The translations under genes were made by a program, and so were the position numbers. Below, piece by piece: positions 1 through 63,289 of a stretch of 63,289 bases of DNA; the stretch's first letter is position 1, and every line of letters begins with the position of its first letter. Source of the stretch: a bacterium (GTDB lineage: Bacteria > Calditrichota > Calditrichia > RBG-13-44-9); NCBI GenBank assembly GCA_020350205.1, contig CP070707.1, forward strand, positions 2,232,073 through 2,295,361, in the 5' to 3' direction. The notes under the pieces are model-generated. The model did not search any database. It was not told the origin of the DNA and was given only the letters and a program-made list of their open reading frames with translations.

Positions 1-1192
1 CCCTGCTGGTATAAATTTCATATGCCTCGGTAATATCTTGAAACAACTCCACATTTTGTACTTTTCCTTCAAGTGCCTCCATTAAGATTGTGGAAGGAAG
101 AGCCCGATCTGAAAACTGATCGACAATTCCTACATGATTGACATGACGAGATAATATGTCGGCAATTTTTTGAAAATCTTTATCTTTTGCCAGACCGATA
201 ATAGTCCAAATTTGTTTATTCTTAAATTTTTTTTGAAAAAACTTAAGTACATTCGAAAATCCTTCCGGGTTATGCGCCACGTCCAGCACCACATATGGAT
301 TTTTTCGGACTACCTGCATTCGTCCGGGCCACACCGCTTTTACTAAACCGTTCCTGATCATGGCATCAGTCAGGGATGGTGTTTCAATTTTTAGGATAGC
401 TGAGACCGCCAGCGCAGCATTCAAAAGTTGGTGTTCTCCGGTTAATTTTATTTCAAGTTCCGAGAGGGATTTATCTGGTAAGGTCAGGTTAAAGCTGGCT
501 GAAGTGAGGGTCATGTCAAGTGGCTGAATTTCCTGTACAGGATCCAGGGGATAAAAGGGGGCTTGCCTGGAAATACATACACTGTTAAAGAGGGCTAAAA
601 TGTCGGGATCGGTATTATTGGTGACACAGGGAATCGACTCTTTAATAATTCCGGCCTTCTCGCGAGCGATAGTCACCAGATCATCACCGAGATATTGCTG
701 GTGATCTAAGCCGACCGGCGTTATGACAGTAACTTTGGGAAGCACCAGGTTGGTGGCATCCAAACGTCCTCCCAGACCGGTTTCGATGACGGCAATATCT
801 ACCTTATTATCCGCAAAATATTGGAACGCAATTGCACTGGTGGCTTCAAAAAAGGTAGCATGGTTTTTATCAATCTCTTTCTTCAGCATCCGGGTATATT
901 CCACAATGGAGTTCCAGCTGATCGTCTTCTGGTTAATACGGATTCGTTCACTAAAGTCAACCAGATGTGGAGAAGTATAAAGTCCCACTTTTAATCCGGC
1001 CTCCTGTAACATTGAAAAAATAAAAGCAGCTGTAGAACCTTTTCCATTGGTGCCGGCAATGTGTATCGCGGGCCATTTGTGTTGTGGATCTCCCAGGAAA
1101 TTTAAAATACGGGAGACATTCTGCAATCCCAGTTTTATTCCGCTGAATTGCAGATTATAGAGATACTGCACCGTCTCTCGATAACTGTCCAT
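1..1192 (-). CDS. folC: Folylpolyglutamate synthase / dihydrofolate synthase, C-terminus cut by window edge
   Basis: This is a Mur-ligase-family enzyme that adds glutamate to folates, and usually also makes dihydrofolate from dihydropteroate. Reading from ATG at 1192, the first 40 residues lead into the P-loop AGTNGKGST, followed by the FolC signatures YTSPHL, ETGLGGRLDATN and the motif GLDHQQYLGD. Further on GEHQLLNAALA, PGRMQ and LDVAHNPEG mark the C-terminal ligase domain. About 397 residues are visible; the family usually has 420-440, so only a short tail is missing. It lies last in a minus-strand run after uppS and a small membrane protein, with a 55-base gap. The ribosome binding site is weak. 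The family assignment is secure; whether it has both activities cannot be told from sequence. Confidence 0.93.
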   Translation of the reverse strand, partial: MDSYRETVQYLYNLQFSGIKLGLQNVSRILNFLGDPQHKWPAIHIAGTNGKGSTAAFIFSMLQEAGLKVGLYTSPHLVDFSERIRINQKTISWNSIVEYTRMLKKEIDKNHATFFEATSAIAFQYFADNKVDIAVIETGLGGRLDATNLVLPKVTVITPVGLDHQQYLGDDLVTIAREKAGIIKESIPCVTNNTDPDILALFNSVCISRQAPFYPLDPVQEIQPLDMTLTSASFNLTLPDKSLSELEIKLTGEHQLLNAALAVSAILKIETPSLTDAMIRNGLVKAVWPGRMQVVRKNPYVVLDVAHNPEGFSNVLKFFQKKFKNKQIWTIIGLAKDKDFQKIADILSRHVNHVGIVDQFSDRALPSTILMEALEGKVQNVELFQDITEAYEIYTSR

Positions 1193-1247
1193 AATTGTCT
1201 AAATGAAGTGTTAGATTGTTATGCTGTGAGCGTCGGGTTACGACATT

Positions 1248-1685
1248 TTAAATGAGTTTTCCTATAACGAAGCCTGTGGCTACTCCCACCAGGAATACGA
1301 TAGTTAAAACCCGATAATTGACAACTTCTTTACTGAATCCTTTTTTTATGGCGATGAGGGAGATGAAATATCCCAGTGCGTTCAGTATCCAGTAAATGGG
1401 AAGGGCTAATACTTTGGCAATTAAAGGTCCTACCAGCGGGATAAGAGCAATCAAATTAATAAGGCCCAGGAAGGCCTGACTGATCAGGGCAAAAATGATA
1501 GCAAAAAAAGCAATAGCTTTCTTATCTAAACCTAACGCAAAGCCCACAATGATAAAAATGGTTAATATTGACCAGATGATAAATATTTTGCGGAAGGAAT
1601 AAATAAATTCCCAAATCCGTCGGAAAAATGATTCAAGGGATCTAGAAAAGCTTTTAACCCGTGGCATTTTGGACGACTTGTTCAC
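1248..1685 (-). CDS. Small multi-pass membrane protein of unknown function
   Basis: I do not recognise a family for this 145-residue protein. It has a basic N-terminus (about 25 residues rich in Lys, Arg and Ser) followed by four hydrophobic segments at roughly residues 33-52, 56-78, 80-108 and 124-144, so it should sit in the inner membrane with its N-terminus probably cytoplasmic. Its start overlaps the end of uppS by about 32 bases; a second in-frame ATG six codons downstream (1667) still overlaps. This implies translational coupling to uppS. The position between uppS and folC does not reveal a function, although coupling to a polyprenyl synthase would fit a role in envelope lipid metabolism (inference only). 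Confidence 0.7.
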   Translation of the reverse strand: MNKSSKMPRVKSFSRSLESFFRRIWEFIYSFRKIFIIWSILTIFIIVGFALGLDKKAIAFFAIIFALISQAFLGLINLIALIPLVGPLIAKVLALPIYWILNALGYFISLIAIKKGFSKEVVNYRVLTIVFLVGVATGFVIGKLI

Positions 1686-2436
1686 TGACTCTTCCGAACC
1701 GTCTTTCCCTGGATAAAAAATTTAATAGAGCATCATAAAGTTCATCTTTGCGAAAATCAGGCCAATAGGTCTTCGTCACATAAATTTCAGTATATGCTGA
1801 CTGCCAAAGTAAAAAATTGCTGATACGACTTTCGCCGCTGGTTCTGATCAGCAAGTCCGGATCCGGTAAATCATAAGTGTGTAAATGAGCAGCAAAGACC
1901 CGTTCTCCGATTTCTTCCGGCTGTATAATTCCCGCCTTTACCTTCTGAGCAATCTCTCGCACTGCATCTACAATTTCCTGGCGGCCACCATAGCTGAGGG
2001 CTAAGTTTAGCATCAAGCCGGTATTGTGCTTGGTTCGTTCGATACCATAAAGCAATTCCCGGTAGGCAGGTTCAGGAAGATCTTCAATATTTCCAATGGC
2101 TCGCAACTGGACATTTTTTTCCTGAAGTTCATTGATTTCCTTACGTAAAGTAGAAACCAGCATTTTCATCAGGGCAGAGACTTCTTGGCGCGGTCTTAAC
2201 CAGTTTTCCTTGGAAAAAGTATAGAGTGTTAATACTTTTATTCCGAGATCACCACAAGCCTCCACAACTGCCCGAACCGATTTGATACCCTCATTGTGTC
2301 CGGCGACTCTGGGAAGACCTCTCTTTTTTGCCCACCGACCGTTTCCATCCATAATGATGGCAACATGTTGGGGAAGGTGAATGCCTTTTATTTTTAGATT
2401 TTCAAGTTCGTTCAACTTTTTATTCTGTTTTTCCAT
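1654..2436 (-). CDS. uppS: Isoprenyl transferase (undecaprenyl diphosphate synthase)
   Basis: This is a cis-prenyltransferase that condenses isopentenyl diphosphate onto farnesyl diphosphate to make the C55 lipid carrier for peptidoglycan and LPS. The active-site motif MDGNGRWAKKRG lies at residues 29-40 with catalytic Asp30. The substrate-binding TLYTFSKENWLRP and the C-terminal LLIRTSGESRISNFLLWQ motif are intact. The 260 residues match the family (about 250), with a slightly long N-terminus. GGAG a few bases before ATG 2436 supports the start. It is the first gene of a minus-strand run with the small membrane protein and folC, divergent from the surface operon at 2600. The window also carries uppP (56271), which recycles the same carrier. 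Confidence 0.96.
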   Translation of the reverse strand: MEKQNKKLNELENLKIKGIHLPQHVAIIMDGNGRWAKKRGLPRVAGHNEGIKSVRAVVEACGDLGIKVLTLYTFSKENWLRPRQEVSALMKMLVSTLRKEINELQEKNVQLRAIGNIEDLPEPAYRELLYGIERTKHNTGLMLNLALSYGGRQEIVDAVREIAQKVKAGIIQPEEIGERVFAAHLHTYDLPDPDLLIRTSGESRISNFLLWQSAYTEIYVTKTYWPDFRKDELYDALLNFLSRERRFGRVSEQVVQNATG

Positions 2437-2525
2437 CTTACTCCAGTATTTCCTTTCAATTTAACCAATGTATCGACTAAAACAAAATATAGTTTAGATT
2501 TTAAAAACACAAGTTTGTTACAAGC

Positions 2526-2555
2526 TTGACACATATTTAAAGGTATCGTTATATT
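2526..2555 (+). promoter_or_regulatory. Sigma-70-type promoter of the surface-protein operon
   Basis: A perfect -35 hexamer TTGACA (2526-2531) is followed after 18 bases by TATATT (2550-2555), which matches the -10 consensus at five of six positions. It points at the ATG at 2600, which has AAGGAAAAG as ribosome binding site. It is the best canonical promoter seen in the window. Function is inferred from sequence. Confidence 0.6.
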
Positions 2556-2599
2556 CAGGCATCATTTGTGACAAATCTAATCTTCTAAGGAAAAGTTTT

Positions 2600-5500
2600 A
2601 TGAAATTAGTCTCCATGCTCCTATTTGTATGTTTTATCACCTACCAAAGTTATGCCCAGGATCATTTGCTTGTAACAGAATTCGTTGTTACCCCTACCGA
2701 AGGAGAATTTATTGAAATATATAATCCGACCAGCAATGTAATTGTATTGTCAGATTATTATGTGACGGATGCGACTTTCGCCTCCGGGGGTGCCTATTAT
2801 TACAATATTGTCACAGGTTCCAATGCCGGCGGGGGCGGTTTTGATGATTTCCATGCTCGTTTTCCGGAGGGTGCCAGTATCGGTCCCTATGAGGCACAGA
2901 CTATTGCGATGAACGGAACTGCTTTTAATACCTCTTATGGGATGCAGCCAACTTACGAGCTTTACAATACTGATTCTGCGATTCCGGATTTACGGGAAGC
3001 GTTACCAGGTTCAATCAATAATCAGGGTGGCTTAACCAATTCGGGGGAAGTGGTCATTATCTATTATTGGGATGGTCAAACCAACCTGGTAAGTGATATC
3101 GATTATGTGGTATGGGGAGACAAGGTTGAAGCGGTTGACAAAACCGGGATAACCATCGGCGGATCAACCTATTTGAATGATACCCCGATAGCCCAGCAAA
3201 TCTCAATATCCAGCAGTGACCCCCATGGAATTGGTGAATCGGTTCAGCGATTGACAGCAGAGGAAAGTGGGGAAATTACCACCAATGGGAACGGCATCAC
3301 CGGTAATAATGAGACCAGTGAAAATCTTGCTACCTCCTTTCAATCAGGAAGCCCTTCTCCCGGACAGGGACCAGCACCTGCCGGGATACCGGTTATTTCA
3401 AATATTCAGCAAAATCCTTCGGTACCCACACCTACCGATCAAGTGACCATTTCCGCGCAAATAACAGATGAAGGGACCATTACCCGCGCTTTCCTGTATT
3501 TTTCTTTGAACAGTTCCAGTTACGATAGTCTTTCGATGACGGCACTGGGTTCTGATCTGTATGAGGGTATAATTGCAGCCCAGCCTGCTGGAACCGTGGT
3601 AAGTTACTTTCTGACGGCAAAAAACAATCAGAATCTAAGTTCAGTTTCTGATACCTCCTCTTATACCGTGGTGTCAACCACACCGGGCGATCCTCATGTA
3701 TTCATTACAGAAATGGTCGTTCAGCCCAGTGATGGTGAATTTATTGAAATATTTAATCCCACCGGCAGTGTAGTTGATTTGAGTAATTACTATCTGACGG
3801 ATGCGACCTTTGCCGGGGGTAGTACTTTTTATTATAACATTGTTTTAGGCTCTAACGCAGGTGGGGGAGATTTCGGGGATTTTCATGCCCGCTTCCCGCA
3901 GGGCGCGGTGATCCAGCCCAATGAAGCCCAGACTGTTGCCATAAATGGATCGGGATTTGTTACAACTTATGCGGTGAATCCAACCTACGAATTATTTAAT
4001 TCTGACGGAAATATCCCCGATATGCGGGAGGCACTCCCGGGTTCCATTAATAATCAGGGGTCCTTGACCAACGATGGTGAGGTGGTCATTTTATATGCCT
4101 GGGATGGCCAGAGTGATCTGGTGCAAGACCTGGATTATCTGCTGTGGGGGGATAAAGCGGAGGCGGTTGACAAAAGTGGCGTCAGTATTGGCGGATCGAC
4201 CTATCTGGAGGATACGCCCATATCTCAGCAAATTGTTATCTCATCGGGAGTACCACATGATTTTAATCAATCAGTTCAAAGACTGACCCAGGCAGAAAAC
4301 GGGGAAAGATTATTCGGCGGGAATGGCATCACCGGTCACGATGAGACCAGCGAAAATCTAGCCGTTTCATTCCAGGTAGGAGTTCCCTCCCCCAATATCG
4401 GCCCGGTGGAAGGGGCACCTATTATTAGTGACATTCAATATTCTCCCGCTGAACCAACGGAAACTGATCCGGTTACCATTTCTGCCACCATTACCGACAA
4501 TGGTCAGATTATAAATGCCCGACTGTTTTATTCCGTGAACAGCGCTGGCCTGGACAGTTTAGAGATGCTTCCTACCTCGGGAAATCTGTACGAAGCGGTG
4601 ATTGATCCGCAGGAAAATTCGGCGGTGGTTCAATTTTATGTCAAAGCCGTTGATGATGAAGGAAATTCCGCGAAATCCAGCGGTGAATATTTTGTTGTTG
4701 GAATAATAAATGGTGCTATTCCGATTAAGGCCGTTAAGGATAACCTCCCTCTATTTGAAGGACAGGTAGTTACGATTGAGGGTGTGGTTACCCTGGGAGC
4801 AGGTATCATCAACCGCTCAAGGGTTGATGCTTATATCCAGGACAATTCAGCGCGGGGAATTAATATTTTCAGCTTCGATCCTCCCAGTCCTGCAGCGGGC
4901 ATCGTTCGTGGTAACCGATTAAGAATGACCGGAACGATTACTGTATTCGGCGATGTTACGGAAATAACCGATTATAGTATTCAAATCATTTCTCAGAATA
5001 ATCCCATTCCCGATCCTTTATTTGTATCGACGGCAATTGCCAATGATATCGCTTATGAAGGAACCTATATGAAAGTGTCTGGGATTATTGACGATATCGA
5101 AAAAGATCAGGGCGATAATGATGCCAATATTACTTTGCGGGATGACAAGGGAACAGTGCTCATCAGGGTATGGCAGGATACAGGCATCAATATAGATTTT
5201 CTTGGTACCGGGGATACGCTGACCGTTCAGGGGGTGATGGATGTATTCAGCAGTCAGGCACAGATTATCCCGGGTTATCGTGATGAAATAATCGTTCCTG
5301 GTAAAACAGCCCGGGCAGATGGAAGTGGTATTGCCCTGACCATACCCAGTACGGTTAATCTGAATGATTCCCTGCAGAATTTTACTATTGCAATTATCGG
5401 CAATATCGATGCCCCGATTCAAAATATCCGTCTCGATTTGCCTAAATTCTGGGGATGGTCCGGTTTGACGTCGGATCTTAGTATCGGTGGTAGTGGGGTT

Positions 5501-6667
5501 CAGGACGTCAGCGTCTCATTCGATATCGAGCCAATTGACAGTGTGTATCAGATTTATCTTTCCAATGCCGACATTTCAAACGGAGATACGGCACTGGTAT
5601 CATTTTCAAATCTTACAACCCCTGCAGAACCGCTGATTTCACTTTTCTGGATTTGGACCGCCGGAGAAAATGGCCGGCTGACTTTTATCAACACAATGCC
5701 CCGGGTTGTGGTTGGAGGCGGCGATCGCCATTTGATTTATGACCTGCAGCTGAACTCCGGTCAATTTGGGGGTGACGTCAAAGTGCAGGGTGTGACTACA
5801 ATTGGTGCCGGACTTTTACGAAAAGTATCTTCATCCGGTGATTCTCTCACCACCGCTTATATCCAGGACAAATCCGGCAGAGGCATCAATTTGTTTAGAT
5901 TTGGGTTAATCGATCCGCTGCTGGTCAGGAAAAATCTGGTTGAGGTAACCGGTATTGTGACGGAGTTCAACGGAGTAACGGAAATTGAATACACCACGAT
6001 CCGCCTTTTGTCTTTCGATGAAGACCTGCCGGAGGCGCTGGAATTGAGTAATGCTGAAGTGAACTCCAGACGCTGGGATGGAACGTTGGTGAGAACGGCT
6101 GGCGTCATCCTGGAGCGCTTTTCAGCCGGTGGGGGAACAACCCTGGAAATTGGTGATGGGAAGGGGAATACCAGCGTACGCGTATGGGATACCGCCGAGC
6201 TGGATCTGACAAATTTTGTTGAAAACAGCCGTATTTTTGTGGAGGGTGTGGGAGGTCTGTTTATCTCGAATGGAGATAGTATATATCAGTTGCTCACAAC
6301 CTATCAGGATCAACTCGCCATTGATCCCAATTATTCTCCCACATTGGATATAATATCACTGAACGTGCCTCCTTATCCTTTTGTACCGGACCGTGGAGAG
6401 AAACTTGAAATCAGTTACAATGCCGGTGCGGTCAACAACCGGATAACCCTGCGAATCTTTGACCTGGGTGGCAGGTCAATTGTCACCCTGCTGGATGAGT
6501 CCGCACAACTTGTCGAAGGTACCATTGCCTGGGACGGTCGGGATAAACTGCTGGATTTTGTACCTTTGGGAACTTATCTGTGTCTCCTTGAGGTAATGGA
6601 GCCGGTGACGGGTAAAAAAAGAACCAAAGTTGCTCCGGTTGTGGTGGGTACAATTTTACAAAAATGA
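2600..6667 (+). CDS. Secreted multidomain protein: two lamin-tail modules, OB-fold repeats, FlgD-like C-terminal domain
   Basis: This is a large (1355-residue) exported protein. Residues 1-20 form a signal peptide ending in SYAQ. Two lamin-tail modules start at about residues 23 and 368 (VTEFVVTPTEGEFIEIYNP and ITEMVVQPSDGEFIEIFNP). Each is followed by an Ig-like segment (TISAQITDEG / TISATITDNG), so a unit of about 345 residues has been duplicated. Residues about 704-895 and 1045-1245 are two further related blocks, each with a pair of OB-fold-like units (AYIQDNSARGINIF / AYIQDKSGRGINLF, then VLIRVW / TSVRVW). Residues about 1250-1355 resemble the FlgD Ig / type IX sorting-like domain (IFDLGGRS, WDGRDKL, GTYLCLLEV). 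Lamin-tail and OB domains occur in bacterial extracellular nucleases and surface proteins, but no nuclease catalytic domain is visible here. It leads an operon of outer-membrane proteins. The domain assignments are firm at fold level; the function is unknown. Confidence 0.85.
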   Translation: MKLVSMLLFVCFITYQSYAQDHLLVTEFVVTPTEGEFIEIYNPTSNVIVLSDYYVTDATFASGGAYYYNIVTGSNAGGGGFDDFHARFPEGASIGPYEAQTIAMNGTAFNTSYGMQPTYELYNTDSAIPDLREALPGSINNQGGLTNSGEVVIIYYWDGQTNLVSDIDYVVWGDKVEAVDKTGITIGGSTYLNDTPIAQQISISSSDPHGIGESVQRLTAEESGEITTNGNGITGNNETSENLATSFQSGSPSPGQGPAPAGIPVISNIQQNPSVPTPTDQVTISAQITDEGTITRAFLYFSLNSSSYDSLSMTALGSDLYEGIIAAQPAGTVVSYFLTAKNNQNLSSVSDTSSYTVVSTTPGDPHVFITEMVVQPSDGEFIEIFNPTGSVVDLSNYYLTDATFAGGSTFYYNIVLGSNAGGGDFGDFHARFPQGAVIQPNEAQTVAINGSGFVTTYAVNPTYELFNSDGNIPDMREALPGSINNQGSLTNDGEVVILYAWDGQSDLVQDLDYLLWGDKAEAVDKSGVSIGGSTYLEDTPISQQIVISSGVPHDFNQSVQRLTQAENGERLFGGNGITGHDETSENLAVSFQVGVPSPNIGPVEGAPIISDIQYSPAEPTETDPVTISATITDNGQIINARLFYSVNSAGLDSLEMLPTSGNLYEAVIDPQENSAVVQFYVKAVDDEGNSAKSSGEYFVVGIINGAIPIKAVKDNLPLFEGQVVTIEGVVTLGAGIINRSRVDAYIQDNSARGINIFSFDPPSPAAGIVRGNRLRMTGTITVFGDVTEITDYSIQIISQNNPIPDPLFVSTAIANDIAYEGTYMKVSGIIDDIEKDQGDNDANITLRDDKGTVLIRVWQDTGINIDFLGTGDTLTVQGVMDVFSSQAQIIPGYRDEIIVPGKTARADGSGIALTIPSTVNLNDSLQNFTIAIIGNIDAPIQNIRLDLPKFWGWSGLTSDLSIGGSGVQDVSVSFDIEPIDSVYQIYLSNADISNGDTALVSFSNLTTPAEPLISLFWIWTAGENGRLTFINTMPRVVVGGGDRHLIYDLQLNSGQFGGDVKVQGVTTIGAGLLRKVSSSGDSLTTAYIQDKSGRGINLFRFGLIDPLLVRKNLVEVTGIVTEFNGVTEIEYTTIRLLSFDEDLPEALELSNAEVNSRRWDGTLVRTAGVILERFSAGGGTTLEIGDGKGNTSVRVWDTAELDLTNFVENSRIFVEGVGGLFISNGDSIYQLLTTYQDQLAIDPNYSPTLDIISLNVPPYPFVPDRGEKLEISYNAGAVNNRITLRIFDLGGRSIVTLLDESAQLVEGTIAWDGRDKLLDFVPLGTYLCLLEVMEPVTGKKRTKVAPVVVGTILQK

Positions 6668-6701
6668 AAATTAATTGGTTATAATCTGTGAAGGCACTCC
6701 T

Positions 6702-7586
6702 ATGAATACAACATTTATGAAGTTTTTGCTGCTATTTACCATTCTGATCATGTTTGTGCAACAGGCAGCTGCCGGCCTCTTTGATGATCGCTATCCCAGT
6801 GCCCGGGCGACAGCTATGGGAGGATCCGGTGTGGCGGTCGCGAATGATGTATGGGCCTCTTACTATAATCCGGCAGGTCTTTCCCAGTTAAGTCGCATCC
6901 ATGTCGGTACTTCTTACCTGCGCTTGTTTAATGTCTCCTTCTTATCCAATTTTTTTGGTGCAGCGACCTATCCATTTCCCGGCAGATATGGAACTGCTTC
7001 GGTTTCATTTCAATATTTTGGAGTTAATTATCAGGATAAGAATCTCTCCGGTGAATACACCTTCGCTTTTTCCCACGGATTTTATCTACTGAAAGATATT
7101 CATAGCAGCCTTTCCTTGGGATATTCTTTTAAAGGGTATCACTGGGCGCTTGGGGAATCTCTGGAATGGGGAAATCTTGGAAGTGCGACCACTTTTGGCC
7201 TGGATGTCGGATTACTGGCTTCGATATATACGCGGACTTTTATTGGCGTTTACCTCTTGAATATAAACAGTCCCCAGATTGGCGCATATACCCAACATGA
7301 TCTGCCCCAGCGGGTAGTGGTGGGTTTGGCATATCGACCGTATGATGGTGTGACCACCTCTATTGATTTCAATCGTTCCATCGGGCAGGGTGAGATGCAG
7401 ATCTGGGGAGGAGCGGAATTTCGCATTTTATCCCGCTTAGATCTGCGATTTGGTGCGACCACAAATCCGAACCGTTTCAGTGCCGGTTTGGGTATCCACA
7501 TCGCCCAGTTTGTTTTGAATTATGCGCTTTTGACGCATAGTGAATTAGGTGAATCTCACCAGATAGGGCTTGAAATTGAATTCTAA
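6702..7586 (+). CDS. PorV/UPF0164-like outer-membrane beta-barrel protein
   Basis: A signal peptide of about 27 residues (MNTTFMKFLLLF..., cleaved near QQAAAG) precedes the hallmark of PorV/UPF0164/FadL-like barrels: ARATAMGGSGVAVANDVWASYYNPAGL at about residues 34-60, given here only as the anchor ATAMGGSG and the Asn-Pro-Ala-Gly turn. The rest alternates amphipathic strands and ends in a hydrophobic/aromatic strand (GLEIEF), as outer-membrane barrels do. I chose ATG 6702 because GAAGG lies about 10 bases upstream and the signal peptide begins there; an upstream TTG at 6675 would add a non-signal-like extension. The previous gene ends only 34 bases earlier, and the next barrel gene begins 19 bases after this one, so they should be co-transcribed. 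In Bacteroidota, PorV escorts secreted cargo; a similar role for the 1355-residue protein is an inference. Confidence 0.78.
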   Translation: MNTTFMKFLLLFTILIMFVQQAAAGLFDDRYPSARATAMGGSGVAVANDVWASYYNPAGLSQLSRIHVGTSYLRLFNVSFLSNFFGAATYPFPGRYGTASVSFQYFGVNYQDKNLSGEYTFAFSHGFYLLKDIHSSLSLGYSFKGYHWALGESLEWGNLGSATTFGLDVGLLASIYTRTFIGVYLLNINSPQIGAYTQHDLPQRVVVGLAYRPYDGVTTSIDFNRSIGQGEMQIWGGAEFRILSRLDLRFGATTNPNRFSAGLGIHIAQFVLNYALLTHSELGESHQIGLEIEF

Positions 7587-7605
7587 CATTAACTTAAAGT
7601 CAGAT

Positions 7606-10143
7606 ATGAAATTGATACGGTACATTTTATTATTGATCCTGCTGCTTCAACTTAGGGTGTGCCCGATCTATTCCCAGAGTCCTGATAATAGTCCTCAAAA
7701 TCAACTCGATCTGAATAATGCTTCATTTGAGGAAATATCCCGACTCCCAATTCCTGTAGACCTTGCGGAGAAAATTTATACCAGAATTTTATATCAGGGT
7801 CCCCTTAATAACGTTTTTGAACTGAATGAAATTGAAGGGATGACTCAGGAAACATTTCTTGTAATTAAGCCTCGGGTAAAAGTTGAACCGTACATACCGC
7901 AAACCGACCGTGAGGAACGTCTGGAAGATCTGTACTACCGGCTCTCCCGTTGGGAGGGAGATGAAGGTGTGAGTCAGTCACTGGTGGATCTATGGATCGA
8001 GCGTTCGCTGGAACCTTTTGATATTAATAAAATACGCTTTGGCGAATTGCAAAATCTGCAAAATGTCTCGCCGGTTGATGCGGCTGCCATCGTAAACTAT
8101 CGTAATCAGGTCGGATCGATTTACAGCGAGCGGGATTTACGGAATGCACCGTATATCTCGTATTACGGATACCGAAATACCCGGGATTTCGTTACCTTTG
8201 AAGCTATTCCCGAGCATCGCGAATTTCACGGACATCTGCTTACCCGGATGGATAACACGCCCTTCATGACCGAAGAGGCAGAAGCGACCGCACAAATTCC
8301 GCCGGAACAGATTGTGAATAATTATCCCAATGTGTATACCCGGTTTTTCGGATCTTTGGGACCCAATATCAAATTTGGATATTCCTATTATCACGCGCTG
8401 AATGAGCCGTATGCATATCAGGATATCGGATTCATGCAGGTACCCAAAGCCAAGCTGTATCTTGGCATTGAGAATCAGAACATCGGACCCGTGCAGATTC
8501 GTAAAATTTATCTTGGTAACTATGCTCTGGCTTTCGGTCAGGGTGTGGTTATGGAAAATAACGATTATTTCCAGCCCCGGAAATCGGGATATGGATGGCG
8601 GAAACGTTTTATCGGACTTTCCGGGGATAATTCCCGTAACCGCCAGTATAAATTAACCGGAGCCGCAACCGAGCTGGGTTTAGGCCATGGTCACATTTTC
8701 CTTTTCGGTGCGTTTGATAAGCGGGATGCAATTCTTAACACCGAACCCCTGCTCATTGACGGGGAAGAGCATCATCCGATGAATCAGCTGATTGTACTTG
8801 ATCAGCGATTTGAATTCGCGCTTCAGGATCCTACCAGGAAAAATTTGGATTTGCCCTGGCGGGATAATACCCGTGAATTACTGTATGGTGCCCATGTTGC
8901 TTACGATTTCTGGCCGGCCACTCAACTGGGTTTTACTTATTACGAGAGTGCCTACGATCGTTTATTGCGCCCTGATTTTGAGGAAGTAGTATCAGGGGAA
9001 AATGTGGCCAATATCAGCATGGCAGACAATGAAATATTCAATGCATATGGCGGTCCGGTATCTGACAGCAAGAATCCGATCTGGGGTGATGCTCGATCCT
9101 TCCGGCGGGTGTATGGATTTGATTTTCAGAGTGTCTACCGTAACCTGGCAGTTCAGGGAGAATATGCTGAGCTGGATAAAGCCCGAGGGATGTTTAATGG
9201 TAATCCACACGCCCTGGTACTCAACGCCTATATCCAGTATAACAGCTTTTATCTGCTGGGGCTCTATCGGGATTATAGTCTGGAGTTTGACAATCCATAC
9301 CAGCGGTCATTTTCCAACTATCGCCGCTATAAACGTACTATTTATGAAGATTACTTTTATCTGCAGGATCCCCAGTATGGTCAGTTGTATACCAATAATC
9401 CCCAGCCCCAGGCTGAAAAAGGATATTACCTTATGAGCCGCTACCAGATTAATCGGCATTTTGTAGTCAATATAGAATACGATAATTGGCGACGGGTAGC
9501 CGATGATGCCACCCAATACCGACTGGTAGGGATCCTGGAGTACCGACCGATTTTTCCGTTACGGATAAATCTGCGTCAAAAATTTCAGGGGAGAGAGGTA
9601 TTGAATAATTTGACTACAGAATACTTTGAGAGCCTGGAATTCCGCGGTCGGGTTATTATGCAGTTATCCCGCTATAATCAACTGGGATTATTATATTTGA
9701 ATGCGGTCACGAAATTCCGCCCCCGTCCCCGCTTTCTTTTTCCGGTAGAGCCTGGAGATCCTGTAAATATGAACGGTAATGTTGCCTCACCGGCCGAAGC
9801 ACTGGGGGGATTCTTTACGCATAATTTTAACGATTGGATGAGACTCAGTGGGTATCTGGGCTATTACAAGGGATTCTTCTGGTCTTTTGAAGATACCCAG
9901 TTCATGGTAATGGAAAGCTTCCGGGGCGCCATGCGGTTCTGGCTGTCCCTGTATACCCGGGTATCCCAGCAAATCAGTGTGCGAATGAAGTATACCCGCG
10001 ACTATCAAAAAGGCATCCATTACATTCAAACGCGGGAATCTGACAATAGCCCCCAAAGTACTGATAATGGATTGTATTATCAGGGGTGGTTATTTCAGCC
10101 GACACAGGATTTTTATTATCTTGAATTAAACTTTCATTTTTAA
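7606..10143 (+). CDS. Outer-membrane beta-barrel with N-terminal helix-hairpin-helix repeats
   Basis: After a signal peptide (MKLIRYILLLILLLQL..., start ATG 7606) the protein carries two or more ComEA-type helix-hairpin-helix units within about the first 165 residues: LDLNNASFEEISRLPIP, FELNEIEGM and later FGELQNLQNVSPVDAAAIVNYRN. The remaining roughly 650 residues are rich in aromatic, alternating beta-strand sequence and end in YLELNFHF, a typical terminal barrel strand. The reading frame is also open from a TTG at 7570, but that would overlap the previous gene and precede the signal peptide. Helix-hairpin-helix motifs bind DNA backbone non-specifically in ComEA, but they also occur in FCB outer-membrane proteins of unknown function. 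It lies between two PorV-like genes on the same strand. The architecture is clear; the function is unknown. Confidence 0.8.
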   Translation: MKLIRYILLLILLLQLRVCPIYSQSPDNSPQNQLDLNNASFEEISRLPIPVDLAEKIYTRILYQGPLNNVFELNEIEGMTQETFLVIKPRVKVEPYIPQTDREERLEDLYYRLSRWEGDEGVSQSLVDLWIERSLEPFDINKIRFGELQNLQNVSPVDAAAIVNYRNQVGSIYSERDLRNAPYISYYGYRNTRDFVTFEAIPEHREFHGHLLTRMDNTPFMTEEAEATAQIPPEQIVNNYPNVYTRFFGSLGPNIKFGYSYYHALNEPYAYQDIGFMQVPKAKLYLGIENQNIGPVQIRKIYLGNYALAFGQGVVMENNDYFQPRKSGYGWRKRFIGLSGDNSRNRQYKLTGAATELGLGHGHIFLFGAFDKRDAILNTEPLLIDGEEHHPMNQLIVLDQRFEFALQDPTRKNLDLPWRDNTRELLYGAHVAYDFWPATQLGFTYYESAYDRLLRPDFEEVVSGENVANISMADNEIFNAYGGPVSDSKNPIWGDARSFRRVYGFDFQSVYRNLAVQGEYAELDKARGMFNGNPHALVLNAYIQYNSFYLLGLYRDYSLEFDNPYQRSFSNYRRYKRTIYEDYFYLQDPQYGQLYTNNPQPQAEKGYYLMSRYQINRHFVVNIEYDNWRRVADDATQYRLVGILEYRPIFPLRINLRQKFQGREVLNNLTTEYFESLEFRGRVIMQLSRYNQLGLLYLNAVTKFRPRPRFLFPVEPGDPVNMNGNVASPAEALGGFFTHNFNDWMRLSGYLGYYKGFFWSFEDTQFMVMESFRGAMRFWLSLYTRVSQQISVRMKYTRDYQKGIHYIQTRESDNSPQSTDNGLYYQGWLFQPTQDFYYLELNFHF

Positions 10144-10171
10144 TATGGTAATGCGTTGTAGGGAGCAAAAT

Positions 10172-11452
10172 ATGATAAAAATGACTTTTACCCTTCTCAT
10201 TATGTTGTTCATGACCACTTTACTCGTATCTCAAAATTACCGCTATTTTCCCATTGGACAATCCTGGAGTTTCCCGGATGCACGTTCTCTGGCAATGGGG
10301 GGAGCCGGAACGATATCCCTTGCTACTCCAGGTGCCATGATTCATAATCCAGCAAGTCTGACTCTGATTGATCAAGACCTGACAGTTGATTTAACCCTGA
10401 ATGCCCGCAAACTTGAGGAGCGGCGATCGTATCCGTTGTATGACCGTTTTCAAAGTTTTTTACTTAATTCGACTTATGTAATCAATAACAACTGGTATCC
10501 GGATTTTCAGGGTGGGGCAGCATATTGGCTGCCATTCGGAAGAACACCCTGGTTAATCATTGCAGGCGGATCGTATCCGGAAATTGACTATCAGTATTCT
10601 TACCAGGAAGAGGTTCGTGAAAACGTTTTTGGTGATCAGTTAATTGCCTACAACAGAATTAAAACGACCGGAATGCTGCGTCGTTATGGTTTTGCTCTGG
10701 CTGCAACCTTACCGCCGCTGCCTAAATTATCTTTGGGGGTTCAGGCGGGTTTTTTGCAGGGGGACGCTACCTATCAGAGTGAGGTTAATTTTATTCAGGA
10801 TAGTGAGCGGCTAGTATTTGCGGATCAATCCAGGGAATTAACCAGTACCCCACTACTGATATCTATTGGTTCTCTGTATCGGTTTAGTGAGAGAATATCG
10901 GCCGGTGTGGATTTTGCCTTACCGTATGCGGTAAAATTTAGAACGCTCTCGGAAGGAGTTGAACTGACTGAAACTATCGAATACCCTTTTAAATTGAATG
11001 CCGGCTTTGAATTCAGAGCCAGACAGCAACTTCAGGCCCGCTTGAATGTAGACGTGGGTTATGAATTCTGGTCTGGTAAAAAATATAACTCGCAGATTGG
11101 CGGAAATATCCCGGGCAACCAGTCTTTTGATGATGTGTTTTATTTTAAAACCGGAATAGAACATATTTTCTTTAATCAGATACCATTCAGGGTGGGTGCG
11201 CAGTATAAAACTTCCTACCTTTCCCGGGGAACTACCCAGACTCTTCTTGGAGCCGGAACCGGATTCTTCAGGAAATCCTGGCGGGTGGATGTGGCGGGTG
11301 CTTTCGGAAAAATTAGTTACCGCTGGGAAGACCTATTTGATGATGCGATGTATGTTGATGATCCAAATTTCCAGAGCCGTGTCGATCTGGATACGGTGGA
11401 TGAAACCACTTTTTTAATCATGCTTTCAGTGAAGTATGATGTTGATTTTTAA
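10172..11452 (+). CDS. PorV/OmpP1-like outer-membrane beta-barrel protein
   Basis: A signal peptide (MIKMTFTLLIMLFMTTLLVSQ) is followed by ARSLAMGGAGTISLATPGAM and HNPASL, the same N-terminal signature as the barrel at 6702 and the PorV/OmpP1 group. The rest is strand-rich, with many Tyr/Phe/Arg alternations and the C-terminal strand MLSVKYDVDF. ATG 10172 was chosen because AGGGAG sits 8-9 bases upstream and the signal peptide starts there; the frame is open from 10145 (ATG), which would put a charged stretch in front. It is the last gene of the surface operon, 28 bases after the helix-hairpin-helix barrel, and a terminator follows. A porin or secretion-partner role is possible; the substrate is unknown. 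Confidence 0.78.
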   Translation: MIKMTFTLLIMLFMTTLLVSQNYRYFPIGQSWSFPDARSLAMGGAGTISLATPGAMIHNPASLTLIDQDLTVDLTLNARKLEERRSYPLYDRFQSFLLNSTYVINNNWYPDFQGGAAYWLPFGRTPWLIIAGGSYPEIDYQYSYQEEVRENVFGDQLIAYNRIKTTGMLRRYGFALAATLPPLPKLSLGVQAGFLQGDATYQSEVNFIQDSERLVFADQSRELTSTPLLISIGSLYRFSERISAGVDFALPYAVKFRTLSEGVELTETIEYPFKLNAGFEFRARQQLQARLNVDVGYEFWSGKKYNSQIGGNIPGNQSFDDVFYFKTGIEHIFFNQIPFRVGAQYKTSYLSRGTTQTLLGAGTGFFRKSWRVDVAGAFGKISYRWEDLFDDAMYVDDPNFQSRVDLDTVDETTFLIMLSVKYDVDF

Positions 11453-11484
11453 TTTTGGGTTAATACAGACTGAATCTCGACTAT

Positions 11485-11533
11485 TAATCGATTTCATAAG
11501 AAGCTGTTGCTGCAGCTACGATTAGTTTTTTTT
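11485..11533 (+). terminator. Intrinsic terminator of the surface operon
   Basis: An outer stem TAATCG (11485-11490) / CGATTA (11519-11524) encloses an inner stem AGCTG (11502-11506) / CAGCT (11513-11517). It is followed by G and an eight-base T run ending at about 11533. It lies between the convergent last barrel gene and pheA and has the T run only in the plus direction. Confidence 0.55.
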
Positions 11534-11564
11534 GAGAGTTATATCTGTCCAAATATCGGGAAAT

Positions 11565-12422
11565 TTAGTAAGGTTTAACTCCCTTCTTATATACCCCCAG
11601 TAAGCTGACTGCCTGGCTCTTTTCTCGCATGGCCTCCAGGGCCCTGAGAAAATCTTCCTCTATGGTCCACTCCAGATCGATGTGGAAACTATACTCGTCC
11701 GGATAGCCTGGAACGGGGACAGACTGGATGAGGGTGAGATTGATGTTGAATTTTTTAAAGATTTCCAGAATTCCTGCCAGTGAACCGACCTGGTGTGAGA
11801 TACGGAAGTTTAGAGATGCTTTCTGGCCGCCGGTTTTAATTTTGATTTTTTTCGGAGCAATTACGAAAAATCGGGTATAATTCTGTTTCAAATTTTCAAT
11901 TCCTGCTTCCAGAATATCCAGGTTGAATAGTTCCGCCGCCAGAGCGCTGGCAACTGCCGCTACTCCTCTAACCTGATTTAAAGCAATCTCGCGGGCGCTT
12001 TCGGCTGTGTCATCTGTTTCCAAAGGTTCCAGATGAGAGTATTTTTCAAAAAATTCGCTACTTTGGGCCAAAGCCATCGGGTGAGATTTGACAATCTTAA
12101 TATCCTGCACAGTCTGACCTGGTAGTGCCATCAGATTATGACTGATTCGGAGATATTGTTCTCCGATAATTTGCAGAGGATGGTTTTCCAGAAGACCATA
12201 ATTGGGGAGCAAACTTCCGGCTAGACTGTTTTCAATCGCCATAACACCATAATCAGAATCACCATGAACCACGGCATTACAAACCTGTTTGAATGTTTTA
12301 CAGGGTAAAAGTTCTATTGACTGGTCTTTAAAGTATTCCCGTACTGCCAGATCATGAAACGAGGCAATACCTCCCTGTATTGCTACTCGATAAGTTTCTC
12401 TTCTGGTTGTTGAGTATGACAT
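11565..12422 (-). CDS. pheA: Prephenate dehydratase with ACT domain
   Basis: This enzyme decarboxylates and dehydrates prephenate to phenylpyruvate, the penultimate step to phenylalanine. The catalytic domain spans about residues 10-190 (VAIQGGIASFHD, MAIENSLAGSL, and the catalytic Thr-Arg-Phe at 183-185). An ACT domain follows (residues about 203-280, QVGSLAGIL). The usual phenylalanine-binding ESRP motif is replaced by QSVP (233-236), a variant I associate with Bacteroidota-type enzymes. Unlike the enterobacterial P-protein there is no N-terminal chorismate mutase; that activity is on AroC two genes upstream. It is the last gene of the aro operon, 60 bases after tyrA. Confidence 0.95.
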   Translation of the reverse strand: MSYSTTRRETYRVAIQGGIASFHDLAVREYFKDQSIELLPCKTFKQVCNAVVHGDSDYGVMAIENSLAGSLLPNYGLLENHPLQIIGEQYLRISHNLMALPGQTVQDIKIVKSHPMALAQSSEFFEKYSHLEPLETDDTAESAREIALNQVRGVAAVASALAAELFNLDILEAGIENLKQNYTRFFVIAPKKIKIKTGGQKASLNFRISHQVGSLAGILEIFKKFNINLTLIQSVPVPGYPDEYSFHIDLEWTIEEDFLRALEAMREKSQAVSLLGVYKKGVKPY

Positions 12423-12482
12423 GGGTATAGATAGGTTTAAGGTGCTAGTTATCCAAATTTAAGTCTTTACTGATTATGCCAG

Positions 12483-13214
12483 TTAAAATTTATCCAGTTT
12501 CTGTTTTAATGACTGCAGGGAATCAAATAATTTTTGTCGCATTTCCTTGGTATAAGGATTATAGTGATGCATATCTTCAAATAACTCCCAGGTATCGCGA
12601 TTAATTTTTCTCATCAAATCGATAAGATTGCGGTAGTCGCGGGTGGCAACCGATGGTTCCGGCAGGGGGAGTCCGTTCAGGGCGCGTCCGATAAAATGTG
12701 TCATGGCCAGGGTCCATGCCATCAGACGATCCTGTTCATCAGGAGTCATTTCTATGATCCTGATTCCGAATCCCTCCCAAAATCTTTTGATTTGGTCCAG
12801 ATCATCATCTCGAATTTGATAAGGGGTAACTATCATTATATGGTCCTGCAGAGAATCCTTCACCGAGTCGGGACCGAACAAGGGATGGCTCCCCACAATC
12901 TGTACTCCTGCCGGAAAATGCTTGGCCATAACCTGCAGGGGATAGGTCTTCACGGCACATACATCCATCACCAGAGATTGGCTGGAGAGGTAGGGGGCTA
13001 TCTCCTGGCAAACCGATCTGATACTGGAAACCGGAACGGCCAGGATAACCAGATCATTTTTACAAACATGTTCCAGATTATAAAAGGGAATGGCCGATAA
13101 ATTCTGGTCTGCCTGTTTATCTGGATCATAGACTTGTATGGGGATGGCAGTATGCAACTGATTGTAGAGCAATTGACCAAACCTGCCAAATCCAATTAAA
13201 CCCAGAGTCTTCAC
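12483..13214 (-). CDS. tyrA: Prephenate/arogenate dehydrogenase, monofunctional
   Basis: This enzyme catalyses oxidative decarboxylation of prephenate (or arogenate) towards tyrosine. The Rossmann NAD(P)-binding loop GFGRFGQL is at residues 8-15, followed by LVILAVPVSSI and VMDVCAVKT. GSHPLFGPDSVKDS carries the catalytic His and MTHFIGRAL the substrate-side His. At 243 residues it is short for the family (about 270-370) because it has neither a chorismate mutase nor an ACT domain. Its ATG overlaps the aroC stop by four bases (ATGA at 13211-13214), so translation is coupled to the AroC-mutase fusion that makes its substrate. Prephenate versus arogenate preference cannot be read from sequence. 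Confidence 0.92.
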   Translation of the reverse strand: MKTLGLIGFGRFGQLLYNQLHTAIPIQVYDPDKQADQNLSAIPFYNLEHVCKNDLVILAVPVSSIRSVCQEIAPYLSSQSLVMDVCAVKTYPLQVMAKHFPAGVQIVGSHPLFGPDSVKDSLQDHIMIVTPYQIRDDDLDQIKRFWEGFGIRIIEMTPDEQDRLMAWTLAMTHFIGRALNGLPLPEPSVATRDYRNLIDLMRKINRDTWELFEDMHHYNPYTKEMRQKLFDSLQSLKQKLDKF

Positions 13215-14554
13215 TTTAGTGTTTCTCCCTGAAGGTGATGAGAATCGCTCAGAATGGATGTGAATATAGAATCAACCAGATCTTTGGGTATATCGAGGGT
13301 TCTGGCCTGTTCTTGCCATTGCCTCACTTTAAATTCCTCCCGTTCGGCATCATGCACTTTTCGGGAATTTTGGGCTTTGAATTCCGCTATTTTACGGATT
13401 AGATTCCGCCGCTGTGCTAGTAGAAGGATGAATTGCATGTCGAGCATATCAATTTGGTGACGAATTTCATGTAAACGACTCTCATTCGATAAACGTTCCT
13501 GCATTAATATATGGTCTATCAGAACAAGAGCGACCATAGCCTCGGCAACAGGCACGATTCTGGGACAAATGCAGGAATCATGGCGACCCTCCACAGTTAA
13601 TTTTACCGGATTACCCTGATTATCCACAGTATCCTGTTCTTTCCGAATGGAAGATGGGGGTTTTACTGTAATACGCATGATCAGATCTTCACCATTGGTG
13701 ATTCCTCCCAGAACACCACCGGCGTGATTTGTTCGGGTACTGAATCGCTTCTTTTTTTTATTGAAATAGAAGTTATCATTAAATTCACTCCCTTTCATCG
13801 ATGCTGCTTGAAAACCGTCACCCATTTCAAAAGCCTTCACGGCACCAATGGACATTAAAACCTGTGCTAAATCAGCTTCCAGTTTGTTGAAAACAGGCTC
13901 ACCCAATCCGGACGGACAATTTTTTACCTGAATTTCGATTACCCCGCCGAGAGAATCACCCTCATTTTGCGCCTGAAGAATCGCCTCAGTCATTTTTTTT
14001 GCGGCTGTGGCATCTGCCGATCTTACAGGATTTTTCTCAATCTGATCCAGATCAATCGATTGAATTTCGATTTCTCCAATCCGCCGGGTATAGCCAAAAA
14101 TCTCAATTCCCCTACTTTTCAGAAATTGCTTCGCTACCGCCCCGGCTGCGACCCGAGTCGCTGTTTCACGACCACTCGCCCGACCACCACCCCGATAATC
14201 GAAAATTCCATATTTTTCAAGGAAAGAGTATGCTGCATGTCCGGGTCTGAGTATATCCCTTAATTTCTGATAATCACCGGACCTCTGATCCTGGTTTTGA
14301 ATCAGTATACAGATTGGAGTACCCGTGGTCTTTCCTTCAAATACCCCGCTGATTATCTTTGCCTGATCAGTTTCCTTCCGGGGTGTGACCACCGAACTCT
14401 GTCCCGGTCGCCTCCGGTCCAGTTCGTACTGAATCTGATCTGTGTCTATGGGCAATCCCGGTCGCAGACCATCTATAACCAAACCGATGTAGGGGCCATG
14501 ACTCTCTCCGAATGTCATTACCCGGAAGGCAGATCCATATATATTTCCGCTCAT
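13211..14554 (-). CDS. aroC: Chorismate synthase fused to a C-terminal chorismate mutase (AroQ class)
   Basis: Residues 1 to about 358 are a complete chorismate synthase, which converts EPSP to chorismate using reduced FMN: GESHGPYIGLVIDG, RRRPGQS, RPGHAAYSF, RGGGRASGRETA, TNHAGGVLGGI and CICPRIVPVAEAM are all present. Residues 361-447 are a full AroQ-type chorismate mutase domain (chorismate to prephenate). By eye the catalytic set of the E. coli mutase is conserved: the Arg in HEIRHQID, Arg and Lys in QRRNLIRKIAEFK, Asp, Arg and Glu in HDAERE, Ser in LSDSH and Gln in HLQGE. The fusion therefore performs two consecutive steps. The neighbours are aroA upstream (40 bases) and tyrA downstream (4-base overlap). 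There is no frame break at the junction. TyrA and PheA lack this domain, so the fused domain is probably the mutase for both branches. Confidence 0.93.
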   Translation of the reverse strand: MSGNIYGSAFRVMTFGESHGPYIGLVIDGLRPGLPIDTDQIQYELDRRRPGQSSVVTPRKETDQAKIISGVFEGKTTGTPICILIQNQDQRSGDYQKLRDILRPGHAAYSFLEKYGIFDYRGGGRASGRETATRVAAGAVAKQFLKSRGIEIFGYTRRIGEIEIQSIDLDQIEKNPVRSADATAAKKMTEAILQAQNEGDSLGGVIEIQVKNCPSGLGEPVFNKLEADLAQVLMSIGAVKAFEMGDGFQAASMKGSEFNDNFYFNKKKKRFSTRTNHAGGVLGGITNGEDLIMRITVKPPSSIRKEQDTVDNQGNPVKLTVEGRHDSCICPRIVPVAEAMVALVLIDHILMQERLSNESRLHEIRHQIDMLDMQFILLLAQRRNLIRKIAEFKAQNSRKVHDAEREEFKVRQWQEQARTLDIPKDLVDSIFTSILSDSHHLQGETLK

Positions 14555-14594
14555 GAAATCCTCGGTTTTATGATAAAATAAGACTTGATTAGAT

Positions 14595-15911
14595 CTATGT
14601 CATTTGCTTGAGTGACTCGAAATAATTCCAAAATTCAGGAAAAGATTTGTTTACACAACCCGGATTCTCGATTTTGATCCCGGGAATTCTTAAACCGGCT
14701 AGAGCGAAACTCATGGCAATACGGTGATCATCAAAAGTGGGCAGGGTCGAACCCACTAACGGAACAGGTTTAATGATCAGATCATTTCCATCCAGCAAAA
14801 TCTTGCCCCTGAGTTTCTGAATATTACCGATGATGGCATTCAGGCGATCGGTTTCCTTGAAACGCAAATGTTCAATAGCCCGTAATCGGCTTTGTCCTTG
14901 CACGAACAGACTCATCACGGCCAGAGTAGGAACCAGATCCGGCTGCGAATTCATATTGACATCAATTCCCTTAAGATTTCCGGCTTCAATACATACCTGA
15001 TCATCCCTCCAAAATATCCTTGCCCCCGCTGCTTTAAGAAAATCCAGTACGGCCCGATCTCCCTGGACGGAATTCTGATAAAGATTTTCAATGCAGACTG
15101 AACCACCACTGATCGCTGAACCGACTGCAAAATAGGAAGCACTGGAATAATCTCCTTCCACCTTTGCATCTGTCAACTGGTACTTCTGATCACCGGCAAT
15201 AATGACCAGTCCCTTTTTTTGCTGAATCCGGATCCCCGCAGTTTTAAGCAATTCTTTTGTCAGCTGAACATAAGATTCGGAAACGATTGCTCCGGTGCTC
15301 GAAATTTCCATTCCCTCCCGGGTGAGGGGTGCCAGCATCATGAGTGCCGATAGAAATTGTGAAGATTGGGAGGTGTCGATCTCAACTTTTCCACCCCGGA
15401 TCCGGGTACCTTTTAGTTTAAGAGGTAAATATCCATCTCGGTGTTCCAGGCAAACCCCTAGTGCACGTAAGGCATTTATAAGAGGTGACATGGGACGTTC
15501 CTGCATGCGGGGGGAACCACGGAACAGATATTCTCCGGGAAGCGCCGCAGCGATGGCGGTTAAAAGGCGAGTGCTTGTCCCGGAATTCCCCAGATCTATT
15601 GTGATAACTCCCGCGGGTGGTTTCCTTATACCAGAGAAAACGATGCTATTATCTTGCTTCTCCCACTGGAAACCCATCTTGCGTAATGCCTCAAGGGTAA
15701 TCAGAACATCTTCACTGAAAAGTACATTGTGAATCCGGGAGGGTTTTTGAGTTAAAGCTCCCAGGATAAGTAATCGATGGGAAATACTTTTTGAAGGTGG
15801 TGCAGGAAACAGACCCCGAATTTTGCCGGGTTTTATCTCGTAGGGTGGGAAAGGGTTCAGCTTATTTTGAGGAATTGATTTCATAGATACCGGAAAATTT
15901 CTCAGCACCAT
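14595..15911 (-). CDS. aroA: 3-phosphoshikimate 1-carboxyvinyltransferase (EPSP synthase)
   Basis: This enzyme transfers enolpyruvyl from PEP to shikimate-3-phosphate. The N-terminal PPSKSISHRLLILGAL binds substrate phosphates, LGNSGTSTRLL is the PEP-loop motif (family consensus LGNAGT), and RMQERPM, DTSQSSQFLSALM and the C-terminal RFKETDRL and FDDHRIAMSFA motifs are intact. The 438 residues match the family length. A second in-frame ATG nine codons in (15884) is possible; neither start has a strong ribosome binding site. It is the second gene of the aro operon, 100 bases after aroF, with no terminator visible between them. The Ser in LGNSGT in place of Ala is noted; such loop residues affect glyphosate sensitivity in this family, but nothing firm follows here. 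Confidence 0.95.
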   Translation of the reverse strand: MVLRNFPVSMKSIPQNKLNPFPPYEIKPGKIRGLFPAPPSKSISHRLLILGALTQKPSRIHNVLFSEDVLITLEALRKMGFQWEKQDNSIVFSGIRKPPAGVITIDLGNSGTSTRLLTAIAAALPGEYLFRGSPRMQERPMSPLINALRALGVCLEHRDGYLPLKLKGTRIRGGKVEIDTSQSSQFLSALMMLAPLTREGMEISSTGAIVSESYVQLTKELLKTAGIRIQQKKGLVIIAGDQKYQLTDAKVEGDYSSASYFAVGSAISGGSVCIENLYQNSVQGDRAVLDFLKAAGARIFWRDDQVCIEAGNLKGIDVNMNSQPDLVPTLAVMSLFVQGQSRLRAIEHLRFKETDRLNAIIGNIQKLRGKILLDGNDLIIKPVPLVGSTLPTFDDHRIAMSFALAGLRIPGIKIENPGCVNKSFPEFWNYFESLKQMT

Positions 15912-16011
15912 TTTTATTTCAGGAACAATATACGGATATTTATTAAAGTATCTTCTATGCCTGTTTTGATTCTGATTTTATGTTATGTAAAAATGTTGCA
16001 GTCCAAATTTA

Positions 16012-17049
16012 TTAAATTTGGCCAGCCGAAATTTCTTTTTGATAAATTTCCTGCCATTCAGTAAAATGGCGTATACGGTTCATCAGCCTTTTGAAGGATG
16101 CCGGATCCAGCGTCTGGTCGGCATCAGACCAGGCCTGTTCCGGATGGGGATGGACTTCGATCATCAGTCCGTCTGCACCTACCGCCAGGCTAGCCAGGCT
16201 AAGGGGTTCTATAAGATCTCTTCTGCCAGTGCCGTGGCTGGGATCTACAATAATGGGAAGATGAGAAATATTCTTAATTGCTGGTACGACATTGAGATCC
16301 AGGGTATTTCGGGAATATTCTACAAAAGTTCTGATTCCACGTTCGCACAGAATAATCCGATCATTTCCTTCCGACATGATGTATTCAGCACTCATTAGAA
16401 ATTCAGTCATCTGTGCGGACATTCCTCTTTTTAAAAGAACCGGTCGATTTACCCGTCCCACCGCCTTCAGAAGCTCGTAATTTTGCATATTTCTTGCCCC
16501 GATTTGCAGCACATCAGCATATTCTGCCACCAACGGAACAAACTGGGCCTCCAACACTTCAGTGATAATATACAAGCCAGTTTCTTCTCGCGCTTTTTGC
16601 AGATGCTGTAAGCCCTCTTCGCCAAGGCCCTGGAAACTATAGGGGCTGGATCTGGGCTTAAACGCACCACCCCGCAGGAGATGACCGCCATTTTCCTTTA
16701 CGATATGAGCCGTCTCAAGAATTTGCTCTTCACTCTCCACAGAACAGGGACCGGCGATGACAACGGGAGTCCCATTTCCAAAAGCAACGCCGTTCAAATA
16801 GATTACGGTATTATCTTTTTTAAATTCCCTGCTTACCAACTTATATGGTTTGGAAATGGGAATCACTTTTTCGACACCGGATAAAGTGAGAAGATGTTCG
16901 CGTCTCACCTGATGTTTGTAACCTATAACACCAATAATAGTTCTTTCCTCCCCTTGCGAGATATGAGCACGGGCACTATGGGTATTTATGAATTGTTCTA
17001 CCTGCTCAATATCGTGTGAAGTAGCATCTGCTTTCATTACAATAACCAT
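16012..17049 (-). CDS. aroF: 3-deoxy-7-phosphoheptulonate (DAHP) synthase with N-terminal regulatory domain
   Basis: This is the first step of the shikimate pathway, condensing PEP and erythrose-4-phosphate. It is the type I-beta enzyme with an N-terminal ferredoxin/ACT-like domain (residues 1 to about 70), as in the Thermotoga enzyme, where that domain gives feedback inhibition by Tyr and Phe. The barrel carries [41 protein letters not shown] and [14 protein letters not shown], including the metal-binding Cys and His. GAAGGGAAC 6-14 bases before ATG 17049 is a good ribosome binding site. It is the first structural gene of the aro operon and sits directly behind the attenuator at 17076-17160, so transcription into it should depend on charged tRNA-Tyr and tRNA-Phe. 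Confidence 0.95.
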
Positions 17050-17075
17050 GATGTTCCCTTCTGACTTTATGTCAT

Positions 17076-17107
17076 AAAAAAACCCCTCCCGGTATCCTGA
17101 GAGGGGT
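17076..17107 (-). terminator. Attenuator terminator in the aroF leader
   Basis: Read on the minus strand, ACCCCTCTC (17107-17099) pairs with GGGAGGGGT (17090-17082) around an eight-base loop, followed by seven U (17082-17076). This is a textbook intrinsic terminator, but it lies only 27 bases before the aroF start codon rather than after a gene. Its 5' half is shared with the competing antiterminator (17100-17160), which identifies it as a conditional terminator. Confidence 0.85.
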
Positions 17108-17160
17108 CTGTGTATTCAATGTTTTATTTAGCTAAGGTAAATTTATTGAATACCCCCTCT
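17100..17160 (-). promoter_or_regulatory. Antiterminator helix of the aro attenuator
   Basis: On the minus strand AGAGGGGGTATTCAAT (17160-17145) can pair over 16 bases with ATTGAATAC (17120-17112) and CCCCTCT (17106-17100), leaving a five-base bulge ACAGA. This uses up the 5' arm of the terminator, so the two structures are mutually exclusive. The first arm begins one base after the last Tyr codon of the main aromatic cluster in the leader peptide. That is the geometry expected if a ribosome stalled on Tyr/Phe codons leaves this arm free. Confidence 0.8.
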
Positions 17161-17209
17161 GATAAAAATAATAGCTAAAATAATAAATTTTATTCACATT
17201 TGTTTTCAT
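17132..17209 (-). CDS. Tyr/Phe-rich leader peptide of the aro operon
   Basis: This 25-codon reading frame runs from ATG 17209 to TAG 17132, ahead of aroF. Residues 8-16 read IYYFSYYFY, and there is another Tyr at residue 20, giving six Tyr and two Phe in 25 codons. It starts about 16-22 bases after a predicted transcription start and ends before the terminator hairpin. This layout (promoter, short peptide rich in the end-product amino acids, alternative hairpins, biosynthetic genes) is that of the enterobacterial trp, phe and his leaders. The ribosome binding site is weak (GAG about 10 bases upstream). No function other than sensing translation speed is expected for the peptide. Confidence 0.82.
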   Translation of the reverse strand: MKTNVNKIYYFSYYFYQRGYSINLP

Positions 17210-17231
17210 TTGTAGTTACTCGTTTTGCTTC

Positions 17232-17260
17232 AATATATGCCCTAATGGGTGTAAAAACAA
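17232..17260 (-). promoter_or_regulatory. Promoter of the aro operon leader
   Basis: On the minus strand TTGTTT (17260-17255) and TATATT (17237-17232) are separated by 17 bases. The -10 matches the consensus at five of six positions, while the -35 matches only the first three. The predicted start of transcription near 17225 places the leader peptide ATG (17209) about 16 bases into the RNA. Confidence 0.5.
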
Positions 17261-17326
17261 TATTAAATTTTAACTTAAAATAGAGAATACCTCTTGCATC
17301 TGATGTGATTCAGCTCAAAAAATGAA

Positions 17327-18541
17327 CTAAGCGGATTGTGCCTGCAGTCCGTGGACAATTTGAGCAGTATCTTTAGCGATAACCAACTCTTCGTTGGTCG
17401 GAATCACCAATACTTTAACGCGGGAATCAGGGTGGCTGATCAACGCCTCTTTCTTACTGGTTTCATTATTCACTTTTTCATCCAGCTGAACGCCCAGAAA
17501 ATCCAGTTCTCTACAGGTTAATTTCCGGACCAGTGAAGAATTTTCCCCCACTCCGGCAGTAAATACTATTGCATCTACTCCTCCCAGGGCTGCAGAATAT
17601 GCTCCGATATATTTCTTTATCCGGTATACGAACACATCCATTGCCAGACGGGCTCGTTCATGGGTTTCATAGTTGTCTTCAATTTCTCTCATATCACTGC
17701 TGAGCCCGCTGATCCCCAGAATACCACTATGTTTATTAAGCATGGTATTCATTTCTCCTGCAGTCAGTTCTTCTTTGGCCATGATGTGCAGGATAATTGC
17801 TGGATCCATATCACCAGTACGGGTCCCCATCAACAGTCCTTCGAGAGGGGTAAATCCCATGGAGGTATCAATCGATTTTCCAAATTTTATTGCGGCTATG
17901 CTGGAGCCACTTCCCAGATGGCAGGTTATAAGTTTCAAATCCTGAATGGATTTTTGCATGAATTCGGCAGCACGTTCAGCCACATAGCGGTGAGAGGTGC
18001 CATGAAAACCATAACGGCGGATGCCATGCCTTTTATATAGAACATAGGGAATACCATACATATAGGCTTGTGAAGGCATAGACTGGTGAAAGGCGGTGTC
18101 GATGACGGCAACCTGAGGTACCTCTGGTAACAGCGATTTTGCTGCGGCTATGCCCTTCAAATTAGGTGGATTATGTAAGGGTGCATAATCGATACAGCGG
18201 GTCATTTCACGGATTACTTCTTCAGTAATGAGAACCGATTCGCGAAAAGCTTCCCCGCCATGAACCACCCGGTGTCCGACAGCATCGATTTCACTTTTAT
18301 TTTTTATCACTCCGTGGTTACGGCTTAATAAAATGCTGAGGACATATTCAATGGCAATCTTATGATCCAGTATTTCTCCGCTCAATGAAACCGAAGGTTT
18401 ACCGGACGCTTCGTGGGTTAGCATGGCACCGGAAAGACCGATGCGCTCCACAATACCTTTGGCCAGTAATGTAGCTTCTTCCGGGATTACAAGTTGATAT
18501 TTTACTGAGGAACTACCGGCGTTCAGAACAAGGATTTTCAT
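17327..18541 (-). CDS. ackA: Acetate kinase
   Basis: This enzyme interconverts acetyl phosphate + ADP and acetate + ATP; in anaerobes it is mainly ATP-forming. The N-terminal VLNAGSSSVKYQ, the catalytic-site HRVVHGGE, DTAFHQSMP, RRYGFHGTSHRYV, CHLGSGSS, GTRTGDMDP and VFTAGVGENS motifs are all present. The 404 residues match the family. It lies last in the minus-strand energy block (sucCD-kor-ndk-hbd-ackA), 62 bases after the 3-hydroxyacyl-CoA dehydrogenase gene. No phosphotransacetylase gene is seen next to it; it must be elsewhere or be replaced by another acetyl-phosphate source. Confidence 0.96.
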   Translation of the reverse strand: MKILVLNAGSSSVKYQLVIPEEATLLAKGIVERIGLSGAMLTHEASGKPSVSLSGEILDHKIAIEYVLSILLSRNHGVIKNKSEIDAVGHRVVHGGEAFRESVLITEEVIREMTRCIDYAPLHNPPNLKGIAAAKSLLPEVPQVAVIDTAFHQSMPSQAYMYGIPYVLYKRHGIRRYGFHGTSHRYVAERAAEFMQKSIQDLKLITCHLGSGSSIAAIKFGKSIDTSMGFTPLEGLLMGTRTGDMDPAIILHIMAKEELTAGEMNTMLNKHSGILGISGLSSDMREIEDNYETHERARLAMDVFVYRIKKYIGAYSAALGGVDAIVFTAGVGENSSLVRKLTCRELDFLGVQLDEKVNNETSKKEALISHPDSRVKVLVIPTNEELVIAKDTAQIVHGLQAQSA

Positions 18542-18603
18542 TTGGAAATTTCTCTCTCTATGTAAATTACATCCAATGCAAAATATCCAGATTATTTTTG
18601 TTA

Positions 18604-19545
18604 CTATTCTCGCATAGATTCTGGATATTCAAATATTCCTTTTCCTGTTTTCCGGCCGAGATGACCTGCACGTACTAGTTTTTTAAGAAGCGGGCAGGGG
18701 CGATATTTAGGATCCCCTAGTTCTCTGAACATGGCGTCCATCATACGTAACAATTCATCCAGTCCAATCATATCTGCCTGGGCGAGTGGTCCCATGTTAA
18801 AATTGAAACCCAGCTTCATAGCCGTGTCAATATCTTCTGCTGAAGCAATTCCTTCCATCAGCACATATAATGCTTCATTAATAAGAGGTATAATGAGTCG
18901 GGTGGTGATATATCCCGGGTATTCGTACACCTCCACCGCGGTCTTATTGAGAATTTCCGCAAATTTTTTTGCTGTGGCAAATGTATCATCGGAGGTCTTC
19001 AATCCACGTATAATTTCAACCAGCGGTATTTTTGGAACAGGATTAAGAAAATGCATTCCGATTATTTTTTCTTCCCGCTGAGTAATTTGGGCAATCTCGG
19101 TGATACTGAGGGTAGAGGTATTCGAAATGAATACGGTGTCATTTTCGCATATATCATCCAGTTTCAGGAAGATTTCTCTTTTAAGGTCTATTTTTTCAGG
19201 AAGGGATTCGATAACCAGGTCTCCCAGAGCCGCATCTTCCACTTTCCAGGAGGTATTGATCCGGTTAAGAATGTTTTTCTTCTCACTGCTGGTCATTGTC
19301 CAGCGCGCGATTTCTTTATCTATTGCCCGGGTGATACCTTCGATGGCATTTTTGGCACTTTCCTTATCCTTTTCAATCAACAGTACTTCTAATCCTTTTG
19401 ATGCCACGAGCTGTGAGATTCCCTGTCCCATGGTTCCTGCACCAATAACCACTACTTTTTTAATACTTTGTTCGGTCTCATCAATTTGCAATCCACCTTC
19501 GGTTGATAAAACCTCGATATCCAATACTTTTCTTTCGTCCTTCAT
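18604..19545 (-). CDS. 3-hydroxybutyryl-CoA / 3-hydroxyacyl-CoA dehydrogenase
   Basis: This NAD-dependent dehydrogenase oxidises or forms 3-hydroxyacyl-CoA. The dinucleotide loop [21 protein letters not shown] begins near residue 31 (GAGTMGQG). [13 protein letters not shown] carries the catalytic-region Ser, and [19 protein letters not shown] contains the catalytic His and the Asn-Pro signature. [16 protein letters not shown] and [14 protein letters not shown] mark the C-terminal helical domain. It is like a stand-alone hbd product (about 285 residues) but has about 28 extra N-terminal residues rich in acidic amino acids; no internal ATG removes them cleanly. The block contains no crotonase or thiolase gene. 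It could serve butyrate-type fermentation, fatty-acid oxidation or a carbon-fixation cycle. Confidence 0.88.
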
Positions 19546-19595
19546 TTCACAAACCTCGGGATTACAAAATACTCTGTCGTTGCCACCGATTAATT

Positions 19596-20021
19596 TTATT
19601 GATTTAAGATTATTTCTTTGGCAGAGAAAAAGAAAGCAATTTCCTTTTGGGCATTCTCAGGACTGTCTGAGGCATGGACACAATTATTTTGAATATCTGT
19701 ACCAAAATCTTTTCGGATCGTTCCCGGAGCAGCATCCTTTGGATTTGTTGACCCGATGAATTTCCGGAAAGCCTCTACACAATTATCCTTTTCCAAAACC
19801 ATCACCACCACCTTTCCGCTGCACATGTATTGTACCAGTTCCTGATAGAAAGGCCGGTCTTTGTGTATCAAATAAAATTGTTGGGCTTCCTGGGATTGCA
19901 GGCGAACCATTCTGATTGCTAAAATTTTGAAATCGGCTTTTTCAATACGTTGTAAAATATCGCCAATATGATGTTTGGCAACGCATTCAGGTTTAATAAT
20001 CGTCAGTGTCTGCTGTATCAC
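19596..20021 (-). CDS. ndk: Nucleoside diphosphate kinase
   Basis: This enzyme transfers the gamma-phosphate between nucleoside tri- and diphosphates through a phospho-histidine. [16 protein letters not shown] is the N-terminal signature, [18 protein letters not shown] the nucleotide-binding region, and NCVHASDS contains the catalytic His. The 141 residues are exactly the family size. The gene lies 18 bases after korC and 50 before the hydroxyacyl-CoA dehydrogenase gene. Succinyl-CoA synthetases often make GTP, and ndk in the same run would link that GTP to ATP (inference). Confidence 0.96.
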
Positions 20022-20039
20022 CGAATCCTCCGTGTGTAG

Positions 20040-20630
20040 TTATTCTTCTAAATATTTTTTACCTTCTTCTGCCAGTTCCAGTCCATACTTGAGGGCCGAG
20101 AGATTCAATTCTTCAGTGCCTTTGGGAACCCGCGATAGAACTGCTTTCTCAAGGGATGCAACACTTATGACCTGACTGAGTCCTACCAAAGCTCCCAGTG
20201 AGACAATGTTCGTGGTCATGATTCGACCGACTTTATCGCGTGCGGTCCGGACCAGGGGCAGCGATATCACTTTGATGGGCGGTACATGTTCAACCGCATC
20301 GGAATCTGCCAGAAGTAGTCCGTCTTCCTTCAAATCATGTGCGTATTTATCACAGGATTCCTGATTCAAGGCCAGTAAATAATCCAAACGGGTGGTTTTT
20401 GGATAAAGAATTTCAGTATTACTGATAATGACCTCACTTTTGCTGGCACCTCCGCGTGCCTCCGGTCCATAACTCTGAGTCTGAACAGCATTTTTACCTT
20501 CGTAAATAGCTGCTGCCTCCGCTAATATCAATCCGGCTAAAATAAGTCCCTGCCCTCCGGAGCCGCTCAAACGAATTTCAGTCTTCTGAAACTGGGCTTT
20601 CTGACTCTTTGCTGCTTGCTTCGGGCTCAT
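20040..20630 (-). CDS. korC: 2-oxoglutarate:ferredoxin oxidoreductase, gamma subunit
   Basis: This is the gamma domain of the ferredoxin-dependent 2-oxoacid oxidoreductase family. RLSGSGGQGLILAGLIL is the conserved N-terminal motif, followed by QSYGPEARGGASKSEVIIS and the NIVSLGALVGLS region. At 196 residues it matches stand-alone gamma subunits. The only usable start is ATG 20630, which places the first 53 bases of the gene inside korB in another frame; the N-terminal 17 residues are basic and probably disordered. It works with KorA, KorB and the ferredoxin-like KorD encoded just upstream. The substrate is taken as 2-oxoglutarate because sucCD adjoin; other 2-oxoacids are not excluded by sequence. 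Confidence 0.9.
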   Translation of the reverse strand: MSPKQAAKSQKAQFQKTEIRLSGSGGQGLILAGLILAEAAAIYEGKNAVQTQSYGPEARGGASKSEVIISNTEILYPKTTRLDYLLALNQESCDKYAHDLKEDGLLLADSDAVEHVPPIKVISLPLVRTARDKVGRIMTTNIVSLGALVGLSQVISVASLEKAVLSRVPKGTEELNLSALKYGLELAEEGKKYLEE

Positions 20631-21486
20631 TTTTGCCTTTCTGTTGACTCAATTGAGTCATTTGTTCTTTAATTTGATATTTTTCGATAATTTTCTGATA
20701 CTCAGCGGTGAATTCCGCCTTGGGAGTATGATGTAAAATTCCGATAAGGAACTTATCCTTTAATTCTTCTTCTGAATATTTAGACTTGGAAGTAACAGGA
20801 ATAGCATTGTCTTTATAATATTTGAGCATGGTCGCTGCATCACCCCGTTTGTTCCATTTGCCTTCATAGGTCGGACACTGTGAAAAAATTTCTACCAGAG
20901 AAAAACCTTTATTTTCAAAAGCCTGCTGAATAAGCCGATCCATGGCGGGCACATGATAAGCCGTGGTGCGGGCAACAAAACTGGCACCTGCAGCGATGGC
21001 TAGTTGTGATATATCGAAGGGATGTTCCGGGTTCCCTGATTTGGCAGTTGAGCCCCGCCCACCATAAGGTGTAGTGGGGGAGACCTGTCCACCTGTCATG
21101 CCGTAAATGTTATTGTTCATTAATATTATCGTGAGATCAATATTGCGGCGGGCAGCGTGAATGAAATGATTTCCCCCAATGGCAGTCGCATCACCATCTC
21201 CGGTTATGACAATCACCGGCAGTTCGGGCCTGGCAAGTTTTAAACCGGTTGCATAAGCGATGGGTCTGCCATGAAGGGTATGGAGTGTGTTGAAATCCAC
21301 GTAAGCGGTCATTCGACTGGAGCAGCCAATTCCACTCACCATAACCACATCGTCTTTGCTCAGTGCGAGTTTATCGATAGCCCGTATGAGTGATCCCATG
21401 ACCACACCATGGCCACAACCGGGACACCACACATGAGGAAATTGTTTTTTGGCCCTTAAATAATTTAAAACCAGCGGTTGAGTCAT
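20578..21486 (-). CDS. korB: 2-oxoglutarate:ferredoxin oxidoreductase, beta subunit (thiamine diphosphate-binding)
   Basis: This is the catalytic thiamine diphosphate subunit. WCPGCGHGVV near the N-terminus, SGIGCSSRM, HGRPIAYATGLKLA and the ThDP/Mg motif GDGDATAIGGNHF through MNNNIYGMTGGQ are conserved. The 302 residues include a C-terminal tail of about 30 residues rich in Gln, Lys, Ser and Glu that overlaps the korC start. The gene abuts korA with no spacer. Together with KorA, KorC and KorD it oxidatively decarboxylates 2-oxoglutarate to succinyl-CoA, reducing ferredoxin, or runs in reverse in the reductive TCA cycle. Confidence 0.93.
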   Translation of the reverse strand: MTQPLVLNYLRAKKQFPHVWCPGCGHGVVMGSLIRAIDKLALSKDDVVMVSGIGCSSRMTAYVDFNTLHTLHGRPIAYATGLKLARPELPVIVITGDGDATAIGGNHFIHAARRNIDLTIILMNNNIYGMTGGQVSPTTPYGGRGSTAKSGNPEHPFDISQLAIAAGASFVARTTAYHVPAMDRLIQQAFENKGFSLVEIFSQCPTYEGKWNKRGDAATMLKYYKDNAIPVTSKSKYSEEELKDKFLIGILHHTPKAEFTAEYQKIIEKYQIKEQMTQLSQQKGKNEPEASSKESESPVSED

Positions 21487-22620
21487 CTATTTTGCCTCTC
21501 TAATTTTTGCGATGATCTGGTTCGGAGTAATCATTTCACCGTCATAACGATTGATCCCGAATATCTTTTTATGGTAGCATTCCACTTTACGGACTTCGTC
21601 TATCAACTGTCCCTGGTTCATTTCAACAACATAGACCTGGTCGACTTTTTTAATAATCTGCCGGAGTTGTTTTTCAGGAAACGGCCAGACTGTGATGGGT
21701 CTGAAAAATCCCACCTTACGGCGGTGGTTTCTCAGATACTGCACCGCTTCTTTGGCGGAACGCGAGGCTGATCCAAAAGTGATGACCAGGGTATTTGCAT
21801 CATCGGTATATAATGATTCATAATCCACAATATCTGTGGTGGAGCGCATGATTTTGTCGCGCAGTTTATTCATTTTACTAATGATTTCACTCTCTTTATT
21901 GGTGGGGAAACCCATCTCATCATGTGTCAATCCGGTTATGTTATAACGGTAACCGCTTCCGAAAGGAGCCATTGGCGTTACGAAATCTGTCGTTATTTCA
22001 TAGGGTTTATACCACTGCGGCGGTACGATGGGTACCAGTCGGTCCTCGGTAAGAATATCGCCATAATCCGGAATGACGACTTTTTCCCGCATATGCCCGA
22101 TAGCTTCATCCAGTAACAGAATAACCGGTACCCGGTACTTTTCCGAAAGATTGAAGGATTTTATGGTGAGATAAAAGGTCTCTTTTACGGATTCCGGCGC
22201 CAGAACGATCAGAAAATGATCGCCATGGGTGCCCCAGCGTGCTTGCATGACATCACCCTGGGCGGTTTTCGTCGGGAGACCGGTGCTTGGACCCCCTCGC
22301 ATCACATTTGCGATGACGATAGGGATTTCGGCCATGCAGGCGTACCCGATACCCTCCTGCATCAGAGAAAATCCCGGCCCGCTGGTGGCGGTCATCGATT
22401 TTAATCCACCGACGCTTGCCCCGATAATGGCACTGATACTGGCAATTTCATCTTCCATTTGAATGAACTTGCCTCCCACCCGGGGAAGTTTTTCACTCAT
22501 GGATTCGGCGATTTCGGTAGAGGGTGTAATAGGATAACCAGCAAAAAAACGACAGCCCGCTGCAATTGCACCTTCGGAACAGGCCTCATTACCCTGCATT
22601 AAAACAGTTTTTTCCGGCAT
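21487..22620 (-). CDS. korA: 2-oxoglutarate:ferredoxin oxidoreductase, alpha subunit
   Basis: This is the alpha subunit of a four-part enzyme. QGNEACSEGAIAAGCRFFAGYPITPSTEI is the classic N-terminus, here recognised by GCRFFAGYPITPSTEI. EDEIASISAIIGAS, ATSGPGFSLMQEG and GPSTGLPTKTAQGD are the other signatures, and the C-terminal transketolase-like domain contains VITFGSASRS and RPITVWPFPE. The length of 377 fits KorA-type alpha subunits. It starts 10 bases after korD and ends at the korB start. The same fold serves 2-oxoisovalerate and pyruvate enzymes, so substrate choice relies on the sucCD neighbours. Confidence 0.93.
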   Translation of the reverse strand: MPEKTVLMQGNEACSEGAIAAGCRFFAGYPITPSTEIAESMSEKLPRVGGKFIQMEDEIASISAIIGASVGGLKSMTATSGPGFSLMQEGIGYACMAEIPIVIANVMRGGPSTGLPTKTAQGDVMQARWGTHGDHFLIVLAPESVKETFYLTIKSFNLSEKYRVPVILLLDEAIGHMREKVVIPDYGDILTEDRLVPIVPPQWYKPYEITTDFVTPMAPFGSGYRYNITGLTHDEMGFPTNKESEIISKMNKLRDKIMRSTTDIVDYESLYTDDANTLVITFGSASRSAKEAVQYLRNHRRKVGFFRPITVWPFPEKQLRQIIKKVDQVYVVEMNQGQLIDEVRKVECYHKKIFGINRYDGEMITPNQIIAKIREAK

Positions 22621-22630
22621 TTCTCTTCCT

Positions 22631-22930
22631 TTACTTCTTATCTTTGATTTCGGCCTTAGGGGCTTTGCGTGGATTTCCCGTCACTAGAATCGCAAAATCC
22701 GGACAGTGAAGTTCACAAATTTTACAGCCGGTACAGGTCTCCGGAAATTTTATGTAAACTTTTCCTTCTCTGTCTGCTTCCAGTGTTCCCTGTGGACATA
22801 ATTCGTAGCAAATACCACATGCCTTACACCATTTCTGGTAGATTACTAGCATATCGGATCGGCGTAACTTTTCAGGCGTCTTCTGGGTTAGCTCGTCCTT
22901 TAGTCGCCGAACCGCCTCTTCTGTCATCAT
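22631..22930 (-). CDS. korD: 2-oxoacid:ferredoxin oxidoreductase, ferredoxin-like delta subunit (two 4Fe-4S clusters)
   Basis: This 99-residue protein carries two CxxCxxCxxxCP-type clusters: CKACGICYELCP and CTGCKICELHCP, separated by a short loop. It passes electrons from the ThDP subunit to free ferredoxin. A strong AGGAGG-like ribosome binding site lies just before ATG 22930 (CCGGAGGAT). It is the first of the four kor genes, 56 bases after sucD, so succinyl-CoA synthetase and the oxidoreductase should be made together. Confidence 0.94.
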   Translation of the reverse strand: MMTEEAVRRLKDELTQKTPEKLRRSDMLVIYQKWCKACGICYELCPQGTLEADREGKVYIKFPETCTGCKICELHCPDFAILVTGNPRKAPKAEIKDKK

Positions 22931-22986
22931 ATCCTCCGGTACAGTATTTAAAGAATTATAAATTTAAGAAACAGCACATAGTTATA

Positions 22987-23865
22987 CTATGGTTTTTTCA
23001 AAATGCTTGCAACCGTTTTACCAATATCGGCGGGACTCTTGCAAACTGAAATACCAGCTTTTTTCAGCGCATCCATTTTTTCTGCTGCAGTCCCTTTACC
23101 ACCACTGATGATTGCACCGGCATGTCCCATTCGTCTTCCTGGAGGAGCGGTCTGACCGGCGATAAAAGCAACCACGGGCTTGTTGAAATGTTCTTTGATC
23201 CAGGCAGCGGCTTCCTCCTCGGCCGTTCCGCCAATTTCACCAATTAGGACCACTGCTTTGGTGTCAGGATCATCTTTAAATAATTGCAGGGCGTCAATAA
23301 AACGGGTACCTATCACTGGGTCTCCCCCGATACCGATGCAGGTGGATTGTCCCATTCCCTGCCGTGTAAGTTGATCCACAGCCTCGTAAGTGAGGGTTCC
23401 GCTGCGGCTGATAACTCCAACGTTTCCTTCTTTATGAATAAAACCTGGCATAATCCCGACTTTACATCTCCCGGGAGAAATAATGCCCGGGCAGTTGGGA
23501 CCGATTAGACGGGTGCCGGTTTTTTTCAAGTAATTATAAACCTTTAGCATATCCATGGCAGGGATTCCCTCGGATATACAGACCACCGCCTCGATTCCCG
23601 CGTCGGCTGCCTCGTAAACAGCATCAGCTGCGAATGCCGGCGGAACAAATACCACCGATACATTCGCTTTGGTTTTATCCACCGCTTCTTTTACGGTGTT
23701 AAAAATGGGCACTTTCCCTTCAAATTTTTGTCCGCCCTTTCCAGGCGTTACGCCGGCAACCACCTGTGTGCCATATTCCATCATTTGCAGAGTATGGAAG
23801 GTGCCTTCTTTTCCGGTAATTCCCTGAACCAGGACTCGTGAGGTCTTATGAACAATAATACTCAT
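22987..23865 (-). CDS. sucD: Succinyl-CoA synthetase (ADP/GDP-forming), alpha subunit
   Basis: This subunit carries the phosphohistidine that shuttles phosphate in succinyl-CoA + NDP + Pi = succinate + CoA + [16 protein letters not shown] binds Co[12 protein letters not shown] and [10 protein letters not shown] are the family signatures, and [18 protein letters not shown] contains the active-site His. The length of 292 is standard. It follows sucC by 70 bases and precedes korD by 56. Position and strand imply conversion of the KOR product succinyl-CoA to succinate with substrate-level phosphorylation. Confidence 0.97.
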
Positions 23866-23935
23866 TTTATTTTCCTTTCATTCATTTTTCACGGATGAAG
23901 ATAATCGTTTTGATAACAGTTGATCGCACACCAGT

Positions 23936-25096
23936 CTAATTCAGGACCTGCACCACTTTTTGGGCTGCCTCCTCCAGTGTCTGTGCAACTTCAAAATTCA
24001 TCTGGGAGTTCTTCAGCAACTCGGCTGCTTCTTCAGCATTTGTTCCGGCCAAGCGAATGACCATGGGTACTTTAATTTCAACGGACTGGGTTGCTTCAAT
24101 AATTCCCTGTGCCACTCGATCGCAGCGAACAATGCCCCCGAAAATATTAATGAGGATGGCTTTGACATTGGAATCGGACAGAATGATTTTAAACCCGTTT
24201 CGAACGGTTTCCACATTGGCACCACCACCTACATCCAGAAAATTTGCCGGCATTCCTCCAGCCAATTTAATAATGTCCATAGTCGCCATTGCCAGACCCG
24301 CACCATTTACCATACACCCAACGTTTCCGTCCAGTTTTATATAGTTCAGTTTATATTGGGAAGCCTCAATTTCCAGGGGATCTTCCTCGTGTTGATCTCG
24401 CATTTCCAGTATGTGAGGGTGTCTGAATAATGCACTGTCATCAAAATTCATTTTTGCATCCAGCGCCAGTACCTGACCTTCGGCAGTAACGACCAGCGGA
24501 TTAATTTCAGCCAGAGAGGCATCGGATTCTACGAATGCTTTGTATAAACTACTGATAAAGTGAACTGCATTTTTAATCTGTTCCCCGCTTAAACCCAATC
24601 CGAAGGCAATCTTTCGGGCTTGAAAAGATTGTAATCCAATTTGAGGATCGATGTATTCTTTGATGATAGCTTCTGGCTTTTCGGCAGCCACCTTTTCAAT
24701 TTCCACACCACCTTCGGTGGAAGCCATAATGACAAGTTTGGATACTGACCGGTCCAGCACGATACCGAGGTATAATTCTCTGGCGATGTTAATTCCTTCT
24801 TCAATGAGAAGTCTTTTTACTTCTTTACCTTCCGGACCGGTTTGATGGGTAACCAGATTCATTCCCAACATATCATCGGACATCTTTTTGACTTCTTCGA
24901 CCGATTTAGCCAGCTTCACCCCTCCTCCTTTTCCTCGTCCGCCGGCATGAATTTGTGCCTTAACCACAAAAACATGACTGTCCAATTCTCTGGCATTTCG
25001 GACCGCTTCTTCTACCGTAAATGCAACTTTACCGCGGGGTACAGCCACATTGTAGTTTCGTAAAATTTCTTTAGCCTGATACTCATGGATATTCAT
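23936..25096 (-). CDS. sucC: Succinyl-CoA synthetase, beta subunit (ATP-grasp)
   Basis: This is the nucleotide-binding ATP-grasp subunit. [12 protein letters not shown] is the canonical N-terminus, [16 protein letters not shown] the ATP-grasp nucleotide loop, EINPLVVT and [14 protein letters not shown] the metal-binding residues, and [10 protein letters not shown] the subunit-interface motif. The length of 386 is typical. ATP versus GTP preference depends on a few residues I cannot assign with confidence. It is the first gene of the energy block; carbamate kinase lies 73 bases further upstream on the same strand with no terminator obvious between them, so co-transcription is possible. Confidence 0.97.
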
Positions 25097-25169
25097 GAAA
25101 TAACTCCGTTTGATTTATTTTTTAAAGAACCTATTTAATATACACAAAAACGACCAGAATTTTTATGGT

Positions 25170-26120
25170 TCAGGGGACAATAATTGTTCCCCCTCCATCC
25201 TTAACGGCTTCTACTGATTTTTCAATAGAGGTAATGGTAACTTTTTCACCCCCCGCTTCCAGGAAATTAATTGCCGCCTGAATTTTTGGTCCCATGCTAC
25301 CGCTGGGGAAGTGTCCTTCGGCTAAATAATTTCTGGCTTCAGCAAGTGTTATCCGGTCAAGAAATGTTTGATCGGGTTTACCCCAATTCAGAGCGACTTT
25401 TTCCACTGCTGTAATGATTAATAGTTCTTCCGCCAGTACATCCCTGGCCAGCACTGCAGATGCCAGATCTTTATCTATAACCGCATCGATTCCCTCATAC
25501 CAGCCATTTTTTTGATTGATATAAACCGGGATGCCGCCGCCCCCGGCTGCAATAACAAGGATATCATTATCCAACAACAGACGAATTACTTTTTTACCCA
25601 CAATTTCTTTTGGAATGGGTGAAGGAACGACCCGCCTCCAGCCCCTACCCTTGTCTTCCTTTAAAATCCAGCCCGGTCTTTTCCTCAATTCCTCAACTTT
25701 ATCTTCTGAGTAAATCGGACCCACAAATTTAGTCGGATTCGTGATGGAGGGGTCTTCCGGATCGACTAAGATTTGGGTAATAATCGTTGCAATTTCACGG
25801 GTAATATTTCGGTCGTGTAATTTATTCTGTAAACATTGTTCTACCATGTATCCCATACCACCTTCAGTATCTGCCACAATAACTCCTAGAGGTAGAACCG
25901 GTACCAGGTGACGAGATTCTTCAACCCGAATGAGGGCATTTCCGACCTGGGGACCGTTGCCGTGGGTAACCAGAACTTGATATCCTTCTGCAATGAGTTG
26001 TACCACCCCATTTAAACTCTGGCGGGTATTGGCAAACTGTTGATGAATATTTCCTTCCTCAAACTGGTGACTGATGGCGTTCCCGCCCAGGGCAACGACG
26101 ATGGTCTTCTTCTTTTTCAT
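25170..26120 (-). CDS. arcC: Carbamate kinase
   Basis: This amino-acid-kinase-family enzyme converts carbamoyl phosphate + ADP to carbamate + ATP. The N-terminal VVALGGNAI, LVTHGNGPQVGN, VADTEGGMGYMVEQ, VIAAGGGGIPV and DKDLASAVLA motifs and the C-terminal GSMGPKIQAAINF are present. The 316 residues match. No arginine deiminase or ornithine transcarbamylase gene is nearby; the source of carbamoyl phosphate is unknown. Upstream lies the COG2403-type gene, separated by a terminator (26201-26235), so arcC probably has its own promoter in 26121-26200. Confidence 0.95.
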   Translation of the reverse strand: MKKKKTIVVALGGNAISHQFEEGNIHQQFANTRQSLNGVVQLIAEGYQVLVTHGNGPQVGNALIRVEESRHLVPVLPLGVIVADTEGGMGYMVEQCLQNKLHDRNITREIATIITQILVDPEDPSITNPTKFVGPIYSEDKVEELRKRPGWILKEDKGRGWRRVVPSPIPKEIVGKKVIRLLLDNDILVIAAGGGGIPVYINQKNGWYEGIDAVIDKDLASAVLARDVLAEELLIITAVEKVALNWGKPDQTFLDRITLAEARNYLAEGHFPSGSMGPKIQAAINFLEAGGEKVTITSIEKSVEAVKDGGGTIIVP

Positions 26121-26200
26121 AAAATTCAGTTTTATTCGTTAAAATTTTCACGCTTTTATAGCAGTAAATTTTAAAGGAAATAACTGATAATCAACTGAAA

Positions 26201-26235
26201 AATAAAAATGCTGAGAGGAATCCTCACAGCATTTT
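26201..26235 (-). terminator. Intrinsic terminator after the COG2403-type gene
   Basis: On the minus strand AAAATGCTG pairs with CAGCATTTT (26235-26227 and 26213-26205), continuing after one mismatch into a four-base stem GAGG/CCTC with a three-base loop. The T run extends to about 26204. It lies 18 bases after the stop of the COG2403-type gene and separates it from arcC. Confidence 0.75.
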
Positions 26236-26252
26236 ATTGAACAAATATTTGT

Positions 26253-27566
26253 TTATTTTAAGAGTTTTTTAAGTGTTTCTCTTAAATCCGGTTTTCCAAT
26301 TTCCTGCAATTCATAGGTTACCCTGACCGCTGGTTTATTAATGGTTATAAGCTTTCGCAAGTCGATTGGGGTACCAATTATTACAATATCACACTCAGTC
26401 TGGTTTATCGTTTTTTCCAGATCCCTGATTTGCTGATCTCCGTATCCCATCGCCGGTAGTAAAGTTCCTATTTCCGGATATTTTTCATAGGTTTTCGTGA
26501 TAGTTCCAACGGTGTATGGTCTCGGATCAACCAGTTCCAATGCACCGAATTTTTCTGCAGCCACCACTGCTGCCCCGTAATTCATCTCGCCATGAGTGAG
26601 AGTTGGGCCATCTTCTACCGCCAGTACTCTCTTTCCTCGAATGAGTTCATAATCATCAATAAATATTGGAGATGCTGCTTCAATGATAATTGCTTTGGGA
26701 TTCACTTCAAAAACAGATTCTCGCACGGTTCGGATATCTTCGCTGTCTGCAGTATCTATTTTATTTATAATCACGATATCCGCCATGCGGAGATTGGCTT
26801 CTCCCGGATAATAAAATAACTCATCGCCAGGCCGGTGGGGATCCAGGACTGTTATATGAATATCCGGCTTATAAAAGGGGAGGTCATTATTCCCGCCGTC
26901 CCAGACGATAATATCTGCTTCTTTTTCAGCCTCTCTCAAGATTGCCTCATAGTCAACCCCGGCATATATGACATTTCCCCTCACGATATGCGGTTCATAT
27001 TCTTCTCTTTCTTCGATGGTACATTGATGTTTGTCTAAATCGGAAAGATTGGCAAAGCGCTGTACTTTCTGTTCCACCAGATTACCGTAAGGCATGGGAT
27101 GCCGAACGGCCACCACTTTTTTTCCACTTTCTTGAAGAATTTCTATGACCCGGCGGGTGGTCTGGCTTTTACCGCTCCCGGTTCTGACGGCACATACCGC
27201 AATGACAGGTTTGTCTGACTTTAACATAGTTCTATCAGGTCCCATGACTTTGAAATCTGCCCCGGCAGCATTTACCACAGCAGAATGGTTCATTACATAG
27301 TCATAGGGTACATCGCTGTAGGAAAAGATGACCTCATCCACCTTAAATTTCTTAATCAAATCAGTTAATTCCTGTTCGGGATAGATATCGATTCCGTTGG
27401 GGTACAGTTTCCCCGCCAATTGAGCCGGATATTTTCTATCATCAATATTGGGGATTTGAGTGGCCGTAAATGCAACCACTTCATACTGTTCATTATCCCG
27501 GAAGTAGGTGTTAAAATTGTGAAAATCTCGACCGGCTGCGCCCATGATAATCACTTTAGTTTTCAT
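26253..27566 (-). CDS. P-loop protein related to cyclic 2,3-diphosphoglycerate synthetase (COG2403)
   Basis: This 437-residue protein begins with a Rossmann-like segment (KVIIMGAAGRDFHNFN) and contains a Walker A loop, CAVRTGSGKSQTTR, near residues 145-158. Further nucleotide-site motifs are VRHPMPYGNL, VWDGGNNDLPF and VIINKID (NKxD-like). The set matches the COG2403 family, whose archaeal member makes cyclic 2,3-diphosphoglycerate; bacterial members are uncharacterised, and no compatible-solute role can be assumed. It lies upstream of carbamate kinase on the same strand, with a terminator between them. I would call it a putative GTPase/ATPase of unknown reaction. Confidence 0.8.
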   Translation of the reverse strand: MKTKVIIMGAAGRDFHNFNTYFRDNEQYEVVAFTATQIPNIDDRKYPAQLAGKLYPNGIDIYPEQELTDLIKKFKVDEVIFSYSDVPYDYVMNHSAVVNAAGADFKVMGPDRTMLKSDKPVIAVCAVRTGSGKSQTTRRVIEILQESGKKVVAVRHPMPYGNLVEQKVQRFANLSDLDKHQCTIEEREEYEPHIVRGNVIYAGVDYEAILREAEKEADIIVWDGGNNDLPFYKPDIHITVLDPHRPGDELFYYPGEANLRMADIVIINKIDTADSEDIRTVRESVFEVNPKAIIIEAASPIFIDDYELIRGKRVLAVEDGPTLTHGEMNYGAAVVAAEKFGALELVDPRPYTVGTITKTYEKYPEIGTLLPAMGYGDQQIRDLEKTINQTECDIVIIGTPIDLRKLITINKPAVRVTYELQEIGKPDLRETLKKLLK

Positions 27567-27842
27567 CAGAGTGTATCTCCTTTTCTATATTTAAAACATC
27601 TTTTATAGTTCTCAAGAAATTCAAATTTGAAGTATGCAAGTGAAATGCAGATTTAACTTCATTTTTTTATAAATTATAGAGAATGCTTTGAAAATTTAAG
27701 GCAGGTTATTGTAGAGGCAATTCAACTAAATCCATACCAGTGTCGGCAACTAACCAGGTAGCTGTCATTAATAATGAACATAAATATGCGTCAATCGACT
27801 TACGATTTTATATAAAATAATAATTTTATTCAATAATTCATA

Positions 27843-28226
27843 TCACTTTGAACGCCATGCATCCACAAATGCCCGAATGGCTTTTATGGTTGCGGTCACT
27901 GTAGTGACAGTATCCATAATTGGCGCTTCAATTTCGGCCCGAATATTTCTTTCGAAATCAACCACATCGTCAGCAATGTCATGAAATTTTTCAACAACAT
28001 TTTTCAAGCCATCTACCTGATTATAGACTGTTTGTGTCGTTTGGTTCAAGTTGGTGGTAATTTCATCCAAATTGGTCAAGATACCAGGCAGATTTTGGTT
28101 GAGCGTCTTTGAAGTCAGTTCAAAGCTTTTGGCTGTCTTTCTAACCTGCAATAGCATAGGGATAGCGGAAAGGCACAATAGGAGAAATGCAATTGCGATG
28201 ACCAGCAGACTTATTTCCCAGAGCAT
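27843..28226 (-). CDS. DUF948-type membrane-anchored protein
   Basis: This 127-residue protein has one N-terminal membrane helix (residues about 3-25) followed by a long helical region with heptad-like Leu/Val spacing and many Asn, Thr and Gln (TSKTLNQNLPGILTNLDEI, then VYNQVDGLKN). This matches DUF948 proteins, which are frequently encoded beside YtxH-domain proteins as here (25 bases downstream of the YtxH gene). The pair is often stress-linked in Firmicutes; that role is carried over by analogy only. A 276-base gap upstream of its neighbour on the other side (27567-27842) holds no gene I can support. Confidence 0.75.
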   Translation of the reverse strand: MLWEISLLVIAIAFLLLCLSAIPMLLQVRKTAKSFELTSKTLNQNLPGILTNLDEITTNLNQTTQTVYNQVDGLKNVVEKFHDIADDVVDFERNIRAEIEAPIMDTVTTVTATIKAIRAFVDAWRSK

Positions 28227-28251
28227 AGACTTCTCCTCGGTTTAGAACAGC

Positions 28252-28644
28252 TTAGGCTTTTTTCTTCTTTGATCCTTTTTCTTCCTTAAACGATTCCACA
28301 CCTGCATCAAGCGCTTTTTTTAATCGGGTTTTACTTTCTTCAACGGTGTCCCGGCCTTTTGTTGCCAGCTCCTGAACCTGATCTTCAACTTCTTCCACTT
28401 TCTTTTTCGCAATCCCCTCCAGTTCTTTCAGACGGTCCAAGGCACTCTGATAAGTTTTTTTGCTTTTCTGCAAGGCAATTTCATATTCTGCTTTTGCCTT
28501 ACTTGCCAGCTCATCGGCTTTTTTCCCGATATCCTCTCGGGTTTCTTTTCCACTTTTAGGGGCATACAGTAAGGCAACTACCGCGCCCAGCATTCCACCG
28601 ATTAATAGCCCTTTAAAGAAATCTCCTGATCCTCCATTTGCCAT
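28252..28644 (-). CDS. YtxH-domain protein
   Basis: A glycine-rich membrane segment near the N-terminus (FFKGLLIGGMLGAVVALLYAP) followed by KSGKETREDI is the YtxH signature; here GGMLGAVVALLYAPKSGKET identifies it. The rest (to residue 130) is a strongly charged Lys/Glu helix likely to form a coiled coil, ending in a poly-Lys tail. GGAGGAGGA just before ATG 28644 is a strong ribosome binding site, which suggests high expression. It is the first gene of a two-gene unit with the DUF948 protein. The function of the family is not established beyond envelope or general stress association. Confidence 0.82.
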   Translation of the reverse strand: MANGGSGDFFKGLLIGGMLGAVVALLYAPKSGKETREDIGKKADELASKAKAEYEIALQKSKKTYQSALDRLKELEGIAKKKVEEVEDQVQELATKGRDTVEESKTRLKKALDAGVESFKEEKGSKKKKA

Positions 28645-29209
28645 GATTCCTCCTCCTGCAAGTTTAACCTTGCCTGTTTAATAATATAAAGATATTGGAC
28701 CTGTAAGTTAACCAAATGTTGTGAATGAGTCAAGTGATCTCGAAGGGGAACTGTTGAATTTCCACATATATTTAAGGTTATGCGAATGATAAGTGATCAG
28801 AGACGGTCTTATATTGCTGGATAAATGATAAAGCATAATTGTTTTTTAAAATATTCTAAAAATCTGAGGTATGAATGCAGTTTAATGAATACGATCATTA
28901 TAAAAATCAAAGGTTCGGAATTCTGGGAGTGTTGAACAAATTTTTTCAGTATCCGGATTCTTTCTGAGTGCTTGATCCGAAGTCCTTCTCATTCTTCATT
29001 AGTTTAAGATTTGTACGAGTGGATAGCCCTTATGAATGACAAGTAATACGACATGTCTTGTTGATACACATATAAAATAAAGTTACTTATTTGGTAATGA
29101 TCGATCTCAACTGATGTTTATTCTAAGTGGGTAATTGTTTCTATAAAATAATAATGTTAATTTCAATTGATACCCTGGATGAACATGATCTTAAGGTGGA
29201 GATAGAAAT
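28645..29209. other. 565-base intergenic region between divergent YtxH and PIN-PhoH genes
   Basis: No open frame longer than a few codons with a ribosome binding site, no tRNA-like cloverleaf and no repeat was found. The sequence is AT-rich. It should contain the promoters for both flanking genes; the only candidate I can name is at 29048-29076 on the plus strand. Confidence 0.5.
29048..29076 (+). promoter_or_regulatory. Possible promoter of the PIN-PhoH gene
   Basis: ACGACA (29048-29053, four of six to the -35 consensus) and TATAAA (29071-29076, five of six to the -10 consensus) are spaced by 17 bases. The gene starts about 130 bases downstream. This is a sequence match only. Confidence 0.35.
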
Positions 29210-30532
29210 TTGGCAAAAAAATTATTCATTCTCGATACCAATGTCATTCTGCATGATTATAATTGTATTCATAGCTTTCAGGATAATGACATCGTTGTTC
29301 CGATTACTGTTTTAGAGGAGATTGACAATTTTAAACGGGGAAAAGACCAGATTAATTTTAATGCCCGTGAGTTTATTCGAATTCTGGATGGTCTGGCGGG
29401 AGATAAGTTGGTTAAGGAGGGTGTCTCTCTGGGCCCGGGTAAAGGTAAAATTCAGATAATCACCAATCACCAACATAATGCCGAGGTTGATGCCATCTTT
29501 TCATCCAATAATCTTGACCATCGCATTTTAAGTGTGGCGTATTACCTTACCCATGAGAGAAAAAATCGCAAGACGATCTTTGTAACAAAAGATGTTAATC
29601 TGCGCCTCAAGGCCAAATCACTGGGCATCCTGGCGCAGGACTATTTCACTGATCGTATTCAGGATATTGAAAAACTTTACTCAGGGAAACGCATAATTCA
29701 TAATTTTAATGAACTATTTATCGATCAACTTTATCGTGACGAGGGTGTCATCAAACCCGCAGAAAGTGCTGAATTGGATCACCTGTTTCCTAATGAGTAC
29801 CTGATTCTTAAAAGCCAACAAAAATCTGCCCTTGCGATATATAATTCCAAAGAAGCAATAATCCGGCGGGTTGAAAAAAGAAATGCATATGGCATTACTC
29901 CGCGAAATGCTGAGCAGACATTTGCTCTGAATGCTTTGCTGAATCCGGAGATTTTGCTGGTGACACTTTCGGGGAAAGCGGGCACGGGTAAAACTCTCAT
30001 CGCCCTGGCAGCCGCGTTAGAGATGCGTCGATTTTATCAGCAAATCTATCTGGCGCGACCAATTATCCCTTTGTCCAATAAAGATCTGGGGTATCTACCG
30101 GGAAATCTGGAAGCCAAACTTGATCCCTATATGCAGCCCCTTTATGATAATCTGAATGTGATTAAAAATCAATTTAATGAAAATGATAAGGCATTTAAAA
30201 GAATCAACGATTTACTGGAATATGAAAAACTTTTTATTGCACCGCTAACCTACATTCGGGGCCGAAGTTTAGAAAAGATTTTTTTTATTGTCGATGAGGC
30301 TCAGAATTTAACCCCGCACGAGGTTAAGACAATTATCACAAGAGCCGGAGAGGGGACGAAAATTATTTTCACTGGAGACCCGTATCAGATTGACACACCC
30401 TACCTGGATGCTCAGTCAAACGGATTGACCTATCTGATTGATAGGATGAAAGGACAATCGATTTACGCCCACATAACCCTGGAAAAGGGCGAACGTTCCC
30501 TGCTGGCCGAATTGGCAAGTGATTTATTATAA
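29210..30532 (+). CDS. PIN domain-PhoH ATPase fusion (PhoH2/YlaK type)
   Basis: The N-terminal PIN domain (residues 1 to about 150) starts LFILDTNVILHD with the metal-binding Asp and continues VPITVLEEIDNFKRG and TKDVNLRLKA. The C-terminal PhoH/RNA-helicase-like ATPase has Walker A SGKAGTGKTLIALAAA and Walker B FFIVDEAQNLTPHEVK, then FTGDPYQID. PhoH2 proteins of this design act as RNase/helicase enzymes in mycobacteria. The start is TTG 29210: AAGGTGGAG lies about nine bases upstream and the PIN domain begins at residue 3, so no later start works. The length of 440 fits. The gene is transcribed alone, convergent with the DUF5362-like gene. Confidence 0.93.
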   Translation: MAKKLFILDTNVILHDYNCIHSFQDNDIVVPITVLEEIDNFKRGKDQINFNAREFIRILDGLAGDKLVKEGVSLGPGKGKIQIITNHQHNAEVDAIFSSNNLDHRILSVAYYLTHERKNRKTIFVTKDVNLRLKAKSLGILAQDYFTDRIQDIEKLYSGKRIIHNFNELFIDQLYRDEGVIKPAESAELDHLFPNEYLILKSQQKSALAIYNSKEAIIRRVEKRNAYGITPRNAEQTFALNALLNPEILLVTLSGKAGTGKTLIALAAALEMRRFYQQIYLARPIIPLSNKDLGYLPGNLEAKLDPYMQPLYDNLNVIKNQFNENDKAFKRINDLLEYEKLFIAPLTYIRGRSLEKIFFIVDEAQNLTPHEVKTIITRAGEGTKIIFTGDPYQIDTPYLDAQSNGLTYLIDRMKGQSIYAHITLEKGERSLLAELASDLL

Positions 30533-30566
30533 AATCATATACTTCTAAATATTTTTTTTCACCCCG

Positions 30567-30962
30567 TTAAAAAGTGTCCAGGCCTCCACCCTGCATATAT
30601 TTGAAAATCAGACTACCGAAGATGGCGATGGCAACAACGGCCACCACAACAGAAACGATAATGAGGACACCCTGGATAACAAAGTAGAGACGTAACTTAT
30701 CCATCATCTGGACAAGTTCTCCCTCATTATTGGCAAAACGGGCGTTGGTTATCCGGGTTGCTGCCTGAAGAAGCAAAATTCCCAACCAGATGGGTAACCA
30801 GGCAATGATAATTCCCCATAAACTCAACGCTGTCAGTGCACCGGATATGATGTTTACGATTCCCAGAAATTTTAACCAGCCGGTCATCCCATTACTGACC
30901 TGTTGAATTTGATTCAGGATGACAGCTTCCCGCGGTTTGGGTTGAGTGACAGGTTGTTCCAT
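30567..30962 (-). CDS. Small inner-membrane protein, DUF5362-like
   Basis: This 131-residue protein has a soluble N-terminus rich in Pro and Gln, then hydrophobic segments at about residues 33-52, 53-68 and 94-121, with a charged loop (ITNARFANNEGELVQMMDKLR) between them. The pattern resembles DUF5362 proteins of Bacteroidota, judged by eye. It stands alone on the minus strand, convergent with PIN-PhoH (34-base gap) and preceded by a 296-base AT-rich gap (30963-31258) in which I see nothing. Function unknown. Confidence 0.6.
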   Translation of the reverse strand: MEQPVTQPKPREAVILNQIQQVSNGMTGWLKFLGIVNIISGALTALSLWGIIIAWLPIWLGILLLQAATRITNARFANNEGELVQMMDKLRLYFVIQGVLIIVSVVVAVVAIAIFGSLIFKYMQGGGLDTF

Positions 30963-31258
30963 AATATGTGCCTCCAGTTTATTGAGTTTGATGTATAAAT
31001 CAGCAGTAAAAATAACCTAAACTTTAAAGCAGTTTGATGGATTGACTCGTAATTTCCCGATTCACTTTAATAAATTATTGAGTGGACATTTCAGAAACAA
31101 AGAAAAATTTATCAAATTTGTTCTGCCAGAGAACCGTGACAGACCCGTAAATATTGAATATAATATTAATCATATGAGTTCAATCTGAATATTCAGTATT
31201 ACGCTTAAAAAATGGATTTGGGATGATAATCTGTTCAACCTAATAAAATTTAGTGAGA

Positions 31259-32311
31259 TTATTGGTAGTATTTTTTTCTGAATCCGGTGAATTCAGATTT
31301 TCCCAGTATAATCCGGGATATAAATGCACTTATAAAGCCCATGCCGTATCCTACAATTTGAATGGGCATAATGATGGGTACGAGGATAAGCATACTGAAT
31401 CGGCGATACTTTAAAGCGGCATGAATTCCGGAAAAACCGAGAATACCCAGACCGATAAAAAGCAGAATACGTGTAATATACCATAGGGATTGTGAAAAAA
31501 AACTTGCCGTGAACAGCAGAAACAAAAACAGTGTAGCAGCTGCCGGTGCGGCATGTAAAGGTTCCAGCATGGTGGGATCAATTTTATAAAGATTGATTCT
31601 GGCAACCCCCCAATTAAATACCTGTCTGAAGAATTTTTTGAGACTGGTTCGGCGCTTGTGATAAACGACGGCATTATCAATAAATACGATTTTGGCACCG
31701 CTTTTAATCATACGATGACTGTATTCAATATCCTGTCCGTGACGTAAAGATCCGAATCCGCCAATTTTATCATAGAGGTTTCTGGAAAGGCCCATGTTGA
31801 AACTTCGAGGATAAAATTTGGCCAGTTTTTTTCCCTTACGACCCCGAAGACCCCCCGTGGTAATGAAGGAGGTCATTGAGTAATTAATGGCCTTCAGTAA
31901 ATCTGGAAAATCCGGACGGAAGCTATCCCGGCCACCGAAAGCTTCTGCCTGGGACTGTTTCAATGCCAGATCAATATTTTTTAACCAGAAGGGGGGGACC
32001 GTACAATCACTGTCAATAAATATAAAAAAATCTCCCTGTGCATACTGCATCCCCATATTGCGGGCTGCCCCCGGACCCTGATTTGTCTGGGAATAAAAGT
32101 ATAATTGAAAAGGCAATTTCTCCTGGAAATTTTTGACCAGCAAGGCGGTATCATCTTCCGAACCATCATCTGCAATAATCAGCTCCAGTCGGGATGGTTC
32201 AAAGTCCAGGGCGGTAAATGAGGTCAGTAATTCCCTGATTTCATCAGAACGGTTAAAGGACGGAACAATGATGCTGTAGAGATGTTTCGGAGAGGGAATA
32301 GTATCTTTCAT
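31259..32311 (-). CDS. Family 2 glycosyltransferase with C-terminal membrane helices
   Basis: The N-terminal GT-A domain (residues about 10-240) has the nucleotide-sugar motifs YSIIVPSFNRSDEI, ELIIADDGSEDDT and the metal-binding FIFIDSDCTVPP, and the acceptor-side GFGSLRHGQDIEYSHRM (the ED-like general-base region). Residues about 255-330 form three hydrophobic helices, so it acts at the inner membrane. The length is 350. It follows another family-2 glycosyltransferase on the same strand (26 bases). The sugar and acceptor are unknown; a role in surface polysaccharide or LPS assembly is likely. Confidence 0.85.
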   Translation of the reverse strand: MKDTIPSPKHLYSIIVPSFNRSDEIRELLTSFTALDFEPSRLELIIADDGSEDDTALLVKNFQEKLPFQLYFYSQTNQGPGAARNMGMQYAQGDFFIFIDSDCTVPPFWLKNIDLALKQSQAEAFGGRDSFRPDFPDLLKAINYSMTSFITTGGLRGRKGKKLAKFYPRSFNMGLSRNLYDKIGGFGSLRHGQDIEYSHRMIKSGAKIVFIDNAVVYHKRRTSLKKFFRQVFNWGVARINLYKIDPTMLEPLHAAPAAATLFLFLLFTASFFSQSLWYITRILLFIGLGILGFSGIHAALKYRRFSMLILVPIIMPIQIVGYGMGFISAFISRIILGKSEFTGFRKKYYQ

Positions 32312-32337
32312 TTAGAAAAAATTATTTTACTTCCATA

Positions 32338-33270
32338 TTATTCAATTTTTTCCTTAACAGAATACTGGGTTTGCTCAGCAAAACGTGCAGTTATCATCTC
32401 CCCTAATAATCCGAAAACAATGAATTGTACACCAACGATAATAGCTAATATACCCAGGAAAAACAACGGTCGATTCCGGATGCCTTTACCCATGAACCAT
32501 AAGATACTCAGATATAATTCAATTGCAATACCCAGCAACGATGATGCAAGTCCCATCATCCCAAAGATATGGAGGGGTGAAGTCTGATATCGGGTAATAA
32601 AAATAACCGTTAACAAATCGAAAAATCCATTAAAAAATCGCGAAATACCAAACTTGGTCTTCCCATATTTCCGGGGGTGATGCTGTACGGAGAGTTCACC
32701 TACACGGAATCCGTTCCAATGTGCCAAAACCGGTAGAAAACGATGTAATTCTCCGTATATCTTGAGATCTTTGATCACTGCATGGCGATATATTTTCAAA
32801 CCACAGTTAAAGTCGTGAATGTTTATTCGGGTTATCTTCGAGGTGACAAAATTAAAGATTCGTGAGGGCATTGTCTTTGAAAAGGGATCAAATCTTTTCT
32901 TTTTCCAGCCGGATACCAGATCATAATTACCGGATTCCAGAGTTGAAATCAGGTTGGATATTTCTGCAGGGTCATCCTGTAAATCAGCATCCATTGTAAT
33001 GACATAATTTCCCTTAGCTAATTTGAACGCTTCCGATAGGGCGGCGCTCTTGCCATAATTTTTTCTGAAGCTCAGTACTTTCAGTGCCGGAAAGTCTCTT
33101 TTCAGGGTTTTTGCAGCGGATAAGGTTCCGTCGGTACTGCCATCGTCAACGATAATAATTTCATATGTTTTTTTCAATTCGTTCAAAACCAGTGAAAGTT
33201 GCTTAATAAGCTCAGGAAGAGATTCTTCTTCATTATAAGCGGGAATTACGATAGAGATATCCATAGGCAT
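32338..33270 (-). CDS. Polyprenyl-phosphate glycosyltransferase (dolichyl-phosphate mannose synthase-like)
   Basis: This is a DPM1/GtrB/ArnC-like GT2 enzyme: ISIVIPAYNEEESLPELI, YEIIIVDDGSTDGT, FRKNYGKSAALSEAF, ITMDADLQDDPAEI and the catalytic-loop SGWKKKRFDP are all in place. FNCGLKIYRHAVI is another family mark. Two membrane helices follow (residues about 231-255 and 266-290). Such enzymes transfer a sugar from a nucleotide to undecaprenyl phosphate for use outside the membrane. It sits between the lipoprotein-like gene (3-base gap) and the second glycosyltransferase. The sugar cannot be deduced. Confidence 0.88.
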   Translation of the reverse strand: MPMDISIVIPAYNEEESLPELIKQLSLVLNELKKTYEIIIVDDGSTDGTLSAAKTLKRDFPALKVLSFRKNYGKSAALSEAFKLAKGNYVITMDADLQDDPAEISNLISTLESGNYDLVSGWKKKRFDPFSKTMPSRIFNFVTSKITRINIHDFNCGLKIYRHAVIKDLKIYGELHRFLPVLAHWNGFRVGELSVQHHPRKYGKTKFGISRFFNGFFDLLTVIFITRYQTSPLHIFGMMGLASSLLGIAIELYLSILWFMGKGIRNRPLFFLGILAIIVGVQFIVFGLLGEMITARFAEQTQYSVKEKIE

Positions 33271-33273
33271 TCA

Positions 33274-34098
33274 TTATTCATTTATGTTAAGTTGTCTTGT
33301 CTTTGGTCCGATCTCGATTGAATAGATTTTTTTATCAACAGGCTCATTAATTTTGATATTTTTATGGTAAATTGCAACCATTTCATTTTTCTTCGGCAGG
33401 ATAAGTCGAATAAAACGCGGGAAAATGATTCCTTCGATTTCGGTATAATTCATAAATTCTTCTTTAAAAGTTACCTGTCCATCTTCAATTACTTCGAAAG
33501 TTTTTAGTGTCCCCTTTTCAACATCAATACTGTACCGCCATTTTTTGCCCTCTGCAGAAGCCAGAAAAATTCCCTTATTTTTGTCAGCTAAAATGAGATC
33601 TTCCGGTAGTGGGGTAAAACCTATAAATCCATTTTTAATTTCCCGAAAAGTCAGACCTGATTCCAAAAATGTATTATAATATTCGTCATCTAAAGATCCG
33701 CTGAGGAATTGATTATTGAACTGATTGTATATAATAAAACGTTTCCCGCCGATGAATATTTTTCCCACGTCAATCCCGAATGGTCCCTCAGCTTGAATGA
33801 AAAGAGTGTCCGGTGAACCATAAACAACATCCACGTTAAAACTAGTCGCAAATTCGGGGGATTCTACGCTGATGCGGGCTTCACTTTTGAGAGTATGTAA
33901 CTGCCGGTAATTATTTTTGTATAAATTAGGCCAGTCCTGCAAAACATCAAGATCGAATTTCGCTGATTTTTTCATACTAACGGTGGAGCAGTTCAGGATC
34001 ATGACCACGATGGTCAGACACAATGAATATTTTATAAATCCTGAATTTTTTGGGCTAATTCGAGATTTTGGGGATCTTTTTCTAAAGCTTTCTTCCAA
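33274..34098 (-). CDS. Probable envelope lipoprotein, DUF4292/LolB-like fold
   Basis: Residues about 24-37 form a hydrophobic segment ending in LNCSTVS, which may be a lipobox, although Asn before the Cys is unusual. The mature part (to residue 274) is strand-rich: SEARISVESPEFATSFNVDVVYGSPDTLFI and FGIDVGKIFIGGKRF resemble the LolB/DUF4292 group (recognised by GIDVGKIFIGG and the YTEIEGIIFPRFIRL region). The start at ATG 34098 overlaps the TPR gene by 67 bases and gives a long basic n-region; an in-frame TTG just after the TPR stop is an alternative. It is coupled to the TPR lipoprotein upstream and the glycosyltransferases downstream, suggesting envelope biogenesis. Confidence 0.68.
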   Translation of the reverse strand: MEESFRKRSPKSRISPKNSGFIKYSLCLTIVVMILNCSTVSMKKSAKFDLDVLQDWPNLYKNNYRQLHTLKSEARISVESPEFATSFNVDVVYGSPDTLFIQAEGPFGIDVGKIFIGGKRFIIYNQFNNQFLSGSLDDEYYNTFLESGLTFREIKNGFIGFTPLPEDLILADKNKGIFLASAEGKKWRYSIDVEKGTLKTFEVIEDGQVTFKEEFMNYTEIEGIIFPRFIRLILPKKNEMVAIYHKNIKINEPVDKKIYSIEIGPKTRQLNINE

Positions 34099-35717
34099 AA
34101 ATTTTTCGCTTCCTCTAATTGACCAAGTTGATAGTAAACATCGCCCATATGTTCCAAAACTTCGGCACTTTCTTCCCTGGAATCCAGTGCTTTCTGTATG
34201 TAGCGTAATGCCTCGGGATAATTACCTGTTTTATACAATATCCAGCCTTTGGTATCAAGGTAGGCACCGTTCTCAGAATCTATTTCCAGAGCACGATTGA
34301 CCATCTTTAATGCCTTGTCGAGTTCCATTTCCCGCTGGGCCAGGGAGTAGCTGTAATTGTTGAGCAGTAGGGCGTTATCCGGGTTTTTGATCAAGGCTGC
34401 TTCATACAGGGAATCGGATTTGCGCCACAATTTTAGTTTATCATACACGGCCGCGATGGATGTCAGAGTTGCCATATTATCCCGATCCAGCTTAAGGGCT
34501 TTTTCCAGAGGGGCCACAGCTTCACGATCTCGATTTACTTGGCTGAGAGTGGATCCATACATAGAAAGCAGATCCACATCATCTTGATGAACGTTGAGTG
34601 ATTGTTCCAAAATCGCCAGGCTTTTCTGATATTCATTCTGCCGGTTGTAAATGACGGCCAAAAATAGCCAGCTAAATCTATTTTGAGGTGTTTCTTCGGT
34701 CAGTGAGGTAAAATACTCTTCAGCCTTATCAAAATCTTCACGGTCGAAGGCGATTCGACCTAACAATTCGAAGGCAGCCAGTCTATACGTTTCATCAGAA
34801 AGAACCGGTTCCAGAATAGCTGATGCAGCTTCATTTTTTTCCTGAAAATAGTAAGTTTCTGCCAGGATCAGGCGAACCTGGGTATTATCCTGATGAGCTT
34901 CCAGAAGAGACTCAAAAATATTTTCGATCTCAGCCCAATTTTCCTGCGCCCGCAGTGTTCGATAAATACGGTTCAATACTTCGTCATTGGACGGATCAAG
35001 AGATAAAATCGTTTTATAGGTTTTAATGGCGTTGCTGGTATCTTTCTGTACCTCATAGAGGTTCCCCAGCACCAAAAGAGCGTTAATCTCCGTGCTATCT
35101 GACCTGACAACGTCCTCCAGCACCCTCTGGGCCTCAGGAATATTACGTTGCTTTATATTGGAAAGGGCGTACTGGACAGCATACTTATTATCATTTGGAT
35201 AGTAGGACATCATCTTCTTGTAAAAATTGAGGAGTTCTTCTTCCTTCTTTAGGTGGGAATACAGAAAAATTAAATTGTTCTGAACACTACTGTTGTAAGG
35301 ATCCAGCACTAATAATTTGTTATAATACTGTATCGAATTTTGAAATTGATTCAGGTTATAATAAACTTCAGCAAGATAATTCAGAGTTTCCCGGTCTTTG
35401 GGGTCGAAGGAATGGGATTTTGTAAGGTGGATGAGAGCGGTTTCGAAATTCTGCAAGCGGATTTGATCGCGTCCAATCGCTTTGTGTATTTGAGCCGATG
35501 AGGAATCGTATAACATCGCTTGGTAATATTCTAACAGGGCTCTTTCATACTCATCCTGAAAATCATATAGAGATCCCTGGAAGAAATGCTGGTAGGCTTT
35601 CTCGTTCTTCGCCTTTTCGGCTTCCGATAAGTTTTCCTGTTTTACGCGGGAACCGGAAGCACATCCCACCACTAATATGAAAAACAGAAAAAATGAATAA
35701 AAATGTTTAGCAGTCAT
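34032..35717 (-). CDS. TPR-repeat lipoprotein
   Basis: This 561-residue protein begins with a lipoprotein signal (HFYSFFLFFILVVGCASGS, lipobox VVGC at about residues 16-19). From about residue 35 to the end it consists of tandem tetratricopeptide repeats, about 14 by eye, with the usual Trp/Leu/Gly-Tyr/Ala/Pro spacing (for example LLVLGNLYEVQKDTSNAIKT and ALLLNNYSYSLAQREMELDKA, both anchored by their A-helix). TPR lipoproteins act as scaffolds in the periplasm or at the outer membrane. It overlaps the DUF4292-like gene by 67 bases and is divergent from pbp1A (207-base gap). Confidence 0.88.
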   Translation of the reverse strand: MTAKHFYSFFLFFILVVGCASGSRVKQENLSEAEKAKNEKAYQHFFQGSLYDFQDEYERALLEYYQAMLYDSSSAQIHKAIGRDQIRLQNFETALIHLTKSHSFDPKDRETLNYLAEVYYNLNQFQNSIQYYNKLLVLDPYNSSVQNNLIFLYSHLKKEEELLNFYKKMMSYYPNDNKYAVQYALSNIKQRNIPEAQRVLEDVVRSDSTEINALLVLGNLYEVQKDTSNAIKTYKTILSLDPSNDEVLNRIYRTLRAQENWAEIENIFESLLEAHQDNTQVRLILAETYYFQEKNEAASAILEPVLSDETYRLAAFELLGRIAFDREDFDKAEEYFTSLTEETPQNRFSWLFLAVIYNRQNEYQKSLAILEQSLNVHQDDVDLLSMYGSTLSQVNRDREAVAPLEKALKLDRDNMATLTSIAAVYDKLKLWRKSDSLYEAALIKNPDNALLLNNYSYSLAQREMELDKALKMVNRALEIDSENGAYLDTKGWILYKTGNYPEALRYIQKALDSREESAEVLEHMGDVYYQLGQLEEAKNFWKKALEKDPQNLELAQKIQDL

Positions 35718-35924
35718 CCGAATTAAATTTTTAATCTTTAAATATAACTTTTAAAATCACTGAATACCAACATAGTTTTAACCCTACTGAATTCCCATAA
35801 AAAGAGCTTGCATTGAATTATCCCGCATTCTAACTTCAGTTTTTATTGTATTAATAACGGGAATACAAGTTCCCCTGTTAGAGTTGGAAACATCGATGTT
35901 AATTTAAATATTAGAAATTGACCC

Positions 35925-38012
35925 TTGGAATTTCAGAATCCCAACAGCGAACAAAGTTTTTTTAAACAGCATCGCAGGACGATTATTATCTCCTCGCTTT
36001 CCATTCTGATCATCGGTTACTTCATTTATTTAATTAGCGGTCTTCCCTCTTTAACTGATCTTGAGAATATAGATCCTGCACTGGTTACCCGTGTTTATTC
36101 AGAAGACGGAGTTCTCATTCACGAATTGTTCAAGTTTAATCGGGTCTATATTCCCATTGAAAAAATTCCGCCTCACACAATTGCCGCATTATTATCAACT
36201 GAAGATCGACGATTTTATTCACACTGGGGGATTGACATTAAACGCATTCCCAAAGTGATAGCGGTGAATCTAATCTCTCTGCGCTTTCGACAAGGTTTCA
36301 GTACAATTACCATGCAACTGGCGCGAAATTTATACTTTGGATTTCAGAAAACGCTCAATCGGAAAGCCAGGGAAATTATTACTGCCATCCAGATTGAACG
36401 GACCTATTCCAAACAAGAAATTTTGGAGATGTATCTGAACCAGGCCTATTTTGGTTTGGGATTATACGGAATTCAGGCTGCTGCGAAAAGATATTTCGAT
36501 AAAGATGCTTCTGAGCTGAGTATTGAGGAAAGTGCAACCCTGATCCCTATTCTTAAATCGCCGGCTTACTATTCTCCCATTAATCATCCCGATCAATCAT
36601 TCATCCGCCGTAACCTGGTCCTTCGAAATATGGTAGTTACCGGAGATTTAACTCAGGAGGAATATGACAGTCTCAGTCAGATTCCAATTCAGGTACAGGA
36701 GTTCAAAGAGCAAAGCAAGATGGCTCCCTATTTTACGGAGTACGTGCGTCAGTCACTTCAAGTGATCGGAGACTCACTGGGGGTTAATATATACGAGGAT
36801 GGATTAAATGTATATACCACCTTAAACAGCAAAATACAAACGGCTGTAGACTCAGCCATCTATTTTGGATTACCTGAATTGCAGGATCGGGTTGCACCAA
36901 AGCTTCTGAACATAAAAAAGAAACTTCAGATGCCTGATTCAGTATTTGAAGAAAAGTCTAAAGTACAAGTTGCGTTTGTGGTTATTAATCATGAGAATGG
37001 TCATATCATGGCCATGGTAGGGGGAAGAGATTTCGCTGAATCCAAATTTAACCGGGCGGTTCAGGCCAAAAGGCAGCCGGGCTCTGCCTTCAAACCTTTT
37101 CTGTACACTGCAGCAATTGATAATGGTTATACAACCGTGGATAAATTTCTAAATCAACCTGTTGTTGTGATGAATCCGGATGGGACCCGCTGGGATCCTG
37201 AAAATTATGAAAAATCTTTCGGAGGTCCAACCACCATTAGAGAGGCAGTAAAACTTTCCATAAATCTGGTTGCAGTGCGATTGATACAAGAAATTAATCC
37301 AGCAGCGGTGGTGGATTATGCACACAAAATGGGTATCAATACATCCCTGAGACCCTTCCCGACCTTAGCGTTAGGAAGTTCCGAAGTTATTCCTATTGAA
37401 CTGGTTTCAGCATATGGGATTTTTGCAAATCAGGGAGTTCGAGTTGAACCTTATGCGATCACCCGCATAGAAGATCGTTATGGGAATGTAATATATAAAA
37501 CACCAACCCGCAGAAATGAGATATTAAGTAAGGCAACAGCATATCTGATGACTAATCTGTTGGAATCTGTGGTTAATGCCGGAACCGGAGGTCGCCTGCG
37601 CTGGAAATATGGTTTTACGAAACCTGCCGCAGGTAAGACGGGCACCACGAACGATTTTACAGATGCCTGGTTTGTGGGTCTCACACCCGCTCTGACTGCC
37701 GGTGTATGGGTGGGATTGGATGATCCCCAGCTTTCCCTCGGTAGAGGTGAATCGGGTGCCATTGCAGCCTTACCGATCTGGGCTGAGTTCATAAATCGCG
37801 CCTATGAATATTTAAACATCGCGGATGAGAATTTTAAACAACCTGCGGATGTAATTAATCTGCAGGTGTGTGAAGATTCTGGTAAACTGGCCACAGACTA
37901 TTGTCCTAAAATTTTGGATGAAGTTTTCAATATCAAATACCACCCCACAGAAATGTGTCCTCTGCATCGGGGACCATCTCCGAATAAGAAAAAGAACAGT
38001 GTAATATTCTAA
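35925..38012 (+). CDS. Class A penicillin-binding protein (bifunctional peptidoglycan synthase, PBP1A type)
   Basis: This enzyme polymerises glycan strands and cross-links peptides on the outer face of the inner membrane. A membrane helix spans about residues 20-42. The GT51 domain carries STEDRRFYSHWGIDI with the catalytic Glu, STITMQLARNLYFG and KAREIITAIQIERTYSK. The transpeptidase domain has the triad SAFK (Ser387-Lys390), SIN (445-447) and KTG (571-573). The length of 695 is usual. The start is TTG 35925; no ATG lies close enough to keep the membrane helix, and the ribosome binding site is weak. It leads the plus-strand run pbp1A-rsgA-waaA, all envelope or ribosome biogenesis genes. Confidence 0.94.
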   Translation: MEFQNPNSEQSFFKQHRRTIIISSLSILIIGYFIYLISGLPSLTDLENIDPALVTRVYSEDGVLIHELFKFNRVYIPIEKIPPHTIAALLSTEDRRFYSHWGIDIKRIPKVIAVNLISLRFRQGFSTITMQLARNLYFGFQKTLNRKAREIITAIQIERTYSKQEILEMYLNQAYFGLGLYGIQAAAKRYFDKDASELSIEESATLIPILKSPAYYSPINHPDQSFIRRNLVLRNMVVTGDLTQEEYDSLSQIPIQVQEFKEQSKMAPYFTEYVRQSLQVIGDSLGVNIYEDGLNVYTTLNSKIQTAVDSAIYFGLPELQDRVAPKLLNIKKKLQMPDSVFEEKSKVQVAFVVINHENGHIMAMVGGRDFAESKFNRAVQAKRQPGSAFKPFLYTAAIDNGYTTVDKFLNQPVVVMNPDGTRWDPENYEKSFGGPTTIREAVKLSINLVAVRLIQEINPAAVVDYAHKMGINTSLRPFPTLALGSSEVIPIELVSAYGIFANQGVRVEPYAITRIEDRYGNVIYKTPTRRNEILSKATAYLMTNLLESVVNAGTGGRLRWKYGFTKPAAGKTGTTNDFTDAWFVGLTPALTAGVWVGLDDPQLSLGRGESGAIAALPIWAEFINRAYEYLNIADENFKQPADVINLQVCEDSGKLATDYCPKILDEVFNIKYHPTEMCPLHRGPSPNKKKNSVIF

Positions 38013-38128
38013 TTTTCTTATGTTCACCACTCTATTCTTACATGGAGAATGCGGGCCGCTTCCAAGGAATGTGGACCATTTTGGCAACTCAATGGAAATA
38101 AAAATTTACTTATCAGTTTGAGGCAGAT

Positions 38129-39076
38129 TTGAGTCACCACCACATCAAATCCCAGGGTAAAGTGATCAAATCAACCCGGGGTCATTATCTGGTAAAGTGC
38201 GCAGATCTGACTTTAAAATGCGGCATGCGCGGAAAAATTGCGGCACTTCCACAGGAAGATCCAACCACAATTAAAGTGGGTGATGATGTGATTGTTGAAG
38301 TCATCTCCGATGAGGAGGGGGTGATTCAAAAAATCTTACCGCGACGTTCCAAATTGAGCCGTTCAGTAGAAGGAAAAGCTTATCAGGAACATATAATCGC
38401 AACAAATATTGATCAAATGGTAATTATCATGTCTGTGATGCAGCCACCCTTTAAGTGGGGACTTTTGGACAGATATTTGATCATCTCTGAAAAAAATAAG
38501 CTCAAAAGTGTAATTTGCCTGAATAAAATTGATCTTGCGGAAGCTGAAGATTTTCAGGAAGTTAAAAACACTTACAAGAAATTAAAATACGATGTATATT
38601 TTACCTCCGCGGAAACCGGGTATGGAATTCAGGATCTGGCCAGTTCACTGCGGGATAAAGTATCAGTTCTGGTAGGGCATTCAGGTGTGGGAAAGAGTTC
38701 TTTGCTCCAAAAAATTGAGCCTAATGTGTCTGTCAAAATAGCAGAAATCAGTGAAAAAACCCGCAAAGGAAAACATACCACCAGTTCTGTAGAGCTCTTT
38801 CCCATATCCATTGGGGGATATATCATTGATACGCCCGGGATCCGGGAATTGGGGCTCTGGGACATATATCGCAACGAGTTGAGGCATTATTTTATTGAAT
38901 TTCAATATTTTTATAGCGAATGTCAATTCAATGATTGCTTACATTTGAATGAACCGGGTTGTGCGGTAATGAAAGCTGTAGAGTCCGGTGAGATCAGTAG
39001 TGATCGGTATAAAAATTATCAAAATATCTATGCTGATTTAAGAGCAGCTCCTTATGAACTGATTAGACGGAGATAA
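38129..39076 (+). CDS. rsgA: Ribosome small-subunit-dependent GTPase A
   Basis: This is a circularly permuted GTPase that assists late 30S maturation. An N-terminal OB fold (residues about 5-75) is followed by the permuted G motifs: G4 LNKIDLAEA, then G1 GHSGVGKSSLLQKI and G3 DTPGIREL. The C-terminal zinc module reads CQFNDCLHLNEPGC (Cys, Cys, His, Cys). The length of 315 is typical. TTG 38129 is the start, supported by GAGG five to eight bases upstream. It lies 116 bases after pbp1A and 25 before waaA. Confidence 0.95.
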   Translation: MSHHHIKSQGKVIKSTRGHYLVKCADLTLKCGMRGKIAALPQEDPTTIKVGDDVIVEVISDEEGVIQKILPRRSKLSRSVEGKAYQEHIIATNIDQMVIIMSVMQPPFKWGLLDRYLIISEKNKLKSVICLNKIDLAEAEDFQEVKNTYKKLKYDVYFTSAETGYGIQDLASSLRDKVSVLVGHSGVGKSSLLQKIEPNVSVKIAEISEKTRKGKHTTSSVELFPISIGGYIIDTPGIRELGLWDIYRNELRHYFIEFQYFYSECQFNDCLHLNEPGCAVMKAVESGEISSDRYKNYQNIYADLRAAPYELIRRR

Positions 39077-39101
39077 TATATTAGATTATGGCTGAATTCT
39101 A

Positions 39102-40421
39102 ATGAAATCATCCTTAACATCCAGACAGGAAAAGTTGTCCATGGTCTCGATTTTGATGATACTATTCTATAATGTGTTTTTTTTACCACTCTTTTATTTG
39201 CTATTGATACTTGTTGTGCCTTTTAATAAAAAAATTCGCAAGGGTGTACTGGGCCGAATCGGAATGTGGAATAAACTTCGATTATTTCGAAGACAGTATC
39301 CTGATCAGCAAGTCGTCGTCCTGCATTGTGCTTCAATGGGAGAATTTGAGCATACTAAACCTTTCTTACGTGAACTTAAGTCCGCCCATCCGGATCTGAA
39401 AATTGTAGTCCTGTTTTTTTCTCCGTCAGGATTTGAAAATGTAAAAGACTTTTCGGCGGTAGATCTTTTTACATACTCGCCTCATGAATGTATTATTTCA
39501 GTCTGGCGTTTTCTGAAAATTATCCGACCAACCGTCTGGATTATTGCCAAACATGATGTTTGGCCAAATCAGGTATGGATGACGGACTGGTTTCATATTC
39601 CCTTATTACTAATAAACGCTTCATTACATCGACAAAGCAGCCGCCTATTTTGGATTAATCGCGGCTTTCACAGGGAAATTTACCGATACTTCACGAGAAT
39701 TCTGACGATTTCACATTCTGATGAAATTAATTTTTCGCAGCTGGTAGACGAAAAAAAACTGGTTGTTGTTGGGGATACCAAATATGATCAGGTCTTATTC
39801 AGACGAGATGAATCCAAGAAACTGGAAATTATTCCCAGGGAAATTTTTACCTCTCGCTGGATATTTATTGCCGGCAGTACCTGGCCTGAGGATCAGTTTC
39901 ATCTTCTGCCGGCCTTCAAAACCTTGGCAAAAACCTATAAAGACCTGCTTTTTATTATTTGTCCTCATGAACCCACGGATGCTCATTTGGAAGAAATCAT
40001 TGAATTTTCGTCACCTGAAAAAGTAATCAAGCTCTCGGAGATTCAGAATTATAACGATGAAAAGTTAATTCTCATTGACCGAATTGGTGTTTTGGCAAAT
40101 TTATACAGCATTGCTAAAGTGGCATATGTGGGAGGAAGTTTCAGGCAGAATATTCATAACGTCCTGGAAGCAGCGGTCTATGAAATCCCGGTGCTGTTCG
40201 GACCAGTAAATCAGAATTCTTATGAGGCACAGTTATTGAAAACTCAAAGAGGTGGATGGGAAGTTCGGCAGTCTCAGGACATCATCACTCTGATAGAGAA
40301 GTTTTATTTAAATGATGTCTACCGCCGTGAAACCGGAATAAAAGCTTACCGGGTAGTTATGGAAAATTGCGGGGCCACTGCCCGAAGTGTGGAAATCATT
40401 CAGAAATATCTGGAAGAATAG
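39102..40421 (+). CDS. waaA: 3-deoxy-D-manno-octulosonic acid (Kdo) transferase
   Basis: This is a GT30 enzyme that adds Kdo to lipid A precursor at the cytoplasmic face. After an N-terminal membrane anchor (residues about 15-40) come LHCASMGEFEHTKPFL, with the catalytic Glu, then FFSPSGFEN, WIIAKHDVWPNQV, LLINASLHRQSSR, and the nucleotide-side FIAGSTWPEDQ and YVGGSFRQNIHNVLEAA (GGS...NxLEP-like). The length of 439 fits. An unusual feature is His in AKHDVWPN, where many family members have Glu (xxExWPN). Its presence shows the organism makes Kdo-containing LPS, or at least lipid A-Kdo. Confidence 0.92.
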   Translation: MKSSLTSRQEKLSMVSILMILFYNVFFLPLFYLLLILVVPFNKKIRKGVLGRIGMWNKLRLFRRQYPDQQVVVLHCASMGEFEHTKPFLRELKSAHPDLKIVVLFFSPSGFENVKDFSAVDLFTYSPHECIISVWRFLKIIRPTVWIIAKHDVWPNQVWMTDWFHIPLLLINASLHRQSSRLFWINRGFHREIYRYFTRILTISHSDEINFSQLVDEKKLVVVGDTKYDQVLFRRDESKKLEIIPREIFTSRWIFIAGSTWPEDQFHLLPAFKTLAKTYKDLLFIICPHEPTDAHLEEIIEFSSPEKVIKLSEIQNYNDEKLILIDRIGVLANLYSIAKVAYVGGSFRQNIHNVLEAAVYEIPVLFGPVNQNSYEAQLLKTQRGGWEVRQSQDIITLIEKFYLNDVYRRETGIKAYRVVMENCGATARSVEIIQKYLEE

Positions 40422-40435
40422 AGTCGTCTAACTTT

Positions 40436-43186
40436 CTATCCTATTATATCTTTTAAATACAAACCGGTGTAGGAATCGGGATGACCGGCAATCTCAAGAG
40501 GTCTGCCTTCTGCAACAATAAAACCGCCTGCGTCTCCCCCCTCCGGCCCTAAATCGATTATCCAGTCTGCAACCCGGATGACTTCCAGATTATGTTCAAT
40601 GATTACCAGGGAAGCACCCTGATCCAGGAGTTTGTCGAAAGCCTCAAGTAATTTGGTAATATCATCAAAGTGAAGGCCAGTAGTGGGTTCGTCACAAAGA
40701 AAAATCACATCCTGATGGTTTTTCCGACTTAAATGTGCCGCTAATTTTATCCGCTGTGCCTCTCCTCCGGAAAGTGTAGTCGCAGGTTGCCCCAACCTCA
40801 GGTAGCCTAGACCTACTTCTTTCAACACCGTTATTTTTCGGGTTATTTTCGGGAAGTTATCGAAAAAATCCAGCGCCTGATCAACCGTCATCTCAAGAAT
40901 ATCGACAATGTTTTTGCCACGGTAGTAAATGTCCAGGATATTCCGTTTAAACCTTTTACCTTTACATACTTCACAGGTCATATAAATATCTGCCAGAAAC
41001 TGCATGTCAATTTTGAGTTGACCATCTCCCTCACAGTTCTCACAGCGACCTCCCGGTACATTGAAGGAGAAATGACCGGCAGTGAATCCATGCGCTTTGG
41101 ATTGGGAAAGGGATGCAAATAACTTTCGAATATCATCGAATCCCTTGATATAAGTTACTGGATTACTGCGCGGTGTTCTTCCGATAGGAGATTGGTCAAT
41201 GAGTTCTAGATGTTGAATATTTTTGAGGCCTCGAATTTCCCGGTATGGACCAGGTTGTTCCTTCGCTTTACCCTGTTCATGTAGAAAGCCTTTATACAAT
41301 ACTTCATGGATCAAAGTGCTCTTGCCAGAACCTGAAACCCCGCTTACGACAACCATCATCCCAAGTGGTATCCGGACATTGATATTTTTCAAGTTATGTG
41401 CTGTAACGCCCTCCAGTGAAATAAATTTTCCACTGCCTTTCCGGTAAGCTTTTTTGGCAGGCCCGGATTTTATGTGATGAAAATATTGAGCGGTCAAGCT
41501 ATCCTGGTATAGTTTAAAATCAGCCATATTGCCCTGAAACATCACCTGACCCCCACCTTCACCTGAGCCGGGACCTAGATCGATCAGATAATCGGCCTGT
41601 TCAAGGACAGATCTTTCATGCTCGACAACGATGGTGGTATTTCCCATCTCTGTAAGTGATTTCATAATGTTGAGTAGTCTTAATGTATCTCTGGGGTGAA
41701 GTCCGATGGTTGGTTCGTCCAGGATATATAGTGTCCCGGTGAGTGAGGCACCCAGGGCAGTGGCCAAATTAATTCTCTGATATTCTCCACCACTCAGGGT
41801 GTTAGCACGCCTGTCAAGCTGAAGATAGTCAAGGCCTACATCTTTTAAATATCGGAATCGGCTCTGAATTTCCTTTAACAATTGTTGCGAAATTTCTATT
41901 TGAGATTCTGTCAACTCAATTTCCTGAAAGAATTGATCCAGTTGATGGATAGTCATTTTAACCAGATCAGAGATATCATGATCGGCTATGGTGATTGCCA
42001 GAGCCTCCGGACGAAGTCTTTTTCCATGACAAATCGTGCAGGTATAGTAACTCCGAAACCTGCTCAGGAATACTCTTACCTGAACCTTATACTTTTTCTT
42101 TTCCAGTTTTTTGAAAAAACCCCTGATCCCGGGAAATTTACGATTTCCATTAATAATGAAGTCTTTCTGTATCTCGGTTAGCTCCTCAAATGGCATTTCC
42201 AATGATAGACCGATGTCCTGGGCAAAGCTAGCCAAACGGGTGAGGAGATGCCGGTATGAAGGGAAATTCCAGGGTACGATTGCACCTTGCCTGATACTTT
42301 TTTGAGAATCCGGGATTATCTTTTTTAAATCAATATCCATCATGTCCCCAAATCCCTGACAACCTGGACAGGCCCCGAAAGGATTGTTGAAAGAGAATAG
42401 CCGAGGTTGGGGTTCGAGGAGTTGTGTACCACAATGACTGCAAATAAAATTTTGATTGAATTTTTTAATCTCCTGATCCGAAATGATCAGCCATAGATTA
42501 CCTTCTCCCTCGAAAAAGGCGGTTTCAATTGAATCGATCAAACGGCTGCGATCCACCGATTCAGTTTTAATATGACGATCGACCACCACACATAATTCTC
42601 CAGGGGATATTTTTGAATCGGGATCTCTTAAGTCAATGAAATTTCCATCCTGCCAGATTCGAAGAAAACCCCTGCCAAGAATGACCTCTTTAGAGCCTGT
42701 TTTACTTATCTCATGATCAGGAAGAGGGAAGGAAATATAATAGCGGGAATTGTCAGGCAACCTTTCAATGACCTCAAGCACGTCTTGAGCTAGGTCTTTC
42801 TTAATCACTTTTCCACATTGATGACAATGTATCTCACCGATCCGAGCAAACAGGAGGCGAAGGTAATCATAAATTTCCGTAACTGTTCCCACCGTTGATC
42901 TTGGATTTCCCGATGGCGCTTTTTGTTGAATCGCAATGGCAGGATGTATACCTGAAATAAAATCGACTTGGGGTTTTGGCATTTTCTCTAGAAATTGCCG
43001 GGCATAGGTGGAAAGTGATTCCACGTATCTCCTCTGGCCTTCCGCGAAGAGGGTATCAAAGGCAAGACTGGATTTGCCAGAACCGCTGGGACCGGTAATA
43101 ACCACCAGTTTATCCCGGGGAATATGCAGGTTGATATTTTTCAGGTTGTGAAGACGGGCACCTTTTATATCAATAAAATGAGACAT
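40436..43186 (-). CDS. uvrA: Excinuclease ABC subunit A
   Basis: This is the DNA-damage sensor of nucleotide excision repair, with two ABC ATPase units. Unit one has GPSGSGKSSLAFDTL near residue 34, with the signature LSGGEYQRINLA and LDEPTIGLHPRD. Unit two has SGVSGSGKSTLIHE, LSGGEAQRIKLAAHL and CDEPTTGLHFDD. Zinc modules are visible at CSHCGTQLLEPQPRLFSF...CPGCQGFG and CENCEGDG...CEVCKGKRF. The 916 residues are slightly short (usual 935-950). It starts at ATG 43186, is convergent with waaA (14-base gap), and is divergent from the feo region. Confidence 0.97.
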   Translation of the reverse strand: MSHFIDIKGARLHNLKNINLHIPRDKLVVITGPSGSGKSSLAFDTLFAEGQRRYVESLSTYARQFLEKMPKPQVDFISGIHPAIAIQQKAPSGNPRSTVGTVTEIYDYLRLLFARIGEIHCHQCGKVIKKDLAQDVLEVIERLPDNSRYYISFPLPDHEISKTGSKEVILGRGFLRIWQDGNFIDLRDPDSKISPGELCVVVDRHIKTESVDRSRLIDSIETAFFEGEGNLWLIISDQEIKKFNQNFICSHCGTQLLEPQPRLFSFNNPFGACPGCQGFGDMMDIDLKKIIPDSQKSIRQGAIVPWNFPSYRHLLTRLASFAQDIGLSLEMPFEELTEIQKDFIINGNRKFPGIRGFFKKLEKKKYKVQVRVFLSRFRSYYTCTICHGKRLRPEALAITIADHDISDLVKMTIHQLDQFFQEIELTESQIEISQQLLKEIQSRFRYLKDVGLDYLQLDRRANTLSGGEYQRINLATALGASLTGTLYILDEPTIGLHPRDTLRLLNIMKSLTEMGNTTIVVEHERSVLEQADYLIDLGPGSGEGGGQVMFQGNMADFKLYQDSLTAQYFHHIKSGPAKKAYRKGSGKFISLEGVTAHNLKNINVRIPLGMMVVVSGVSGSGKSTLIHEVLYKGFLHEQGKAKEQPGPYREIRGLKNIQHLELIDQSPIGRTPRSNPVTYIKGFDDIRKLFASLSQSKAHGFTAGHFSFNVPGGRCENCEGDGQLKIDMQFLADIYMTCEVCKGKRFKRNILDIYYRGKNIVDILEMTVDQALDFFDNFPKITRKITVLKEVGLGYLRLGQPATTLSGGEAQRIKLAAHLSRKNHQDVIFLCDEPTTGLHFDDITKLLEAFDKLLDQGASLVIIEHNLEVIRVADWIIDLGPEGGDAGGFIVAEGRPLEIAGHPDSYTGLYLKDIIG

Positions 43187-43206
43187 ATATCTTTTTCATT
43201 TAGTTA

Positions 43207-43389
43207 ATGAATATACTATTAGATCCGGGAGCAGACAAATGTCGCTTAGAAATTACCATACTTCCAGAGGATGTTTTGGTTTTATTATCAGGAGCTACCC
43301 CAAACCCCGGATCTATATCGGCCAGGAAAGAGTCTCTTCAGGATGATACAATTTACCAAAAAGCAGTGCGAAAATTTATGAGTGAGTAA
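43207..43389 (+). CDS. Doubtful small open reading frame upstream of feoA
   Basis: A 60-codon frame opens 20 bases from the uvrA start, reading outward. The C-terminal half (SISARKESLQDDTIYQKAVRKFMSE, quoted only as its core ARKESLQDD) looks protein-like, but there is no ribosome binding site, and the spacing leaves no room for a promoter between it and uvrA. I recognise no family. It could be spurious or a gene remnant. Confidence 0.25.
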   Translation: MNILLDPGADKCRLEITILPEDVLVLLSGATPNPGSISARKESLQDDTIYQKAVRKFMSE

Positions 43390-43415
43390 AACTTTTAATG
43401 CGATTTTTTCCACAG

Positions 43416-43462
43416 CATATTCTCATTCTGTTTAACTTCCAGAGAGTTTGCGGGAGAATATG
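43416..43462. repeat. Inverted repeat upstream of feoAB
   Basis: CATATTCTC (43416-43424) and GAGAATATG (43454-43462) are perfect nine-base inverted copies separated by 29 bases; just outside, ACAGCAT and ATGCTGT repeat the symmetry with different spacing. It lies 130-180 bases before the feoA start, so it could be a regulator site or an RNA stem. It does not resemble a standard Fur box. Confidence 0.4.
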
Positions 43463-43595
43463 GATTATGGATAATGCTGTTAAAAAAATATATTCTTGTT
43501 GATACTAAATCTAAATATTAATTTTGTCTGGTCGATGGTGTTGCAGACAGAGGGTTAGTCTGCGGTTGGGGTATTTATATTTATTAATTGAATTT

Positions 43596-43823
43596 ATGAA
43601 ATCCTTATTAGACGTTTCCACTCAAAAATCAGTAAAAATTGTCGGGATCAGCGGAGGAAAAGGAGCAAGAAGATCTCTCGCTCAGCTGGGTATCGGCATC
43701 GGGAGTGTTGTTAAGATAAAAAGGAACGCTCCTTTCGCAGGTCCATTACTCATTGAAAACCATGGCAGTTCTATTGCCGTGGGGAGAGGTGTTGCTGCGA
43801 AAATTATGGTTGAGGATATATGA
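43596..43823 (+). CDS. feoA: Ferrous iron transport protein A (FeoA domain)
   Basis: This small SH3-like protein of 75 residues is needed for ferrous iron uptake by FeoB, on the cytoplasmic side. VKIVGISGGKGARRSLAQLGI and the later GPLLIENHGSSIAVGRGVAAKIMV (anchors GISGGKG and IAVGRGVA) are the FeoA pattern of a glycine-rich turn and the closing strand. I chose ATG 43596; the frame is open from 43524 but the extra codons are unlike FeoA. It overlaps feoB by four bases (ATGA), the normal coupled arrangement. The upstream region contains an inverted repeat and a small hairpin (43543-43563). Confidence 0.88.
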   Translation: MKSLLDVSTQKSVKIVGISGGKGARRSLAQLGIGIGSVVKIKRNAPFAGPLLIENHGSSIAVGRGVAAKIMVEDI

Positions 43824-45748
43824 AAATTGCGCTGATTGGTCAACCAAATTCGGGAAAAAGTACCATTTTCAATGCGGTTGCAGGCTACAAATCGGTTACC
43901 TCAAATTTGCCAGGAACCACGGTTGAATACATGGAAAGCCGCGTTCGTTTAAACGGGGCGGTGTATGATCTGGTAGATTTTCCCGGAACTTATTCCCTTT
44001 CCTCAACCAACGAAGCCGAGGCTGAAGTGGGTAAATACCTCCTGAGCCAGAAATTTGATCTCATCATAAATATTATTGATGCATCTCAGTTGGGCAGAAG
44101 TCTTCCCCTCACTCTGGAACTGATCGATTTAGGAATTCCCATGATTGTGGCTCTGAACATGATGGATGAAGCCAGTCGCAAGGGAATTGAGATTGAGGTT
44201 GATGCTTTATCAGAGCTTTTGAATATGCCGGTCCAGACCACAGTGGCCAGCAAAAATTTAGGGGTAAGAGATCTGTTTGTGAATGCCAAACACGTGATAG
44301 AAGAAGGAAAAAAGAGCATTCCAGGAAGTATCCCCTGTCAGAAAGATGTGGAAGAAATCATCTGTGAATTAGAATATGAAATTAAACAAAATTTTGCCCC
44401 TAAGGTGGTTTATCCTTCCCGGTTTCTGGCTATAAAGTTACTGGAAGATGATGAATATTACCAATCCATTTTATCACATCAGAATGGACATATGCTTTCT
44501 GATAAAGTGCGGGTGTTGCAAAATAAACTGGTCCAATTGAGGGGGAAACCGCAGGATAGTGTCCTGGTTCTGGAACGGCATGCCATGGCAATGGATATTT
44601 ATGGAAAGGTTGTTAAAATAGGTCATCCGCATTCGGATTGGCGGGAAAAGCTCGATCATATTGTCATGCACCGCATGGGTGGTTATTTCATCCTTATCAC
44701 TATTTTACTCTCCTTTTTTTATATTATTTTTGAATTTGGTGCACTGCTGGAAGGATATCTGTTGACCGGTTTCGAGAATTTACAGCAGAGCCTCTCGGGT
44801 GTGCTCGATCAAAATTCAATATGGTTTTACCTCGTTCAATCAATTGTGTGGGGAATTAGCGGCGGTATTGCGATTGTGCTTCCTTATCTGGTTCCATTCC
44901 TGATCGGACTGACTATTTTAGAGGACGCCGGTTACCTGCCCAGAGTTGCATTTTTAATGGATTCTTTTATGCACCGGATTGGATTACATGGAACTTCCAT
45001 TATACCGGCGGTGCTGGGGTACGGGTGTAATGTACCGGCTGTAATGGCAACCCGGATTCTTCCCTCCCGCCGTGATAAAATAATTGCGGCGGTTATTTCC
45101 AGCATGATCCCCTGCTCAGCACGATCGGTGGTCATATTTGGACTGGTGGCATTCTATTTAGGACCATTCTGGGCATTCGCTATTTATCTTTTTAATATCG
45201 TAGTGATTTCTTTGACGGGAAAAGTTCTTTCCTGGTTAATGCCCGAGGTGTCCCCTGGTATGATCCTGGAAATTCCCCCTTACCGCTGGCCTTCAAGTCG
45301 TGTAATTTTTAGAAAAACCTGGTTTCGTATTAAGGAATTTATTATGGTTGCCTGGCCAATTCTCATTCTAGGTAGTGTGGTTCTGGGAATGCTGGAGTAC
45401 TTTCAGCTCGATAAATTGATAAACCAGGGGTTGTCTCCTCTTACAGCCCTGCTGGGACTACCCGCCGTGGTGGGTACAACCCTGATATTTGGTGTGCTTC
45501 GTAAGGAACTGGCCCTGATTATGTTGACGCAGGCCCTCGGAACCACCCAGATTTTAACGGTGCTCTCAACCAATCAGGTACTTGTTTTTACAATTTTTAT
45601 AACATTTTATATACCCTGTGTGGCCACCATGGCAGTGCTCTCCAGAGAGTTAAACCGTTCCTGGATGATACTGGTAGTTATGATAACTCTCATTCTGGCT
45701 ATCCTGTTTTCCTTTATGTTTAGGGTTTTTGGCCACCTTATCCTTTAA
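43820..45748 (+). CDS. feoB: Ferrous iron transporter B
   Basis: This is an inner-membrane Fe(II) permease with an N-terminal G protein. G1 GQPNSGKS at residues 7-14, G3 DFPGTYSLSS and G4 LNMMDEA are clear, followed by a helical GDI-like region and about ten membrane helices from residue about 290. Conserved transport motifs include LPYLVPFLIGLTILEDAGYLPR, PAVLGYGCNVPAVMATR and FITFYIPCVATMAVL (recognised by GYGCNVPA and IPCVAT). At 642 residues it is a compact form of the family, and no FeoC follows. Iron import as Fe(II) fits an anaerobic life. Confidence 0.96.
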   Translation: MKIALIGQPNSGKSTIFNAVAGYKSVTSNLPGTTVEYMESRVRLNGAVYDLVDFPGTYSLSSTNEAEAEVGKYLLSQKFDLIINIIDASQLGRSLPLTLELIDLGIPMIVALNMMDEASRKGIEIEVDALSELLNMPVQTTVASKNLGVRDLFVNAKHVIEEGKKSIPGSIPCQKDVEEIICELEYEIKQNFAPKVVYPSRFLAIKLLEDDEYYQSILSHQNGHMLSDKVRVLQNKLVQLRGKPQDSVLVLERHAMAMDIYGKVVKIGHPHSDWREKLDHIVMHRMGGYFILITILLSFFYIIFEFGALLEGYLLTGFENLQQSLSGVLDQNSIWFYLVQSIVWGISGGIAIVLPYLVPFLIGLTILEDAGYLPRVAFLMDSFMHRIGLHGTSIIPAVLGYGCNVPAVMATRILPSRRDKIIAAVISSMIPCSARSVVIFGLVAFYLGPFWAFAIYLFNIVVISLTGKVLSWLMPEVSPGMILEIPPYRWPSSRVIFRKTWFRIKEFIMVAWPILILGSVVLGMLEYFQLDKLINQGLSPLTALLGLPAVVGTTLIFGVLRKELALIMLTQALGTTQILTVLSTNQVLVFTIFITFYIPCVATMAVLSRELNRSWMILVVMITLILAILFSFMFRVFGHLIL

Positions 45749-45934
45749 AAAATCCTTTCTGTAAATAGTGTAAAATAATTTTCATTTTTATAACATCCTG
45801 TATTTATGAAATAATAGTTTCATTCATAGCGTAAGAAATATCAATTCTATTTGTTTAATATCAAAAAATCAAGTATATATGTTTGATTTATTAAAAATAA
45901 ACCTTAATTTTGGAAAATTTTGGAATAATTTTGA

Positions 45935-47143
45935 ATGACTAAGCAACTATATTATCAGAATCCCTATCAACTCGAATTTGATGCAAGGGTAATAGGCAGA
46001 ATTGAAAAAGACCATCGGATGGGGATTATTCTGGATCAAACCTGCTTTTATCCGGAGGGTGGTGGGCAACCTTCGGATCAGGGGAAACTTAATCAGGTCC
46101 GGGTGTATGATGTTCAAAAAATAGATGATAACATCGTACATTTTATGGATTCAGAATTAAAAACTGATATTATCAATGGAATTGTGGATGGAAACCGACG
46201 CCATGATTTCATGCAACAGCACACCGGACAACATATTTTATCTCAGGCACTGGTAAGAATTGGAAAATATAATACCGTATCGGTACATTTTGGGGATACC
46301 TACACCGCCATAGAAACTGATGCGACCGAGATTCCTGCAAAATCAATTCAAGCAGTGGAAAAATTGGCCAATGAGGTCATCCGGAATAATCTGCCCGTGA
46401 ATATCCTCTGGGTAGATCCTGAGCAGGTAGAACAGTTCAATATCAGACGTCCCCCGCCTGACGTGGAAAAAGTACGGATTGTTCAGGTGGGTGATTTTGA
46501 TGCCTCAGCCTGTGGTGGACTGCATATGTCGCACACCGGCGAAGTGGGAATTGTAAAAATCACAGGGCAGGAAAAAATTCGGGGAAGGACCCGTATTCAC
46601 GTGAAGATTGGAAATCGGGCATTAGAAGATTATTCCCAAAAAACAGAAATATTTCGTGAACTGGGGATCCTTCTGACCTGTGGCGAGGATGTTCTGGTGA
46701 AACGCGTCATTGACCTGCAGCAGCAACTGAAAAATGCTCAGCGTGATGTACTGACACTTCAATCAGCAAGAATGACCGACTTAGCAGAAGCAGCAATTTC
46801 AAAAGGTAAACAAATCCGGCACATACTTTTTGTTCAACAAATCCTGCAAAATGCCGATCATAACTTATTGAAAATCTTTGCAGATCGGGTTCTGACGTTG
46901 CCGGGTCGGCTAGTGGTGGTTTTTGGTACCTTCAACGGGAGATTAAACTGGATGGTTTCCCATTCTCTGGGTCAGGAATTAAATCTGGCCTTGTGGATTA
47001 AGGATCTGCTTCCGCTGATCGATGCAAAAGGGGGAGGAAGTCCGTTGCTGGTTCAGGGAGTGGGTCAAAATCCGGAGGGAATTCAGAAATTTATTGAAAA
47101 TGTCATACAAAAATTAGAAAGGATTGAGAGTAGCGATGAGTGA
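45935..47143 (+). CDS. Alanyl-tRNA editing protein with DHHA1 domain (AlaX type)
   Basis: This is a free-standing relative of the AlaRS editing domain that hydrolyses mischarged Ser- or Gly-tRNA-Ala. The N-terminal part has TCFYPEGGGQPSDQG; the zinc/editing site is HDFMQQHTGQHILSQ (HxxxH), and DFDASACGGLHMSHTGEVG supplies the Cys and His that complete it. A coiled-coil linker (residues about 255-295) leads to a DHHA1 domain with DAKGGGSPLLVQGVG. At 402 residues it is the long AlaX form. It starts at ATG 45935 after a 186-base AT-rich gap. It overlaps the next gene by eight bases, and that gene is followed closely by the SatD-like gene. Confidence 0.9.
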   Translation: MTKQLYYQNPYQLEFDARVIGRIEKDHRMGIILDQTCFYPEGGGQPSDQGKLNQVRVYDVQKIDDNIVHFMDSELKTDIINGIVDGNRRHDFMQQHTGQHILSQALVRIGKYNTVSVHFGDTYTAIETDATEIPAKSIQAVEKLANEVIRNNLPVNILWVDPEQVEQFNIRRPPPDVEKVRIVQVGDFDASACGGLHMSHTGEVGIVKITGQEKIRGRTRIHVKIGNRALEDYSQKTEIFRELGILLTCGEDVLVKRVIDLQQQLKNAQRDVLTLQSARMTDLAEAAISKGKQIRHILFVQQILQNADHNLLKIFADRVLTLPGRLVVVFGTFNGRLNWMVSHSLGQELNLALWIKDLLPLIDAKGGGSPLLVQGVGQNPEGIQKFIENVIQKLERIESSDE

Positions 47144-47696
47144 TATCAGGGGTTTAATAATTCAGTCCAGACTGGACTATGTTGAAAATCATAGAGATAC
47201 TCAAATTTATCAGCAATTACTTCATAAGTTGGATGAGCCGGTCCGTAATGCCATTGGCGAGCAGGTCTTTATTACCAATCTTTATTCATTTCATGTACTA
47301 AAAGACCTTGATTCTGCCCTGGGGGAAGTCACCCAAATGCCGCTGGAAAATCTTTTCCGGGAAATAGGCGAACGGTCGGCCCCTCTCTTGCTGGATAGAT
47401 ATTTTTATAATTATATTCAAAACCAAGATCCCCATGGTTTTCTTGCTCAAATTGGAAGACTTTATGACCAGCTTTGTCATTTTGGACGTTATTCCTATGT
47501 CAAAACAGGGAAGCAGGAAGCTGATATCACATTTGACTATGACGAAGATATTCATAAATCATATTGCTGGTTCATTCAGACACTTCTGAAAAAAGGTGTT
47601 GAAGTGTGTGGGGGTAAATCAGTTTCGCTTAAAGAAAAACTCTGCTTGGCAGAAGATGGTGAGGCCTGTCGGTATCACTTAACCTGGAAATCGTAA
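47136..47696 (+). CDS. V4R/heme-NO-binding-like (DUF2378-type) protein
   Basis: The 186-residue product resembles the alpha/beta fold shared by V4R, HNOB and DUF2378 domains: VRNAIGEQVFITNLYSFHVL near the N-terminus, a middle helix pair, and a C-terminal SYCWFIQTLLKKGVEVCGG ... CRYHLTWKS (recognised by the Gly-Gly turn and the Cys-Arg-Tyr end, like V4R). The possible Cys ligands are at the C-terminus; no heme ligand can be named safely. Start ATG 47136 has GGATTGAGAG upstream and overlaps the alanyl-tRNA editing gene by eight bases. Such domains bind small ligands or act as signalling adapters. Confidence is in the fold type only. Confidence 0.5.
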   Translation: MSDIRGLIIQSRLDYVENHRDTQIYQQLLHKLDEPVRNAIGEQVFITNLYSFHVLKDLDSALGEVTQMPLENLFREIGERSAPLLLDRYFYNYIQNQDPHGFLAQIGRLYDQLCHFGRYSYVKTGKQEADITFDYDEDIHKSYCWFIQTLLKKGVEVCGGKSVSLKEKLCLAEDGEACRYHLTWKS

Positions 47697-47702
47697 ATTA
47701 AA

Positions 47703-48395
47703 ATGATATTTGCTGATATGACTTCCAAAAAGACTTTTGAGGATTCAAAAAATTATACTGTAATCATAGGAGATATCAGCGGTTCCAAAAGATTGAATGG
47801 TACCGACCGATATCAAACACAACTGTTTTTAAAGTCTGCTATCGTTCAGATTAATGAAGAATTCAGCTCCTGCCTGGATGCGCCCACCACTCTCACCAAG
47901 GGAGACGAGTTTCAGGCATTGATTAGAGAACCGTTACCTGCCTATGAAATATTTCATGCCCTCCAGAGAATGGTTTTTCCGATGGGATTACGTTTTGGTA
48001 TGGGCGTTGGACCTATTTTTCGGATGGGGGGTAGGCTTCCCATTGAAATGGATGGGCCGGCATTTCATCGGGCTAACCGCGCTTTGGGTCTGGCGAAAAA
48101 GCATAAAACGAATCTATGGTTTATTTCGGATATGAGTCATTTTGATTCACTGGTAAATACTATTTTTGAGCTGATTTCTTCGATTAAATCCAAATGGAAC
48201 GAACGCCACTTTCAACTATACTGGGATTATCAGGAACTCGGTACCTATAAAATGGTGGCTCAGCGGAAGAATGTAACCCCTCAGGCTATTTGCGATGTAT
48301 TAAACAACAGTCGGGCCACGGATGTGATCCAGGCAGAGAAAAATGTCAAAGCGGTTTTGGAGAATTTTGCCCTGGTTACAATGAATCAGACTTAA
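47703..48395 (+). CDS. SatD-like protein
   Basis: The 230-residue sequence shows the SatD-family pattern: VIIGDISGSKRLNGTDRYQTQ near residues 18-40 (core GDISGSKRL), INEEFSS, the TLTKGDEFQAL motif, and RFGMGVGPI. The second half has helices and a possible helix-turn-helix (VTPQAICDVLNNSRA). SatD was named from a signal-recognition-particle-linked acid-tolerance locus in Streptococcus; its biochemical role is unknown. GDI and GDEF segments recall nucleotide-cyclase-like folds, which is only a resemblance. It is the last gene of a three-gene run with the editing protein and the V4R-like protein. Its end overlaps the convergent CPBP gene by four bases. Confidence 0.7.
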   Translation: MIFADMTSKKTFEDSKNYTVIIGDISGSKRLNGTDRYQTQLFLKSAIVQINEEFSSCLDAPTTLTKGDEFQALIREPLPAYEIFHALQRMVFPMGLRFGMGVGPIFRMGGRLPIEMDGPAFHRANRALGLAKKHKTNLWFISDMSHFDSLVNTIFELISSIKSKWNERHFQLYWDYQELGTYKMVAQRKNVTPQAICDVLNNSRATDVIQAEKNVKAVLENFALVTMNQT

Positions 48396-49228
48396 TTAAG
48401 TGAATACGGATTCTGTGGTTTATTTCCATAATACTGATAAAAATATTTCACGCCCCAAAACAGACCCGCCACAGCCAGAAGAAGAAATAGGGGAGAGACG
48501 TGGTCTCCCCATAAATAGACTCCTTCCAAATTCTCCTGCTGAATGTTGTTAAATATCAATGCTAGCGTATTGTTTATTGCATGTCCGATGACCGATGGAA
48601 AAATACTATTCGACCGCCAGGCCAGCAATCCCAATATAATTCCTAGCAGGAATATTTGAATTGCCCAGTAGAGCATTCCATGAATGATTGTCCAGGCAAG
48701 ACTTGCGTAAATAACAGCTCGAGTTACGTCTTGATATTTTTCCAGAGATTTTTGTAAAAAACCTCGAATAATAGATTCTTCAATGAAAGCTGCAGCAAAA
48801 ACAGCCCCGGCGACTAAAATGAGTAGGTCCTGTGTAGAATTAATCCGCATCGCAGCGGAAATTTCTGCCAGAAATTCGGGGGCTGGAATTATCATACCCA
48901 CCAAGCGATCCATCTCATCTCCTAAAACACTGATAGAAAACCCGATGATCACGCTCCAGAGTACAATGACGGAAGGAATGCCGTTCCAGCGAAAGGTTTC
49001 TTTCAAAGATAAATTGAGATTTTTTATGTAAATCAGGGGAATGACAATTAATCCCAATTCTCCCAGAGTGATAAGTACTTTAAATGTGGTTGATGTCTCT
49101 TCAAGTTCCTCCGGTTGGGAGACAAAAATCCACAGAAAAAGCTGGGTTAACAGGACAATGAAAATAAATCCGGCAATAATCACCAGAAATGCTTCCAGTG
49201 GTCTGGGGAAGCGTGGTTTTTCCTCCAT
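48392..49228 (-). CDS. CPBP-family intramembrane metalloprotease
   Basis: This is an Abi/CAAX-type protease with about seven or eight membrane helices across 278 residues. The catalytic motifs are FIEESIIRGFLQ (EExxxR), WTIIHGMLYW (FxxxH-like) and VIGHAINNTLALI (HxxxN). Members process prenylated proteins in eukaryotes; bacterial substrates are mostly unknown, though some protect against bacteriocins. GGAG upstream of ATG 49228 supports the start. It lies 83 bases after the rRNA methyltransferase gene on the same strand. Confidence 0.9.
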   Translation of the reverse strand: MEEKPRFPRPLEAFLVIIAGFIFIVLLTQLFLWIFVSQPEELEETSTTFKVLITLGELGLIVIPLIYIKNLNLSLKETFRWNGIPSVIVLWSVIIGFSISVLGDEMDRLVGMIIPAPEFLAEISAAMRINSTQDLLILVAGAVFAAAFIEESIIRGFLQKSLEKYQDVTRAVIYASLAWTIIHGMLYWAIQIFLLGIILGLLAWRSNSIFPSVIGHAINNTLALIFNNIQQENLEGVYLWGDHVSPLFLLLAVAGLFWGVKYFYQYYGNKPQNPYSLN

Positions 49229-49311
49229 TCGATCTCCAGTAGATAAATCATCCAGATTTTTATCCAGTAATGATACTGAAACAAAAAAGGAGGTAAAAGT
49301 AATTTTTTAAT

Positions 49312-50106
49312 TTAATTTTTTGCAAGTCGTGAATAGTAGTTCATTAATATACCGGATGCAACAGCCACATTTAAAGATTCAGCATGGCCAAACTGTTTAA
49401 TATGGACCTGAATATCCACGAGGGGGTGTAAGTTTGAAGATATTCCTGTGGCTTCTCCACCTAAAATTATCGCTACCGGAAAGGCCGGCCGGTGATCTTC
49501 CAGCTCAAGGGATGCCAGAGGAGAAGAGCCGACAATAGAAATCTTATTTTTTTTTAACTGCTTGATTGTAACTTCTATATTTTTGGATTCATGGCAATTC
49601 ACCCGAAAGATGGAGCCCATGGAGGCACGAACCACTTTGGGATTGTAAACTTCCACCGAATCCGGGGAAGTGATGATCGTCTGAATCCCGAACCAGTCTG
49701 CATTGCGAATAATTGTACCCATATTACCTGGATCCCTCACTCCATCTAGAAGAACCAGCATTCTTAGGTTTTTGATGATATCTTCTGTCTTTGGGAAGGA
49801 GAACGGCTTTTTGAGAACCAGTAGAATACCTTGTGGAGACTCCGTGTCCGATAATTTTTTAAACTGGTTGGTGTTGATTATTTGCAACCGGAGTGCTTTT
49901 CGGTTAATTTGTTCTGAGATCGTTTCAAAATCCGGGTCATTCTGGAAATCATCTGATCTGAAGGCAGCAACTATCTCCCAATTCGACTGTAATGCTTCCC
50001 GACATATCCGTTTTCCCTCTGCAATAAAAAGACCCCAGTGATCACGATATTTCTTTAAATGGAGCTTCTGATAATCTTTTAAGGAAAGCATATTGAATTG
50101 GGACAA
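49312..50106 (-). CDS. SpoU-family (TrmH/RlmB-like) RNA 2'-O-methyltransferase
   Basis: This enzyme adds a ribose methyl group to rRNA or tRNA. An N-terminal L30e-like RNA-binding substrate domain (residues about 1-95) precedes the SPOUT domain with its knot motifs: LLDGVRDPGNMGTIIRNADWFG (motif 1), VAIILGGEATGIS (motif 2) and QFGHAESLNVAVASGILM (motif 3). The length of 264 fits the RlmB/TrmH-like group. The target nucleotide cannot be assigned. It is downstream of the DUF2007 gene by 27 bases and upstream of the CPBP gene. Confidence 0.92.
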   Translation of the reverse strand: MSQFNMLSLKDYQKLHLKKYRDHWGLFIAEGKRICREALQSNWEIVAAFRSDDFQNDPDFETISEQINRKALRLQIINTNQFKKLSDTESPQGILLVLKKPFSFPKTEDIIKNLRMLVLLDGVRDPGNMGTIIRNADWFGIQTIITSPDSVEVYNPKVVRASMGSIFRVNCHESKNIEVTIKQLKKNKISIVGSSPLASLELEDHRPAFPVAIILGGEATGISSNLHPLVDIQVHIKQFGHAESLNVAVASGILMNYYSRLAKN

Positions 50107-50133
50107 ATTTATTTAATACTATTCGGGTGAGAA

Positions 50134-50382
50134 TTATATATGATCGATTAACTGATCGATTATTTCCCTAACCTGGTCGACATATTCTGCAGGCACCCAG
50201 ATGAAGGCCTCATTCCCTGCAAGACTGGTACCGGTGAAGCCATAGGCGGTGGCCACCCCATCCTGAGAGAGGGAATAGGGAATTTGTTTTTTTTCTAGCA
50301 CCTCGGAGATCATCTGGGCATATGGGAGACCCGGGAGAGGTCCAATTTTCTGCCAATCATTTTTAGAATCATGAGATTTCAT
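50134..50382 (-). CDS. DUF2007-like small protein
   Basis: This is an 82-residue soluble protein. AQMISEVLEKKQIPYSL, a central Gly-rich stretch and IWVPAEYVDQVREII follow the DUF2007 pattern, a ferredoxin-like fold described as a putative signal-transducing domain with no known ligand. It lies 13 bases after the PII-like gene on the same strand, which hints at a regulatory cluster (inference). Confidence 0.65.
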   Translation of the reverse strand: MKSHDSKNDWQKIGPLPGLPYAQMISEVLEKKQIPYSLSQDGVATAYGFTGTSLAGNEAFIWVPAEYVDQVREIIDQLIDHI

Positions 50383-50395
50383 ATCTTATCCCCAA

Positions 50396-50731
50396 TTAAA
50401 AGGTTTTACTCAGCCCAAAAATTTGTTCAATATTTAATATAAACAGTAAACCATTTCCGGGCTCTTCAAGGGATCCTACCACCTGTTCAATGGCTTTAAC
50501 AGCTGGTTGAACCAGGTTTTCAGGAATTACAGTGAGAATGGTCTTGTTTGCCGGACGGCTGCCTTGCAACAGGCTTTTAAATCCGGCAAATATCGGGATA
50601 TCACGAGCTACAATAGATCCCATTCCCACACTGTCCAGAATCGTGGCACCTTTGATATTCAGTTCCAGAAAAGCCTCCAAGATTTCTTCCAGATGCTCTT
50701 CCTTGTTGAGGATAAATACCAGTAATTTCAT
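50396..50731 (-). CDS. PII-like protein
   Basis: This is a 111-residue ferredoxin-fold protein similar to the PII/CutA group: MKLLVFILNKEEHLEEIL at the N-terminus, GATILDSVGMGSI (PII-like, where true PII has a Gly-Phe-Gly-Arg-Gln region), a basic loop with GSRPANKTILTVI and a C-terminal strand. It lacks the Tyr of the T-loop and the nucleotide motifs of GlnB, so it is a PII-like sensor rather than GlnB/GlnK. Its start overlaps the PTS IIA gene by four bases (ATGA at 50728-50731), suggesting that the two proteins work together. The ligand is unknown. Confidence 0.7.
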   Translation of the reverse strand: MKLLVFILNKEEHLEEILEAFLELNIKGATILDSVGMGSIVARDIPIFAGFKSLLQGSRPANKTILTVIPENLVQPAVKAIEQVVGSLEEPGNGLLFILNIEQIFGLSKTF

Positions 50732-51204
50732 GAGACAATCTCAAAATATTTTTCCTCTTCTTCTTTTAACAAGGCATAGGCCGTATCTGGTTTGGATACA
50801 CTTAGGAGTTTTTCCCGTAATTCTTCTTTTGCAATTAAACGTGAAATCCGGCTTAGTAACCGAATATGCATTCCCGGATTGTCTTCCGGACCTAGTAAAA
50901 GAAATATTATTTTCACTGGTTTACCGTCGATGGAATTAAAATCAATCCCTTTTGAGGTTAGTCCGAATGCGATGGCAAATTTTCTGCAATCCTTCTTTTT
51001 ACAGTGTGGAATGGCAACCTCCCGCCCGACTCCGGTGGTCATAATTTTTTCTCTGTCTATCACTGACTGGAACACAGCCTGACTGTCATTAAAAATGTCC
51101 TGACCCTCAAGAACCTCGATAAGTTCTCTTATCGCGTCTTCCTTAAGTTCTGATTGTAAGGGTATCTTAATATAATCCGGTTTCAGAACATCGATCAGTT
51201 TCAT
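50728..51204 (-). CDS. PTS EIIA domain protein (PtsN / fructose-type IIA)
   Basis: The 158-residue protein is a single EIIA domain of the Ntr/fructose/mannitol class. AIRELIEVL and the phosphorylation site VGREVAIPHCKKKDC, with the active His in IPH, then KIIFLLLGPEDNPGMHIRLLSRI, match the family (recognised by AIPH and HIRLLSRI). No EIIB, EIIC, EI or HPr is encoded nearby, so a regulatory role like that of PtsN is more likely than sugar transport. A clear AGGAGGT-like site precedes ATG 51204. It leads a regulatory run with the PII-like and DUF2007 genes. Confidence 0.9.
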   Translation of the reverse strand: MKLIDVLKPDYIKIPLQSELKEDAIRELIEVLEGQDIFNDSQAVFQSVIDREKIMTTGVGREVAIPHCKKKDCRKFAIAFGLTSKGIDFNSIDGKPVKIIFLLLGPEDNPGMHIRLLSRISRLIAKEELREKLLSVSKPDTAYALLKEEEEKYFEIVS

Positions 51205-51406
51205 GTATCACCTCCGAATCAATGGGTAAAAATATAGAGAATTATAAATATAATTCAACTAAAAATATAGAAAAAGGAGGGACTGACCGAAAAGTTGTTA
51301 ACAGAGATGAGTTCAGAAATCATGCTTGTTTCGAAACTCTTAAATCTTCTTGATTAAGTATCGGTTAAATATTAAGTTACCTAAAATAGCCTGTGAGGAG
51401 TTTGTC

Positions 51407-53134
51407 ATGAGAACGCTAAACCTCGCCCTCGCCCAGGTGAATCATGTGGTGGGAGATTTTGAAGGTAATTTTCAGAAGATTGTATCATATATTGGCCAGG
51501 CAAAGAAAGCAGGTGCAGATGTGGTTGCTTTTCCTGAAATGTGTCTTGCCGGTTACCCCCCTGAAGATTTGCTTCTTAAACCTGAATTTATAAAAGAAAA
51601 CCAGAGATATCTGAAAAAGCTCTTACCCCATTCTCAAGATATAACGGTTATCGTTGGCTTCGTAGATCACGAAGATGATATATACAATGCGGCGGCAATC
51701 CTGCATGCTGGGGAGTTGGCTGGAATTTATCATAAGATATTCCTTCCTAATTATGGGGTGTTCGATGAAAACCGCTATTTTCAGGCGGGACAGAAAGTAC
51801 AGGTTTTTGTTCTCAATGATGTAAAAATTGGAGTAAACATCTGCGAAGATATCTGGTATCCGGGGGGACCGACCCGAGAACAAGCTCTTTATGGAGGAGC
51901 TGAACTAGTGATAAATATTTCCTCTTCTCCCTACCATTATGGAAAAGCCCATGCCCGCTTACGAATGCTTTCTACCCGGGCGGAAGATAATGGGGTAATC
52001 GTTGCCTACGTCAATACAGTTGGGGGACAGGATGAACTCGTATTCGATGGCAACTCTATGATCATTTCGGAAGAGGGAACTCTCTTGGGCAAGGCCCCTT
52101 CCTTTGAGGAAAATTTAATGGTGCTAACGCTTCATCCCGAAAATGTATTCAACGAACGAATTCACGATCCTCGCAGGCGTAAAGAAAAAATATACACAGC
52201 TCCTGAATGGCATTTGGAAGAAATCACTTTGAAATCATTGGCAAAAAGCAAGAAGAAGCAAGATATTGATGGTCATATTTCTGATTTTCTCGACCAGGAT
52301 GAGGAGGTTTATAAGGCCCTTCAAACCGGTTTAAAGGATTATGTCGAGAAAAACCGCTTTAAGAAAGTCCTGGTGGGTATCTCGGGAGGAATAGACTCGG
52401 CCCTTGTTGCAAGCATAGCAGCGGATACCCTGGGTAAGGAAAATGTGATTGGGGTGGCAATGCATAGCCAATTTACCAGTAAGGAGAGTAAAAATGATGC
52501 CCGGAAACTGGCGGAAAATCATGGTTTCAAATTACTGGAAATAGCCATTGATGAACTCTATCAGGATTTTTTGACCCAAATGAAGCCAGTTTTTAAAAAT
52601 GCGGTAGCTGACAGTACCGAGGAAAATATTCAGGCACGTATTCGCGGCATTATTCTGATGGCTCTTTCCAATAAATTCGGATGGCTGGTTTTAGCTACCG
52701 GGAACAAGAGTGAAATTAGTGTGGGATATTGTACCCTTTATGGGGACATGGTCGGCGGTTTTTCACTCATTAAAGACGTTTATAAAACCATGGTGTATCA
52801 ACTGGCGGAATACCGAAATCGCAAGGTCGGCTTTGATATCATTCCCAGAAGGATTATGACCAAAGCGCCTTCTGCAGAATTGAAACCCAATCAGAAAGAT
52901 ACAGATTCGCTACCTCCTTACGCCATTCTTGATCCGATCCTGACCGCCTATGTGGAAGAAGATCTTGCTACAAATGAAATTATTGAGATGGGATTCGATC
53001 GTCAAACGGTTGAAAAAGTAATCAAGTTGGTAGATGGAAATGAATATAAACGTAGACAGGCGGCTCCGGGTATTAAAATTACCCATCGCGCTTTTGGAAA
53101 AGATCGCCGATTTCCGATTACGAATCGATTCTAG
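51407..53134 (+). CDS. nadE: Glutamine-dependent NAD+ synthetase
   Basis: This is the last step of NAD+ synthesis, amidating nicotinate adenine dinucleotide with glutamine nitrogen. The N-terminal nitrilase-type glutaminase has the catalytic triad in FPEMCLAGYPPEDL (Glu), YHKIFLPNYGVFDE (Lys) and GVNICEDIWYPGG (Cys). The synthetase domain has the P-loop VGISGGIDSALVA and ATGNKSEISVGYCTLYGD plus KAPSAELKPNQ. I chose ATG 51407 because GTGAGGAG lies about seven bases upstream and the nitrilase domain begins at once (575 residues); the frame is open from 51350. It is transcribed alone, divergent from the PTS IIA gene. Confidence 0.96.
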   Translation: MRTLNLALAQVNHVVGDFEGNFQKIVSYIGQAKKAGADVVAFPEMCLAGYPPEDLLLKPEFIKENQRYLKKLLPHSQDITVIVGFVDHEDDIYNAAAILHAGELAGIYHKIFLPNYGVFDENRYFQAGQKVQVFVLNDVKIGVNICEDIWYPGGPTREQALYGGAELVINISSSPYHYGKAHARLRMLSTRAEDNGVIVAYVNTVGGQDELVFDGNSMIISEEGTLLGKAPSFEENLMVLTLHPENVFNERIHDPRRRKEKIYTAPEWHLEEITLKSLAKSKKKQDIDGHISDFLDQDEEVYKALQTGLKDYVEKNRFKKVLVGISGGIDSALVASIAADTLGKENVIGVAMHSQFTSKESKNDARKLAENHGFKLLEIAIDELYQDFLTQMKPVFKNAVADSTEENIQARIRGIILMALSNKFGWLVLATGNKSEISVGYCTLYGDMVGGFSLIKDVYKTMVYQLAEYRNRKVGFDIIPRRIMTKAPSAELKPNQKDTDSLPPYAILDPILTAYVEEDLATNEIIEMGFDRQTVEKVIKLVDGNEYKRRQAAPGIKITHRAFGKDRRFPITNRF

Positions 53135-53451
53135 CAGGATGAAGTTGAGACTATATTTTTTGAATTCTTACAGTAAATTGAACTGTCAATAGATATTCGG
53201 TCTCCGGATAAACACTACTGTATCTTATAATTCTTGCCAATTAATAAAAGCTCTACAGAGGGTTTATCTTAATCTGGAGTCTGCTTCCTTATTGATTAAT
53301 CCACCTGAGTATCGTAAAGATTGAACTTTTCGATAATGAAAATCCGGTAATTTTTAATATGCAACCCAGGATTATTTTGTTTGGAGCTTCACTGATATTT
53401 TCCTAATTTTAAAGTTATTATCATAACATCATTTTCTGAGAGGAGAAAAAT
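53135..53451. other. Intergenic region between nadE and the OmpA-like gene
   Basis: These 317 bases are AT-rich. They contain no frame with a convincing start, no tRNA-like structure and no strong hairpin with a T run. A five-base inverted repeat (ACAGT/ACTGT near 53170-53186) is too short to interpret. Promoter and leader of the OmpA-like gene must lie here; AGAGGAG before ATG 53452 is a strong ribosome binding site. Confidence 0.45.
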
Positions 53452-54894
53452 ATGAAAATGAAAAATATGCTCATCAAATTATTCCTTGTGTTATTAATCA
53501 GTACAATCCCGGGATTTTCGCAGCAGAATATTGAAAGTCTGCTCAATGCGGTTGAAAATGAGATGAGTAAACTCAGACAGGACAAGTATGATCTGCTTTC
53601 ACCGGAAAACTTTAGTAATGCAGATGAAGAATATAACAAGGCCAAAAAGGAATTTGAGGAAGGAAAAGATATTCGTGGTATTCGGGAAAGACTGGAGAAG
53701 GCCGGTCGCTATTTAAAAGTTGTGAATGATATTGGAAAACAAGGGGAAATATTGTTCAAGGATGTCCTTCAAGCGCGGGAAGATGCTTTACTGGCACAGG
53801 CTCCCGAATTTGCCATGACCGAGTTTGAAGAAGCGGAGAAAAAATTTTTAGAAGCCAGCGGTCGCCTTGAAAAAGGTGATCTGAATGGTGCAAGGAGTCG
53901 GGCGCCTAAAACCGAAGAAGCATATCGCCAGGCCGAATTAAGAGCGATTAAGGAGAGCATTATTGGGAGCGTGAGGGGATTACTGAACGAGGCAGAACGC
54001 CGCGATGTAAAAAATAATGCGCCCATTACTATGAATGAAGCCCAGCTTTCTTATGACGAAGCGTTGGTAACCCTGAATAGTAATCGTTATGCGAAATCAA
54101 ATGCCCGGGAGACAGCCAACCGCGCAGCCTATCAGGCAAGACATGCCATGTACCTGGATGAGATAATCGAAAAATTAAAAAAAGATAATAAAAACTGGGA
54201 AAAGCTGATCCGAGATTTTGAGGACAGATTGAATAAGGTCGCAAATGAACTGGGTTTTGAGGCAGAATATGATAAAGGATTTGCGGGACCACATGAAAAT
54301 ATTCTCCTCGCTTTAAAAAATCTAAAAGAGGAAAATAATAACCTGACCAATGATCTCAATCAGCTGCAGAATGAAAATGATGAACTAAATCAGAAGATTC
54401 AGCAGTATGAAAAAACCGTGGTCAGTGAATTGCAGCAGAAAAAGGAACGAGAGGAGAAATTCAAAAAGATAGAGAGCATTTTTACCCGGGACGAGGCTCA
54501 GGTAATCCAAACCGAGGACCATCTGGTGATTCGGTTATATGGCTTGACATTCGCCTCAGGTTCGGCAGTTATTGCTCCAGACCAGTTTATGCTCCTGACC
54601 AAAGTCATGCGGGCACTGCGGGAATTTCCTAAAAAGAAGTATATGGTGGCGGGTCACACAGATTCTCAGGGTAATGATTCCTATAATCTGAATCTGTCTG
54701 AAAATCGTGCCGCAGCGGTGAGGGCTTACCTGGAGGCAAATATGAATCTGTCCCCTGAACAGTTCGAGAGTATCGGATATGGAGAAAGCCGACCGATTGC
54801 CAGTAACGACAGTCCGGATGGCCGGAGACTGAACCGGCGAATCGAAATTTTAATTAATCTGGAGAGTTCCGGAGGGGATGTCGGGACAGAATAA
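53452..54894 (+). CDS. OmpA-family peptidoglycan-binding protein with long helical N-terminal region
   Basis: A signal peptide (residues 1-24, ending GFSQ) is followed by helical repeats: SNADEEYNKAKKEFEEG, TEFEEAEKKFLEASGRLEKG and MNEAQLSYDEALVTLNS look like related units of a DUF4398-type bundle. A coiled coil (residues about 225-345) comes next. The C-terminal OmpA domain (residues about 360-475) binds peptidoglycan through GHTDSQGNDSYNLNLSENRAAAV and GYGESRPIASND...NRRIEI, with the key Asp and Arg. There is no N-terminal barrel, so it is a periplasmic or outer-membrane-associated tether rather than a porin. A strong terminator follows at 54924. Confidence 0.9.
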   Translation: MKMKNMLIKLFLVLLISTIPGFSQQNIESLLNAVENEMSKLRQDKYDLLSPENFSNADEEYNKAKKEFEEGKDIRGIRERLEKAGRYLKVVNDIGKQGEILFKDVLQAREDALLAQAPEFAMTEFEEAEKKFLEASGRLEKGDLNGARSRAPKTEEAYRQAELRAIKESIIGSVRGLLNEAERRDVKNNAPITMNEAQLSYDEALVTLNSNRYAKSNARETANRAAYQARHAMYLDEIIEKLKKDNKNWEKLIRDFEDRLNKVANELGFEAEYDKGFAGPHENILLALKNLKEENNNLTNDLNQLQNENDELNQKIQQYEKTVVSELQQKKEREEKFKKIESIFTRDEAQVIQTEDHLVIRLYGLTFASGSAVIAPDQFMLLTKVMRALREFPKKKYMVAGHTDSQGNDSYNLNLSENRAAAVRAYLEANMNLSPEQFESIGYGESRPIASNDSPDGRRLNRRIEILINLESSGGDVGTE

Positions 54895-54923
54895 CATTTA
54901 ATTTCAAAAAAGATAATACAATT

Positions 54924-54955
54924 GCCCGTAGGGTTACGTTTTACTACGGGCTTTT
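54924..54955 (+). terminator. Intrinsic terminator after the OmpA-like gene
   Basis: GCCCGTAG (54924-54931) and CTACGGGC (54944-54951) form a perfect eight-base stem with a 12-base loop, followed by TTTT and more T-rich sequence. The next gene starts 37 bases later and must have a separate promoter or depend on read-through. Confidence 0.85.
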
Positions 54956-54991
54956 ATTTAATTGATTATAGTCAGAGGATCTCGAAGGAAT

Positions 54992-55705
54992 ATGTTCAGC
55001 AAAATTGACTATCAGGTATTTCACTCCTTCCCCCATATCCTCTCCCGTTCCATCTGGTGCAAAGAAAATTCAATGCCGGCTGCAGAGAAGATTTTGGATG
55101 AGCATAGACTGCTCCAGGATTTTCTTGAGGAATCTTCATTCTCGGCTAATCACTTGATTTCAGCCAAACAGGTGCATGGGAATCATATAGAACAGGTGCA
55201 TGGGATTGGCGTGGTTGAAAACTGCGATGGACTGCTGACAACAGAAAAGAATATGCCCCTGGCCATCCGAACTGCGGATTGTGCCGCTGTAATGATGTAT
55301 GCACAAAGCGAAGATACTGTTGTTAATCTGCATGTCGGTTGGCGTGGCGCAGCTGCTGGAATTATAGGAAAGGCTGTTCATCTATTGGCAAAAGATCAGA
55401 TTAATTCGACAAAACAAATTTGGGTTGCTGTTGGACCGCTGATACGGGAATGTTGTTATGAGGTGGGACCCGAATTCTATCATACATTTGATGAGCAATA
55501 TTTAGAAAGCCGGAATAAAACGATTTACTTTCATTTGCAAAATGTCATACAAAGTCAACTTTCAGACGCAGGTATTTGGCCGGAGCAACTGGAATTTTCC
55601 GGAGAGTGTACCTTCTGTAGTCCTCTGGGACTGCCCTCATACCGCCGGGATAATACCGGTCAACGTATAATCAATATCATTGAAAATAAGGGAGAATCTC
55701 AATGA
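54992..55705 (+). CDS. pgeF: Peptidoglycan editing factor / LACC1-like purine nucleoside phosphorylase (YfiH)
   Basis: This is a multicopper-oxidase-like fold enzyme of the DUF152/YfiH family, reported as a peptidoglycan-editing factor in E. coli and as a purine nucleoside phosphorylase/deaminase in LACC1-type members. The metal-site motifs are KQVHGNHI, AIRTADCAAVMMY, NLHVGWRGAAAGI (catalytic His and Arg), GPLIRECCYEVGPEF and GECTFC. ATG 54992 is preferred, since GAAGGA lies six bases upstream; the frame is open from a TTG at 54962. The product is 237 residues. Its stop overlaps the next gene's ATG. Confidence 0.93.
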   Translation: MFSKIDYQVFHSFPHILSRSIWCKENSMPAAEKILDEHRLLQDFLEESSFSANHLISAKQVHGNHIEQVHGIGVVENCDGLLTTEKNMPLAIRTADCAAVMMYAQSEDTVVNLHVGWRGAAAGIIGKAVHLLAKDQINSTKQIWVAVGPLIRECCYEVGPEFYHTFDEQYLESRNKTIYFHLQNVIQSQLSDAGIWPEQLEFSGECTFCSPLGLPSYRRDNTGQRIINIIENKGESQ

Positions 55706-56199
55706 AACTTTATCGTATCATGTTCATTTTTTTAGCGGTTTTTCCTGTTTATCTTTCCGCCCAGGATTCACTGCTGGTGAATCAGAAATATATTAATTTT
55801 GAAATCAATCGGACTCCCCTGATTTCAGCAGGTTATTTCCTGCAAAATGGACTTGCCCTTGAAGCGGGAATTGGGCTGGCCTTTGATGGAGAACGAGACA
55901 GTAATCATTTAGCTATCCGGATCGGGTTGGATAAATATTTTGGCACCGCCGCCCTAACCCCTTTCGCGGGAGGATATGTATTATTTGAAATCAATCCGGA
56001 TGCCCTTTCTTCTGCCGGTTGGAACGGGTCCCGTTTGACCTTCGGAGGGCAGTGGGGTCTTAACTATTTTATCCTGGATAATTTAGCAATTGCCGGGACT
56101 ATTGGGGGTGAACTCTTATTGAATTCACCCAAAGACCTGGATAATTCTACCAAGTTAACCAGTTATACATCGGGACTGAAGTTTCGGTTTTTCTTCTAA
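55702..56199 (+). CDS. Small exported beta-barrel-like protein of unknown function
   Basis: This 165-residue protein has a signal peptide (RIMFIFLAVFPVYLSAQ). The mature chain is mostly alternating beta strand: LALEAGIGLAFDGERDS, LAIRIGLDKYFGT and TSYTSGLKFRFFF, ending in three aromatic residues, as in small eight-strand outer-membrane barrels. It starts in the ATGA overlapping the pgeF stop, so it is translationally coupled. uppP follows 71 bases later. I do not recognise a specific family. Confidence 0.65.
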   Translation: MKLYRIMFIFLAVFPVYLSAQDSLLVNQKYINFEINRTPLISAGYFLQNGLALEAGIGLAFDGERDSNHLAIRIGLDKYFGTAALTPFAGGYVLFEINPDALSSAGWNGSRLTFGGQWGLNYFILDNLAIAGTIGGELLLNSPKDLDNSTKLTSYTSGLKFRFFF

Positions 56200-56270
56200 G
56201 GAGCCAAACAAGGTGCGTTAAATTTATCACCTGAGATATATACTCTCTCTTCAGTTACATAAGAGGCAAA

Positions 56271-57086
56271 ATGGACTTGTTAAAAGCTATTATACTGGGA
56301 ATTTTGCAGGGACTATCAGAGTTTCTTCCCATCAGCAGTTCGGGACATTTGGTTATTGCCGAGTATCTTTTGGATTTTAATATTGGTGGACTGGCTTTTG
56401 AGGTCTTTGTTCACTTTGGAACTCTTCTAGCAGTTTTACTGGTCTTCCGTAAGGATATTCTCAACCTGATTAAGGCAATTCCTGATATTTCTCGACTACC
56501 CTTCAATACTTTACCAGAGGAACGGAAAGAGTATGCACTTTTAGCCATGTATATCATATTGGGATCCATCCCAGCAGCTCTGATCGGCATATTGATGGTG
56601 GAGACCATTGAGCACATTTTTGAAAATCATATCCTGGCCCTGGCCATGCTGTTTGTTACCGGTCTGATTGTATGGAGTTCCCGTTACAGTCAGGAGAAGG
56701 GGAAGAGGCTTGGTGCTTTCTCGGCTGTTCTAATCGGGATCGCGCAGGCCTTAGCCATTTTGCCGGGAATCTCGCGTTCCGGATCTACCATTGTCACCGG
56801 TTTGTGGATGGGGCTTCCCCGGCAACAAGCCGCCCGCTTTTCTTTTCTCCTGTCCGCACCGGTTATTTTTGGTGCCAGTATTTTAAAATTAAAAGATGTA
56901 GTTCAACAACCGTTAGCTCCGGCTGAATTATTTTACACCTTAAGTGCCACCCTTGCAGCCGGGATTTCAGGATATATCGCCATCATCTGGTTACTGGACG
57001 TCATTAAAAAGCAGCGGTTGGAGTGGTTTGGAGTGTATTGTATTGCGGTCAGTCTGGTCGGTTTAATACTTCATTTTGTAATTTGA
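56271..57086 (+). CDS. uppP: Undecaprenyl-diphosphate phosphatase
   Basis: This BacA/UppP membrane enzyme dephosphorylates undecaprenyl diphosphate to recycle the lipid carrier. The two catalytic motifs are present: GILQGLSEFLPISSSGHLVI (residues 9-28), with the essential Glu and Ser, and GIAQALAILPGISRSGSTI (residues about 157-175), with the essential Arg. About eight membrane helices fill the 271 residues. It is the last gene before the pilus locus. Overproduction of the family gives bacitracin resistance; nothing here suggests more than the housekeeping role. Confidence 0.96.
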   Translation: MDLLKAIILGILQGLSEFLPISSSGHLVIAEYLLDFNIGGLAFEVFVHFGTLLAVLLVFRKDILNLIKAIPDISRLPFNTLPEERKEYALLAMYIILGSIPAALIGILMVETIEHIFENHILALAMLFVTGLIVWSSRYSQEKGKRLGAFSAVLIGIAQALAILPGISRSGSTIVTGLWMGLPRQQAARFSFLLSAPVIFGASILKLKDVVQQPLAPAELFYTLSATLAAGISGYIAIIWLLDVIKKQRLEWFGVYCIAVSLVGLILHFVI

Positions 57087-57554
57087 ATTACCTGCTCGAT
57101 GTAATTTGTTGTAAAAGTCGACAGGACAATATTTTCCCCCATATCTTCCTTTTGTTTTGGACAATATAATTTATCCAGAGATCAGCTCTTTCCCGTTCAT
57201 TTACTTCTTCCCGGAATCTACCTCATATTAGTTTATCTGACCCTATTTATATAATCTTAAAAAAATTGCTCAATTTTTCATATGAGGTGTCGAGTAATTA
57301 GTAAAAGGTGATGAAAATCAGGTCATTTTTTATTAGATATGATGATAAAGAAAAATTATAACCCATTAATAAACAATAAGATGTACATATTGGCATGTAA
57401 TTTGACTCATATGAAAATGCGCTACTAAGATAACATGCGTCAAGAAAACATGGAGGTTCAGGATGAAAGTACCCTAATTTAAATAAAGAGAACCTAACCT
57501 TTTAATTAAGTCATTCTAATTAACCCAATTCAATTAATTTAAGGAGGATTTACA
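57087..57554. other. 468-base leader region of the pilus-like locus
   Basis: No gene is visible. A GG-N10-GA element, TGGCATG-TAAT-TTGAC at 57391-57406, resembles the sigma-54 consensus imperfectly and would leave a 5' untranslated region of about 140 bases. AAGGAGGA at 57541-57548 is a near-perfect ribosome binding site for the pilin-like gene. The region is AT-rich (several AATTAA runs) and may hold further control sites. Confidence 0.4.
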
Positions 57555-58004
57555 ATGGGTCAGCAGCAATTATTACTTATCGTGTTAGGAATTATCATCG
57601 TCGGTATCGCCATTGCAGTGGGTGTGAATATGTTCCAGCAGAGTGCAGTGGATACCAATCGTCAGTCAGTGATCAGTGATTTGACAAACCTGGCTGCCAA
57701 GGCACAAAGATTCTACCGTACCCCGCAGGAACTCGGCGGTGGTGCCCAGAATTTCCAGGGATTTGCTCTGGGTCGCTTGGATACTTCCAATGCGAATGGT
57801 AGCTTCCGGGTCTATGCTTCAGGTGCACCCACTTCACCGACGGCCCGCCCGGCTTATACCAGCAATATATCCATTACGACTTCCGTCATTGATACGATTT
57901 GGCTTGCCGGCTGGGGTCGGGAAGATGGCGACGTCGCAGCTTACAAAGTCATGGCAGTTACCGCTGTGGCTCCGTCAGGAATTCAGACGTCCATCGTCAA
58001 CTAA
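57555..58004 (+). CDS. Pilin-like subunit with minimal leader
   Basis: This 149-residue protein starts MGQQQLLLIVLGIII, a hydrophobic helix of about 22 residues beginning at residue 6, then TNRQSVISDLTNLAAKAQRFY, an amphipathic extension like the alpha-1 helix of type IV pilins. The C-terminal 90 residues are a Gly/Thr/Ser-rich beta domain. There is no usual prepilin leader; if prepilin peptidase acts, the leader would be just Met-Gly, and Glu at +5 is absent. A very strong ribosome binding site in front and a terminator behind suggest the major subunit. The following genes encode the PilC and PilB homologues. It resembles pilins by architecture, not by family match. Confidence 0.6.
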   Translation: MGQQQLLLIVLGIIIVGIAIAVGVNMFQQSAVDTNRQSVISDLTNLAAKAQRFYRTPQELGGGAQNFQGFALGRLDTSNANGSFRVYASGAPTSPTARPAYTSNISITTSVIDTIWLAGWGREDGDVAAYKVMAVTAVAPSGIQTSIVN

Positions 58005-58018
58005 GCTGAAAAATCAAA

Positions 58019-58045
58019 GGCGGGCCTCGAGCCCGCCTCTTTTTT
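58019..58045 (+). terminator. Terminator between the pilin-like gene and the pilC-like gene
   Basis: GGCGGGC (58019-58025) pairs perfectly with GCCCGCC (58031-58037) around CTCGA, followed by TCTTTTTT. The next gene begins only 19 bases further on, so partial read-through would give much pilin-like subunit and little machine protein. Confidence 0.88.
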
Positions 58046-58064
58046 CTACCAAGGTGAGGAAATC

Positions 58065-59405
58065 ATGCCAGATTATAGATTCATAGGAATTGCGAATACC
58101 GGAAAATCGGTTCAGGGAGTCATCGCTGCTGACACGACGGCAGAGGCCAAGAAAAAAATTAAAAAAATGGCCGCCCATCATAAGGTAAAAATCAGCAAAA
58201 TTCAAAAAAGAAAAACCTGGATCTATAAAATTCAGAAGAATGGTGAAAAACCTGTGAAGGGAGAGCAAAAAGCTTTCACCAAGCAGGAAGTAAACCAGGC
58301 ATTAACCAAATTAGGTTATAAGGTTCTAAGTGTTCAACCGAAGATGGGATTTCTCGCGTTAAAACCACCCGCCGCAGATCTGGTAACTTTTGTACGGTTG
58401 AGTGCGGATCTTCTAAGGGAAAAATTACCTTTTAATGAAGTATTACAGTTGCTCTCGAATGATCTGAATAATCCGGCTTTGAGAGACGCGGTGCGTCAAA
58501 TCAATAACGATCTGCGCCAGGGCAAAGACAGTGAGGAAGCTTTTCTGAAACAGGAGAGAGTCTTAGGAAAGTTTACTGCACGTATGCTTGGTCTGGCTTC
58601 TAAAAGTGGTAACATGGCGGACATTTATGAAAGTACGGCTAAGTTTCTGGAAAGGAACGCGGAGTTTCGTAAAAATATGCGGCAAGCCTTGATTATGCCG
58701 CTGTTTACTTTGCTCATTCTTTTTGGTGCTTGTGTGTTTTATGTGGCTTATATCTTCCCCGAAACAGCAAAGCTTTTCCTGAAACTTGGAAGTGAACTCC
58801 CGCCCATGACTAAGGCAACGCTGGATTTGAGCGACTTCCTTATCGCAAATATGCCCATTTTCTCAATCGTTATGTTAGTTCTCTCCGGCGGAATCATTTA
58901 CTTTCTGAGAACTCCACAGGGACGATTCTTCAAAGATCGTTACATTCTCAAATTACCGATTATGGGTCCAATCGTTCATAAGACGACAATCGAGATATTT
59001 TGCCGGGTTTTCTATTCACTTTACAGTGGTTCGGGTGAAAATGTTGATGCCATTCGATTAGCCTCAGAAGCCTGCGGAAACAAATATTTTGAGGATCGTA
59101 TCAAAAATGTTTCCATTCCTCTCATGTTGCGGGAAGGTCGGGGACTGGTGGACTCCTTCAAGGAGGCCGATGTCTTTACGCCTACTGCACTATCCCGTTT
59201 TAATTCCGGTGCCGAAACCGGTACTGTGAAAATGACCGCCGTTCAAATTGCTAATTATTATGAAAAAGAAACCGTCTATAAACTGAAAAATGCAGTGGAT
59301 TTAGTCCAGATTGTGGTTGCGATGATCATTATGATTGTGATGACGGCTCTGACACTGGTTTCTTCAGAGACAGCCCTGGTATCCCCCAAATCTCCTGTAG
59401 GATAG
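58065..59405 (+). CDS. Type II secretion/type IV pilus inner-membrane platform protein (PilC/GspF family)
   Basis: This is the inner-membrane core on which pilins assemble. The N-terminus (residues 1 to about 110) is a basic cytoplasmic domain with a repeated sense-strand-helix pattern (YRFIGIANTGKSVQGVIAAD). Two T2SSF domains follow: VTFVRLSADLLREKLPFNEVLQ to the first membrane helices (about 213-235) and FCRVFYSLYSGSGENVDAI to the last helix (about 408-430), with a membrane helix near residue 270 between them. The length of 446 is slightly long. It comes after the terminator at 58019 and precedes the ATPase gene by 41 bases. Confidence 0.92.
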   Translation: MPDYRFIGIANTGKSVQGVIAADTTAEAKKKIKKMAAHHKVKISKIQKRKTWIYKIQKNGEKPVKGEQKAFTKQEVNQALTKLGYKVLSVQPKMGFLALKPPAADLVTFVRLSADLLREKLPFNEVLQLLSNDLNNPALRDAVRQINNDLRQGKDSEEAFLKQERVLGKFTARMLGLASKSGNMADIYESTAKFLERNAEFRKNMRQALIMPLFTLLILFGACVFYVAYIFPETAKLFLKLGSELPPMTKATLDLSDFLIANMPIFSIVMLVLSGGIIYFLRTPQGRFFKDRYILKLPIMGPIVHKTTIEIFCRVFYSLYSGSGENVDAIRLASEACGNKYFEDRIKNVSIPLMLREGRGLVDSFKEADVFTPTALSRFNSGAETGTVKMTAVQIANYYEKETVYKLKNAVDLVQIVVAMIIMIVMTALTLVSSETALVSPKSPVG

Positions 59406-59446
59406 ATTAAAGAATTGAAGTAAACGAAGAAGAGTGTGATTGACAT

Positions 59447-61237
59447 ATGGAAATGAATAATAAGGTTGATATCAGTGATCGACTGGGCGTGATGCTCCTG
59501 AAAAAGGGTGTGGTGAATGTTGCTACCCTGGAGAAGGCGATCAAACTCAGGGAATCGGGCCAGAAAGATGGCCGGACACTGGCTCAAATTCTGGTCAAGG
59601 ATTTTAATATCAATCATGACTCCGTTTTTCAGCATGTGACCCAGCTGTATGGCTTCCGGGAAGTATCACTGGAAAAGGAAAATATTGATGACAACCGCAT
59701 CAATTTTATGAAAAAGATGATGGATCCGCTGCCTGAACCAATGCGGGCATTGATGAAGGAAGAAAAGATATTAGTCTATAAATATGATGAATATCGCCCT
59801 TATGTACTCATCATTCTGGCCTCGGATCCCACCAATAAACAAATTTCCAACATTGCCCGGGCTATTGGGGCAAAAAGATATGAAGTATGTTATGTAAAGC
59901 TGTCTGAACTAGAATCTCTGCTGGAGAAAATTCATCCGGAAGAGAATGTCTATCTCAAAGAGATGGACGATATGGCGTTGGAAATTGAGGGTGTTGATAA
60001 AGATGATGAATCGCTTGATGAAGAAGCCATTGAAGCAGAGATCAACAAGAGTCTTTTGGTCAATCTGGTGGAGGGAATGTTGGTGGAAGCGGTAAGGCGG
60101 GGTGCCAGTGATATCCATATCATTCCCAAAGGCAATAAGACTTCTGAAATTCATATGCGTGTCGACGGTTCTCTTCGAATCTGGCACGTCCAGGAAGGCG
60201 TACGGCCAGAATCTTTGGCAGCGGTGGTAAAGGATCGCTCTAAAAATATAGATCGTTTTGAAAGAGAAAAATCACAGGATGGTTTTATTCAGCGAAAAGT
60301 GAACGGATATATGATCCGGTATCGTGTTTCGGTGATCCCCATTGTGGGGAAGGAATTCCAGCAAAAGCTGGAAAGTATCGTTATCCGTATCCTGGATGAT
60401 CGGAAAGTCATCACCGATCTGGATAAACTCGGTTTTCAGGGAAGTGCCAAAGAGTTTTTCATCAAAGCCATTTCCAAACCGCAGGGTATGATTATCGTCA
60501 CCGGCCCCACCGGAAGTGGAAAATCTACCACCCTGATAGCGGCACTGAACTATATCATGCGTCCGGAAATTAATGTTCTGACTGTAGAGGATCCGGTGGA
60601 GTATATCATCGGTGGTGCACGCCAGATTAAAATTAGTCCCAAGAATGACTTTGAAAGAGCCCTGAGATCTATTTTACGGCACGATCCGGATGTGGTGATG
60701 GTGGGTGAGATCCGTGATAAAGAAACTGCTGAGACGGGTATTAAACTGGCCAATACCGGACACTTGACATTTTCCACCCTGCATACCAATGATGCTCCCA
60801 GCGCGGTGTCTCGTCTTTATAAAATGGGCGTAGAAACGTTCCTGATCGCCTATGCCATCAATATCATCATTGCCCAGCGTCTGGTTCGCCGCTTGTGTGA
60901 ATATTGCAAGCGGCCTCTGCAAAAGCTCGATCCGGTTTTTCCGCAAAGTCTGGGATTCAGTGAAGAGGAGATCAAAAAGACAGTTTTTTATGAAGCCGTG
61001 GGATGCAACAAATGTCATAACGGGTATAAAGGACGGGCTGCGATACACGAGACTCTTTATTTTTCCCGCGAAATTCGAAAATTGATCTTTGAAACCGGAA
61101 CGGATATTAACGAAGAGGCAGTTAAGGAGCTGATGACCAAACAGGGAATGGCTAATTTGCGGGCGGCTGCACGGGAACGCGTAAAACAGGGTTTGACCAC
61201 TTTAAACGAAGTGGCCGCCGTAACCACTGAAGATTGA
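59447..61237 (+). CDS. Type II secretion/type IV pilus assembly ATPase (PilB/GspE family)
   Basis: This hexameric ATPase drives pilin extension. An N-terminal GspE-N domain (residues about 10-150) is followed by an acidic linker (residues about 170-205, Asp/Glu-rich). The catalytic core has SDIHIIP, Walker A GPTGSGKSTT (353-361), the Asp box VEDPVEY, Walker B VMVGEIRDKETAETG and the His box FSTLHTNDAPSAV. The zinc Cys are CEYC and CNKC. The length of 596 is usual. No retraction ATPase (pilT), prepilin peptidase (pilD) or secretin gene is in the window. Confidence 0.95.
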   Translation: MEMNNKVDISDRLGVMLLKKGVVNVATLEKAIKLRESGQKDGRTLAQILVKDFNINHDSVFQHVTQLYGFREVSLEKENIDDNRINFMKKMMDPLPEPMRALMKEEKILVYKYDEYRPYVLIILASDPTNKQISNIARAIGAKRYEVCYVKLSELESLLEKIHPEENVYLKEMDDMALEIEGVDKDDESLDEEAIEAEINKSLLVNLVEGMLVEAVRRGASDIHIIPKGNKTSEIHMRVDGSLRIWHVQEGVRPESLAAVVKDRSKNIDRFEREKSQDGFIQRKVNGYMIRYRVSVIPIVGKEFQQKLESIVIRILDDRKVITDLDKLGFQGSAKEFFIKAISKPQGMIIVTGPTGSGKSTTLIAALNYIMRPEINVLTVEDPVEYIIGGARQIKISPKNDFERALRSILRHDPDVVMVGEIRDKETAETGIKLANTGHLTFSTLHTNDAPSAVSRLYKMGVETFLIAYAINIIIAQRLVRRLCEYCKRPLQKLDPVFPQSLGFSEEEIKKTVFYEAVGCNKCHNGYKGRAAIHETLYFSREIRKLIFETGTDINEEAVKELMTKQGMANLRAAARERVKQGLTTLNEVAAVTTED

Positions 61238-61255
61238 GGATTCAAGGAGGATAAA

Positions 61256-61789
61256 ATGCATACAGGTCAAATCTTATTCACACTCGGAGCCTTAAGCCTG
61301 TTAAGTCTTGCAATTCTAAATCTCAATAAGAGTATCAGCGAAAACGATATCGGACTCGCTCAAAACAGATATCGTCTCGAAGCATTATCATTAATTACAT
61401 CATATATCGAACAAGCCAACTCTCTCTATTTTGATGAAGTAACCACAGATACTTCAAAGGCCAAAGACAAGAGTACCTTTTCAATGGTTCTCAAAGCTGA
61501 GGCGAACGATTCCGGACGCTTCGATGATTTTGATGATTTCAATAATTACACTAAAATTGACACCGGTCTGAGCGGGGTGGAATACAAGGTGATGTTCAAG
61601 GTAGAGTATGTCCAGTTACACGGAGACTCCTTAAAATTCTCTGCCAACCGGGAATGGCATAAACTCATGACCATTTCCGTAACCGATAATTACCCCGGTG
61701 AACCGCTGCTATATCGGAATTTTGGGTCAGAAAAGGTCAGGGATACCCTGAGTGTAAAATTTTTAAATAGTTACTGGTTCTACAATTAA
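61256..61789 (+). CDS. Pilin-like minor subunit A, unknown family
   Basis: This 177-residue protein starts MHTGQILFTLGALSLLSLAIL, a hydrophobic helix that begins right after a Gly, then NKSISENDIGLAQNRYRLEALSLITSYIEQ continues as an amphipathic helix. The rest is an acidic globular domain (DRFDDFDDFNNYTK-like segments) with strands at the end (TISVTDNYPGEPLLYR). A potential cleavage after MHTG would leave Gln at +1, as in the pilin-like protein at 57555. AAGGAGG lies 6-12 bases before the ATG, so expression is strong. It lies 18 bases after the ATPase gene. Function is inferred from position and shape. Confidence 0.6.
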   Translation: MHTGQILFTLGALSLLSLAILNLNKSISENDIGLAQNRYRLEALSLITSYIEQANSLYFDEVTTDTSKAKDKSTFSMVLKAEANDSGRFDDFDDFNNYTKIDTGLSGVEYKVMFKVEYVQLHGDSLKFSANREWHKLMTISVTDNYPGEPLLYRNFGSEKVRDTLSVKFLNSYWFYN

Positions 61790-61806
61790 GGAATGAGGGA
61801 ATTTAA

Positions 61807-62505
61807 ATGTCTCTGGTTCTAGACATTATCGGTGGACTTTTCATCGGAGGCTTTCTGATGATTATCGCATTAACGGCCACTGATACAGCCACCACCGAGT
61901 TTTATAATTATAATTCCGATGCCATTGTGCAGCAAAATCTGTCCAGGATGTCCGATATAATCCAGTACGATCTCCGTAAAATGGGTTTCGGTATTCCAGA
62001 ACAATTTAAGAATACTATTCTTCAGGTTGCCCAGCCCAATCATCTGAGATTTTTGAGTCATTTAAATAGCAGTCCTTCCTGTAAGATTGAAGATCCAAAT
62101 GTAACAACTGTAGATAATGTAGTTGATAGTATTGAATACCGCGTGGTTCAGTTTGATTCAGTGGATTATGGAGATACCGTAATCGTTACTTATCAAGTTC
62201 GAAGGGATATTTTTGTTTCTCCGGGATATCATAGTTCTATTGGAATAGGCATTATTGGAAATGCCGGTGCCTTCCGTTATCTGGATCAAATCGGAAGGCC
62301 AGTGGCGGTTATGAGTCAGGTACAGATGGTGGAGGTCACACTAACGGCCTACGATCCCAGGATCGTGCTGAGTACCGATTGGATAGACAGCAGGGTCAAT
62401 GAGGTTGGGTATAATGAGGAATTCAGAAAACAGGAACTACGGCGGCTTCTACGGGCATCTTACTGGCGGCAAACCCGCTTGATTTCAAAGAATTTAAAAA
62501 GGTAA
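61807..62505 (+). CDS. Pilin-like minor subunit B, unknown family
   Basis: This is a 232-residue protein with one N-terminal hydrophobic helix (residues about 4-26, VLDIIGGLFIGGFLMIIALTA), then IVQQNLSRMSDIIQYDLRKMGFG, an amphipathic helix typical of GspJ/PilW-type minor pilins that often contain RxxLRxxGF-like sequence. The remainder is beta-rich, ending in ELRRLLRASYWRQTRLI. The leader is not clear: cleavage after Gly-Gly (residues 9-10) is possible. It lies 17 bases after subunit A. PilW/GspJ similarity is by eye at the helix only. Confidence 0.6.
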   Translation: MSLVLDIIGGLFIGGFLMIIALTATDTATTEFYNYNSDAIVQQNLSRMSDIIQYDLRKMGFGIPEQFKNTILQVAQPNHLRFLSHLNSSPSCKIEDPNVTTVDNVVDSIEYRVVQFDSVDYGDTVIVTYQVRRDIFVSPGYHSSIGIGIIGNAGAFRYLDQIGRPVAVMSQVQMVEVTLTAYDPRIVLSTDWIDSRVNEVGYNEEFRKQELRRLLRASYWRQTRLISKNLKR

Positions 62506-62527
62506 GTCAACAAGGAGGTAAATAAAG

Positions 62528-63289
62528 ATGTTAGGGAAAGGCGCTATTTTAACCGTTTTTGGTTTCATTCTGGCATTTTCGATGTACCAGGTTCGTATGA
62601 GCAGAAACGTTATGGCCACGGCTGACAATTTTAATACTGAATACGTGGAAACCATGATTCATGAGACGGCTTTGAGTGCTATGAATTTCGCAATTAATAA
62701 AGTCTGGCAAACCAAGGATACATCCGACTCTTTTCTGTTCAGAGCGAATAGTTGTTCTTCCCAAGTTGATATTTTTACAGTAGGGGCGGATACCACTCAG
62801 ATCCGGGTAAGGACCTGGGGCTATCTGTTTGATACGGAATTACAGGATTTCAGAAAAGAAGAACGGGACATGTCGGCCTATTTTTCATACAATATGCCCA
62901 TCTCAAAATATTTCTGGTTTACTGAGGATGAAAAAGGTGTATTCTGGATTACCGGCGATACGGTCTGGGGACCGGTGCACACCAATAAAACCATTAAGAC
63001 CAGTGGTAATCCGGTGTTTTATGGAAAAGTTTCTGCATTTATGGGATTTTCACCTGATCCAACCTCTGTGAAAAACCAGGCTGATTATTTTGGAGGTTGG
63101 GAGACCGGTATTTATAATGAAATTCCTACAGATATGACCCCGTTGGTAAATGCTGCCACAATTGGGAATGCCGGAGCTCCTGTGAATGAGAAATGCATTT
63201 ATAATACTGAAGTTACTCTGGATTTTCAGGCGGATGGGAGTATTATAAGAACCGTCTCGGGGAGCCCCACAGATACTGTGGATCTGGCA
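62528..63289 (+). CDS. Pilin-like/pilus-assembly protein, C-terminus cut by window edge
   Basis: The frame is open from ATG 62528 to the window end (254 codons). CAAGGAGG lies about 10 bases upstream. The start MLGKGAILTVFGFILAFSMYQ is a hydrophobic helix after a Gly-Lys-Gly leader, continuing as TMIHETALSAMNFAINKVWQT, a second amphipathic helix. Then strand-rich sequence includes FWITGDTVWGPVHTNKTI, where Gly-Pro-Val-His-Thr-Asn recalls a turn seen in large PilX-like or DUF4900-like pilus proteins. It belongs to the same run as minor subunits A and B (22 bases). The C-terminus is not visible, so length and function are open. Confidence 0.55.
   Translation, partial: MLGKGAILTVFGFILAFSMYQVRMSRNVMATADNFNTEYVETMIHETALSAMNFAINKVWQTKDTSDSFLFRANSCSSQVDIFTVGADTTQIRVRTWGYLFDTELQDFRKEERDMSAYFSYNMPISKYFWFTEDEKGVFWITGDTVWGPVHTNKTIKTSGNPVFYGKVSAFMGFSPDPTSVKNQADYFGGWETGIYNEIPTDMTPLVNAATIGNAGAPVNEKCIYNTEVTLDFQADGSIIRTVSGSPTDTVDLA

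Follow-up and report, generated by a model that had tools for sequence, protein, structure and literature searches.

A putative leader-peptide attenuator sensing tyrosine and phenylalanine charging before aroF in Calditrichota

Immediately upstream of aroF in a Calditrichota genome, we found an element that we read, with a probability of roughly 0.92, as a ribosome-mediated (leader-peptide) transcription attenuator that would sense charged tRNA-Tyr and tRNA-Phe and control the aroF-aroA-aroC/CM-tyrA-pheA operon. We infer transcription start, leader translation, ribosome stalling, and a change in read-through at this leader from the sequence and its comparison with related genomes. The kind of attenuator is already known, and what appears to be new is its occurrence in Calditrichota, because a search of the openly accessible literature found no earlier report of attenuators in Caldithrix/Calditrichaeota. 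In a 2010 survey, regular leader-peptide attenuators were known only from Proteobacteria and Actinobacteria, and Firmicutes were added (PMC2965389). The main value added here is a predicted order-wide pattern of aro, trp, and his leaders together with a variant that lacks a protector helix. With less confidence, we consider it rather probable that leader-peptide attenuation is general for aro, trp, and his in this Calditrichota order, that type I-beta DAHP synthase genes acquired aromatic leaders repeatedly in several phyla, and that the protector-less switch described below needs translation to terminate, not to read through. Together with the aromatic aroF leaders in other phyla, the three Calditrichota versions (aro, trp, and his) would extend the known range of attenuation, and such leaders may offer a simple readout of the amino acids that an uncultured bacterium can synthesize.

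Operon and leader elements in the window

The stretch of DNA analyzed (63,289 nucleotides; hereafter the window) comes from a 4.06-Mb, single-contig genome (G000), whose nearest named relatives are Caldithrix sp. RBG_13_44_9 and a Calditrichaeota MAG. The operon lies on the minus strand and begins with aroF (16012..17049), encoding a type I-beta DAHP synthase with an N-terminal ferredoxin-like domain (PF18152, PF00793) that matches 1rzm / 3pg9 over its full length (E 1e-115). This gene is followed by aroA for EPSP synthase (14595..15911), aroC for chorismate synthase, which carries a chorismate mutase type II domain fused at its C terminus (13211..14554; PF01264 at 10-350 and PF01817 at 364-442), tyrA for prephenate dehydrogenase (12483..13214), and pheA for prephenate dehydratase (11565..12422), in which the ACT domain is weak. 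Upstream of the leader, ackA is located on the same strand as aroF. A second DAHP synthase gene of G000 (L125; G000:C1:667692-668696), located beside aroB, encodes a protein with 57% identity to AroF of the window and no match to PF18152; used as an internal control, this DAHP synthase-aroB unit had neither a leader nor a terminator of the attenuator kind. When G000 was searched for leuA, hisG, and trpE, the former two gave no match and trpE none above the cut-off, and the bacterium (genome 92% complete) is probably auxotrophic for several amino acids while retaining Tyr/Phe synthesis.

All elements of the putative attenuator are on the minus strand. A promoter-like TTGTTT-N17-TATATT (17232..17260) matches 8 of the 12 sigma-70 consensus bases and is absent from the list given by the scan; with only 8 matches, the site is weak when taken alone. 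It is followed by a 25-codon leader ORF, MKTNVNKIYYFSYYFYQRGYSINLP* (17132..17209), which has six Tyr and two Phe codons, the presumed regulatory ones being codons 9-16 plus Tyr 20, and has no strong Shine-Dalgarno sequence. The 5' arm of the predicted antiterminator (arm 2, AGAGGGGGTATTCAAT; 17145..17160) is situated within the leader frame at codons 17-22. Its 3' arm (arm 3, ATTGAATAC-(ACAGA bulge)-CCCCTCT; 17100..17120) overlaps the 5' arm of an intrinsic terminator (17076..17107), and pairing of 17160-17145 with 17120-17112 and 17106-17100 gives 16 bp with a 5-nt bulge. The terminator consists of a GC-rich 9-bp stem (ACCCCTCTC/GGGAGGGGT; 17107-17099 paired with 17090-17082, including one G-U pair) and a T7 run at 17082-17076, the first T of which doubles as the closing base of the stem. 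This is the longest terminator-like stem between 12000 and 20000. A first-pass annotation of this DNA had described the promoter-like pair, the leader frame with six Tyr and two Phe, the 16-base helix with its five-base bulge, and the nine-base hairpin followed by seven U, and each was recovered at the above coordinates; the distance from the T run to the aroF ATG, given there as 27 bases, is in fact 26.

Comparison with shuffled sequences indicated that these features are unusual for this DNA. When the same upstream DNA was dinucleotide-shuffled 300 times, one shuffle reached the aromatic density of the leader (8 Tyr/Phe per 25 codons), and a codon pattern for YYFxYYFY occurs only once in the whole 4.06-Mb genome. 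The 2:3 antiterminator duplex, calculated with the terminator loop included, has an energy of about -21 kcal/mol (-20.8), and this value was not reached when the arm-2 side was dinucleotide-shuffled 500 times.

Conservation of the element before aroF

The conservation count covers the order's families f1 and f2, in which seven genomes, G000 among them, have complete aroF upstream regions. All seven contain a short frame with a dense run of Tyr/Phe(/Trp) codons and a terminator just before aroF, and the aromatic density of the leader had a shuffle p value of <=0.05 in each. The leader peptides, MKTNVNKIYYFSYYFYQRGYSINLP in G000, MKSLKNTFYYYGYYYYFGGWCSDSQ in G001, MKSFESREYYQTFDYYGFYFYGGSNSRLSID in G002, MRMVCKMVYFEFQLYYFYYFP in G003, MASTERLNHFFGFYFGYYYWTQ in G007, MVQSIEKQWSLTNVFYFYYYWGFYVSASQ in G011, and MASTERLVRLFNFYFGYYWTW in G005, are not conserved in sequence except for the repeated aromatic codons, whose order varies. 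The T run of the terminator begins 32-36 nt before aroF in all seven, and in 6/6 relatives the leader start is preceded, at a distance of 21-42 nt, by a promoter-like pair that resembles that of the window and has 16-17 nt spacing. The gene upstream of aroF is ackA only in the genus of the window and differs elsewhere, and in family f2 aroF is the first gene of a longer operon that also contains aroB, a fused aroDE, aroA, etc., as read from ORF sequences. Because the leader and terminator stay with aroF across differing upstream genes and operon orders, the element appears to belong to aroF.

A second arm able to pair with the 5' side of the terminator is present in every one of the seven genomes, with a helix of 9-16 bp. 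The weakest 2:3 helix, that of G001, has 9 bp and, with 82 of 1000 shuffles as good, is on its own not better than chance. The helix would extend upstream of the terminator in G000 and G003 and into the terminator loop in the others; the sequences used thus differ between genomes, but the predicted antiterminator architecture is the same. In G005, G007, and G011, a protector helix of 14-20 bp, whose 5' arm starts from codons 2-3 before the aromatic run, completes a predicted four-segment layout of the trp type. No strong 1:2 protector was found in the window, where the best candidate has 9 bp of A-U pairs only and 25 of 1000 shuffles were as good.

When 40 related genomes were searched with the hairpin motif, nine matches were obtained, eight of which are before aroF. 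One genome, G009, was left out of the above count because a contig end cuts the locus at the hairpin. In G013 of family f3, nearly the same hairpin (at about 1190-1220 of L126) lies farther upstream of aroF without an aromatic frame, and the shortened AroF of this genome has no regulatory domain; this hairpin is possibly a relic of an attenuator. Beyond this order, the remaining families of the class have no leader with terminator before aroF. The first-pass annotation had proposed to compare the regions upstream of aroF homologues and had named a hairpin kept without the Tyr/Phe frame as evidence against its reading. The frame, the terminator, and the competing arm occur together in 7/7 f1/f2 genomes, and a hairpin lacking the frame was seen only in the single f3 genome.

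Predicted switching and alternative readings

In the mechanism that we propose, RNA polymerase would initiate a short distance upstream of the leader ORF, followed by a ribosome. When charged tRNA-Tyr or tRNA-Phe is short, the ribosome would stall at codons 9-14 and leave arm 2 largely free to pair with arm 3 before the 3' arm of the terminator is made, and transcription would proceed into aroF. When charged tRNA is plentiful, the ribosome would translate through arm 2 as far as the stop codon, thereby hiding this arm; arm 3 would then fold with arm 4, and transcription would end at the U run.

We modeled this switch by removing the ribosome footprint, assumed to reach 12 nt 3' of the A site, from the RNA of the intermediate that exists before the terminator 3' arm is made. 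The probability that arm 3 is paired upstream was 0.66 with Tyr9 in the A site and 0.40 at codon 13, and fell to 0.16 both at codon 16, where a stalled ribosome would itself cover arm 2, and at the stop codon. The earlier proposal that a stalled ribosome frees the antiterminator arm is thus borne out in calculation (0.66 versus 0.16). The contrast is comparable to that of E. coli trpL, which gave 0.62 when stalled and 0.06 at the stop in the same calculation. At full-length equilibrium, the terminator still prevails in the window even with a stalled ribosome (P 0.90), likewise in E. coli trpL, and the switch must therefore be kinetic. Without a ribosome, the probability was 0.68 in the window versus 0.06 in trpL. 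Because the window lacks a good 1:2 protector, read-through is the predicted default when its RNA is not translated, in contrast to E. coli trpL. A protector (1:2) helix is a defining trait of the trpL subtype but not of ribosome-mediated attenuators in general.

Could the hairpin instead be only the 3' terminator of ackA, and the aromatic frame a chance product of AT-rich DNA? ackA does lie upstream on the same strand, and TAT/TTT triplets are abundant in this AT-rich region. However, the leader and terminator still stand just before aroF in genera without ackA upstream, such a frame is rare in shuffles of the same DNA, and a promoter-like site precedes the leader in 7/7 genomes, and we regard this explanation as very unlikely. 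A leader frame before a terminator would also be compatible with nascent-chain arrest, in which a TnaC-like peptide senses free tyrosine or another metabolite, not tRNA charging. This is likewise highly improbable in our estimate, since arrest peptides require specific residues whereas the aroF leaders share only repeated aromatic codons, and since the leaders before trpE and hisG in this order (see below) carry runs of the cognate codon.

An RNA aptamer or an RNA-binding protein might control the terminator, translation of the frame being incidental; T-boxes control such genes in other lineages, and a Bacillota aroF homologue (L108) has one. An Rfam search of the window, however, detected no known riboswitch, and indeed no Rfam family, above threshold, and the covariance model of the T-box riboswitch (RF00230) had no match there. 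Moreover, families f1 and f2 have little in common beyond the frame, the arms, and the terminator, and control of this type seems exceedingly unlikely.

Related leaders of other operons and other phyla

The first-pass annotation had referred the scheme to enterobacterial leaders, but aroF leaders outside enterobacteria have already been reported for Corynebacterium glutamicum (PMC11802643, PMC4046766) and, as a uORF candidate, for Acholeplasma (PMC8632094). Like E. coli pheL-pheA and trpL-trpE (RF01859, RF00513), the window has a leader peptide of cognate codons and mutually exclusive antiterminator and terminator structures; unlike them, it precedes a different operon, has no Rfam-level similarity (21.6 bits with Phe_leader, RF01859, below the cut-off of 55), and lacks the strong 1:2 protector arm. 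C. glutamicum aroR-aroF has a leader peptide attenuator with a Phe-Tyr-Phe leader before a DAHP synthase operon, with read-through upon stalling (Neshat et al., 2014, as described in PMC11802643; PMC4046766), and is described as responding to limitation of Phe, not Tyr (PMC11802643). It belongs to another phylum, and its aromatic run, as described there, is much shorter, whereas the window leader is dominated by Tyr (6 Tyr, 2 Phe). The uORFC-13-1 motif before Acholeplasma aroF, a candidate uORF with predicted attenuation, also combines Phe codon(s) with an intrinsic terminator (PMC8632094); it comes from another lineage and has at least one Phe, versus the dense Tyr/Phe run of the window.

We also searched other operons (trpE, hisG, and leuA) by family within the Calditrichota order. 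Trp-run leaders precede trpE in five genomes (L149, L150, L152, L153, L154); the peptides are MNGFLFKYTPKKSWWWWTLTRSGWRW in G007, MKFFSITYATHNAWWWWTLTRSGWRM in G011, and MKQFLFKYTPKKSWWWWTLTLSGWRR in G005, Trp runs are also found in G006 and G012, and SWWWWTLTRSGWR is an example among the five upstream regions. His-run leaders, such as MIRFHQNNLHHHHCHHHTRLRDGTGELRMI in G007 and NNLHHHHCHHH, precede hisG in six genomes (L183-L187, L189). A terminator lies 51-63 nt after the leader stop in 11/11 of these trpE and hisG leaders, which are probable trp and his attenuators. Because such leaders with terminators precede trpE and hisG, this lineage appears to use ribosome-mediated attenuation as a general mode of control. 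The leuA upstream regions contained no convincing Leu/Ile/Val leader.

The codons of the aroF leaders seem to follow biosynthetic capacity, a suggestive pattern in too few genomes for significance. One or two Trp codons are present in the aroF leaders of 3/3 genomes that have trpE and whose aroF leader could be read, and among the four genomes in which trpE was not found only that of G001 (81% complete) has one. The window leader, in a genome without trpE above the cut-off, has no Trp codon.

Aromatic leaders before aroF were also found in other phyla. Within the order to which a Saccharofermentans MAG belongs, 11/11 close homologues have an aromatic leader and 10/11 a detected terminator, and the same search of more distant homologues found both in 0/19. 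Across Bacillota, with a clade of 11/11 included, aromatic-rich leaders, mostly with a terminator, precede aroF genes (L190-L200, L056, L097, L070, L093, L072, L079, L073, L074, L066). Aromatic-rich leaders with terminators were likewise found before aroF in two Chloroflexota (L055, L067/L220), being rare within Anaerolineae, and in one record each from Synergistota (L101) and Treponema (L099). The aroF genes of these cases in other phyla are of type I-beta, as in the window.
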